A DNA stretch of 44,566 bases, from positions 1 through 44,566 of the forward strand of contig CAIWNX010000101.1 of NCBI GenBank assembly GCA_903914175.1. The letters run 5' to 3'. The notes under the pieces were generated by a model. That model did no database searches. It was not told the origin of the DNA and saw only the letters and a program-made list of their open reading frames with translations. Origin of the DNA: an uncultured beta proteobacterium (GTDB lineage Bacteria > Pseudomonadota > Gammaproteobacteria > Burkholderiales > Burkholderiaceae_C). The translations under genes and the position numbers were made by a program. Position 1 is the stretch's first letter. Each line of letters starts with the position of its first letter. Below, in pieces: positions 1 through 44,566 of the stretch.

Positions 1-1038
1 CAGGACTTTGACGCCATGCCGCTGTCCAGCCCGCAAGCGCTGCAAAAGCGCTTTGGCCACGAATTCGACACCGCCATGGAGAGCATGGAACTGGCCACTG
101 GCGCTTCGCCGGCCTGGGACCGCGAAGCCTTTCTGGCCGGCAAGCAGACCCCCGTCTTCTTCGGCTCTGGCGTGAACAACTTCGGCGTCATGGAAGTGCT
201 CGAAGCGCTGGTGGATCTGGCGCCCTCGCCCGGTCCGCGCACCAGCTCACTGGTCGTGAACAAGCAACCCGTCATCCAGGTCATGCAGCCCGAAGACGAA
301 GCCTTCTCGGGCGTGGTGTTCAAGGTGCAAGCCAATATGGACGCCAACCACCGCGACCGTATCGCCTTTGTCCGCATGGCCTCGGGCAAGTACACGCCGG
401 GCATGAAGCTCAAGGTCATGCGCACCGCCAAAGAACTGCGCCCGACCAGCGTTGTGACCTTCATGAGCCAGCGCCGCGAGGCGGTGAACGAAGCCTACGC
501 CGGCGACATCGTCGGCTTCACCACACACGGCGGCGTGCAACTCGGCGACACCATCACCGACGGCAGCGTCAACCTGCAGTTCACCGGCCTGCCCTTCTTC
601 GCCCCGGAGCTGTTCATGACCGTGGTGCTGAGAAACCCGCTGCGCACCAAGCAGTTGCAGCAAGGCCTGGCGCAACTCGGCGAAGAAGGTGCGATCCAGG
701 TCTTTCGCCCCGAAGTCGGCGGCAACATGCTGCTCGGCGCCGTTGGCCAGTTGCAGTTTGAAGTGGTGCAGCACCGCCTCAAGGGCGAGTACGACGCCGA
801 CATTCGCCTGGAGGGCAGCCAGTACACCGGCGCGCGCTGGATCAGCGCCGACACCCCGGCCGAACTGAAAGCTTTTTGCGACGCCTACCCGATGCGCATG
901 GCACGCGACGCCGCCAACACCCTGGCCTACCTCTGCACCTCGCCTTACGACGTGCGCCTGGCGCAGGAGCGCTTTCCCAAGATCCACTTCCACCCGCTGC
1001 GCGAACACGCCGGGCTGGCATTGCAAAGCGCGGGTTAG
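1..1038 (+). CDS. prfC: Peptide chain release factor 3, C-terminal part (5' truncated by window edge)
   Basis: The open frame enters from the left edge, so the ATG at 16 is internal and the GTPase G domain lies outside the window. The 345 visible codons match the end of the G domain and domains II-III of RF3: a segment around VFFGSGVNNFGVMEVLEALV, then a translation-factor beta-barrel (RIAFVRMASGKYTPGMKLKV) and the C-terminal domain with GGNMLLGAVGQLQFEVVQHR. RF3 is a cytosolic GTPase that recycles RF1/RF2 from the ribosome after termination. The stop is followed after 3 nt by the HAD phosphatase gene, so the two are probably co-transcribed. Family assignment is secure; nothing can be said about the start. 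Confidence 0.95.
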   Translation, partial: QDFDAMPLSSPQALQKRFGHEFDTAMESMELATGASPAWDREAFLAGKQTPVFFGSGVNNFGVMEVLEALVDLAPSPGPRTSSLVVNKQPVIQVMQPEDEAFSGVVFKVQANMDANHRDRIAFVRMASGKYTPGMKLKVMRTAKELRPTSVVTFMSQRREAVNEAYAGDIVGFTTHGGVQLGDTITDGSVNLQFTGLPFFAPELFMTVVLRNPLRTKQLQQGLAQLGEEGAIQVFRPEVGGNMLLGAVGQLQFEVVQHRLKGEYDADIRLEGSQYTGARWISADTPAELKAFCDAYPMRMARDAANTLAYLCTSPYDVRLAQERFPKIHFHPLREHAGLALQSAG

Positions 1039-1041
1039 ACC

Positions 1042-1869
1042 ATGGCCCTGCGTCCGCTAACCGATCTGCCACGCGCCGTCGCTGCGGGCATGCACACGGT
1101 CTTTAGCGACATTGACGACACACTCACCACCGACGGCCAGTTGCCACCAGCGGCCTACACCGCGCTCGACGACCTGCGCCGCGCGGGTTTGCGCGTGATC
1201 CTGATTACGGGCCGACCGGCAGGCTGGTGCGACCACATCGCGCGCATGTGGCCGGTAGACGCCGTCATCGGCGAAAACGGCGCCTTTTATTACTGGCACG
1301 ACCACGCGGCGCGCAAGCTCAGGTGCCGACATCTGCTGGACGAAGCAGCACGCGCTGCCAACAGCGCCGGCCTGGCGGCGGTGCGCGAGACCATCCTGCG
1401 CGAAGTGCCGGGCTGCGCCCTCGCCTCCGATCAGTTCTGCCGCCTGTACGACCTGGCGATTGATTTCTGCGAAGACGTGCCGCCGCTGCCGCAAGCCGCC
1501 GTCGAGCGCATCGTGACGCTGATGGAAGCAGCCGGCATGAGCGCCAAGGTCAGCTCGATTCACGTTAACGGCTGGTTTGGCCAGTACGACAAGCTCAGCA
1601 TGACGCAACTCCTCATGCGCGAACGTTACGGACTCGAGTTGGCGCAGGAACGCGAGCACTGCCTTTTCGTTGGCGATTCACCGAACGACGCGCCGATGTT
1701 TGCCTACCTGCCGCACGCCGTCGGCGTTGCCAACGTGGCCGCCTTTGCCACGCGCATGAACGCGCTACCAGCCTACATCACGCCCTCGCGCGGCGGGGCA
1801 GGATTTGCCGAACTGGCACAAGCGCTCATCAACGCGAGAATGGATGCAGCATTGTCATTGCGGGCTTGA
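1042..1869 (+). CDS. HAD-IIB family hydrolase (sugar-phosphatase type)
   Basis: A 275-residue soluble HAD phosphatase of the IIB (Cof/sucrose- or mannosylglycerate-phosphatase-like) class. Motif I is FSDIDDTLT with catalytic Asp23 and Asp25; motif II is LITGRPAGW; motif IV is GDSPNDAPMF near the C-terminus. The long cap between motifs II and III fits class IIB. The natural substrate cannot be read from sequence. It starts 3 nt after prfC with no strong ribosome site, suggesting translational coupling. Oddity: the last codons and the TGA stop lie inside a copy of the dispersed palindromic repeat (from 1854), so the native C-terminus has probably been replaced by a repeat-encoded tail (LSLRA). 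Confidence 0.88.
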   Translation: MALRPLTDLPRAVAAGMHTVFSDIDDTLTTDGQLPPAAYTALDDLRRAGLRVILITGRPAGWCDHIARMWPVDAVIGENGAFYYWHDHAARKLRCRHLLDEAARAANSAGLAAVRETILREVPGCALASDQFCRLYDLAIDFCEDVPPLPQAAVERIVTLMEAAGMSAKVSSIHVNGWFGQYDKLSMTQLLMRERYGLELAQEREHCLFVGDSPNDAPMFAYLPHAVGVANVAAFATRMNALPAYITPSRGGAGFAELAQALINARMDAALSLRA

Positions 1870-1898
1870 CCCGCAATCCAGTGTATGCGTGGCACTGG
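1854..1898 (+). repeat. Palindromic repeat family A, copy 1 (left half only)
   Basis: Contains the inverted repeat ATTGCGGG (1857-1864) / CCCGCAAT (1871-1878) followed by GCGTGGCACTGG, the same order as the full copies at 6878, 10068 and 21605. The second hairpin (ATGCCGGA/TCCGGCAT) is absent. It overlaps the 3' end and stop codon of the HAD phosphatase gene and runs up to 24 nt before the DUF2721 start. Confidence 0.8.
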
Positions 1899-1921
1899 CT
1901 CCCCAACATGAAAGAAAAGCG

Positions 1922-2374
1922 ATGTTTTTTGCCACCGATCTCAGCACCGTCAGCCACGGCATCCAACTCGCAGTGGCGCCGGTCTTTGTTCTGACTGCGG
2001 TATCGGCCATGATCGGCACGGTGGCCGGCCGGCTCGGGCGCATCATTGACCGCGCCCGTGTCGTGGAAGAGCGTATCGACGCAGCCCCCGCTACCGACCC
2101 GATGCTGGCCGCCTTCAAGGAACTCTCCGGGCTGCGCAAGCGCGGACGTCTGGCCAACCTGTGCATTGCACTGCTGACTTTTTGTGCCATCTTTATCGGG
2201 CTCACCATCGTTGTACTGTTTCTTGGCGAAACCACCGAATTGCAGATCATCCGCACCGCGACGCTGTTCTTTCTGACCGGCGTAGTCTGCTTTCTGCTCG
2301 CCTTGCTATGCTTTCTGACCGAAACGCTGCTGGCAACGCGCATCCTGAATTTCGGCCGCTCCCGCAAGAGTTAA
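1922..2374 (+). CDS. DUF2721 family membrane protein
   Basis: 150 residues beginning MFFATDLSTVSHGIQLAVAP. The ATG at 1922 was chosen because the upstream open frame is repeat sequence and an AAAGAAAAG stretch precedes this codon. Predicted hydrophobic segments are near residues 13-37, 79-102 and 112-138, with a charged cytoplasmic-looking loop (IDRARVVEERID) between the first two; this matches DUF2721, a small inner-membrane family of unknown function. Its TAA stop overlaps, on the opposite strand, the TAA stop of the deacetylase gene within the tetranucleotide TTAA. Confidence 0.82.
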   Translation: MFFATDLSTVSHGIQLAVAPVFVLTAVSAMIGTVAGRLGRIIDRARVVEERIDAAPATDPMLAAFKELSGLRKRGRLANLCIALLTFCAIFIGLTIVVLFLGETTELQIIRTATLFFLTGVVCFLLALLCFLTETLLATRILNFGRSRKS

Positions 2375-3411
2375 CGATTGTCAAACCCGGCCAGCACGTT
2401 GACCGCGTTGACGCCGACTTCGGCCACGGCGTAGCCGCCCTCAAACACAAAGACCGTGGGCAGACCCGCAGCTGCGATGTCGGCGCCGACGCGCAGGTAA
2501 TCGTCGCTTTGCAGCTTGAAGCCTGCCACAGGGTCACCATCAAAAGTATCGAGCCCGAGCGACACCACGAGCGCGTCGGCGCCAAAGCGCGCAATGCCCT
2601 GCAGCGCCTGCGCCAGCGCTGCACGCCAGACGGAAAACCCGGTACCACGCGGCAGCGGCAGGTTCTGATTGCAACCCAGACCGGCGCCCTCGCCCCGCTC
2701 GTCGGCATAGCCGAGGTAAAACGGGTATTCGGTGTTTGGGTCGCCGTGGATGCTGGTGAAGAGCACATCAGGGCGCGCATAGAAAATCGCCTGCGTGCCG
2801 TTGCCGTGGTGGTAGTCAATGTCGAGCACCGCCACGCGCGCCGCACCCCGATCACGCAGATGCTGCGCCGCCAGTGCGGCATTGTTCAAAAAGCAGTAGC
2901 CGCCAAAGAAATCAGCGCCAGCGTGATGCCCGGGTGGGCGCGTCAGCGCAAAGGCGGCACGCGCACCGTCCGCCACCTGCTGCGCCGCGCTCAGCGCGCA
3001 ATCGGCGCCGGAGCGCGCCGCCGCCCAGGTTCCCGCCATCAAGGGCGTGCCCGCATCGAAAGAAAACAGCCCCATGCGCGCCGTGAAGTTGGCCGGCAGC
3101 ACATCGCTGCGAAAGCTGCGCACCGGCCACAGCGAGGGCAGTGCGTCGCGCGCCGCATTGGCCGGGTCCAGCGCCACCCATTCATCCCAGGCATGCGCCA
3201 GAAAGTCCAGATAGCGCGGCGTGTGGATGGCGTGCAAGGCGCTATCGTCAAACGATGTTGGTTGACGCACCGGCCCCAGACCGCGCCGCTCAATTTCGGC
3301 CAGCACATGCTCAACGCGCGCCGGCACTTCAAAGCACGGAACCAGTTCGCCGCGAAACATTTCGAGCTTGCCCTGGTGCAGGGTGTGCTGGTGGTTGTGG
3401 AAGGTGATCAT
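2371..3411 (-). CDS. Acetylpolyamine amidohydrolase / class II histone-deacetylase-like protein
   Basis: 346 residues of the arginase/deacetylase fold. The Zn site is well preserved: RPPGHHAG (His159-His160), LDIDYHHGNG (Asp199 and His201 as ligands), SLGLDTFDGDP (Asp288) and the C-terminal EGGY loop. The N-terminal part (GELVPCFEVPARVEHVL) and LGYADERGEGAGLG resemble bacterial acetylpolyamine amidohydrolases more than AcuC, so deacetylation of acetylated polyamines or similar small amides is the best guess. The ATG at 3411 is used; a TTG lies directly before it and no clear ribosome site is visible. It is alone on its strand, convergent with DUF2721, with no polyamine gene nearby. Confidence 0.9.
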   Translation of the reverse strand: MITFHNHQHTLHQGKLEMFRGELVPCFEVPARVEHVLAEIERRGLGPVRQPTSFDDSALHAIHTPRYLDFLAHAWDEWVALDPANAARDALPSLWPVRSFRSDVLPANFTARMGLFSFDAGTPLMAGTWAAARSGADCALSAAQQVADGARAAFALTRPPGHHAGADFFGGYCFLNNAALAAQHLRDRGAARVAVLDIDYHHGNGTQAIFYARPDVLFTSIHGDPNTEYPFYLGYADERGEGAGLGCNQNLPLPRGTGFSVWRAALAQALQGIARFGADALVVSLGLDTFDGDPVAGFKLQSDDYLRVGADIAAAGLPTVFVFEGGYAVAEVGVNAVNVLAGFDNR

Positions 3412-3448
3412 CAAAAAAACGTGGCGTTTCGTTCAACTATGGCCATGG

Positions 3449-3736
3449 TCATGAGCCGAACCGCTTCGGCCATAGCCGGGCGACGTGCTGGACACGGATG
3501 ATCTGCACGGTGTCATCTTTCACACGGTAGGGCACCACGTAATTTTCATGCACCACCAGTTCACGTGTGCCTGGAACCCGACCGGGGCGCCCAAGCGCGG
3601 GGAAGGTCACCAGCAGTTCTGTTTTTTCCTTGATTTCGCCAATGAATGAACTGGCGCCGGTGGGGTTGTCTTGCGCGATATAGGCGGCGATCTGGTCCAG
3701 GTTTTCAAGCGCCTTTCGCGTCCAGCGAAGTTCCAC
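3449..3736 (-). CDS. RelE/ParE-family toxin of a type II toxin-antitoxin pair
   Basis: 95 residues with the ParE/RelE pattern: an N-terminal MELRWTRKALENLDQIAAYI helix, ALGRPGRVPGTRELVV in the central sheet and a C-terminal VPYRVKDDTVQIIRVQHVARLWP. ParE-like members usually inhibit DNA gyrase, RelE-like ones cleave ribosome-bound mRNA; the sequence alone leans to ParE because of the RELVV..YVVPYRV pattern. The start codon is GTG at 3736, two nucleotides after the antitoxin stop, so the gene is probably translated by coupling. The antitoxin-first order is standard for this class. Confidence 0.87.
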   Translation of the reverse strand: MELRWTRKALENLDQIAAYIAQDNPTGASSFIGEIKEKTELLVTFPALGRPGRVPGTRELVVHENYVVPYRVKDDTVQIIRVQHVARLWPKRFGS

Positions 3737-3738
3737 GC

Positions 3739-3981
3739 TCAGTGCCCGTATTTGGCATACACGGCGCGCACTTCTTCCGCAGTCGCGAACTCACCCTGAT
3801 CTGCCTCTTGCAGACCAGCCTGTACATCGGCAATCTGCCATTGCTCCTGGTTGACGTAACTTTTGAGCGCTTCCACCGTCAGGAAGCTCTTGCTGCGGCC
3901 GGTGGCTTGCACCAGTTGCTCCAGTTGACCGTGCAGTTCGACCGGGAGACGAACATTCAGAATCTTATCGGCAGTGGCCAT
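3739..3981 (-). CDS. Ribbon-helix-helix (CopG/ParD-like) antitoxin
   Basis: 80 residues. Residues 1-45 fit a ribbon-helix-helix DNA-binding domain (KILNVRLPVELHGQLEQLVQ, then RSKSFLTVEALKSYV); the acidic C-terminus (LQEADQGEFATAEEVRAVYA) would bind and neutralise the toxin. The ATG at 3981 was preferred over upstream start codons because GGAG lies about nine nucleotides before it and the N-terminus then begins at the DNA-binding strand. It is expected to repress its own promoter; inverted repeats lie just upstream at 4007-4035. Confidence 0.85.
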   Translation of the reverse strand: MATADKILNVRLPVELHGQLEQLVQATGRSKSFLTVEALKSYVNQEQWQIADVQAGLQEADQGEFATAEEVRAVYAKYGH

Positions 3982-4006
3982 AAATTGAAGCTCCAGCATC
4001 ATGGCA

Positions 4007-4035
4007 TTGCAGTGTACGTCATACAAACGTTGCAA
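4007..4035 (-). promoter_or_regulatory. Candidate autoregulatory operator of the toxin-antitoxin pair
   Basis: TTGCA (4007-4011) and TGCAA (4031-4035) form an inverted repeat that encloses a second one, TGTA-N5-TACA (4013-4025). It lies 26-54 nt upstream of the antitoxin start, where RHH antitoxins normally bind. The two dyads are offset by about 2 bp, and no convincing -35/-10 pair is visible, so this is only a candidate. Confidence 0.3.
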
Positions 4036-4104
4036 GTCTTGTTTTTGACGTAGCGGAGCCGCGCTAAAAAGCTTGCGGAAGAGGATCGCCGAGAGAACCC
4101 AATC

Positions 4105-9981
<5,877 letters not shown>

Positions 9982-10067
9982 GGCTTGCTGTCTTTCCGTG
10001 AGGGCCAGACATTCTATTGATGTTTCCGTCACCCACGGCGCACTCGGGTCATTGCGCGACTCTTGGC

Positions 10068-10137
10068 GTCATTGCGGGCTCCGACCCGCAATCTAGGCTT
10101 GGCGTGGCACTGGATGCCGGATCAGGTCCGGCATGAC
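10068..10137 (+). repeat. Palindromic repeat family A, copy 3 (full)
   Basis: Same two-hairpin layout as copy 2: ATTGCGGG/CCCGCAAT then ATGCCGGA/TCCGGCAT, flanked by GTC and GAC. It fills most of the gap between the uvrA start and the end of the small membrane peptide gene. No coding role is apparent. Just upstream, GGGTCATTGCGCGAC (from 10046) looks like a degraded left end. Confidence 0.9.
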
Positions 10138-10184
10138 AAATCGGGGATAGATCGGCACGCCCTACGCGCCGCCTCCTGCGATCA

Positions 10185-10334
10185 CTACTTGCTGGCTGGT
10201 GCGGAGGCTGGCGCGGCAGCGGCTGGCGCGTGCTCGGCGTGCTCGTTGCCACTCATGTCCACATCACCGCCCCTGCTCAGCATGAACAACGCTATACCGG
10301 CGAAGATCAAGAAGCCCACTGCAATTTTCCACAT
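10185..10334 (-). CDS. Small single-pass membrane protein (49 aa), unknown function
   Basis: MWKIAVGFLIFAGIALFMLS forms one transmembrane helix, followed by an acidic/His segment (GGDVDMSGNEHAEHAP) and an Ala/Pro-rich tail. Start at 10334 rather than the ATG at 10340, because GGAGA is seven nucleotides before it and would overlap the earlier one. It lies between the transporter and uvrA on the same strand, just after a strong terminator-like hairpin whose T-run merges into its ribosome site, so expression may depend on readthrough. I do not recognise a function; short N-terminal-anchor proteins of this kind are easily missed. Confidence 0.68.
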   Translation of the reverse strand: MWKIAVGFLIFAGIALFMLSRGGDVDMSGNEHAEHAPAAAAPASAPASK

Positions 10335-10356
10335 CACCATTCTCCAAAAAATAAGT

Positions 10357-10377
10357 GGGCCCTCACGCGGAGGGCCC
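10357..10377 (-). terminator. Intrinsic terminator after the MHS transporter
   Basis: A perfect 8-bp stem, GGGCCCTC (10357-10364) / GAGGGCCC (10370-10377), with a 5-nt loop. Read on the minus strand it is followed within five nucleotides by TTTTTT, the form of a rho-independent terminator. Two further small hairpins lie upstream of it (CCGGCC/GGCCGG at 10389-10406; CTGAGCG/CGCTCAG at 10415-10431, spanning the transporter stop). Confidence 0.8.
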
Positions 10378-10427
10378 GATTCTGTCAACCGGCCAACGAA
10401 GGCCGGGTCCAACCCTGAGCGCTACGC

Positions 10428-12083
10428 TCAGTCGTTGGCGTAAATATCAATGTCCTTGGTTTCCTTCACGAACAGCATACCGACGACGAAGGTCATGCCG
10501 GCAATGATGATCGGATACCACAGGCCGCTGTAGATGTTACCCTGCGCCGCCACAATCGAGAACGAGATGGCCGGCAGGAAACCGCCGAACCAGCCGTTGC
10601 CGATGTGATAAGGCAAACTCATCGATGTGTAGCGAATCCGCGTTGGGAACAACTCCACCAGCATGGCGGCAACGGGTCCGTAAACCATGGTCACGTAAAC
10701 CACCAGGATGGTCAGAATCAGCACCAGCATCAGCCAGTTACTGGAGCCCACCGGAATCGGATCTGCCTTGGCCGGGTAGCCGGCGTCGTTGAGAGCCGCA
10801 CGCACTTCCTTCTCGAAGCGGGCTTTCTCATCCTTGGCATTGGCAGCGGTAGCGTCATAACTGGCGATCGCCTTGTCACCAACCTTGACCGTCGCCACCT
10901 TGCCCGCCTCCGCTACGCTGTCGTAATTGACACCCGAATTGGACAGGTAAACGCGCGCCAGGTCACAAGGGGTTGTGAACTTTGCCGTACCCGTCAGATT
11001 CAGGATCAGGTTGCAACTGGCTGCGTCCGCGACCACCGTCACCGGCGACTTCTGGATCGCTGCTTGCAACTTCGGATTGCCATACGTTGTCAAGGCATTG
11101 AACAGCGGGAAGTAGGTCAGCACGGCCAGCAGGCAACCAGCCATGATGATGGGCTTGCGGCCAATCTTGTCAGACCAGGCGCCGAACAGAACGAAGAACG
11201 GCGTTCCCAGAATCAGCGAGACGGCGATCAAAATATTCGCTGTCGGCCCGTCAATGCGCAGGAAAGTCTGAATGAAGAACAGTGTGTAGAACTGACCACC
11301 GTACCAGACCACGGCCTGACCAGCGGTTAAACCGAACAGCGCAAAGATCACAACCTTGGCATTCTTCCATTGACCAAAAGACTCGGCCAGCGGCGCCTTG
11401 GAGGTCTTGCCTTCGGACTTCATTTTGGCGAAAGCCGGCGACTCGTTCAACTTCAAACGAATCCAGACCGAAACTGCCAGCAGAATGCCCGACATGGCGT
11501 AAGGAATACGCCAGGCCCACTCAGCAAACTCTTTTTCGCCGAAATAGGTACGTGTACCCAGAATCACCATCAACGCCAGCATCAGGCCGACGGTTGCCGT
11601 GGTCTGAATCCACGAGGTGTAGAAGCCGCGCCGACCGTGCGGTGCGTGCTCGGCCACGTAAGTGGCAGCACCACCGTACTCACCGCCCAGGGCCAGACCC
11701 TGGAACATGCGCAAGGCGATCAACGCAATGGGCGCGATGATGCCGGCCGTCTTATAGGTTGGCAAAAAGGCGACCAGGAAAGTCGACAAGCCCATGATCA
11801 AAATGGTGATCAGGAACGTGTATTTGCGACCAATCATGTCACCGAGTCGGCCGAAAACCAGTGCGCCAAAAGGACGCACGGCAAAGCCGGCGGCGAAAGC
11901 CAGCAACACAAAGATGTTGCGCGTGCTTTCGTCCAGTGCCGAGAAGAAGTTGGCCGCAATAATGGCCGACATCACACCGAACAGATAAAAGTCATACCAC
12001 TCAAATATAGTGCCGAGCGAGGAGGCGAAGATCACCATCCTCTCGCCTTCCGACATGGGCCGTGGGGCCACTGCTGTTGCCAT
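10428..12083 (-). CDS. MFS transporter, metabolite:H+ symporter (MHS) type with a large extra loop
   Basis: 551 residues; the start at 12083 has AGGAGA eight nucleotides upstream. The N-terminus (SSLGTIFEWYDFYLFGVMSA), GRLGDMIGRKYTF after TM2 and the RMFQGLALGGEYGGAATYVAEHAP signature are characteristic of MHS-family symporters (ProP/ShiA/KgtP relatives), inner-membrane importers of organic acids or zwitterions driven by protons. A second-half GAWSDKIGRKPII motif confirms 12 TMs in two halves. Oddity: about 115 mostly polar residues (roughly 330-446, with two Cys) are inserted between C-terminal-half helices, which explains the length over the usual ~430-450. Substrate cannot be named. It is divergent from the acetate uptake genes, with a 371-bp gap. 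Confidence 0.88.
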   Translation of the reverse strand: MATAVAPRPMSEGERMVIFASSLGTIFEWYDFYLFGVMSAIIAANFFSALDESTRNIFVLLAFAAGFAVRPFGALVFGRLGDMIGRKYTFLITILIMGLSTFLVAFLPTYKTAGIIAPIALIALRMFQGLALGGEYGGAATYVAEHAPHGRRGFYTSWIQTTATVGLMLALMVILGTRTYFGEKEFAEWAWRIPYAMSGILLAVSVWIRLKLNESPAFAKMKSEGKTSKAPLAESFGQWKNAKVVIFALFGLTAGQAVVWYGGQFYTLFFIQTFLRIDGPTANILIAVSLILGTPFFVLFGAWSDKIGRKPIIMAGCLLAVLTYFPLFNALTTYGNPKLQAAIQKSPVTVVADAASCNLILNLTGTAKFTTPCDLARVYLSNSGVNYDSVAEAGKVATVKVGDKAIASYDATAANAKDEKARFEKEVRAALNDAGYPAKADPIPVGSSNWLMLVLILTILVVYVTMVYGPVAAMLVELFPTRIRYTSMSLPYHIGNGWFGGFLPAISFSIVAAQGNIYSGLWYPIIIAGMTFVVGMLFVKETKDIDIYAND

Positions 12084-12253
12084 ATTGATGTCTCCTGTAG
12101 ATTGAATAATTGATGCCTGGACCGGCACCTGACGCACACTATTAAAGCGGTGACTGACTGCACTCTGACGCGCATCTTGCAGAAACTTACAGCACTATCG
12201 TTAACCCTCGCTTCGGGTTTCTGGATATGGAATTCAGAGGCAAAAGCGCGGGA

Positions 12254-12302
12254 AAACCCGGATAATTTCAGGCGAAAAAGCCCACGCCAAAATGCCGGGT
12301 TT
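12254..12302. repeat. Nested inverted repeat in the transporter/DUF485 intergenic region
   Basis: AAACCCGG (12254-12261) pairs with CCGGGTTT (12295-12302), and inside it GGCG (12271-12274) with CGCC (12285-12288). No T-run follows on either side. It lies in the otherwise featureless 371-bp gap between the divergent transporter and DUF485-actP genes, so it could be a regulator site or a leader structure. Nothing else coding is visible in this gap. Confidence 0.45.
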
Positions 12303-12404
12303 CTTCAAACGATTTCGTAAGGCAGGGCACATAACCCTACAGTTCGACCGCCCATTTGCTGCGTAAGGGCATGGTCAGACGTTCTTCGCACAATCGCGCC
12401 GCGT

Positions 12405-12433
12405 GTTGACGAGCCCGTCCCGCAATTCATAAC
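12405..12433 (+). promoter_or_regulatory. Candidate sigma-70 promoter for DUF485-actP
   Basis: TTGACG (12405-12410), a 17-bp spacer and CATAAC (12428-12433) match a housekeeping promoter at five and four of six positions. Transcription would start roughly 15 nt before the DUF485 ATG, giving a very short leader. No other better pair was found by eye; this needs mapping. Confidence 0.33.
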
Positions 12434-12454
12434 CACCAACCTGAGACAGTCCTT

Positions 12455-12763
12455 ATGAGTGATCCCGTGGTCGACAAGATTCAAAAGAATCCCAAGTACC
12501 TTGAACTGAAAACCAAACGCAATACCATCGGTTGGGCCCTGACACTGCTGATGCTGGTGGTGTACTACGGCTACATCGCATTGATCGCCTTCAACAAACC
12601 TTTTCTGGCGCAACCCATTGGTGCTGGCGTCACCACGCTGGGTATCCCGATTGGCATGGGGGTGATCGTTTTCACCGTCCTGATCACGGCCATTTATGTG
12701 CGCCGTGCCAACAATGAATTTGATGCGCTCACCAGCGAAATCCTGAAAGATGCTGCCAAATGA
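12455..12763 (+). CDS. DUF485 inner-membrane protein (YjcH-like), partner of ActP
   Basis: 102 residues with two transmembrane helices (about 27-48, [17 protein letters not shown]; and 64-86, [20 protein letters not shown]) and charged ends, the DUF485/YjcH pattern. DUF485 genes sit directly upstream of acetate permease genes across proteobacteria, and here the TGA stop overlaps the actP ATG (ATGA), implying translational coupling. Its role is presumed accessory to acetate uptake; the biochemical function is not established. Confidence 0.93.
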
Positions 12764-14487
12764 AATTCTTGAAAACAACAATGGCAGCACTCCTCTTGTT
12801 GCTACTGGCTGGCGGCGCGCTGGCTGCGGGCGCCGACATGGGACAAGTGGACAAACAACCCACCAACTGGGTCGCCATCAGCATGTTCGGCGGCTTTGTC
12901 ATCCTGACGCTGTTCATCACCAAATGGGCTGCAGCCAAAACCAAATCAGCGGCTGACTTTTACACCGGCGGCGGCGGCATCTCGGGCTTTCAGAACGGCC
13001 TGGCGATTGCCGGCGACTACATGTCGGCGGCTTCCTTCCTCGGTATTTCCGCCGCCGTCATGGCGACCGGTTACGACGGCCTGATCTACTCGATCGGCTT
13101 CCTGGTCGGCTGGCCAGTGGTGACCTTCCTGATGGCCGAGCGCCTGCGCAATCTGGGCAAGTTCACCTTTGCCGACGTGGCAGGTTACCGCTTCCAGCAA
13201 ACACCGATCCGCATCTTTGCTGCCTCCGGCACGCTGGTCGTTGTCGCCTTCTACCTGATCGCGCAAATGGTCGGCGCCGGGGCCCTGATCAAACTGCTGT
13301 TTGGTCTGGACTACTGGCTGGCGGTGGTGATCGTCGGCGCGCTGATGATGGTCTACGTGCTGTTTGGCGGCATGACCGCCACCACCTGGGTCCAGATCAT
13401 CAAGGCCTGCCTGTTGCTGGCCGGAGTCAGCTTCATGGCCTTCATGGTCATGGCGCAATACGGATTCAGCCCGGAAGCCCTGTTCGCCGAAGGCGTCAAG
13501 GTCCGCACCGGCATTGCCGCCAATGGTGGCAAGGGCGCTGAAGAAGCTGCCAAGATCGGCCTGGCCATCATGGGCCCGGGTGGTTTTGTGAAAGACCCGA
13601 TCTCGGCCATTTCATTCGGCATGGCGCTGATGTTCGGCACCGCTGGACTGCCGCACATCCTGATGCGTTTCTTCACCGTTCCCGATGCCAAGCAAGCGCG
13701 CAAGTCGGTGCTCTGGGCCACCACCTGGATTGGTTACTTCTACGTGCTGATCTTCATCATCGGCTTTGGCGCCATCACGCTGGTGCTGACCAACCCCGAG
13801 TTTGCTGATACCGCCAAGGGCATCATCAAGGGCGGCGGTGGTTCGGCCAACATGGCAGCCGTGCTGGTGGCCAAGGCGGTTGGCGGCAACGTCTTCTTCG
13901 GCTTCATCTCGGCCGTCGCCTTTGCCACGATTCTGGCGGTGGTGGCGGGCCTGACCTTGTCGGGTGCCTCGGCCGTTTCGCACGACATCTATGCCACCGT
14001 GATCAAGAACGGCAAGGCCGACAGTGCGGCCGAACTCAAGGTCTCGCGCATCACGACGCTGGTGCTGGGTGTCATCGCCGTCGCACTCGGCATTGCATTC
14101 GAAAAGCAGAACATCGCGTTCATGGTGTCACTGGCATTTGCGATTGCCGCTTCGGCCAACTTCCCGGTTCTGTTCATGGCCGTGCTGTGGAAAGACTGCA
14201 CCACCAAGGGTGCTGTTATCGGCGGCTTCATGGGTCTGATTTCGTCGGTTGGCCTGACTGTCGTCTCGCCCTCGGTCTGGGAAGCCACGCTCGGCTACCC
14301 CAAGGGTTCGGCGCTGTTCCCCTACACCTCGCCGGCACTGTTCTCGATGACCATCGGCTTCGTCGGCATCTGGCTGTTCTCGATCCTGGACCGCAGCCCC
14401 AACGCGGCCAAGGAACGCGCCGCCTTCCCGGCACAACAAGTGCGTTCAGAAACCGGCTTTGGAGCCTCCGGCGCTTCGGGTCACTGA
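12760..14487 (+). CDS. actP: Cation/acetate symporter ActP
   Basis: 575 residues of the solute:sodium symporter family. It begins with a signal-peptide-like stretch ([20 protein letters not shown]) as in other ActP proteins, then about 13 TM helices. Diagnostic stretches are [34 protein letters not shown] and [15 protein letters not shown]. It imports acetate and other short monocarboxylates with a cation. It overlaps DUF485 by 4 nt and is closed by a strong terminator at 14522-14550. The expected neighbours of this locus (DUF294/CBS protein and DnaQ-like exonuclease) lie just beyond a decayed patch on the opposite strand. Confidence 0.96.
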
Positions 14488-14521
14488 GCGTCAACCTCGG
14501 CGCCCAGTGCGGTGCCATGAC

Positions 14522-14550
14522 AAGCCGGGCCTTATGGTCCGGCTTTTTTA
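14522..14550 (+). terminator. Intrinsic terminator of DUF485-actP
   Basis: AAGCCGGGCC (14522-14531) pairs with GGTCCGGCTT (14536-14545), one G-T wobble, with a 4-nt TTAT loop, followed by a T-run to 14549. It begins 34 nt after the actP stop. This is a textbook rho-independent terminator. Confidence 0.9.
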
Positions 14551-14570
14551 TTGCGCTTTCCTGGATTCAA

Positions 14571-14624
14571 GACGGCGAGGTCGGCGTTGAGAGCAAGGTC
14601 GGACCAGGCTCGCGGTTCTGGTCG
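14571..14624 (+). pseudogene. Remnant of a sensor histidine kinase C-terminus
   Basis: Reading from 14571, the frame gives DGEVGVESKVGPGSRFW, the end of the HATPase domain of a histidine kinase (typically G-x-I-x-V-x-S-x-x-G-x-G-[ST]-x-F-x-F/W). No upstream kinase exists: the actP terminator lies immediately before. It is about 18 codons of a lost gene, joined directly to the alkB remnant in another reading frame. Called from the motif only, so moderate confidence. Confidence 0.5.
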
Positions 14625-14629
14625 CGCAA

Positions 14630-15565
14630 CTCGAACAGGACTATTTCTAACGCGCACTGGTGTGGGCCTACGTGCCGTTCCAGATCGCCGGGACCGTGTT
14701 CGGGGCCTGGCTGGCTGCAACACAGACCTTACCGTGGTACGCCTTTGCCGGGCTGGTCTTGTCGGTTGGCTCCTTCAACGGCATTGGGATAGCCACGGCG
14801 CATGAGTTGGGGCATAAAAAGGAAAGTCTGGACCGCTGGTTGGCAAAGATCGCGTTAGCGCCCACTATGTACGGGCACTTCTATGTTGAACACAATCGCG
14901 GCCATCACAAACGGGTTGCAACCCCCGAAGACCCGGCGAGTGCGCGCATGGGCGAGAGCTTCTGGGCATTCCTGCCGCGTACGGTCTTGGGCAGTCTGCG
15001 CTCGGCCTGGGAACTTGAGCGCGAACGTCTCGACAGAATGGGCAAGCGCGTGTGGAGTGCCAAAAATAACAACCTCCAGGCGTGGGCCTTCACCCTTGTC
15101 TTATTCGGCTGTTTGGTAGGCTGGTTGGGATGGCCCGTGCTGGTATTTCTGGTGTTGCAAGGCCTGTACGGCGCTTCGATGCTGGAGGTGGTGAATTACG
15201 TTGAGCACTATGGGCTGTTACGACAAAAGGACCCATTCAACCGCTATGTGCGTTGTCAACCCGAGCACTCCTGGAACAGCAACCATATTGTCGGCAACAT
15301 CGTCCTGTATCACTTGCAGCGACATTCTGACCACCACGCCCACCCCGCACGACGATACCAGGCGCTTCGGCATTTTGATGCCGCGCCCCAGCTACCCGCA
15401 GGCTATGCCACGATGATCACTGCGGCTTACTTTCCACCTCTGTGGTATTCCCTGATGGACCATCGTGTCGTCGGACACTACGCGGGTGACCTGAGCAAAA
15501 TCAATATGCAGCCGTCAGCACGACAAAGGCTCCTCAAGCACGCGCCAGCCGGCAGTGCCAGATGA
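14630..15565 (+). pseudogene. alkB: Alkane 1-monooxygenase (AlkB) gene, 5'-truncated with an in-frame stop
   Basis: AlkB is an inner-membrane di-iron hydroxylase of terminal alkane carbons. All three histidine boxes remain: AHELGHKK (14811 on), EHNRGHHKR (14888-14908 and on) and LQRHSDHHAHP (15314-15337 and on), plus the NYVEHYGLLR motif, and the C-terminus (MDHRVVGHYAGDLSKIN) is complete. The first 110-130 codons with the first two TM helices are missing. In frame upstream one reads LEQDYF, then TAA (14648-14650), then RALVWAYVPFQ; homologues have Tyr-Arg at this spot (consensus LExDxYYR), so the TAA probably replaced a Tyr codon. Restart at GTG 14660 would give 301 aa but has no ribosome site at proper distance. 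No rubredoxin or regulator is nearby. Most likely a dead gene. Confidence 0.8.
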
Positions 15566-15609
15566 TTGGCGCGGTTGCGCAGCCGCTTGCGGCCATCCGT
15601 CGAGTGAAG

Positions 15610-15744
15610 TCAACGCGTGAAGGCCACCAGAAGAATCACGGCCAACAAGCACACTGCCACGCCAAAAACAATCAAGGCCGCCGGATCGGTGCCCTTGAAT
15701 TTCTTCACGCCCTTCGCAAAATCTCGGGGGAACTCGTCTGTCAC
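15610..15744 (-). CDS. Small single-pass membrane protein (44 aa), unknown function
   Basis: A short gene starting at GTG 15744, with a strong ribosome site AGGAGA seven nucleotides before it. The peptide begins MTDEFPRDFAKGVKKFKGTD (basic, soluble head) and then has one hydrophobic helix (ALIVFGVAVCLLAVILLVAF) ending in TR: an N-in single-pass membrane peptide. It is too short for ordinary ORF cut-offs. A hairpin at 15765-15795 lies in its presumed leader. It is downstream of, and on the same strand as, the exonuclease gene. I do not recognise a family; the case rests on the ribosome site and the clean topology. Confidence 0.6.
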   Translation of the reverse strand: MTDEFPRDFAKGVKKFKGTDPAALIVFGVAVCLLAVILLVAFTR

Positions 15745-15764
15745 AGTGTTGTCTCCTCATGCAA

Positions 15765-15795
15765 AGCAGTCGACCAACCGATTTGGTCTTCTGCT
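15765..15795 (-). promoter_or_regulatory. Leader hairpin upstream of the 44-aa membrane protein
   Basis: AGCAG-TC-GACCAA (15765-15777) faces TTGGTC-TT-CTGCT (15783-15795): an 11-bp stem broken by one 2x2 internal loop, with a 5-nt loop. It lies about 20-50 nt upstream of the GTG at 15744. No T-run follows in either direction, so an mRNA leader structure or a dyad operator is more likely than a terminator. Confidence 0.45.
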
Positions 15796-15883
15796 GACTA
15801 CCGAAAACCACATGAAGACAATCTAAGTCTTTTGGAGACGGGCCGCAAGTGTCGTTTTCCACTAAGCGTGATTGACGCAAACC

Positions 15884-16543
15884 TCAATCATCCCCACGCA
15901 ACTGGCGCAGTTTGATGAAGGCCAGCGCCGCCATCACGGCGTCGTTGAGCGCGTCGTGGGCGTCGCGCAACGGCAGGTCCAGATCTTTCATCAGGGTGGC
16001 AAAGCGCAGATCGATGTCGGCGTTGGCCTGCTGCTGATAAGGCGGCAGCTGCCGGAACTTGTAGTCGTAGTAAAGGCTGGAGACCTCGATTTTTTCCTGC
16101 GGCAGGCCCTGCCCCAGAATCGGCCAGATCGCGCGGTTCAGCATGGCGACGTCAAACTCCAGGTAGTAACCGACCAGTGGCCGACTGCCGATGAAATGCA
16201 TCAGTTGCTTGACCGCTTCCGCAATCGGCAGGCCTTGCGCCACATCGAGCTCGCGCAGCCTGTGAATGCGAACGCTTTCGGCTGACACGCCGCGCTCGGG
16301 CCGCACCAGCAGTTCGAGTCGCTCGCTGGTCATGATGCGCTGGCCGACGATGCGCACTGCGCCAATCGAAATGATCTCGTCACTGCGCACATTCAAACCA
16401 GTGGTCTCGCAGTCCAGCGCCACCCACTCATTGGCTGGCGCCGGGTCGAACATGAAACGAAAATTCGGATCCCCCAGGTGATACAGCAGCCACTCGCGCT
16501 TGAGCGCTGCCCACCAGATCGAGGGGAGAAAAAAATCCTGCAT
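15884..16543 (-). CDS. DnaQ-like 3'-5' exonuclease (DEDDh)
   Basis: 219 residues. Exo I is VALDCETTGL (Asp and Glu metal ligands), Exo II is GYYLEFDVAMLNRAI, Exo III is RDAHDALNDAVMAA with the DEDDh histidine. This is the DNA polymerase III epsilon fold, but the first ~40 residues (SIWWAALKREWLLYHLGDP) differ from DnaQ and no polymerase-binding tail is visible, so it is an accessory exonuclease rather than the replicative proofreader. The start overlaps the stop of the DUF294 gene (TGATG), so the two are one translational unit. The same pair lies next to the actP locus in other proteobacteria (for example PA3232-PA3235 of Pseudomonas aeruginosa, from memory). Confidence 0.9.
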   Translation of the reverse strand: MQDFFLPSIWWAALKREWLLYHLGDPNFRFMFDPAPANEWVALDCETTGLNVRSDEIISIGAVRIVGQRIMTSERLELLVRPERGVSAESVRIHRLRELDVAQGLPIAEAVKQLMHFIGSRPLVGYYLEFDVAMLNRAIWPILGQGLPQEKIEVSSLYYDYKFRQLPPYQQQANADIDLRFATLMKDLDLPLRDAHDALNDAVMAALAFIKLRQLRGDD

Positions 16544-18366
16544 CAGACCGCGTCGAGGTGGAAGCGGTAGCGCAGCAAGACCTTGAAGCGTTTCACCACC
16601 GCCAGCGCGTCTTTCAGCAGGTCGCGCTCCAGGCTGCTCAGGCGCGCCACATTGACAGCGCCGGTCACGATCTGCCCGGTCTCCAATTCGGCCAGCCCAA
16701 CCTTGAGCCGCAGGCCCATGAAGAAGTACAGGCTCTCGGTCAGATCGACACCGAGGGCGGCGTCGAGCTTGCCCTCCTTGACCAGCGCTGCAATGCGGCC
16801 CGCACTGCTGATCTCCGGGATGCGGTGCGCCATCGCCAGACTGCGCAAGCCGTGCACCAGCGGGAAAATGCCTTCCTTCTTCAGATTCAGTTGCGACTCG
16901 GAATCACCCAGCCCCAGCAGCCGGTTCCACCAACCGGTGCTGCTGCCAAAGGAATCAATGGCAGCGGCAAAACGGCTTAGCACCGCGTCGTTGTCAGTCG
17001 CCAGCGTCATCAGGCCGCGACGCACCGCGTCCAGCAGCCGGTCATCACCGCAGACGGTGTGTGCGTCCATGAAGATCGCCAGATTCATCAGACTGTCGCC
17101 ATCGGGCATGAGCAGCCACTGGCGTGTCATCTGCCCGAATTCGCTGGCACTGTTGCGCCACTGCGGGTTGCTCACCATGATCTGGCCCGGGCAGGGTGGA
17201 TAGCCAAAATCTTCCAGCGCGCTGGAAAAGCGTTCGCAGATTTGCGCCAGGTCGTCGGGCGCAGTGAAGCCGTCGCGCAGGATCAGGCCGTTGTCCTGAT
17301 CGGTCTTGAGCAACTGCTCGCCGCGCCCCTCGCTGCCCATCACAAACAGGCAGCTGTTGGCCACCAGTTCGGCCGGCGCAATCAGACTCCAGGCGCGCTC
17401 GAACAGGCGCGAGTTGAGTTGCTGCACCAGCTTGGCAATCAGGTTGATGCGTGAGCCACTGCGGTGCAGCAAGGCGATCATGCGCGTGATCCGGGCCGCT
17501 GCCTGACTGAGGCCGGCGAGGTCTTTCGCTTCCTCAATCTCAACTGTGATCAGGTGCGATTGGTTCGAGAGAAAACTGAACAGGTCGAGCGCTTCCAGAA
17601 TGCCGATCACCGCTCCGCCATCGGTCACCACAACCCGGTGCACACGCTGGCGCAGCATGACGGCCATGGCGTCGCCCAACTGGTCGGATGGCGCGACCTC
17701 GATCAGAGAGAAATTGCTCAGCTCGCCGACCGCCAGTTGGTCCAGTGGCCGGCCGTCCAGAATGGCACGCTGCAAGGCGGTGGTGGAAAAAATGCCGAGT
17801 CGCTCAGGCGTGCTCTGCGTATCACGCACCAGCACACTGGACGTGCGATGCTGCTGAAACAATTTAACGACCGCCAGGATGTCGGTGCTGGCGTCGACAA
17901 AATGCGCCGGGCGCAGAAAGGCTTCATCAACCCTTGACAGCGTGAGCGACTGCAACTCGTGCTGACCCTTGCGCTGCGACAAGGCGCTGAGCTTGTCGCC
18001 CAGGTCCGAAAACAGCAGCGCGCCAAAAGTGGCGTTCGAGGCAATCAGGTCACTTACCGCCTGGTGCGCCAACTGGTAGGCCACCACCTCCTGCGACGCC
18101 ACAAAGCGGCTGCTGACGCGGCCCGCCACCAGCCCGCGGCCGTCGAAGCAGTCGTCGGGCCCGTAAGTCGTGGTGACTTCGTTGCCGTCGAGCTGGGTAA
18201 CGTAGCCCTTGATGATGACAAACAAATGGGTCGGCGCGCTGCCAACTTCCAGGATCGTCTCGCCCTCGCGAAAATAGACCACATCGACGCTGTCGCGAAC
18301 CAGCCGCTGCTCGTCCGGGTTCAGACAGTCAAAAGGCGAGGCGGAAAAATTGAAGGCATTTGGCAT
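16543..18366 (-). CDS. cNMP-binding / CBS-pair / DUF294 nucleotidyltransferase-like signalling protein
   Basis: 607 residues in four parts: an N-terminal cyclic-nucleotide-binding barrel (about 15-125, EGETILEVGSAPTHLFVIIK); a CBS pair (about 150-275, with HRTSSVLVRDT and HRVVVTDGGAVIGILEALDL); a DUF294 nucleotidyltransferase core with FVMGSEGRGEQ and KTDQDNGLI (the G-S and D-x-D motifs of GlnD/GlnE-type enzymes); and a C-terminal substrate-binding domain (DUF294_C). The build suggests a cytoplasmic protein that senses a nucleotide and may modify a partner; no target is proven. It is coupled to the exonuclease and follows the HCCA isomerase by 9 nt. Its usual neighbour actP is 2 kb away, separated by the alkB remnant. 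Confidence 0.9.
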   Translation of the reverse strand: MPNAFNFSASPFDCLNPDEQRLVRDSVDVVYFREGETILEVGSAPTHLFVIIKGYVTQLDGNEVTTTYGPDDCFDGRGLVAGRVSSRFVASQEVVAYQLAHQAVSDLIASNATFGALLFSDLGDKLSALSQRKGQHELQSLTLSRVDEAFLRPAHFVDASTDILAVVKLFQQHRTSSVLVRDTQSTPERLGIFSTTALQRAILDGRPLDQLAVGELSNFSLIEVAPSDQLGDAMAVMLRQRVHRVVVTDGGAVIGILEALDLFSFLSNQSHLITVEIEEAKDLAGLSQAAARITRMIALLHRSGSRINLIAKLVQQLNSRLFERAWSLIAPAELVANSCLFVMGSEGRGEQLLKTDQDNGLILRDGFTAPDDLAQICERFSSALEDFGYPPCPGQIMVSNPQWRNSASEFGQMTRQWLLMPDGDSLMNLAIFMDAHTVCGDDRLLDAVRRGLMTLATDNDAVLSRFAAAIDSFGSSTGWWNRLLGLGDSESQLNLKKEGIFPLVHGLRSLAMAHRIPEISSAGRIAALVKEGKLDAALGVDLTESLYFFMGLRLKVGLAELETGQIVTGAVNVARLSSLERDLLKDALAVVKRFKVLLRYRFHLDAV

Positions 18367-18375
18367 GGCGTCTAT

Positions 18376-19008
18376 TTAACGCCGGATGCCTGACGTCACG
18401 CTGGCGGCAGCATCCCAAGCTTCGTCGAACCAGGGCTCACCCGACAGATAGGCCGCCAGCATCGGCAGCGCATCAAAGCCCCAGAACAGTTTGTCATCCA
18501 CAGCGAAGGTCGGCACGCCAAAAACACCGCGCGCAATCGCCTCATCGGTATGTGCCTTGAGTTGCGCCTTGACGCCATCACTGTCGAGCGAGCGCGCCGG
18601 GGCCAGCTGTTTTGTCAGGGCTTGCAGGCGCGTTGCGTCACTGGCCTCAAGGCCGCCGTGCCAGACATGGCGAAACACGGTCTCGCAAACGTAGCGATTA
18701 GGCTCGCCCTGCGCGTCGCAAGCCGTGGCCAGGCGCAGCAAACCCAGCGGGTTGAACGGGTGCGTTGCCGGCAATTGCAGCGTCAGTCCTTCACGCTGCG
18801 CCAGCCACAGCGCCTGGCGATAAGTCCACTCGCGCTTGCCTGCAATTTCGGCCGGTCCGAGTTGCCCATGGTGTTTGAGCAGAGCGACAAGCAACACCGG
18901 TTTGTAGCTCACGCTGTAGCTGTGTCCGATCAAGGCCAGCGGCAGTTTCTCGAACGCCAGATAGGCGTAGGGCGAAATGAAATCGAGGTAGAAAGTAATG
19001 TGCTTCAT
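18376..19008 (-). CDS. 2-hydroxychromene-2-carboxylate isomerase family protein (DsbA-like, kappa-GST)
   Basis: 210 residues. The N-terminal YLDFISPYAYLAFEKLP carries the serine-proline of the glutathione-binding site that replaces CxxC in kappa-class GST/HCCA isomerases; GVFGVPTFAVDDKLFWG near the end is the cis-Pro loop. Family enzymes use glutathione to isomerise 2-hydroxychromene-2-carboxylate in naphthalene breakdown, but most chromosomal copies have unknown substrates and there is no aromatic pathway here. The start overlaps the DUF1289 stop by 4 nt. Confidence 0.9.
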   Translation of the reverse strand: MKHITFYLDFISPYAYLAFEKLPLALIGHSYSVSYKPVLLVALLKHHGQLGPAEIAGKREWTYRQALWLAQREGLTLQLPATHPFNPLGLLRLATACDAQGEPNRYVCETVFRHVWHGGLEASDATRLQALTKQLAPARSLDSDGVKAQLKAHTDEAIARGVFGVPTFAVDDKLFWGFDALPMLAAYLSGEPWFDEAWDAAASVTSGIRR

Positions 19009-19190
19009 GCCGACTCCTGCTTTTTGCGTTGCTCAATGCGCACCAGGATGGCGCGCCGATCCGCGTCATCCGTGTTGGCCCAGCGCGCAATCTCTTCCAA
19101 ACTGCGACGACAGCCTTCGCACAGTCCGGTTTTCTCGCTCATGCGACAAACTGAAATGCAGGGCGAAAGGATCGACTCAGGGCTGTTCAT
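19005..19190 (-). CDS. DUF1289 family cysteine-rich small protein
   Basis: 61 residues with CISVCRM and GLCEGCRRSLEEIARW: four cysteines in CxxxC/CxxC spacing followed by a helix, the DUF1289 signature, probably a metal-binding knuckle. Both ends overlap neighbours by 4 nt (ATGA), placing it within a tightly coupled run ybaK - DUF1289 - HCCA isomerase. Function unknown. Confidence 0.9.
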   Translation of the reverse strand: MNSPESILSPCISVCRMSEKTGLCEGCRRSLEEIARWANTDDADRRAILVRIEQRKKQESA

Positions 19191-19672
19191 GGAACTGCCA
19201 CCACCACATCGGCCAGTGGTGCGCCAGACAGCCGCGTCAGGTCCTGCGGGCTGAGCTTGAAGACGCCGTGCGGGTGGCCGGCCGCCGCCCAGATTTCTTC
19301 AAAGCGCAACAGTTCCTGATCAATCAGGGTGACTGAGGGCGTGGCGTGTGCAATCGGTGGCACGCCGCCGATCGAGTAGCCTGTTTTTTCCTTGACAAAG
19401 GCGGCGTCGGCGCGACCCAGTTTGCCGACCAGGGCCTCGACTTTCTTCTCGTCAACGCGCCGGTCACCGGAGGTCACGACCAGCACCGCCAAATCGTCGG
19501 CCTTGCGCCGGAAGATGATGCTTTTGGCAATCTGGCCCAGCGCAATACCGAGCGCGTCAGCCGCCTGCTGCGCCGTGCGCGCGGCATCGTCCAGCAGCAC
19601 AGGCGCATGCGGATGACCCTGTGCCAGCAAAGCCGCTGCAATGCGTTGCACGCCTTCGGGCAATTCACTCAT
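19187..19672 (-). CDS. YbaK/ProX-type aminoacyl-tRNA deacylase
   Basis: 161 residues of the YbaK/INS editing fold: AKSIIFRRKADDLAVLVV with the conserved lysine, VDEKKVEALVGKLGRADAAF, and the GYSIGGVPPIAH loop, which together identify a free-standing trans-editing domain. Such proteins hydrolyse mischarged tRNAs (for example Cys- or Ala-tRNA(Pro)). Which amino acid is removed cannot be told. It starts inside the stop of the HMG-CoA lyase gene (4-nt overlap). Confidence 0.9.
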   Translation of the reverse strand: MSELPEGVQRIAAALLAQGHPHAPVLLDDAARTAQQAADALGIALGQIAKSIIFRRKADDLAVLVVTSGDRRVDEKKVEALVGKLGRADAAFVKEKTGYSIGGVPPIAHATPSVTLIDQELLRFEEIWAAAGHPHGVFKLSPQDLTRLSGAPLADVVVAVP

Positions 19673-20580
19673 GCGTTCAATCTCTTGTTCACCATGGCCG
19701 TGGCAACACGCGAGCCCGATTTGCGTTGCAGGAAATCACTGATGAACTGACCCGCGTCGATCAGCTTGTCGAGGTCGATGCCGGTGTCAATGCCCATGCC
19801 GTGCAGCAGGTAAACCACATCTTCGCTCGCCACATTGCCGGTGGCGCCCTTGGCATACGGACAGCCACCAAGACCAGCGATCGAGGTGTCGAACTGCCAG
19901 ACGCCCATCTGCAGGCTGATCAAGGTGTTGGCCAACGCCTGGCCGTAGGTGTCGTGGAAGTGGCCCGAGATAGCGTCGATGTCATAGTGCTTGAGCGTGG
20001 CTTCGATCGCATGCTGCACCTTGAGGGGGGTGCCGACGCCGATGGTGTCGGCCACACCAATGTGCTGCACGCCAATACCCTTCATCAGGCCCGCCAGGTA
20101 GCCAACACGCTCCGGTGCCACCTCACCTTCGTACGGACAGCCCACGGTGCAGGACATGGCGCCGCGCACGTAGATGCCGGCTGCGCGTGCCGCCTGCACC
20201 ACCGGCGCGAAACGCTCGATGCTCTCGGCGATGCTGCAATTGATGTTCTTCTGGCTGAAGGCCTCGCTGGCAGCAGCAAAGACCACGATCTCGTCGGGCC
20301 TGGATTTCAGCGCGGCCTCAAAGCCCTGCAGATTGGGCGTCAGCACCGAGTAGCGCACGCCGCTCTGGCGCGCGATGCCGGCCATGACCTCCGCGTTATC
20401 GGCCATCTGTGGCACCCATTTCGGCGAGACGAAGCTGGTGACCTCGATCTCGGTCAAACCAGCAGCCTGCAGCCGCTGCACCAGTTCGATCTTGACCGCA
20501 GCGGGCACGGCCTGCTTTTCGTTCTGCAAACCGTCACGCGGCCCGACTTCGACCAGTTTGACGCGGGGGGGGAGATTCAT
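19669..20580 (-). CDS. mvaB: Hydroxymethylglutaryl-CoA lyase
   Basis: 303 residues of the HMGL TIM-barrel. KLVEVGPRDGLQNEK holds the catalytic Arg-Asp and first metal ligand; GHFHDTYGQALAN provides the His-x-His metal site; GLGGCPYAKGATGNVASED is the active-site loop with the catalytic Cys. It splits HMG-CoA into acetoacetate and acetyl-CoA, the last step of leucine breakdown, consistent with the methylcrotonyl-CoA carboxylase genes upstream. ATG 20580 was chosen over a TTG at 20586 because AAGGAC is six nucleotides before it. Confidence 0.95.
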   Translation of the reverse strand: MNLPPRVKLVEVGPRDGLQNEKQAVPAAVKIELVQRLQAAGLTEIEVTSFVSPKWVPQMADNAEVMAGIARQSGVRYSVLTPNLQGFEAALKSRPDEIVVFAAASEAFSQKNINCSIAESIERFAPVVQAARAAGIYVRGAMSCTVGCPYEGEVAPERVGYLAGLMKGIGVQHIGVADTIGVGTPLKVQHAIEATLKHYDIDAISGHFHDTYGQALANTLISLQMGVWQFDTSIAGLGGCPYAKGATGNVASEDVVYLLHGMGIDTGIDLDKLIDAGQFISDFLQRKSGSRVATAMVNKRLNA

Positions 20581-20621
20581 GTTCAAGTCCTTAATTCAAT
20601 GCAAGCTTAACGCCACTGTGA

Positions 20622-21542
20622 TCAATAGCCGCGCACCGGATCCACAATGCCGAGAATCGCCTGCCCTGCTTCCAGGGCGCGGATTTTGCCTGCGATCTGG
20701 GCAATGCTTTCATCGCGCAGCGTGCGCGCGGAAGTATGCGGTGTGATGGTGATTTGCGGGTGCTGCCAGAACGGATGTTCGGGTGGCAGCGGTTCGCTGC
20801 GAAAGACGTCAAGCATGGCGCCGGACAGGTGGCCGCTGGCGAGCAGCGCGAGCAGATCCTCGTCGACCAGGTGCGCGCCGCGCGCCACGTTGATGACGTA
20901 GCCGCCGCTTCGCAGGCGCGACAGGGTCTGCAGGCACATGATGTCGCGTGTCTCGGGCGTCAGCGGCAGCAGATTCACCAGGATGCGCGTTGAAGCCAGA
21001 AAGTCATTGAACTGCGCAGCGCCGGCAAAGCAGCGCACGCCAGCGAGTTCTTTCGCCGAGCGGCTCCAGCCCACGACCGGAAAATCGAACTGCGCCACAC
21101 TCTGCGCCACCCGCGCACCGAGCACGCCCAGACCCATGACACCGACCGGAAACTCGCTGCGCTCAAGCGGTTTGCGGTAAGTCCATTTGCCGGCCTGAAT
21201 GTCGGCGGCATAGCCGTCGAACTCGCGAAAGTGCCGGATCACCGCGTGGCACACGTACTCGGCCATCTGCACCGACATGCCGGCGTCGTCCAGCCGCACC
21301 ACGGTGGCCTGTGGCGGCAAGCGCAGCTTGAGCAGCGCATCGACACCGGCGCCGATATTGAAGACGCCCTTGAGTTCAGTCTGCTCATCGAAGAACTGCT
21401 GCGGTGGCGCCCAGACCACGGCGTGATCGGCGAGCGCTGCGCCCGGCTCCCAGACCGTGACCTCGGCGCCCGGAAAAGCCGAACGCAAGCCCGCCAGCCA
21501 GGGTTCAGGCTTGGTGCCGGTACAGCAAAATGTGATTTTCAT
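20622..21542 (-). CDS. ghrA: Glyoxylate/hydroxypyruvate reductase A-type D-2-hydroxyacid dehydrogenase
   Basis: 306 residues. The NAD(P)-binding fold has VGVMGLGVLGARVAQSVAQF, followed by GWSRSAKELAGV; VINVARGAHLVDEDLL and LDVFRSEPLPPEHPFWQHP are family stretches, with catalytic Arg (NVARG), Glu (SEPLP) and His (ITPHTSA). It reduces glyoxylate and hydroxypyruvate in the cytosol. ATG 21542 was used (MKITFCCTGTKPEP), since the longer frame upstream lacks homology. It lies between liuD and mvaB, not an expected member of the leucine pathway. Confidence 0.88.
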   Translation of the reverse strand: MKITFCCTGTKPEPWLAGLRSAFPGAEVTVWEPGAALADHAVVWAPPQQFFDEQTELKGVFNIGAGVDALLKLRLPPQATVVRLDDAGMSVQMAEYVCHAVIRHFREFDGYAADIQAGKWTYRKPLERSEFPVGVMGLGVLGARVAQSVAQFDFPVVGWSRSAKELAGVRCFAGAAQFNDFLASTRILVNLLPLTPETRDIMCLQTLSRLRSGGYVINVARGAHLVDEDLLALLASGHLSGAMLDVFRSEPLPPEHPFWQHPQITITPHTSARTLRDESIAQIAGKIRALEAGQAILGIVDPVRGY

Positions 21543-21604
21543 GGGTGCCAAGCGTACCGCGTTTCGGGAGGTACATGCGCGCGCTGTCACTGCGTCCCCG
21601 GATT

Positions 21605-21673
21605 GTCATTGCGGACTTGATCCGCAATCCATTGTCCGCGTGGCACTGGATGCCGGATCAGGTCCGGCATGAC
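21605..21673 (+). repeat. Palindromic repeat family A, copy 4 (full)
   Basis: GTC, ATTGCGGA/TCCGCAAT, a spacer with GCGTGGCACTGG, then ATGCCGGA/TCCGGCAT and GAC. It lies in the 141-bp gap between liuD and ghrA, within the long minus-strand gene run. Transcribed, it would form two adjacent hairpins in the mRNA. Confidence 0.9.
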
Positions 21674-21683
21674 AACGGGCCTC

Positions 21684-23804
21684 TTACCCAACCACCAGCT
21701 TGAGCAACTCCGCCCCCTCGGGCACCTGGTCGCCGGGCGCGTAGAGCAACTCGGCCACCACGCCATCGGCCGGTGCGGCGATGGTGTGTTCCATCTTCAT
21801 GGCTTCGAGCACGGCCAGTGTCTGACCCGCCTTGACCTTGTCGCCGGCCTTGACAGCGAAGGACACCACCTTGCCCGGCATCGGCGCTGTCAATCGACCG
21901 CCTTCGACCTGCGCATCACCGGCGTGCGCCAGTGCATCGACGACCGTGATCTGTGTTGCGCCCTGCGCCGAGAAAATATGAACCGTCGCGCCGCTCTGGT
22001 AAACATTGACGATCTGGCGCCGGCTGCCAAAACGCACGTCAATGCCGTGCGTCACCGTGACAAAGGCGAAGGAAGCGACCTCGCCGGCCACGTCCAACTG
22101 CAAACTGCCGTCGTGCAGTGTGGTCATCTGTACCACCTGCACTTCACCGGCAAACTCGTAGTCGAATCGGCGCGTGCTCGGGCCGTGTGAGCGCCAGCCG
22201 TCGCGCCGGGCCCAGGGGTCGAACCACTGTGACTGATCGGCAACGCCCGCCTCATTGGCCTGCTCCCGCAGCAGTGTGTTGGCGATGGCGCCGGCAACGG
22301 CCAGCGTCAGACCCACCTTCTCCTGTTTGAACAGCACCGCGGCTTCACGCGGGATGAGACCGGTATCGAGATCGGCCTGCACAAAGGACTTGCTTTGCAC
22401 CACGTTGCGCAGGAACTGTACGTTGGTGTTCAGGCCAACGATGTGCGTCTGCGCCAGCGCCACGTCAAGCCGCGCCAGTGCTTGCGCACGGGTCTCACCG
22501 TGCACGATGAGCTTGGCGACCATCGAGTCGTAGAAGGGCGAGATCGCATCGCCCTGGCGTACACCGGAGTCGACGCGCACGCGCGGACCAACCGGTGCGT
22601 CGGCACGCTCGAAGGTCACGCACTCTGGCAGGCCGTAAACCTGCAAGGTACCGGTGGCCGGCAGGAAGTTGTTGTCGGGGTTTTCGGCGCAGATGCGCGC
22701 CTCGATCGCATGGCCGTTGATCTTGAGTTGATCCTGGCGCAACGGCAGTGGCTCGCCCGACGCCACGCGAAATTGCCACTCGACCAGATCCTGGCCTGTG
22801 ATCGCTTCCGTTACCGGATGCTCAACCTGCAGCCGCGTGTTCATCTCCATGAAGTAGAAGGCCCCCACGCTTGCCACTTCGTGTGCTGCGCTGCCCCCCG
22901 AGGGGGCTAATTTTCCTTGGGGCGGCCTGGCGGAAAATTGCCCGTCATCCCCGTGCGTTGACGCCGTCTCAACGATGAACTCGACCGTGCCGGCGCCAAC
23001 GTAGCTCACCGCACGCGCTGCCGCCACCGCCGCCTCTCCCATCTTCTGGCGCAACTCGGGCGTCATGCCGGGGGCCGGCGCTTCTTCCAGCACTTTTTGA
23101 TGGCGGCGCTGCACCGAGCAGTCGCGCTCAAAGAGGTAAACGTAGTTGCCATGCGTGTCGCCGAAGACCTGAATCTCGATGTGGCGTGGACGCTGCACGT
23201 ATTTTTCGATCAGCACCGCGTCGTCGCCAAAGCTGTTGATCGCTTCACGCTTGCAACTCGCCAGTGCCGCGGCAAAGTCCTCGGCCTTGTCGACCGCGCG
23301 CATGCCCTTGCCACCGCCGCCGGCACTGGCCTTGATCAGCACCGGGTAGCCGATGGCGTCGGCCTCGCGCTGCAGCAGCGCCGGGTCCTGGTCAGCGCCG
23401 TGGTAACCCGGCACCAGCGGCACACCCGCCTTGCCCATCAACTGCTTGGACTCGGCCTTCAGCCCCATGGCCTTGATGCTCGAAGGCAGCGGGCCGATAA
23501 AGACCAGGCCGGCATCGGCGCAGGCCTGGGCGAACTCCTCGTTTTCGCTCAGGAAGCCATAACCCGGGTGCACCGCCTGCGCGCCAGTTGCCTTGGCCGC
23601 TTCCAGGATCTGCTGCCAGCGCAGGTAGCTATCGCGCGGCGCGCTGGCGCCAATGTGCACGGCTTCGTCGCAGACGCTGACGTGCTTGGCGTTGGCGTCG
23701 GCGTCGGAATAAACCGCCACCGTCTTGATGGCCATGCGCCGCGCCGTCGCAGCCACACGGCAGGCGATCTCGCCCCGGTTCGCAATGAGAATTTTGTTAA
23801 ACAT
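21684..23804 (-). CDS. liuD: Methylcrotonyl-CoA carboxylase biotin-carrying subunit
   Basis: 706 residues: biotin carboxylase N-domain (ILIANRGEIACRV), ATP-grasp (KASAGGGGKGMR; EMNTRLQVEHP), C-domain (INGHAIEARICAENP), a linker/BT region and the biotinyl domain with VLEAMKMEH (biotin on Lys670). With LiuB it carboxylates 3-methylcrotonyl-CoA in leucine breakdown. Context (LiuB, HMG-CoA lyase) supports this over acetyl- or propionyl-CoA carboxylase. Oddity: between EFIVE and FYFMEMNTR, about 33 extra residues (near 281-314) are encoded by a palindromic repeat that keeps the frame; normally a tight hairpin turn of a few residues links these two Mg-binding strands. The start lies 15 nt after the liuB stop. 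Confidence 0.93.
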   Translation of the reverse strand: MFNKILIANRGEIACRVAATARRMAIKTVAVYSDADANAKHVSVCDEAVHIGASAPRDSYLRWQQILEAAKATGAQAVHPGYGFLSENEEFAQACADAGLVFIGPLPSSIKAMGLKAESKQLMGKAGVPLVPGYHGADQDPALLQREADAIGYPVLIKASAGGGGKGMRAVDKAEDFAAALASCKREAINSFGDDAVLIEKYVQRPRHIEIQVFGDTHGNYVYLFERDCSVQRRHQKVLEEAPAPGMTPELRQKMGEAAVAAARAVSYVGAGTVEFIVETASTHGDDGQFSARPPQGKLAPSGGSAAHEVASVGAFYFMEMNTRLQVEHPVTEAITGQDLVEWQFRVASGEPLPLRQDQLKINGHAIEARICAENPDNNFLPATGTLQVYGLPECVTFERADAPVGPRVRVDSGVRQGDAISPFYDSMVAKLIVHGETRAQALARLDVALAQTHIVGLNTNVQFLRNVVQSKSFVQADLDTGLIPREAAVLFKQEKVGLTLAVAGAIANTLLREQANEAGVADQSQWFDPWARRDGWRSHGPSTRRFDYEFAGEVQVVQMTTLHDGSLQLDVAGEVASFAFVTVTHGIDVRFGSRRQIVNVYQSGATVHIFSAQGATQITVVDALAHAGDAQVEGGRLTAPMPGKVVSFAVKAGDKVKAGQTLAVLEAMKMEHTIAAPADGVVAELLYAPGDQVPEGAELLKLVVG
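22862..22950. repeat. Palindromic repeat family B, copy 1 (inside liuD)
   Basis: Two stem-loops: GCCCCC (22893-22898)/GGGGGC (22902-22907) and AATTTTCC (22909-22916)/GGAAAATT (22932-22939). On the left is CCCCCACGCTTGC-N12-TGCGCTGCCC (22862-22896), which recurs with identical spacing inside ctaA. The outer limits are estimated from where normal LiuD homology stops and resumes; the right edge is uncertain by some 20 nt. Confidence 0.8.
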
Positions 23805-23819
23805 GGTGGTCTCTTTTCA

Positions 23820-25442
<1,623 letters not shown>

Positions 25443-25487
25443 GGTGTTCCTTCAAAAGTTCGGGGGCGTTAGACGCCATTGTCTACC

Positions 25488-25531
25488 GGTCAAGAACCGG
25501 GCGCTTGCCAAACAGGTTGCAAATCCTGCCA
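25488..25531 (-). promoter_or_regulatory. Candidate AraC-type operator and -35 box upstream of liuB
   Basis: On the minus strand TGGCA occurs at 25531-25527 and again at 25510-25506, a spacing of exactly 21 bp (two helical turns), the usual geometry of tandem AraC/XylS half-sites. A 17-bp proximal half-site from 25510 would end at 25494, abutting TTGACC (25493-25488), a good -35 for liuB, while no strong -10 follows. This is the layout of an activator-dependent promoter with the regulator gene divergent. By-eye call, unproven. Confidence 0.42.
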
Positions 25532-25551
25532 CTTATGAGCATACTCAGGTC

Positions 25552-26604
25552 ATGTCCGCAAAGCCTGCTTCTGTGCCCACGCCCAACCTGTCCGTCACCG
25601 CCGGCCAGGCGCTGACACCGATGGCGTTTGTAGCGGCCATTGTGGAAGCCTACCGGCGCCACGGGCAAGACCCGGCGCAGGCCTTGAAACTGGCACAAAT
25701 TGCGCCAGTCAGTTTGAAGGACCCAAGGGCACGCATCAGTGCCGCGCAAATGGAGTGCATCTCGGGCGCCGCCATGCAGGAACTTGACGACGAGGCGCTG
25801 GGTTGGTTCAGCCGGCGCCTGCCCTGGGGCAGTTACGGCATGCTGGCGCGCGCCTCGCTCAGCGCCCCCAGTCTGGGTCGCGCCCTGAAACGCTGGTGCC
25901 GGCATCACAGTTTGCTCGCCAGCGACATCACGCTGAGTCTGAGCGTGGCCGGCGAGACCGCCACACTCGCGATCACCGAGCACAGCGATCTGGGCCGCCT
26001 GCGCGAGTTCTGTCTGGTCTCGGTGCTGCGCAACATCCACGGCCTTGCCTGCTGGCTGATCGATTCACGTCTGCCGCTGCAGAGCGCGCAGTTCCCGTTT
26101 GCCGCACCGCCGCACCACGAGGTCTACGGCGTGCTGTTCCCGGGCCCGACGCGCTTTGATTGCGATCACGCTGCCATCGCGTTTGACGCGCGCTACCTGG
26201 CGCTGCCGCTGCGGCGTGATGAGGCCGCGATGAACCAGATGCTGCAACGCGCCCTGCCGCTGACCGTGCGCCAGTACCGGCGCGACCGCCTGCTGGTGGC
26301 GCGCGTGCGCCAGGCACTGGCCGCGCAGCCGGCGCAAACCCGCAGCGCCGAAGACCTGGCCGCGCTGCTCAACGTTTCTCCACGCACCCTGCACCGCCAA
26401 CTGGTTGAAAAAGGCACGTCGTTGCAAACTCTAAAAGACGAAGTGCGCCAGGGCCGCGCGCGCGAGTTGCTGTTGCGCACGGCGCGGCCGCTCAAGCAGG
26501 TGGCCGAAGCGGTGGGTTTTCAAAACGAGAAGAGCTTCATCCGCGCCTTTCGCACCTGGACCGGGCAGACCCCGACCGAGTTCAGGCGCGCGGGGAGGAA
26601 TTAG
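25552..26604 (+). CDS. AraC family transcriptional regulator (Arabinose_bd / OruR-like)
   Basis: 350 residues. The N-terminal ~200 (FVAAIVEAYRRHGQDPAQAL; LGWFSRRLPWGSYGMLARAS) match the ligand-sensing domain of OruR/ArgR-like AraC regulators; the C-terminus has two helix-turn-helices (SAEDLAALLNVSPRTLHRQL and PLKQVAEAVGFQNEKSFIRA) followed by FRTWTGQTPTEFR. The open frame extends far upstream over liuB, but ATG 25552 restores normal length and has AGG five nucleotides before it. Its divergent placement suggests it controls liuB-liuD and perhaps the downstream run in response to leucine or a CoA-ester-derived signal; the signal is unknown. Confidence 0.88.
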   Translation: MSAKPASVPTPNLSVTAGQALTPMAFVAAIVEAYRRHGQDPAQALKLAQIAPVSLKDPRARISAAQMECISGAAMQELDDEALGWFSRRLPWGSYGMLARASLSAPSLGRALKRWCRHHSLLASDITLSLSVAGETATLAITEHSDLGRLREFCLVSVLRNIHGLACWLIDSRLPLQSAQFPFAAPPHHEVYGVLFPGPTRFDCDHAAIAFDARYLALPLRRDEAAMNQMLQRALPLTVRQYRRDRLLVARVRQALAAQPAQTRSAEDLAALLNVSPRTLHRQLVEKGTSLQTLKDEVRQGRARELLLRTARPLKQVAEAVGFQNEKSFIRAFRTWTGQTPTEFRRAGRN

Positions 26605-26612
26605 AAATTGCC

Positions 26613-26640
26613 TGGATTGCGGATCGGAGTCCGCAATGAC
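26613..26640 (-). repeat. Palindromic repeat family A, copy 5 (single hairpin, inverted orientation)
   Basis: GGATTGCGGATC..GTCCGCAATGAC, the reverse complement of the left half of the full units, with stem ATTGCGGA/TCCGCAAT. It fills the 48-bp gap between the convergent AraC and HAD genes, so in either direction it could serve as a transcript-end hairpin. Confidence 0.8.
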
Positions 26641-26652
26641 AACAAATGGCGA

Positions 26653-27312
26653 TCAACCCGCCGCCAGCAACTCCGGCAGATCAGCCATGTGGCCGAACAA
26701 ATGGCTGGCGCCAGCGGCGCGCAGCGCAGCACCCTGCTCGGGCAGCGGGCAAAAGGCCCAAACCGTGGCGCCGGCGGCAACACCGGCCTGCACGCCGGTC
26801 ACCGAATCCTCGATCACCAGGCACTGCGCTGATGCTGCAGCCAGGTGCTGCGCTGCGGCCAGGTAAACATCGGGCGCGGGCTTTGTGCGCGCCATTTCAT
26901 GGCCGCTGAAAATGCAGCCGTCAAAGTAATCGATCAGGCCAACCTTGGTCAGTTGCATCTCGACCTTGAACCGGTCCGCCCCGGACGCGCAGGCAATGCG
27001 CTGGCGCGTGTGGGCATGCGCCGCCGCCACCGCTGCATCGGCTCCGGCAATGATCTCCAGACCCGCATCGAGGGCCTGGTTGCGGCGCTCACGAAACAAA
27101 GCCAGCCAGTCTTCCGTCAGTGCTCGGCCAGTGCGCGCCTCGATCGTGGCGCGCTCATCACGCACTGCTTTGCCGATAAAGAAGCGCATGCAGTCTTCGG
27201 CGCTCATGACCCAGCCAGCTTCGGCCAGCATGGTGCGCAGCACGCCGTTGGTGATGGGTTCGCTGTCAACCAGCACGCCATCGCAATCGAATAAGACCGC
27301 TTCAAATCGCAT
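26653..27312 (-). CDS. HAD-IA phosphatase (beta-phosphoglucomutase / YieH-like)
   Basis: 219 residues of the HAD subfamily IA. Motif I is VLFDCDGVLVDSEP (nucleophile Asp9, acid Asp11), motif II ACASGADR, motif III around KPAPDVYLAAA (Lys) and motif IV LVIEDSVTGVQAG; the helical cap occupies about residues 18-85. Related enzymes dephosphorylate small phosphates such as 6-phosphogluconate or act as phosphosugar mutases; the DCDGVLVDSE form favours the YieH/beta-PGM group. It follows the rhodanese gene by 11 nt on the same strand, so both are probably one transcript. Confidence 0.9.
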   Translation of the reverse strand: MRFEAVLFDCDGVLVDSEPITNGVLRTMLAEAGWVMSAEDCMRFFIGKAVRDERATIEARTGRALTEDWLALFRERRNQALDAGLEIIAGADAAVAAAHAHTRQRIACASGADRFKVEMQLTKVGLIDYFDGCIFSGHEMARTKPAPDVYLAAAQHLAAASAQCLVIEDSVTGVQAGVAAGATVWAFCPLPEQGAALRAAGASHLFGHMADLPELLAAG

Positions 27313-27323
27313 CAGTCATCCAT

Positions 27324-27746
27324 TCAGGGTTTCGGCCGACGGCGCGCCTTTTGCTGCTCCAGCGTTTCGGTCGGCGCGCCCTGCTTGACCCATGCGGCCC
27401 AGCCACCATCGATGTGCGCGACATTGGTCATGCCCATATCCTGCAAGGCCTTGGCCGCCAGCGCGCTGCGCCAACCCGCGCCGCAGAACAGAATGAACTC
27501 CTTGCTCTCATCGGCGAAGATCGGCTTGTGATAGGGCGAAGCCGGGTCAACCCAGAACTCCAGCATGCCGCGCGGCGCGTGAAAAGCATCCAAAACGGTG
27601 CCGTCGTTCAGCTCCCGGATGTCGCGGATGTCAACTACCTGCACATGGGCGTCGTTCAGGCGTGCCTGAACCTCGGCCACAGAATAGGTCGTGACTTCGG
27701 CCATGGCCTCGGCCACGAGTTGTTGATAACCTTTGGTGATGGGCAT
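27324..27746 (-). CDS. Rhodanese-like domain protein
   Basis: 140 residues with one rhodanese domain: VQVVDIRDIRELNDGTVLDA, FHAPRGMLEFWVDP, and the active-site loop ILFCGAGWRSALAA whose Cys would carry the persulfide. The ending HIDGGWAAWVKQGAP is typical. Likely a cytosolic sulfurtransferase or sulfur carrier; acceptor unknown. The start has AAGGAG six nucleotides upstream. The basic tail (ARRRPKP) is unusual but common in this subfamily. Confidence 0.92.
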   Translation of the reverse strand: MPITKGYQQLVAEAMAEVTTYSVAEVQARLNDAHVQVVDIRDIRELNDGTVLDAFHAPRGMLEFWVDPASPYHKPIFADESKEFILFCGAGWRSALAAKALQDMGMTNVAHIDGGWAAWVKQGAPTETLEQQKARRRPKP

Positions 27747-27854
27747 GTTGTCTCCTTGTAATGATCAATAAGTGGAGTCTACCCAGTTGCGGCCCTTGTT
27801 TGCGGCGGATAAGACTGCATATGATCGTCGGGCCTGGTATCTCCATTGCACGGC

Positions 27855-27938
27855 GTAGCCCGTATGAAGCCGAAGGCGCAATACGGGAACCCGGTTGCGC
27901 TGCCAACCCCGTATTGCGCTGCGCTCCATACGGGCTAC
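27855..27938. repeat. Palindromic repeat family C, two nested stems
   Basis: GTAGCCCGTATG (27855-27866) pairs with CATACGGGCTAC (27927-27938), and inside it GCGCAATACGGG (27876-27887) with CCCGTATTGCGC (27908-27919): a perfect 12 + 12 bp cruciform-like unit about 84 bp long. It occupies the divergent gap between the rhodanese and UbiB-like genes. This GTAGCCCGxATG-type unit is, to my knowledge, a common dispersed bacterial repeat. No other feature is visible in the 239-bp gap. Confidence 0.85.
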
Positions 27939-27985
27939 ACGCTACGCATTGCCGACCCTCGACGGAACAAAGGAAGGAATCCCGT

Positions 27986-29386
27986 TTGAACAACAATGAC
28001 GCCCCTGCGAAGCCCGCGCCAACACTGGCCGTGCCCAGCGGGCGCGGCTCACGTCTGGTGCGTCTCGGCTGGATGGCCACGGGCGTTGCGGGGGGCATGC
28101 TGGCCGAGGGTGCGCGCCAGCTTGCGCGCGGCAGGCGGCCCAAGGTCAGCGACCTGCTGTTGACGCCGGCCAATGCGCGGCGCGTGGCCGAGCAACTGTC
28201 CAAGCTGCGCGGCGCGGCGATGAAAGTCGGTCAACTGGTATCGATGGAGTCGGGCGACCTGCTGCCACCCGCGCTGGCCGAAATCCTGGCTCGCTTGCGC
28301 GCGGATGCGCGGGCCATGCCCAAAGCCCAGGTCACGCAAGTGCTGCGCGCCAGTTGGGGCGATGGCTGGGAAAAAAAGTTCAAGCACTTCACGTTCACGC
28401 CGCTGGCCGCAGCGTCAATCGGGCAGGTGCATCGGGCCCAGACACTCGACGGGCGCGACCTTGCCATCAAGATCCAGTACCCTGGCGTGCGCGAGAGCAT
28501 TGACAGCGACGTCGACAACGTGGCCGGCCTGCTGCGACTGTCAGGACTGATGCCCAAGGGCATGGACATCGCGCCGCTGCTGCGCGATGCGAAGCGGCAG
28601 TTGCACGACGAGGCCGACTACCTGCGCGAAGGCAGCTATTTGCAGCGCTACGGCGAGTTGCTCTCCGACGCGCCGCAGTACCTGCTGCCCCGGCTGCACG
28701 CTGATCTGACCACGCGCACGGTGCTGGCCATGGACTACGTGCGCGGCTCTCCGATCGAAGCGCTGCTGGATTCGCCGCAAGCCGAGCGCGACCGCGTGAT
28801 GACGCTGCTATTTGCACTGCTGCTACGCGAAGTGTTCGAGTTCCGTCTGGTCCAGACCGACCCCAACTTTGCCAATTACCGCTACGACACGCGCAGCCAC
28901 CAGTTGGTGTTGCTTGACTTCGGCGCAACGCGCGCCTGCAAGGCACGGATGGCGAGCGACTTCGGACGCATGATCAAGGCCGCCATGGCAACCGACCGTG
29001 AGGCGCTGAGCGCTGCGCTACTGGCCATCGCTTATTTCGACGACAGCACGCAGGAGAAGCATCGTCACGCCGTGCTCGATATTGCGACACAGGCACTGGA
29101 GCCGTTTTGCCAGCACGGCGGCTACGATTTTGGCAGCTCGAACCTGCCCGAACGTGTACGCGCCGCCGGCATGGCGCTTGGGTTGGAGCGTGAATTTGCC
29201 CAGTTGCCGCCGACCGACGCCATGCTGCTGCAACGCAAGTTTGGTGGTCTGTATCTGCTGGCGATCCGGCTCAAGGCCCGCGTTGACCTGCATGGGCTGG
29301 CGCAGGCAACGCTGCATCCGCGCCATCTTGCCCGGGAACCGCTTAGCGCACGGATTGATCGGCAGTCAACTTCTGCCATGCCTTGA
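27986..29386 (+). CDS. ABC1/AarF/UbiB family atypical kinase-like protein
   Basis: 466 residues. Family landmarks are all present: the KVGQLVSM (KxGQ) motif, the Ala-rich loop PLAAASIGQVHRA, the LAIKIQYPG lysine, VQTDPNFANYRYD and LLDFGATRA. UbiB/COQ8 proteins are ATPases that support ubiquinone biosynthesis or lipid handling; this one lacks the C-terminal TM helices of UbiB proper, so it is a soluble paralogue of the AarF type. TTG 27986 was chosen because GGAAGGAA precedes it, while the longer frame runs back through the family C repeat. Its 3' end overlaps the convergent MerR-B12 gene by 44 nt. Confidence 0.88.
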   Translation: MNNNDAPAKPAPTLAVPSGRGSRLVRLGWMATGVAGGMLAEGARQLARGRRPKVSDLLLTPANARRVAEQLSKLRGAAMKVGQLVSMESGDLLPPALAEILARLRADARAMPKAQVTQVLRASWGDGWEKKFKHFTFTPLAAASIGQVHRAQTLDGRDLAIKIQYPGVRESIDSDVDNVAGLLRLSGLMPKGMDIAPLLRDAKRQLHDEADYLREGSYLQRYGELLSDAPQYLLPRLHADLTTRTVLAMDYVRGSPIEALLDSPQAERDRVMTLLFALLLREVFEFRLVQTDPNFANYRYDTRSHQLVLLDFGATRACKARMASDFGRMIKAAMATDREALSAALLAIAYFDDSTQEKHRHAVLDIATQALEPFCQHGGYDFGSSNLPERVRAAGMALGLEREFAQLPPTDAMLLQRKFGGLYLLAIRLKARVDLHGLAQATLHPRHLAREPLSARIDRQSTSAMP

Positions 29387-30242
29387 CCGCTTGCGCCGTG
29401 TCGCGCAGTAGTTTGACACCGGCAACCGGCACGGTCTGCAAGAAGGCAAAGCCCTGGCCACCGACCCAGAGCCGGCAGCGTTTGGGCAGGGCGCGGCGCA
29501 GCGCCTGGGCATAGGCCCGCGCCAGATCCGGGCGCATCACGACACTGGCCGAAATGGCCACCAGCGTGATATCCCAATCCTTGACCGCCTGCACCACATC
29601 AATTACGGGGGTTTGGGTTCCCAAGCTGAAGCAGTCGGCACCGCGCAAGGTCAACGCCGCCTGCACTCCGAGCAAACCCAGGCCATGCACTTCACCCGGC
29701 GGCGTGGTCAACAAAATGCGGTGCTGCAGTTCACTCGGCTGCAGACCCAGCAACTGGCTCTGCACCAATACCAGCACCGCATCCGTGTAATGGTGTTCGG
29801 CGTGCGCGCCGATGCGACCCGCCGCCCACGCATCGCCAACGGCCTGATTGAAAACCGGCAGGCGCTGTTCGACGAATTGCGCCAAACCTTCGCCCTCGAT
29901 CAGCGCAGCAAGGTACTGCCGCACAGCGCCTGGCGCGCTGCCTGGCGCCAGCGTGCCGAGCAACTTCTCGGCGGTCTCGTCAAAAACACAGAGGCCCGAA
30001 CTTTCAGTTTTGCTGGCCAGCAGGGCTTGCAGCTTGGACAAGGGCAAGGGAATCAGCTTGCTCGGGCGCATTCCCAGGCTGATCAACTGTTTGACCAGCT
30101 GCAACTTCTGGAGATCCTTGGCCTGATAGAGCCGCTGGCCGCGCGGGCCGCGCTCGGGCACGGGAAACTGATAGCGCAACTCCCACTTGCGCAACACCTC
30201 CCGGGACAGCCCGGTCGCCTGCTCAATCTCGTTTTGGTTCAT
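29343..30242 (-). CDS. MerR family regulator with B12-binding domain, CarH/LitR-like
   Basis: 299 residues in three parts: a MerR winged helix (residues 1-70, SREVLRKWELRYQFPVPERG), a helical-bundle region (about 85-175) and a cobalamin-binding domain (about 175-285) with the ExHxxG motif as EVHGLG (His186 would bind cobalt) and SLGTQTP. Residues 139-150 read W-x9-E-H (Trp139, Glu149, His150), the light-sensing signature of CarH/LitR photoreceptors that bind adenosylcobalamin in the dark. So it is plausibly a light-responsive repressor. Start 30242 (MNQNEIEQATG) chosen because upstream residues fall outside the domain. It is divergent from a response regulator and c-di-GMP gene; no carotenoid or photolyase gene is here. 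Confidence 0.86.
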   Translation of the reverse strand: MNQNEIEQATGLSREVLRKWELRYQFPVPERGPRGQRLYQAKDLQKLQLVKQLISLGMRPSKLIPLPLSKLQALLASKTESSGLCVFDETAEKLLGTLAPGSAPGAVRQYLAALIEGEGLAQFVEQRLPVFNQAVGDAWAAGRIGAHAEHHYTDAVLVLVQSQLLGLQPSELQHRILLTTPPGEVHGLGLLGVQAALTLRGADCFSLGTQTPVIDVVQAVKDWDITLVAISASVVMRPDLARAYAQALRRALPKRCRLWVGGQGFAFLQTVPVAGVKLLRDTAQAVKAWQKLTADQSVR

Positions 30243-30375
30243 TTCCGTGAAGTGTACAAGGATTCTTCCGTCCGGCATCCAGCCGATCGTCCTGGACAAT
30301 TAGTGTATATTGAAGTAAAACACGGACATCACACATGGTCAAGCACTCGTACAACGGTTCCAATCGGACAAAGCG

Positions 30376-30774
30376 ATGACGCAACAAACCACCCGTCAGG
30401 ACAGCGCCAAACGCGGGACTGTTCTTGTCGTTGACGACAACGCCGATATCCGTCGCCTCGTGCATCTGACACTGGAAAAGCACTACACGGTACTGGAAGC
30501 CGCCGACGGCCACAGCGCCTTGCAGATGCTCTCCGAGCATCGCCCGCCGGTGGTGCTGCTCGACATCATGATGCCGGGTGAATTCGATGGTTTGCAGGTA
30601 CTCGACGCCATCAAGCACGATCCCGAACTCCAGTGCACCCTGGTCGCAATGGTGACCGCTCGCGGTCAGGCCATGGACGGCCTTGAAGCCCGCATGCGGG
30701 GTGCCGACGCCTATTTCATCAAGCCCTTCAGCCCGCGCGATCTCAAGATCTGGGTCGAAAATCGCCTGCCATGA
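30376..30774 (+). CDS. Single-domain response regulator (CheY-like)
   Basis: 132 residues forming a lone receiver domain: acidic pocket Asp20-Asp21, phospho-acceptor Asp63 (VLLDIMMPG), Thr94 and Lys116 (YFIKPFS). No output domain follows. It sits 51 nt before the PAS-GGDEF-EAL gene on the same strand, so it probably acts through protein contacts in that pathway; no cognate histidine kinase is encoded nearby. The gap to the divergent MerR-B12 gene (133 bp) is the likely shared regulatory region. Confidence 0.93.
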   Translation: MTQQTTRQDSAKRGTVLVVDDNADIRRLVHLTLEKHYTVLEAADGHSALQMLSEHRPPVVLLDIMMPGEFDGLQVLDAIKHDPELQCTLVAMVTARGQAMDGLEARMRGADAYFIKPFSPRDLKIWVENRLP

Positions 30775-30825
30775 ACCGGCAGGCGACACAAGACCAGAGC
30801 CGATGCCGGCGTTAATCCGAATGCC

Positions 30826-33702
30826 ATGCGCAAGTTCAACACTTCCACACGTCTATTCATCCTGATCGGGGTGCTGTCATCCTTGCTGCTGGCCATCGGC
30901 GGCCTGGGTCTGTATGGCATCAGTCAATCCAACGCGGCCCTAAAGACCGTGTATGAGGATCGCACGGTGGCCATCGGCTTACTTGGTGAAATCCAGCACC
31001 AGTTGTTGCTCACCCGACTGGCCATTGGCAGCAGCGTGCTCGATTCGACACCGGATGCCATCGGCAAAGACATCATCGATCTGGCAAGCGCCAACAGCAG
31101 CATCGGCAAGGCCTGGAATGGCTACATGGCCACCTACCTGACGGAGCAGGAAGCGACCTTGGCCAACGCGTTCTCGCAGCACTTCCAACAATTTGAGCAA
31201 GACGGGTTGATACCCGTCACGCAGGCCCTGCGCAGAAACGACATCACGACGGTGCAACGTTTGATTGTGGAAAAAATTCGTCCGCTGGACCTGTCTTTGC
31301 AGAAAAGGCTTGAGGACTTGATGGCAATCCAGCTTACGGTAGCCAAGGCAGAGTACCGCAGCGCGGTGGCACGCTTCAAGACGCTGCGTCTGATGGCGGG
31401 CGGCACCATTGCCGTCGGTCTCTTGTTCGCGCTGCTGGCTGCCCTGGCACTGCTGCGCGCACAGCGCGAAGAAATTGAAGCGGCCCGGCAACGCCAGGCG
31501 CACACTGAAGTGCTGCGCTTGCTGGACGAGAACAGCCACTTGATGCAAAACTTGGAGCAGCAACAAAAGCTGCTCCAGGAGAGCGAGTTTCGCTGGAAAT
31601 TCGCGGTCGAAGGTTTGGGTGATGGCGTCTGGGACCGAAACATTGAAACCGGTGAAGAACTGTTTTCAGCCCGCTGGAAAGCCATGCTCGGTTATGCCGA
31701 CGACGACATCCTGCCGAACAGCCGGGAATGGGAGAAGCGCATTCATCCCAACGACCACCCCGCTGTGATAGCCACTGATCGGGCCTACCTGGCCGGCCAG
31801 ACGCCAGCTTGCAGAATCGAATTCCGGATGCGCTGCAAGGACGACAGCTACAAATGGATTCTCAGCCGCGGTGTGATTGTCAGCCGCGACGCCAACGGCA
31901 GCCCGCTGCGCATGATAGGCACCCATACCGACATCGGTCAGCGCAAGGAATCAGAGGAACGCTCGCGTCTGTTTTCCAAGGTCTTCGAACACGCGCTCGA
32001 AGGCATCATGATCACCGATCTGGACGGTGACATCGTCGAAATCAATCCGGCCTTCACCCAGATCACAGGCTACAGCCGCGATGAAGTGCTGGGCCGCAAT
32101 CCACGCCTGCTCAGTTCCGGGATGCAGGACGAGGTGTTTTACGCTGCCATGTGGCGTGAACTGACCGAAAGCGGCTACTGGGTTGGCGAGAACTGGAACC
32201 AGCGCAAGAACGGCGAGCGCTACGCCCAGGTACAAAGAGTCAGCACGGTACGCGACGAAAACGGTCACGCTTTGCACTATGTTTCCATGTTTTCCGACAT
32301 CACGGCAACCAAGAACCACAGCAGCGAACTCGAACGTCTGGCGCGCTACGACAGCCTGACGCAACTGCCCAATCGCACCTTGCTGACCGAGCTCATGAAC
32401 CAGGCCCTGTCGCAGACACTGCGCCGCGCGCAAAAAATGGCCGTGGTCTTTCTCGACCTCGATGGCTTCAAGGCAATCAATGACAGGCATGGACACGAGG
32501 CTGGCGACCATTTGCTGATCGCGATGGCGGCGCGGATGAAGCAGATGCTGCGCGACGGGGACATTCTGGCGCGCCTGGGCGGTGACGAATTCGTAGCCGT
32601 GCTGCTCGACCTCAATGACGTCAATGACAGCGCACCCGTACTCAATCGGTTGCTGGCCGCAGCGGCGCAACCGGTGCTGTTTAAGGATAGCGTGCTGCAG
32701 GTGTCGGCCAGTCTGGGCGTCAGCTTTTGCCCACAGGCGCACAAAGTGGAGATTGATCAGTTGCTGCGCCAGGCGGATCAAGCCATGTACCAGGCCAAGC
32801 AGGCCGGCAAAAACCGCTACGCCGTCTTTGATCCGGAACAGGACCGCAGCATCCGCGAGCGCCATGCGGCAATGGAGGACATCCGTCACGCTCTAAGTGA
32901 CGGCCAACTGGTTTTGCATTTCCAGCCCAAGGTCAATCTGCGCAGCGGCGCCGTGATTGGCGCTGAAGCCCTGATCCGTTGGAACCATCCAGAACGGGGA
33001 TTGGTGCCGCCGGCCCGGTTCCTGCCAATGATCGACGATCACCCGCTGGCCATCACACTGGGCCAGTGGGTCATCGAAAACACCCTGCTACAGATCGAAG
33101 CCTGGCAGCAAGCGGGGCTGAACATCCCGGTCAGCGTCAACATTGGCGCACGCCACTTGCGGCAGGCAGATTTCGTAACAGGCCTGGGCGCAGCGCTCGC
33201 CGCCCATCCCCGGGTCAAGCCCGGCTTGCTGGAACTGGAGTTGATCGAAAGCAGCGCGCTGGGGAATCTGGAACACGCCAGCCAGGTGATCGAAGCCTGC
33301 CGGCGGATGGGTGTTCGCTGCGCGCTCGACGATTTCGGCACCGGCTACTCGTCGCTGACCTATCTGAAGAAACTGCCAGTGGCCCAACTCAAGATCGACC
33401 AGAGCTTTGTACGCGACATGCTCGACGACATGGACGACCTGATCATTCTGATGGGTGTGCTCAACCTGGCCAGTGCTTTTGATCTGGAGGTGTTGGCCGA
33501 AGGGGTGGAGACAGTCGAGCACGGCGTGCGACTGCTGCAACTCGGTTGCGAACTGGGTCAGGGCTACTGCATCGCGCACCCGATGTCAGGCAGCGAATTT
33601 CCCGATTGGGTCGCCAACTGGCGGCCGGATCCGGCCTGGCACGATGTGCCGGTGGTCAAACGCGGACTGCTCGCCACGGTTGCGTCCGAGACTAAAAGCT
33701 AG
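30826..33702 (+). CDS. Membrane PAS-PAS-GGDEF-EAL c-di-GMP signalling protein
   Basis: 958 residues. TM1 (about 10-30) and TM2 (about 188-210) enclose a ~155-residue helical periplasmic sensor; a coiled coil (211-250) leads to two PAS domains (about 255-375, with FRMRCKDDSYKWILSRG, and 382-497, with GYSRDEVLGRNPRLLSSG). The GGDEF domain has an intact ARLGGDEF (585-589) with an RxxD inhibitory site (RDGD, 576-579). The EAL domain keeps AEALIRW (Glu714), SVNIG, ELIES, DDFGTGYSS (Asp835) and EGVET, so both synthesis and hydrolysis of c-di-GMP are possible. Weak ribosome site; an ATG five nucleotides earlier is out of frame. Its TAG stop overlaps the sco stop on the other strand in CTAG. Confidence 0.93.
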   Translation: MRKFNTSTRLFILIGVLSSLLLAIGGLGLYGISQSNAALKTVYEDRTVAIGLLGEIQHQLLLTRLAIGSSVLDSTPDAIGKDIIDLASANSSIGKAWNGYMATYLTEQEATLANAFSQHFQQFEQDGLIPVTQALRRNDITTVQRLIVEKIRPLDLSLQKRLEDLMAIQLTVAKAEYRSAVARFKTLRLMAGGTIAVGLLFALLAALALLRAQREEIEAARQRQAHTEVLRLLDENSHLMQNLEQQQKLLQESEFRWKFAVEGLGDGVWDRNIETGEELFSARWKAMLGYADDDILPNSREWEKRIHPNDHPAVIATDRAYLAGQTPACRIEFRMRCKDDSYKWILSRGVIVSRDANGSPLRMIGTHTDIGQRKESEERSRLFSKVFEHALEGIMITDLDGDIVEINPAFTQITGYSRDEVLGRNPRLLSSGMQDEVFYAAMWRELTESGYWVGENWNQRKNGERYAQVQRVSTVRDENGHALHYVSMFSDITATKNHSSELERLARYDSLTQLPNRTLLTELMNQALSQTLRRAQKMAVVFLDLDGFKAINDRHGHEAGDHLLIAMAARMKQMLRDGDILARLGGDEFVAVLLDLNDVNDSAPVLNRLLAAAAQPVLFKDSVLQVSASLGVSFCPQAHKVEIDQLLRQADQAMYQAKQAGKNRYAVFDPEQDRSIRERHAAMEDIRHALSDGQLVLHFQPKVNLRSGAVIGAEALIRWNHPERGLVPPARFLPMIDDHPLAITLGQWVIENTLLQIEAWQQAGLNIPVSVNIGARHLRQADFVTGLGAALAAHPRVKPGLLELELIESSALGNLEHASQVIEACRRMGVRCALDDFGTGYSSLTYLKKLPVAQLKIDQSFVRDMLDDMDDLIILMGVLNLASAFDLEVLAEGVETVEHGVRLLQLGCELGQGYCIAHPMSGSEFPDWVANWRPDPAWHDVPVVKRGLLATVASETKS

Positions 33703-34304
33703 GACTTCAGCAGCAGTTTGATGTCCGCAGCCAGCAGCGCCGCACCGCTGCCATAGCGGGTGTACAGACGCAGCTTGCCGCGCGTGTCGTAGACATAGCT
33801 GCCGGCGGAATGGTCCATCGAGTAACTGGTGGGCGTCTTGCCATCGACCTTCTTGTAATAAACCTTGTATTCCTTGGCCAGGGCCTCCAACTTCTCGGGC
33901 GTCGTGTAGAGCGCCAGAAAGCCCGGGTCAAAGGCCTCCATATAGGCTTTGAGCATTTCGGGCGTGTCACGCGCCGGGTCCACCGTGACAAACAGACCCT
34001 GCAAACGCTCGCCGTCGGCTCCCAACAAACGCTTGACCTCGGCCAGTTCCAGCATGGCGGTGGGACAGACATCGGGGCACTGCGTGTACCCGAAGAACAG
34101 CACCACCACCTTGCCGGCAAAGTCTTTCAGGCTGCGTGCTTGGCCGTTGTGATCGGTCAGGGAAAAGTCGCGCGCGTAGTCGGCACCGGTGATGTCGATG
34201 GCACCAAAGCTCGGCTTGTTCTCGGAGCAACCCGCCGTCATGCCGGCAAGCGCCGCCAGCGTGACGCCGCTCAAAATCCATTGCAACGCGTTTCTCTTGT
34301 TCAT
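33699..34304 (-). CDS. SCO1/SenC copper chaperone for cytochrome oxidase
   Basis: 201 residues: an N-terminal membrane anchor or lipoprotein-like signal (ALAGMTAGC, Cys26), then a thioredoxin fold with the copper-binding GYTQCPDVCP (CxxxC) and the conserved histidine in SYSMDHSAGSYVYD. Sco proteins deliver copper to or reduce the CuA site of subunit II in the periplasm. It is the last gene of the oxidase cluster, 20 nt after ctaB. The frame stays open far upstream through ctaB, but homology begins at ATG 34304. Confidence 0.93.
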   Translation of the reverse strand: MNKRNALQWILSGVTLAALAGMTAGCSENKPSFGAIDITGADYARDFSLTDHNGQARSLKDFAGKVVVLFFGYTQCPDVCPTAMLELAEVKRLLGADGERLQGLFVTVDPARDTPEMLKAYMEAFDPGFLALYTTPEKLEALAKEYKVYYKKVDGKTPTSYSMDHSAGSYVYDTRGKLRLYTRYGSGAALLAADIKLLLKS

Positions 34305-34324
34305 GGTGGCTTTCAGGCAAACGG

Positions 34325-35200
34325 TCAAAGCAGGTAGTGGTCCAGCAGCAAGGCGGCGAACAGCGCGCTCAGGTGGATCAACGAAAAGCGAAAGGTCTTG
34401 CGCGCCAACAAATACGAATAGTCGCGCCAGAGATAAAAACCATAAAGACAAAAGCCGCAGCTCAGGACGATGGCCACGCCCAGGTAGAGCCAGGAACTCA
34501 TGCCGTAGACATAGGGCATCAGGCAGGCGGCGAACAGGATCACGGTGTAGAGCAGCACCATCAAGCGCGTGAACTGGTTGCCGTGTGTCACTGGCAGCAT
34601 CGGCAACCCGGCCTTGCGGTAGTCCTCCACGCGGTACAGCGCCAGTGCCCAGAAATGCGGCGGCGTCCACAGGAAGATGATCAGAAACAGGATCAAGGCT
34701 TCCGGACCCACATCGCCCGACATGGCGGCCCAGCCCAGCACCGGCGGCATGGCGCCGGAGGCGCCACCGATCACAATGTTCTGCGGCGTCAGCGGTTTGA
34801 GGATCACGGTGTAGACCACGGCGTAGCCGATGAAGGTAGCAAAGGTCAGCCACATCGTCAGCGGATTCACCCACACATACAGAATCACGCTGCCCATCGC
34901 GCACAGCACGGCTGAGAACAGCAGGGTCTGGCCGTCGCCCAGTTCGCCGCTGGCGGTGGGACGCCAGGCGGTGCGCCGCATCTTGGCGTCGATGCTCTTT
35001 TCGACGATGCAGTTGAAGGCCGCTGCGGCGCCGGCCACCAGCCAGATGCCCAGACAGGCCAGCAAGGCGTGCTGCACGTGCTCCCATGAGGGCACACCGG
35101 GCACCGCCAGCACCATGCCGATCAGGGCGCAAAACACAATCAGTTGAATCACGCGCGGTTTGGTCAGCGCATGGAATTGCCACAGCACGGCGGTATTCAT
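34325..35200 (-). CDS. ctaB: Protoheme IX farnesyltransferase (heme O synthase)
   Basis: 291 residues, about nine TM helices of the UbiA superfamily. The prenyl-diphosphate site [15 protein letters not shown] (N-x3-D/E-x3-D pattern) and the second [17 protein letters not shown] loop are intact, with [12 protein letters not shown] typical of CyoE/CtaB. It makes heme O from heme B in the inner membrane; CtaA then makes heme A. The start overlaps the ctaA stop by ATGA, so the two heme A enzymes are coupled. Confidence 0.96.
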
Positions 35201-36339
35201 GTCACACGCTCCACATCATGGGCACGCATTGAGCTGCGACTCGCCACCAGCAGCCAGGTCAGCAGCAGCACCAGCGCCGCCGCACCCCCGGTGTGCAGCA
35301 CGGCGCCGAGCAGTGGCCAGTCCAGCACCACGTTGCTCAGGCCCGTCGCCAGTTGCAGACCCGTGAGCACTGCAATCCAGCGCGCCGGACGGCGCAGCGC
35401 CGGCGTGAAGTTCAGGCGCCAGGCCAACAGGCCCAACAGGGCCAACACAATGAAGGCCGCCAAGCGGTGCACGTAATGAATCGCGGTCAGCGCGGCAAAA
35501 CTGATGACCTCGCCACCCGCCGTCATGCCGAGTTCACGCCACAGCGCAAAGCCCTGTTCAAAGTCCATCAGTGGCCACCAGTTGCCTTGACATTGCGGAA
35601 AATCAGCGCAGGCCAGCACCGCGTAATTGGTGCTGACCCAGCCGCCCAGCGCCACTTGCAGCGCCACCAAACCCAGCGTCAGCCAGACCAGTGATCGCAA
35701 GGAAGGTGCCATGGCCCGGGCCGGTGCTAGCTTGCCAGTCTGTGGCAGTTGCACGCACAGCAGCATCAGCAGCACCAGGCCGCCCAGCAGGTGCAGCGTC
35801 ACGATGAGCGGGAACAACTTCATGGTCACGGTCAGCGCGCCGAACGCACCTTGCAGGCACACCCATAGCAGCGTCAGTGTTGGAAAAATAACCGACCCCC
35901 ACGCTTGCGGCCGCGACGGCTGCGCTGCCCTTGCCCTGCCAATCCAGGCGACTACTGCCAGCACCAGGATCAATACGCCCACACTGGTGGCGAGGTAGCG
36001 GTGAATCATCTCGACCCAGGCCTTGCCCAGTGTCACCGGGCCGCTCGGCATGGCGCTCTGCGCGGCCGAAATGGGCGCCTGGGCGCCGATCGGGCTGGCG
36101 TGGCCATAGCAGCCGGGCCAGTCCGGACAACCCAGACCGGAATCGGTCAATCGCGTGAAGGCGCCAAACATCACCAGATCGAAAGTCAGAAACAGGGTTA
36201 ACAGCGTCAGCGCCTGGACCCGCTGCGGCACGCTCGCTCGGCGCTGGCGCAACCAGACCCAGGCCAGCGGCCCGAGCGCGAGCAGCGCGCCAAAAAACAG
36301 CATGCGCAGCAGCGGTGTGAAGTCGTAAAGGCTTTGCAT
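35197..36339 (-). CDS. ctaA: Heme A synthase (COX15/CtaA)
   Basis: 380 residues, eight TM helices in two four-helix halves with the heme-ligand histidines ([37 protein letters not shown]) and the [21 protein letters not shown] loop of proteobacterial COX15. It oxidises heme O to heme A. ATG 36339 ([13 protein letters not shown]) was chosen; the frame upstream is the overlapping reading of the previous gene. Oddity: the loop after [11 protein letters not shown] contains about a dozen residues ([12 protein letters not shown]) encoded by sequence matching the left end of repeat family B seen in liuD. Confidence 0.94.
35896..35930. repeat. Palindromic repeat family B, partial copy 2 (inside ctaA)
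   Basis: CCCCCACGCTTGC-N12-TGCGCTGCCC, identical in both words and in spacing to 22862-22896 in liuD; the hairpins that follow there are absent here. It encodes a cytoplasmic or periplasmic loop between CtaA helices. Match noted by eye; the exact limits are uncertain. Confidence 0.6.
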
Positions 36340-36347
36340 CGTTGTGC

Positions 36348-37070
36348 CTATCGCCCGGCCTGGTCCCAAGAGGCCGAGGCGCGCAGCAGACGCTCCAGAT
36401 CGCGCTTGGCCTTGGCCGCGCCCGCCATGTCGAGTTGCGCCGGAAAACGCAGCATCCAGTTGCCCATCGGGTCCACCAGATACAGATGATCGGCAAGTTG
36501 ATGTCCCTCTGCTGGCTGCAGCCAGGCGCTCAGCGCCTCGGGTGCCACGCGCAGCACCGTCGCGTCTTTTAGCGCCGGCAGCAATTGATCGGGCACTGGC
36601 GCCTGGTCCGGGATCAACCAGACCCAATCACCCCGGTCGCGCTCCTTGCCCAGGCCTTCGCGCAACTGGCGTTGCAGATAGAGGTGACGCTCGCAAGCCG
36701 CGTCGCAGACGCCGCCGGCCACACTCAGCAGCAGCCATTGGCCCTTGAGCGCCTTCAGGCTTGCGCTCTGCCCGCGCAAACTCGTTCCCGCTTGATCCGG
36801 CAACGGCCGCTGCGGATCGATCAATTCACCAAAATTGCGCCGGCCTTCGGGTCGCACCACGTAATACATGAAATAGGAAGCGACAACGGGCGCGGCGCAG
36901 ATCAAGAACACGACCAGCATCTGCCAGCGCCCGCGTCCGGTGCGCCGGGCATCACTCGCCAGCGCGCGCCCAGGCGACGGCAGCGAATGCACCGTCAAGC
37001 CCAGTGGCTGATCACCGGCCTCAGATGCGGCGCGGTTTGATGAATCGTTTGACAATTTGGAACCAGACAT
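36348..37070 (-). CDS. Membrane-anchored Sco-like protein of the cytochrome oxidase cluster
   Basis: 240 residues: a ~50-residue N-terminal cytoplasmic part, one TM helix (MLVVFLICAAPVVASYFMYY), then a periplasmic domain of thioredoxin-like pattern with LKGQWLLLSVAGGVCDAACE, where CxxxC sits at the position of the Sco copper motif, and a late YLVDPMGNWMLRF strand. This gene is a regular but poorly named member of Burkholderiales oxidase clusters between SURF1 and ctaA. A redox or copper role in oxidase assembly is inferred. Its start overlaps the SURF1 end by 50 nt in another frame, so the true start may be slightly downstream. Confidence 0.8.
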   Translation of the reverse strand: MSGSKLSNDSSNRAASEAGDQPLGLTVHSLPSPGRALASDARRTGRGRWQMLVVFLICAAPVVASYFMYYVVRPEGRRNFGELIDPQRPLPDQAGTSLRGQSASLKALKGQWLLLSVAGGVCDAACERHLYLQRQLREGLGKERDRGDWVWLIPDQAPVPDQLLPALKDATVLRVAPEALSAWLQPAEGHQLADHLYLVDPMGNWMLRFPAQLDMAGAAKAKRDLERLLRASASWDQAGR

Positions 37071-37743
37071 AAAGCGCCGTGATCAGCGCACTGAGCGCAA
37101 ACCATTGGGCAGCATAACCATAGTGCGTTTCCACACCCACATTGACCCCAGGCCATTCCCGCAACAAACCTTCACTGGCGGCACCCGTCTGCTGTACCGA
37201 AACCGGCAGCAAGGGCAGACCCGATTCTGCGCTGAAGGCCGCAAGGTCCAGATTTTGCCGGATCAAACCGGTCTCGACCTCGCCAAACTGGTATAGCTTG
37301 GACGGCGCCGCAGCCAGGCGCCCGGCAATTTCAACCAACCCGTCTGGACTTTCGATCGGCGGCAAGCCGGTCCGATCGATAAAGTTGCGCGCCACCCAGC
37401 CGCGCTGCACCAGCACGACCGCCGCACCACCCTCCAGTTGCAGGGGCGTCATCACATACAAGCCCGGCTTGCCGTTCATCTGGCGGTTGTCCAGAAAAAC
37501 CGTACGCTTGGTCACCCAGCGCCCGCGCAACACAACCCGCCGCTGCAGTTCGCTCGATGCATCCGGCAGCGCCGCCAGGGCCGTGCTCCCCAGTGCTGGC
37601 AGCGCAGCCCTTGCATCCACGCGCAACTGCAAAGCCTCTTTCTGCGTAGCGCGCGACAACTGCCAGCGTCCGAGCGCGAGCGTCGTCCCCAGCGCCAGCA
37701 AGGCACAGAAGGTCAGCAACAAAAAACGCCAACGCGAACTCAC
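37021..37743 (-). CDS. SURF1 family cytochrome oxidase assembly protein
   Basis: 240 residues with the SURF1 layout: an N-terminal TM helix (FLLLTFCALLALGTTLALGR) followed by GRWQLSRATQKEAL, periplasmic domain signatures RGRWVTKRTVFLDNRQMNGKP and VLVQRGWVAR, and a C-terminal TM preceded by ETHYGYAAQWFALSA. SURF1 helps insert heme A into subunit I. Start taken at GTG 37743; a TTG at 37755 would add four residues and leave only 3 nt to the divergent DUF2909 start. Confidence 0.92.
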   Translation of the reverse strand: MSSRWRFLLLTFCALLALGTTLALGRWQLSRATQKEALQLRVDARAALPALGSTALAALPDASSELQRRVVLRGRWVTKRTVFLDNRQMNGKPGLYVMTPLQLEGGAAVVLVQRGWVARNFIDRTGLPPIESPDGLVEIAGRLAAAPSKLYQFGEVETGLIRQNLDLAAFSAESGLPLLPVSVQQTGAASEGLLREWPGVNVGVETHYGYAAQWFALSALITALYVWFQIVKRFIKPRRI

Positions 37744-37758
37744 GGGATAATCCAATTC

Positions 37759-37977
37759 ATGAAGTACTGGGTCATTCTTGCATTTGTCGCCATCATCGGC
37801 AGTCTGGCTGGCGCCCTGCTCTTCATGATGAAAGGCAGCAGCGAAAAAACGAGGTCCAGAAAAATGGCACTCGCGCTGGCCATGCGCGTGGCGCTGTCCA
37901 TCCTGCTGTTCGCCAGCATCCTGCTGGCCTGGAAGCTAGGCTACATCCACCCAAGCGGGATACCGATCCAAGGCTGA
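37759..37977 (+). CDS. DUF2909 twin-transmembrane protein
   Basis: 72 residues: MKYWVILAFVAIIGSLAGAL forms TM1, a short basic loop (KGSSEKTRSRKMALAL) follows, and VALSILLFASILLAWKLGYI forms TM2. This two-helix hairpin is the DUF2909 pattern, a family commonly found beside cytochrome oxidase genes. It runs against the cluster, head to head with SURF1, leaving no room for separate promoters; its promoter must lie inside surf1. Function unknown. Confidence 0.82.
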   Translation: MKYWVILAFVAIIGSLAGALLFMMKGSSEKTRSRKMALALAMRVALSILLFASILLAWKLGYIHPSGIPIQG

Positions 37978-38010
37978 GGCGCTGCGGCTTTTGTCATCTC
38001 GTCCCCGGTT

Positions 38011-38091
38011 GTCATCCCGGACTTGATCCGGGATCCATGCCTTCCAACTATGCCACCCGTACCCTGGATTGCGGATCGAGTCCGCAATGAC
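38011..38091 (+). repeat. Palindromic repeat family A, copy 6 (composite)
   Basis: A left hairpin ATCCCGGA/TCCGGGAT followed, after 27 nt, by ATTGCGGA/TCCGCAAT and GAC in the opposite orientation, so two left-type arms face each other. It fills the 131-bp gap between the convergent DUF2909 and ctaE genes and could act as a two-way terminator. Confidence 0.8.
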
Positions 38092-38108
38092 AAGTCAGGG
38101 GGCCACCG

Positions 38109-38990
38109 CTACAGCCAATACACCAGCACGTAGAGCCCCAACCACACCACATCAACAAAGTGCCAGTACCAGGCAGCGCCTTCGAAGCCGAAGTGGCGCT
38201 CTGCGCTGAAGTGGCCTTTTTGCAGACGCAGCGTGATGAACAGCAGCATCAGCATGCCGACAAAAACGTGAAAACCGTGAAAGCCGGTCAGCATGAAAAA
38301 GGTTGAACCATAAACGCCGGAGGTGAGCTTGAGGTTGAGCTCGTGGTAGGCGTGGTAGTACTCATAACCCTGCACCGTCAGGAACACGATGCCCAAGAGC
38401 ACGGTAGCCCACATGAAGGCGACGGTACGGGCGCGTTGACCGACCAGCAGCGCATGGTGCGCAATCGTCAAGGTCACGCCCGAGCTCAGCAGCAGCGCGG
38501 TATTGATGGTGGGCAACCAGAACGGCGTCATGGTCTGGAACGGCTCCACGGTTCCGGCCGGCGAGCCGGTGGCACCAGCGGCCAGACTCGGCCAGACCGC
38601 CTTGAAGTTGGGCCACAGCAGCGCGTTGTCGATATTGCCCAGCGCCGGTATCGAATGTCCACGCGCCCACCACAGGGCGGTGAAAAAGGCACCGAAGAAC
38701 ATCACCTCGGAGAAGATGAACCAGCTCATGCTCCAGCGGAACGACAGGTCGATCTTGTGCCCGTATTGACCGCTTTCACTCTCGCCAATCGCGTCGCTGA
38801 ACCACTGGAACAGCACGACCACAAACCAGAGCAGGCCAAAGGCCAGTGCGTAACGGCCCCAGTCCACGCCGTTGATCCATTGCCCGCCACCCAGAATGAC
38901 GAAGAACAGGCCCAGCGCCGCCATCGCTGGATGACGCGAGGGGCCGGGAACAAAGTAGTAGGGCTTTGCTGCGCTTGTGTTTGAACTCAT
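38109..38990 (-). CDS. ctaE: Cytochrome c oxidase subunit III
   Basis: 293 residues, seven TM helices of COX3: YYFVPGPSRHPAMAALGLFF, FRWSMSWFIFSEVMFFGAFF with the conserved glutamate, LTGFHGFHVFVGMLMLL and the terminal WYWHFVDVVWLGLYVLVYW. Subunit III stabilises subunit I and the D proton channel. It follows the DUF2970 gene by 54 nt within the minus-strand oxidase cluster. Normal length for the betaproteobacterial form. Confidence 0.97.
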   Translation of the reverse strand: MSSNTSAAKPYYFVPGPSRHPAMAALGLFFVILGGGQWINGVDWGRYALAFGLLWFVVVLFQWFSDAIGESESGQYGHKIDLSFRWSMSWFIFSEVMFFGAFFTALWWARGHSIPALGNIDNALLWPNFKAVWPSLAAGATGSPAGTVEPFQTMTPFWLPTINTALLLSSGVTLTIAHHALLVGQRARTVAFMWATVLLGIVFLTVQGYEYYHAYHELNLKLTSGVYGSTFFMLTGFHGFHVFVGMLMLLFITLRLQKGHFSAERHFGFEGAAWYWHFVDVVWLGLYVLVYWL

Positions 38991-39044
38991 TTCAACTCCA
39001 ATTTCTTCCGGTTCTCTTGAATCAATATCATGGTCGGCGACCTG

Positions 39045-39233
39045 TTACTTTCCGACGATCCAGTTCACGAGCAGGATCAGGCCCAGCACCAATAGCAGCG
39101 CGCTGCCAATCCCCGCCACGATGATGTGAAACGGATTGACCTGGGCCACGTCCTGCTGCGATTCGCTGCTCTTGCGAATGCCAAAAAATGACCAGGCCAC
39201 CATCTTCATGCTGCGCCAGAACGAGGGCTTCAT
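39045..39233 (-). CDS. DUF2970 small membrane protein
   Basis: 62 residues: a soluble SMKMVAWSFFGIRKSSESQQ start followed by one TM helix (IIVAGIGSALLLVLGLILLVNWI), the DUF2970 pattern regularly encoded between ctaG and ctaE in Burkholderiales. The start overlaps the ctaG stop (ATGA). Role unknown, presumably linked to oxidase assembly. Confidence 0.9.
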   Translation of the reverse strand: MKPSFWRSMKMVAWSFFGIRKSSESQQDVAQVNPFHIIVAGIGSALLLVLGLILLVNWIVGK

Positions 39234-39829
39234 GTGCCGGCTCCCGCTTTGATCTGACCCGTCGCATCGGCCACTGGCGCCGCCGGTGTTTTGCCGCCAA
39301 CTTCGAAGAAGGTATAGGACAGCGTGATCGTCTTGACGTCGCGCGAAATCTTCGGGTCAATCACGAATACCACCGGCCAGGACTTCTTCTCACCCGGCTC
39401 CAGCGTGTACTGGTTAAAACAAAAGCACTGCAGCTTGTTGAAGTGGGCAGCAGCCTGCTGTGGCGCGTAACTCGGTATCGCCTGCGCCGACATGCGCCTG
39501 TCCTGCACGTTCTGGAACTCGTACATCACAGTGGCCATTTCGCCCGGGTGCACCTGCAGCGAGCGCTGCGCCGGTTTGAATTCCCAGGGGCCGCGCGAAT
39601 TGGCGTCGAACTCAACCGTGATGGTGCGACTGGCATCCACCTGGGTGTTGACAGGCAAGGCTTCGATGGAACCGGGGATGTTGCGATCCCCCAGCGCCAG
39701 CACGTTGATGCCGGTCATCTCGCAAATCGCGTTGTACAGCGGCACCAGCGCATAGCCGAAGGCAAACATGGCGACGGTGATCACCGTCAGCTTGCCCATC
39801 ATCCGGACGTTCGCGCTCCAAAGCTTCAT
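39230..39829 (-). CDS. ctaG: Cytochrome c oxidase assembly protein CtaG/Cox11
   Basis: 199 residues: an N-terminal TM anchor (LTVITVAMFAFGYALVPLYN), then a periplasmic immunoglobulin-like domain with the copper-binding LQCFCFNQ (CxC) and the conserved ITLSYTFFEVG near the end. Cox11 delivers copper to the CuB site of subunit I. The order ctaD - small peptide - ctaG is standard. Full length, nothing unusual. Confidence 0.96.
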   Translation of the reverse strand: MKLWSANVRMMGKLTVITVAMFAFGYALVPLYNAICEMTGINVLALGDRNIPGSIEALPVNTQVDASRTITVEFDANSRGPWEFKPAQRSLQVHPGEMATVMYEFQNVQDRRMSAQAIPSYAPQQAAAHFNKLQCFCFNQYTLEPGEKKSWPVVFVIDPKISRDVKTITLSYTFFEVGGKTPAAPVADATGQIKAGAGT

Positions 39830-39832
39830 GCG

Positions 39833-39943
39833 CTAGTGGCTCTCGATGTACATGCGGGCGATGAAGCCGACGAAGAACACCAGCGCGATTGACGCCAGGA
39901 TCAGGCCGGTTTTCAGATTCGCTTTTCTTTGCTCGGGATTCAT
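39833..39943 (-). CDS. Cytochrome oxidase small assembly protein (36 aa)
   Basis: A tiny gene: MNPEQRKANLKTGLILASIA, then LVFFVGFIARMYIESH. It has a basic head and a single TM helix, and AGGA lies five nucleotides before the ATG at 39943. It sits between ctaD (7 nt) and ctaG (3 nt), where betaproteobacteria commonly encode such a peptide. Context and topology make it convincing despite its size; molecular function is not established. Confidence 0.85.
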   Translation of the reverse strand: MNPEQRKANLKTGLILASIALVFFVGFIARMYIESH

Positions 39944-39950
39944 GCCAGTC

Positions 39951-41561
39951 CTAGCCAATGATTCGGGTTGCCGTGGCGTCGAGCTTGGGCGGCGTCTCAA
40001 AGGTGTGGTAGGGCAGCGGCGTCGGCAGCTCCCACTCCAGACCTTCGGCACCTTCCCACGGTTTTTGCGGCGCTTTTTCGCCCTTGCCGCGCAGCGTCGG
40101 CAGCACGACAAAGAAGAAGAAATAGACCTGGGCAAAGCCGAAGAAGAATGCACCGACCGAGGCCACGGCGTTGAAGTCGGCGAACTGCATCGGGTAGTCG
40201 GCATAGCGACGCGGCATGCCGGCCAGGCCCAGGAAGTGCATCGGGAAGAAAGTGACGTTGAACGAGATCAGCGACCACCAGAAGTGGATCTTGCCGCGCG
40301 ATTCGTTGTACATAACACCGGTCCACTTCGGGCTCCAGTAGTAGTAACCGGCAAACAGCGCGTAGAGCGAACCGGCCACCAGCACGTAATGAAAGTGCGC
40401 CACCACGTAATAGGTGTCGTGGATCTGGATGTCAATCGGCGCCATCGCCAGCATCAGACCCGAGAAGCCGCCGAGCGTGAAGACGAAGATGAAACCGACG
40501 GCAAACAGCATCGGCGTCTCAAAGGTCATCGAGCCCTGCCACATGGTGGCGATCCAGTTGAAGATCTTCACCGCCGTCGGCACCGCGATCAGCATCGTGG
40601 CGTACATGAAAAAGAGCTGACCCGTCACCGGCATGCCGGAGGTGAACATGTGGTGCGCCCAGACGATGAAGCTCAGGATCGCGATCGACGAAGTTGCGTA
40701 GACCATGGAGGCGTAGCCAAACAGCTTCTTGCGCGCAAAGGCCGGCACGATCTGGCTGATGACGCCAAAGGCCGGCAGAATCATGATGTAGACCTCGGGG
40801 TGACCGAAGAACCAGAAGATGTGCTGGTACATCACCGGGTCGCCGCCGCCGGCCGGGTTAAAAAAGCTGGTGCCGAAATGGCGATCGGTCAGCGTCATGG
40901 TGATGGCACCGGCCAGCACCGGCATGACGGCGATCAGCAGGTAGGCCGTGATCAGCCAGGTCCAGCAGAACATCGGCATCTTCATCAGCGTCATGCCGGG
41001 CGCGCGCATGTTCAGGATGGTGACGATGATGTTGATGGAGCCCATGATGCTCGATGCGCCCAGCAGGTGCATGGCAAAAATGCCGGTGTCCATGCTCGGG
41101 CCCATCTGCAGCGTCAACGGCGCGTACAGCGTCCAGCCGGCCGCCGGCGCACCACCGGGCATGAAGAAGGAACCCGCCAGCATCGCGGCGGCCGGGATCA
41201 TGAGCCAGAAGCTGAAGTTGTTCATGCGCGCAAACGCCATGTCGGAAGCACCGATCTGCATCGGAATCATCCAGTTGGCGAAGCCGACAAAGGCCGGCAT
41301 GATGGCGCCAAACACCATGATCAGGCCGTGCATGGTGGTGAGCTGGTTGAACAACTCGGGGTTGATGAACTGCAGGCCCGGCTGAAACAGTTCGGCACGG
41401 ATGATCAGGGCCAGCACGCCACCGAGCATCAGCATGGTGAAGCTGAACAACAGGTACAGCGTGCCAATGTCCTTGTGGTTGGTGGCGAAGACCCAGCGCT
41501 GCCAGCCGCTCGGGGCGTGGTGCGCATGGTCGTGGTCATGGTGGTCTAAAACGGCGCTCAT
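39951..41561 (-). CDS. ctaD: Cytochrome c oxidase subunit I (aa3 type)
   Basis: 536 residues, twelve TM helices. Heme a and a3/CuB ligands are intact: [11 protein letters not shown] (low-spin heme His), [10 protein letters not shown] (CuB His cross-linked to Tyr), [10 protein letters not shown] (His-His for CuB) and [16 protein letters not shown] (heme a3 and low-spin His). These are features of an A-type heme-copper oxidase with D and K channels. It reduces O2 to water while pumping protons. Preceded by ctaC with a 41-bp gap and followed by the 36-aa peptide gene. Confidence 0.98.
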
Positions 41562-41602
41562 GGCGATTTCCTTTTCTGTTCTTCTTGTCGGGCAGTGGGC
41601 GT

Positions 41603-42787
41603 TCAGCGGCGCGCGGCCGTGACGTCAGCGGGCTGCACCAGCTGCCCCGTTTTGTTCGACCAGTTGTTCTTGGTGTAGGTGATGACAGCGGCGATTTCGG
41701 TATCGTTCAACTGCTTCCAGGACGGCATGGCGCCGTTGTTCTGGCCGTTGAGCAAGACGGCAATCTGCTTGCCCTTGTCGGCGTCGAGCACCACGGCCGC
41801 ACCATCAAGCGGTTTGACCACGCCGCCACCCTTGCCGTGCGTCTGGTGGCAGGCCACACAGTTGGCGGCATAGACCTTCTCGCCGCGCTTGAAGATTTCC
41901 TCGGCGCTCCAGACCTTGGTCGGGTCGTCCGCGCGTGCCGCCATGGCTTTCTTCTCGGCCAGCACCCAGGTCGAGTAGTCGGCCGCGGATACCACTTTCA
42001 CGTGGATCGGCATGTAGGCGTGCTCCTTGCCGCACAGTTGCGCACACTGGCCGTAGTAGTCGCCAACCTTCTCGGCGCGAAACCAGGTGTCGCGCACAAA
42101 GCCCGGAATCGCCGCCTGCTGGACGCCAAAGGCCGGCACCATCCAGGCGTGAATCACGTCGTTGGCGGTGGTGATGATGCGGATCTTCTGGTTCACCGGC
42201 ACCACCAGCGGGTGATCAACTTTCAGCAGGTAGTCATCAACGACCTCGCCCTTTTTCGGCCCCCCGTCGTTGGACATCTGGCGCTGCGCCTTGTCCAGCG
42301 CCGAGATGAAGCCAATGCCCTCGCCTTCGCCCTTGAGGTAGTCGTAGCCCCACTTCCACTGCATACCGGTGACCTTGATCGTAAGGTCGGCGTTGGTGGT
42401 GTCTTTCATCGCCACCACGACCTTGGTCGCCGGCAGCGCCATCAGGATCACGATGATGAAGGGCACGATGGTCCAGATCACTTCGACCGTCACCGATTCA
42501 TGGAAATTGGCCGACTTGTGGCCAACCGACTTGCGGTGCTTCCAGATCGAATAGAACATGACGCCGAAAACCGCCACGAAGATCACGGTGCAGACGATCA
42601 GCATGAACCAGTGCAGCCAGGCCTGATCCTCGGCGATGCGGGTCACGCCAGCGGGCAGGTTCAGCTGATTGACGGCGGGACCGCCAGGCAGGTCGCTGAC
42701 CGCATGCGCTGCCGTGAAAACGACGGTACTGGCCCAGGCCAACGCTGCCCGCAGCATGCCAGTCAATTTGTGGGAAATTCTTTTCAT
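41603..42787 (-). CDS. ctaC: Cytochrome c oxidase subunit II with C-terminal cytochrome c domain
   Basis: 394 residues: a signal peptide (to about AAHA, residue 29), two TM helices (about 60-85 and 103-125), the cupredoxin domain with the CuA site Cys248, Cys252, His256 and Met259 ([12 protein letters not shown]) plus VIHAWMVP, then a cytochrome c domain with CVACH (Cys310-Cys313-His314) and a distal Met in GAMPSW. The fused heme makes this a caa3-like subunit II, usual in Burkholderiales. ATG 42787 was chosen since it opens the signal peptide. It is the first gene of the oxidase operon. Confidence 0.96.
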
Positions 42788-42892
42788 CGCGCTCACTTGT
42801 TTTGTTGCCTCGGGTAGACCGGTCAGGTCAGGTCGCGGGCAATTGTAGTGCAGCCGATTGAATCTTGTTGGACCCCTTGTCAAGTCCTTTTC

Positions 42893-43780
42893 TCAAGGTT
42901 TCCCAGGATAGTTTTTGCGTTGGTGCAAGGTTTCCCGCATTTGTGCCAGAGACAGCACGGTCTCGGCCCGAATGTCCAGACGCGGCGCCGGTTTGACAGC
43001 ATGGCCGTATACCACCTCAAACGTCAGACTGAGCGGCGTTTTTGCCAGTTCCTGCTGCAGTTGCGCGTGCCACTGGCGCGCGCGCAGGCCCGCAAAGCGC
43101 TGCGGATGCAGGTTGCGCCCCAGCCCGCGCAACTCCTGCAGCAGGCGCTCGGGCGTCTCAAATGTGAGCGTGATGCGCTCCATGTCCATCACCGGGTCGG
43201 CAAAGCCGGCCGCCAGCAGCATGTCGCCCCAATCGTGCATGTCGGTGAACTCGTGTGCTGGCGCGCCCCAGCCCAGACTCTGGTAGAGGCCGCGCAACTC
43301 CTGCAAGGTATCAGGCCCGAGACAGGAAAACATCAGGAAACCATCCACCGCCAGCGCCTGGTGCCACTGCGCCATCAGGGCGTGTGGATCGTGCGTCATG
43401 TGCAGCGCCATATTGGCCCACAGCATTTGCGCTGCACCCTCCGTCGGCACCTCAAAACGCGGCTGGCGCCCAAGCCAGCGCGCCGGTTGCCACCAGGGTT
43501 TGGCCAGGCTTGCTTGGGCATGGGCAGCACGGCCTGGCTCGAATTCCGTCACAAAACAGTCGGCCTGCGGGTAACGCTGGGCCAGCAGCGCATGCGCCTG
43601 CATACCGCCGCGCACCGGCTCCCAGTGCGCCCAACTGGCGGGCTGCAACTTGATGCAATCGAGCCGCTCCTGCATGCGCCGCGCCACTTCCTCGTGCAGC
43701 CAGGGTGAGGTGCTGGCGGGCAAGCGCTGCCAGCGCCGGACGGCAATCGGGTCAATCGTGGGAGGGCGGTCGGTCGGCAT
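42893..43780 (-). CDS. BioC-like methyltransferase-fold protein
   Basis: 295 residues. SPWLHEEVARRMQERLDCIK and the mid-region MLWANMALHMTHDPHALMAQ, DGFLMFSCLGPDTLQELRG and FTDMHDWGDMLLAAGFADP follow malonyl-ACP O-methyltransferase (BioC) of biotin synthesis. The SAM-binding motif I region (SWAHWEPVRGGMQAHALLAQ) lacks the clear acidic-GxGxG pattern, so it may be a divergent or inactive relative. No other bio gene is near. It is divergent from comF (40-bp gap), and its start at 43780 gives normal length. Confidence 0.75.
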   Translation of the reverse strand: MPTDRPPTIDPIAVRRWQRLPASTSPWLHEEVARRMQERLDCIKLQPASWAHWEPVRGGMQAHALLAQRYPQADCFVTEFEPGRAAHAQASLAKPWWQPARWLGRQPRFEVPTEGAAQMLWANMALHMTHDPHALMAQWHQALAVDGFLMFSCLGPDTLQELRGLYQSLGWGAPAHEFTDMHDWGDMLLAAGFADPVMDMERITLTFETPERLLQELRGLGRNLHPQRFAGLRARQWHAQLQQELAKTPLSLTFEVVYGHAVKPAPRLDIRAETVLSLAQMRETLHQRKNYPGKP

Positions 43781-43820
43781 GGTGTGGTACGAGTGGCGGA
43801 CGCAAGAGTATATTGACTCC

Positions 43821-44516
43821 ATGTTTGCGCGCGTGTTCAGGGGGCTGCTGGACGCACTGCCGAGCCAGTGCATGGTCTGCCATGCCTGGCCGGGGCAGAG
43901 TCTGTGCGAGGCCTGCGTCAGCCGCTTCGCGCAGCCACAGCCGCGCTGCCGCACCTGTGCGCTGCTGCTGCCCAGCGGCGTTGCGCAATGCGGCGAATGT
44001 GTCGCCAAAGCGCCGCCGCTGGACGCCTGTCTGGCCGCCGTGTCGTACGCCTACCCCTGGTCGCATTTGATTCTGGGCTACAAGTTCCATGAACACCCCG
44101 GCCGCGCCGGCGCCTTTGCCCTGCTGCTGCGCAGCACGCCCTGGGTTGAGCCGGCGCTGGAAGCCGCCGATGCCGTGTTGCCGATGCCGCTCTCGCGGGA
44201 GCGGCTGCGCACACGCGGCTTTAACCAGGCGCTGCTGCTGGCGCGCCAACTCGCACCCGACAAAACCAACAGCCATCTGCTGCTACGCATCCAGGACACG
44301 CCGGCCCAAAGCACGCTGCACCGCAACGAGCGTCTGGACAGCCTGCACGATGCCTTCGCCGTCGATCCACTGCGCGTGCAACAAATCAAAGGCAAGCGAC
44401 TGGTGCTGGTGGACGACGTCATGACCAGCGGCGCCACGCTCTACGCAGCAGCACGCGTGCTGCGCGCCGCCGGCGCTGCGCACATCACGGGATTGGTGAT
44501 TGCGCGAACGGAATAA
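43821..44516 (+). CDS. ComF family phosphoribosyltransferase-like protein
   Basis: 231 residues: an N-terminal four-Cys zinc-binding part (CMVCHAWPGQSLCEAC, then CRTCALLL and QCGEC) followed by a type I PRTase domain with YKFHEHPGRAG, PMPLSRERLRTRGFNQALLL and the PRPP loop VLVDDVMTSGATL. ComF proteins are needed for DNA uptake in competence (with ComFA or PriA-like helicases) and may act in recombination. ATG 43821 begins the family homology. The next gene is trmL, 25 nt on. Confidence 0.93.
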   Translation: MFARVFRGLLDALPSQCMVCHAWPGQSLCEACVSRFAQPQPRCRTCALLLPSGVAQCGECVAKAPPLDACLAAVSYAYPWSHLILGYKFHEHPGRAGAFALLLRSTPWVEPALEAADAVLPMPLSRERLRTRGFNQALLLARQLAPDKTNSHLLLRIQDTPAQSTLHRNERLDSLHDAFAVDPLRVQQIKGKRLVLVDDVMTSGATLYAAARVLRAAGAAHITGLVIARTE

Positions 44517-44541
44517 AGCCCCGCGCTGCGACAATCCGCCC

Positions 44542-44566
44542 ATGTTCCATATCGTTCTGGTCGAGC
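44542..44566 (+). CDS. trmL: tRNA (cytidine/uridine-34-2'-O)-methyltransferase, first codons only
   Basis: The last 25 bases encode MFHIVLVE, the invariant start of TrmL (SPOUT methyltransferase of the tRNA wobble base), and comF-trmL adjacency is common in Burkholderiales. Only eight codons are visible, so this is a recognition from a very short string plus context. Confidence 0.6.

Follow-up and report, generated by a model that had tools for sequence, protein, structure and literature searches.

Does a regulator bearing the marks of a cobalamin photoreceptor govern a cyclic di-GMP operon, and would light be its signal? The question is raised by a 44,566-nucleotide stretch of DNA from an uncultured beta proteobacterium (contig CAIWNX010000101.1; the whole stretch is called the window below), in which a MerR-type gene with a B12-binding domain lies divergent from a stand-alone receiver and a large GGDEF-EAL protein. 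C-di-GMP is a messenger that commonly sets swimming versus surface life. A sequence-only reading had noted W-x9-E-H and ExHxxG motifs in the regulator, a divergent receiver and PAS-GGDEF-EAL protein and a 133-bp intergenic region, and had proposed light-dependent control of c-di-GMP through B12. Both motifs can be read in the translation, the distance is as claimed, and the divergent genes are present, with the refinement that the enzyme also carries a membrane four-helix-bundle sensor and that its PAS domains are two (Table 1).

The interpretation that we regard as moderately probable is that a CarH/LitR-like adenosylcobalamin (AdoCbl) repressor, probably released by light, controls the receiver-GGDEF-EAL operon via a palindrome. 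By analogy with these photoreceptors, the protein would be a MerR repressor whose C-terminal half binds AdoCbl. In the dark the AdoCbl-bound form, probably oligomeric, would occupy TTGTCC-N-GGACAA in the divergent region and silence the operon, and probably its own gene too; in light the Co-C bond would be broken, the regulator released and the c-di-GMP enzyme made. We infer palindrome binding, repression, AdoCbl binding, light release and a change of c-di-GMP through the enzyme from signature residues, gene arrangement, a conserved palindrome and recurring c-di-GMP neighbours, which are properties of the sequences compared.

Table 1. Features of the divergent locus, in window coordinates or residues of the regulator.
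Feature	Position	Strand	Details
MerR-B12 regulator	29343..30242	-	ATG start, 299-aa ORF
Regulator HTH	about residues 4-60		N-terminal MerR part
Regulator four-helix and Rossmann B12 domains	about residues 95-270		
ExHxxG cobalamin motif (E184, H186, G189)	29676..29693	-	read from regulator translation
W-x9-E-H motif (W139, E149, H150)	29793..29828	-	read from regulator translation
TGTACA, possible second half-site	30253..30258	.	just upstream of MerR-B12 start; 6/7 aligned loci
Palindromic candidate operator TCGTCCTGGACAA	30287..30299	.	consensus TTGTCCNGGACAA, 1 mismatch
TGTATA, candidate -10 of receiver-GGDEF-EAL operon	30304..30309	+	directly 3' of palindrome; mostly conserved in 7-locus alignment
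Stand-alone receiver	30376..30774	+	132 aa; Pfam Response_reg 3e-23; phospho-acceptor region LLDIMMPG intact
Membrane 4HB_MCP-PAS-PAS-GGDEF-EAL protein	30826..33702	+	958 aa; Pfam

By sequence, a MerR HTH precedes the four-helix and Rossmann cobalamin-binding domains of the regulator, and its Pfam matches to MerR_1 (1.9e-10) and B12-binding (1.1e-8) both pass the cut-off. Among solved structures CarH ranks best, at E 1.6e-23 and at 2.8e-44 in a sequence-profile comparison, followed by CtMerR (8JBS). The score against the NCBIfam CarH equivalog NF052513 is 106.1 bits, below the curated cut-off of 400. According to the available text of PMC9758184, LitR class I proteins are AdoB12-based, and class II proteins keep the four-helix bundle only, with no Rossmann B12 domain; the window protein has the B12-binding domain and so falls outside class II. 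Two alignments (A1 and A2) of relatives picked by hand among the matches show no variation at residues W139, E149, H150, E184, H186 and G189 in any of their 25 and 32 rows, respectively, and the presence of these residues is therefore not due to chance. The gene also overlaps, over 44 bp at its 3' end (29343-29386), a convergent ABC1/UbiB-like gene (27761-29386, forward strand), which is not at the corresponding place in the closest relative (L039).

Whether such a protein would respond to light is the more delicate point. The light signature published in PMC11796333, in the portion available, comprises GxxW, EH, GxxH and GxxxP, and it is complete in the regulator (G136-W139, E149-H150, G183-H186 and G208-P212). 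The equivalent of TtCarH His132, by contrast with CarH, is Ala140 (WAAG), directly after W139, which argues for caution on light sensing. The published record on this residue is itself divided: the accessible part of PMC10442372 describes H132A TtCarH as mostly tetrameric even in light and cites an earlier report with the contrary result, in which disassembly was found for that variant; CtMerR, as far as PMC11796333 could be consulted, has an arginine there, yet is reported to monomerise in light. Since the position varies among experimentally light-responsive relatives, the histidine is a TtCarH feature rather than a family feature, and it is plausible, by analogy, that light would release the window regulator by another route. 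B12 binding and the light response, as parts of the earlier proposal, are thus suggested by the signatures and by genome company, with the TtCarH histidine absent.

The same alanine would suit a sensor of AdoCbl availability, in which plentiful AdoCbl would keep the operon repressed and scarcity would release it, light being irrelevant in nature. The residues in question serve AdoCbl binding equally, and genes read from sequence as AdoCbl-type enzymes (a mutase and an aminomutase) occur in the window genome, so that the cell could use its AdoCbl level as a metabolic signal. No match to Photo_RC, i.e., no photosynthetic reaction centre, was found in the window assembly, which favours the same explanation and led us to reject phototrophy as the context. 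Nevertheless, the four-part light signature is complete, and relatives with the same palindrome adjoin photoprotection genes; availability sensing is accordingly rated as unlikely.

On the enzyme side, the RxxD, GGDEF, EAL and DDFGTG motifs of the 958-aa protein are all intact. Because its best NCBIfam model is the phosphodiesterase DibA (571 bits, below the cut-off of 980), our guess is that its net activity would be that of a phosphodiesterase rather than a cyclase. The window genome contains 20 GGDEF matches, so a GGDEF gene is unlikely to be a chance neighbour at any single locus. The recurrence of the association among relatives was followed in a genus set of 89 genomes, 47 of which contain a match to the regulator at an E value of at most 0.001, a figure that takes in weak and partial B12 matches. 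In a tree of 49 MerR-B12 proteins the window protein falls inside a 22-row clade (clade A; support 100/100), whose every row belongs either to the genus or to a MAG titled "uncultured beta proteobacterium". The named relatives of highest identity are "uncultured beta proteobacterium" MAGs, one Comamonadaceae MAG and several Rhodoferax MAGs, and lakes are indicated by isolate names like Erken and PowLak. Three loci with partial MerR genes (L054, L058 and L093) were added to the clade by identity only. The upstream side was readable at 23 clade A loci; left out of these were fusions without HTH to kinases (L043, L046 and L053) and partial copies at contig ends (L055, L056, L074 and L086) or inside a contig (L088).

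An intact GGDEF-EAL gene stands in the divergent operon at 13 of the 23 loci, and the operons are of two types. Type I, a receiver with a 4HB_MCP-PAS-GGDEF-EAL protein, occurs at five loci (the window, L041, L058, L085 and L054), the regulator gene being broken in L058 and the receiver reduced to a remnant in L054. Type II, a CheB-CheR-PAS protein with a PAS-GGDEF-EAL protein, occurs at eight (L044, L047, L049, L050, L051, L089, L090 and L091), with the CheB-CheR gene of L091 called as two pieces. At L048 and L093 the contig ends within CheB-CheR or the next gene. Eight loci have no intact divergent GGDEF-EAL gene: L039 and L087 have a divergent receiver only, L040 an internally deleted receiver, a GGDEF-EAL remnant and a different GGDEF gene, L102 a receiver and a hybrid kinase, L108 a hybrid kinase, L042 and L084 unrelated divergent neighbours, and L045 no divergent neighbour. 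The closest relative (G034, 83% identity) is among those that retain the receiver alone, with no intact divergent GGDEF-EAL gene.

Because the 13 loci are related by descent, they cannot be counted as separate events. Type II loci differ in the gene that adjoins them on the MerR side, with rfaE2 at L047-L050 and L091 and other genes at L051, L089 and L090, and the far flank is often occupied by one gene family (5 loci), so that simple inheritance of the region accounts for part of the pattern. An HD-GYP identity for the gene beside rfaE2 was dropped for lack of a Pfam match. The weight of the c-di-GMP recurrence lies in the two operon types together with two more distant loci, L092 and L072. 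The former (L092:2033-7162) holds a genus MerR-B12 gene of 36% identity, whose divergent run comprises genes for a periplasmic-binding-protein-like and a GGDEF-EAL protein; the latter is a paralogue of about 30% identity that likewise has GGDEF-EAL on the divergent side.

The variation within the operons also bears on a B12-independent or dual-input arrangement, in which the receiver or the EAL protein would act as a direct antirepressor of the MerR protein, in the manner of BluF on BluR. Precedents exist in E. coli, where, in the text available of PMC3509220, BluF antagonises BluR and a contact between MlrA and the EAL protein YciR is reported as the authors' unpublished data; moreover, G034 and G073 retain a receiver beside MerR-B12, with no GGDEF-EAL gene found next to it. 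Against this, G011 keeps the GGDEF-EAL gene though its receiver is only a remnant, and the B12 residues are invariant in all 32 aligned relatives, making such an arrangement improbable.

Some relatives have no DNA-binding part. The B12 domains without HTH (L043:1070-3352, L046:6398-8650 and L053:5907-8032; 50-67% identity to the window protein) are fused to PAS domains and a histidine kinase, assigned by Pfam in L046, and a LuxR-type receiver comes after the fusion; a PAS-GGDEF protein is next in L046 and L053. The L053 fusion is apparently split across two frames. Another relative without HTH (L087:6323-7015) starts exactly at the palindrome, with the receiver still divergent.

The candidate operator emerged from phylogenetic footprinting, in which TTGTCC-N-GGACAA proved common to the upstream regions of MerR-B12 genes. 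Within 250 bp of the start in clade A it is exact at 13 of 23 loci, has one mismatch at eight, including the window, and two mismatches in L040, i.e., 21/23 with at most one mismatch and 22/23 with at most two; L087 has none in its upstream stretch, and an exact copy overlaps the 5' end of its ORF. Single-base shuffles of the clade A upstream regions gave a site with at most one mismatch in 2 of 4600. In seven aligned type-I-like regions the longest invariant block is GTCCTGGACA, followed by a TATA-like element, and in ten type II regions (44% mean identity) the two half-sites are the sole long invariant block, and many of these regions have a GATAAT-like element some 13 bp beyond the palindrome. 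The site would therefore lie inside the likely footprint of RNA polymerase, as a repressor would need. A promoter scan gave no consensus sigma-70 promoter between the divergent genes, and the side of the region regulated by the palindrome is a prediction. No riboswitch or other Rfam RNA was detected in the window at the gathering threshold.

Outside clade A, a less related set of 65 loci (L112-L176) was assembled among the matches listed, at 34-40% identity and with one peptide pattern; it is mostly betaproteobacterial, may include genus members and is a sample, not a census. Their neighbours, named from sequence, are FolE2, an FAD amine oxidase, DUF1365, CFA synthase, glutathione peroxidase and photolyase-like and ferritin-like proteins. 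In the 300 bp upstream, the palindrome occurs with at most one mismatch at 34 of 64 loci and with at most two at 50 of 64 (L135, with too little upstream sequence, was dropped), as against 2/3200 and 22/3200 in shuffles. Many of the palindrome-bearing loci adjoin FAD oxidase/DUF1365/CFA/photolyase-like clusters. A GGDEF or EAL gene in the divergent run, as far as it is visible on the contig, was counted automatically at 0 of the 65, by a procedure that missed L041 and L085 owing to antisense ORF calls and may miss others; these two, together with the window and L054, which were outside its input, were established by tblastn. L092 lies outside the 65. Six members of the set titled Bordetella parapertussis (L121, L140, L153, L155, L158 and L170) have betaproteobacterial MerR-B12 loci resembling those of environmental MAGs, and their titles seem doubtful. 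In a deep paralogue clade (L068-L072, L095 and L096; 28-30% identity), a TTTGTCC...TTTTGTC direct repeat is found upstream in most, and some members have on their divergent side a gene for a putative signalling protein of 1324 aa or a GGDEF-EAL gene.

Genome-wide, exact palindromes numbered 34 in the 89 genomes, spread over 27 of them, against 31 for a reversed control, and a broad regulon was rejected. Sixteen of the 34 are at MerR-B12 genes, of which 14 belong to clade A, one is a paralogue in G018 and one is a less related gene in G087. Surroundings were read for 27: 13 sites are at MerR-B12 genes, three precede other genes (CheB-CheR in G002, FAD oxidase in G032 and an 85-aa ORF in G029), and 11 fall within called ORFs or at their very start, although a few of these ORFs could be artefacts. 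Judged by coordinates, three of the remaining seven adjoin MerR-B12 genes; the other four have no match to the query gene set. The regulator, as judged from site distribution, is thus mainly local in its predicted action.

These counts may also be taken to mean that the palindrome serves autoregulation only, the c-di-GMP genes being bystanders: nearly half of the exact sites are at MerR-B12 genes, the total is barely above the control, and the divergent side is unrelated in L042 and L084 and empty in L045. Autoregulation alone could indeed be its role in most genomes. As a general account, however, it appears very improbable, given that two different c-di-GMP operon types adjoin clade A, that in type II the CheB-CheR and GGDEF-EAL genes stay constant beside a changing MerR-side gene, and that in G002 the palindrome is present where the MerR gene is missing. 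There, on contig C21 (L228), an exact copy lies about 88 bp upstream of a CheB-CheR-PAS gene and its GGDEF-EAL partner, and the interval from this pair to rfaE2 contains no MerR-B12 match; a MerR-B12 gene, with a palindrome of its own, is on a separate contig. In G032 an FAD oxidase-DUF1365-CFA run has an exact copy about 140 bp ahead of its called ORF, and in G069 a single MerR-B12 gene stands between a c-di-GMP operon and photoprotection genes. The three genomes argue that the c-di-GMP operon is itself a predicted target and link it to the classical light regulon. The part of the earlier proposal that concerns control of the operon by the regulator therefore gains ground from the conserved palindrome, the recurring neighbourhood and the palindrome kept without a regulator gene.

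The window genome has 11 sites with at most one mismatch, as against seven for the control. Ten of these (all but C1:25) were examined: six are inside called ORFs, and the four outside ORFs or before starts are at the MerR-B12 locus and on C153, C68 and C16. The C153 site (L188:5932-5944) has one mismatch, is followed by TGTATA and lies 75 bp before a 1102-aa PAS-GGDEF-EAL gene, whose relative in G016 (70% identity) adjoins MerR-B12; just upstream of the nearest relatives in G016 and G001 there is no counterpart with at most two mismatches. The C68 site (L189:5934-5946 and L224:1501-1513) lies 64 bp before the 85-aa ORF, which occurs in 35 of the 89 genomes. Among 32 upstream regions read, the palindrome is kept only in G000 and G029 (both G029 copies), and it is absent from G016, G026, G073 and G099 despite 88-93% protein identity. 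The C16 site lies about 100 bp before a 96-aa ORF. The case for these three sites as regulon members is weak. In the stretches fetched around the genome's own FAD oxidase and photolyase genes, no site with at most two mismatches was found.

It is tempting to propose, though only tentatively, that B12 photoreceptors of one clade, in Rhodoferax and its close relatives, have moved from photoprotection to c-di-GMP. MerR-B12 repressors would turn on GGDEF-EAL operons in light via TTGTCC-N-GGACAA, and in some species a sensor without its DNA-binding part would have become the input of a histidine kinase before a GGDEF protein. If true, a transcriptional route would lead from B12 light sensing into c-di-GMP, and it would operate in kin of lake and fresh-water bacteria exposed to light gradients. 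The palindrome is also a candidate operator for MerR-B12 regulators across many Betaproteobacteria.

Among known systems, the closest likeness is to TtCarH, in domain order, W-x9-EH, ExHxxG and a profile match across most of the length; the differences are His132, replaced by alanine here, and the neighbours, which are carotenoid genes for CarH and a c-di-GMP enzyme for the window regulator. LitR class I shares the MerR HTH and the complete B12 domain. The candidate operator differs from the TGTACA-N12-TGTACA-like sites given for class II PplR1 and PmlR2 in the part of PMC9758184 available, and was not found, in the spellings tried, in the searchable literature. CtMerR has the light-signature residues and likewise no histidine at the His132 position, but is distant in sequence. 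The BluR/BluF and MlrA systems resemble the window in that MerR-like regulators are linked to EAL proteins, light and biofilm; in the available text of PMC3509220, BluF senses blue light via its BLUF domain, GTACA repeats occur in the footprint of BluR, and the ligand of BluR is thought to be lost. The accessible portion of the Vibrio cholerae work on MerR and blue light (PMC5241685) gives no operator. In the literature open to searching, where most subscription papers were beyond reach, no description of a MerR-B12 regulator over a c-di-GMP operon was found. The sequence-only reading had called the link between B12 and c-di-GMP "not commonly described", and it is not wholly new: the photocobilin AbDPcob, a DGC-CBD-bilin domain protein, has B12 light sensing fused to a diguanylate cyclase (PMC10979010, in the part accessible). 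B12-light control of c-di-GMP is thus already known as a direct fusion, and the transcriptional route is a variant thereof, AbDPcob coupling the two within one enzyme and the window system, as predicted from its gene arrangement, by transcription.
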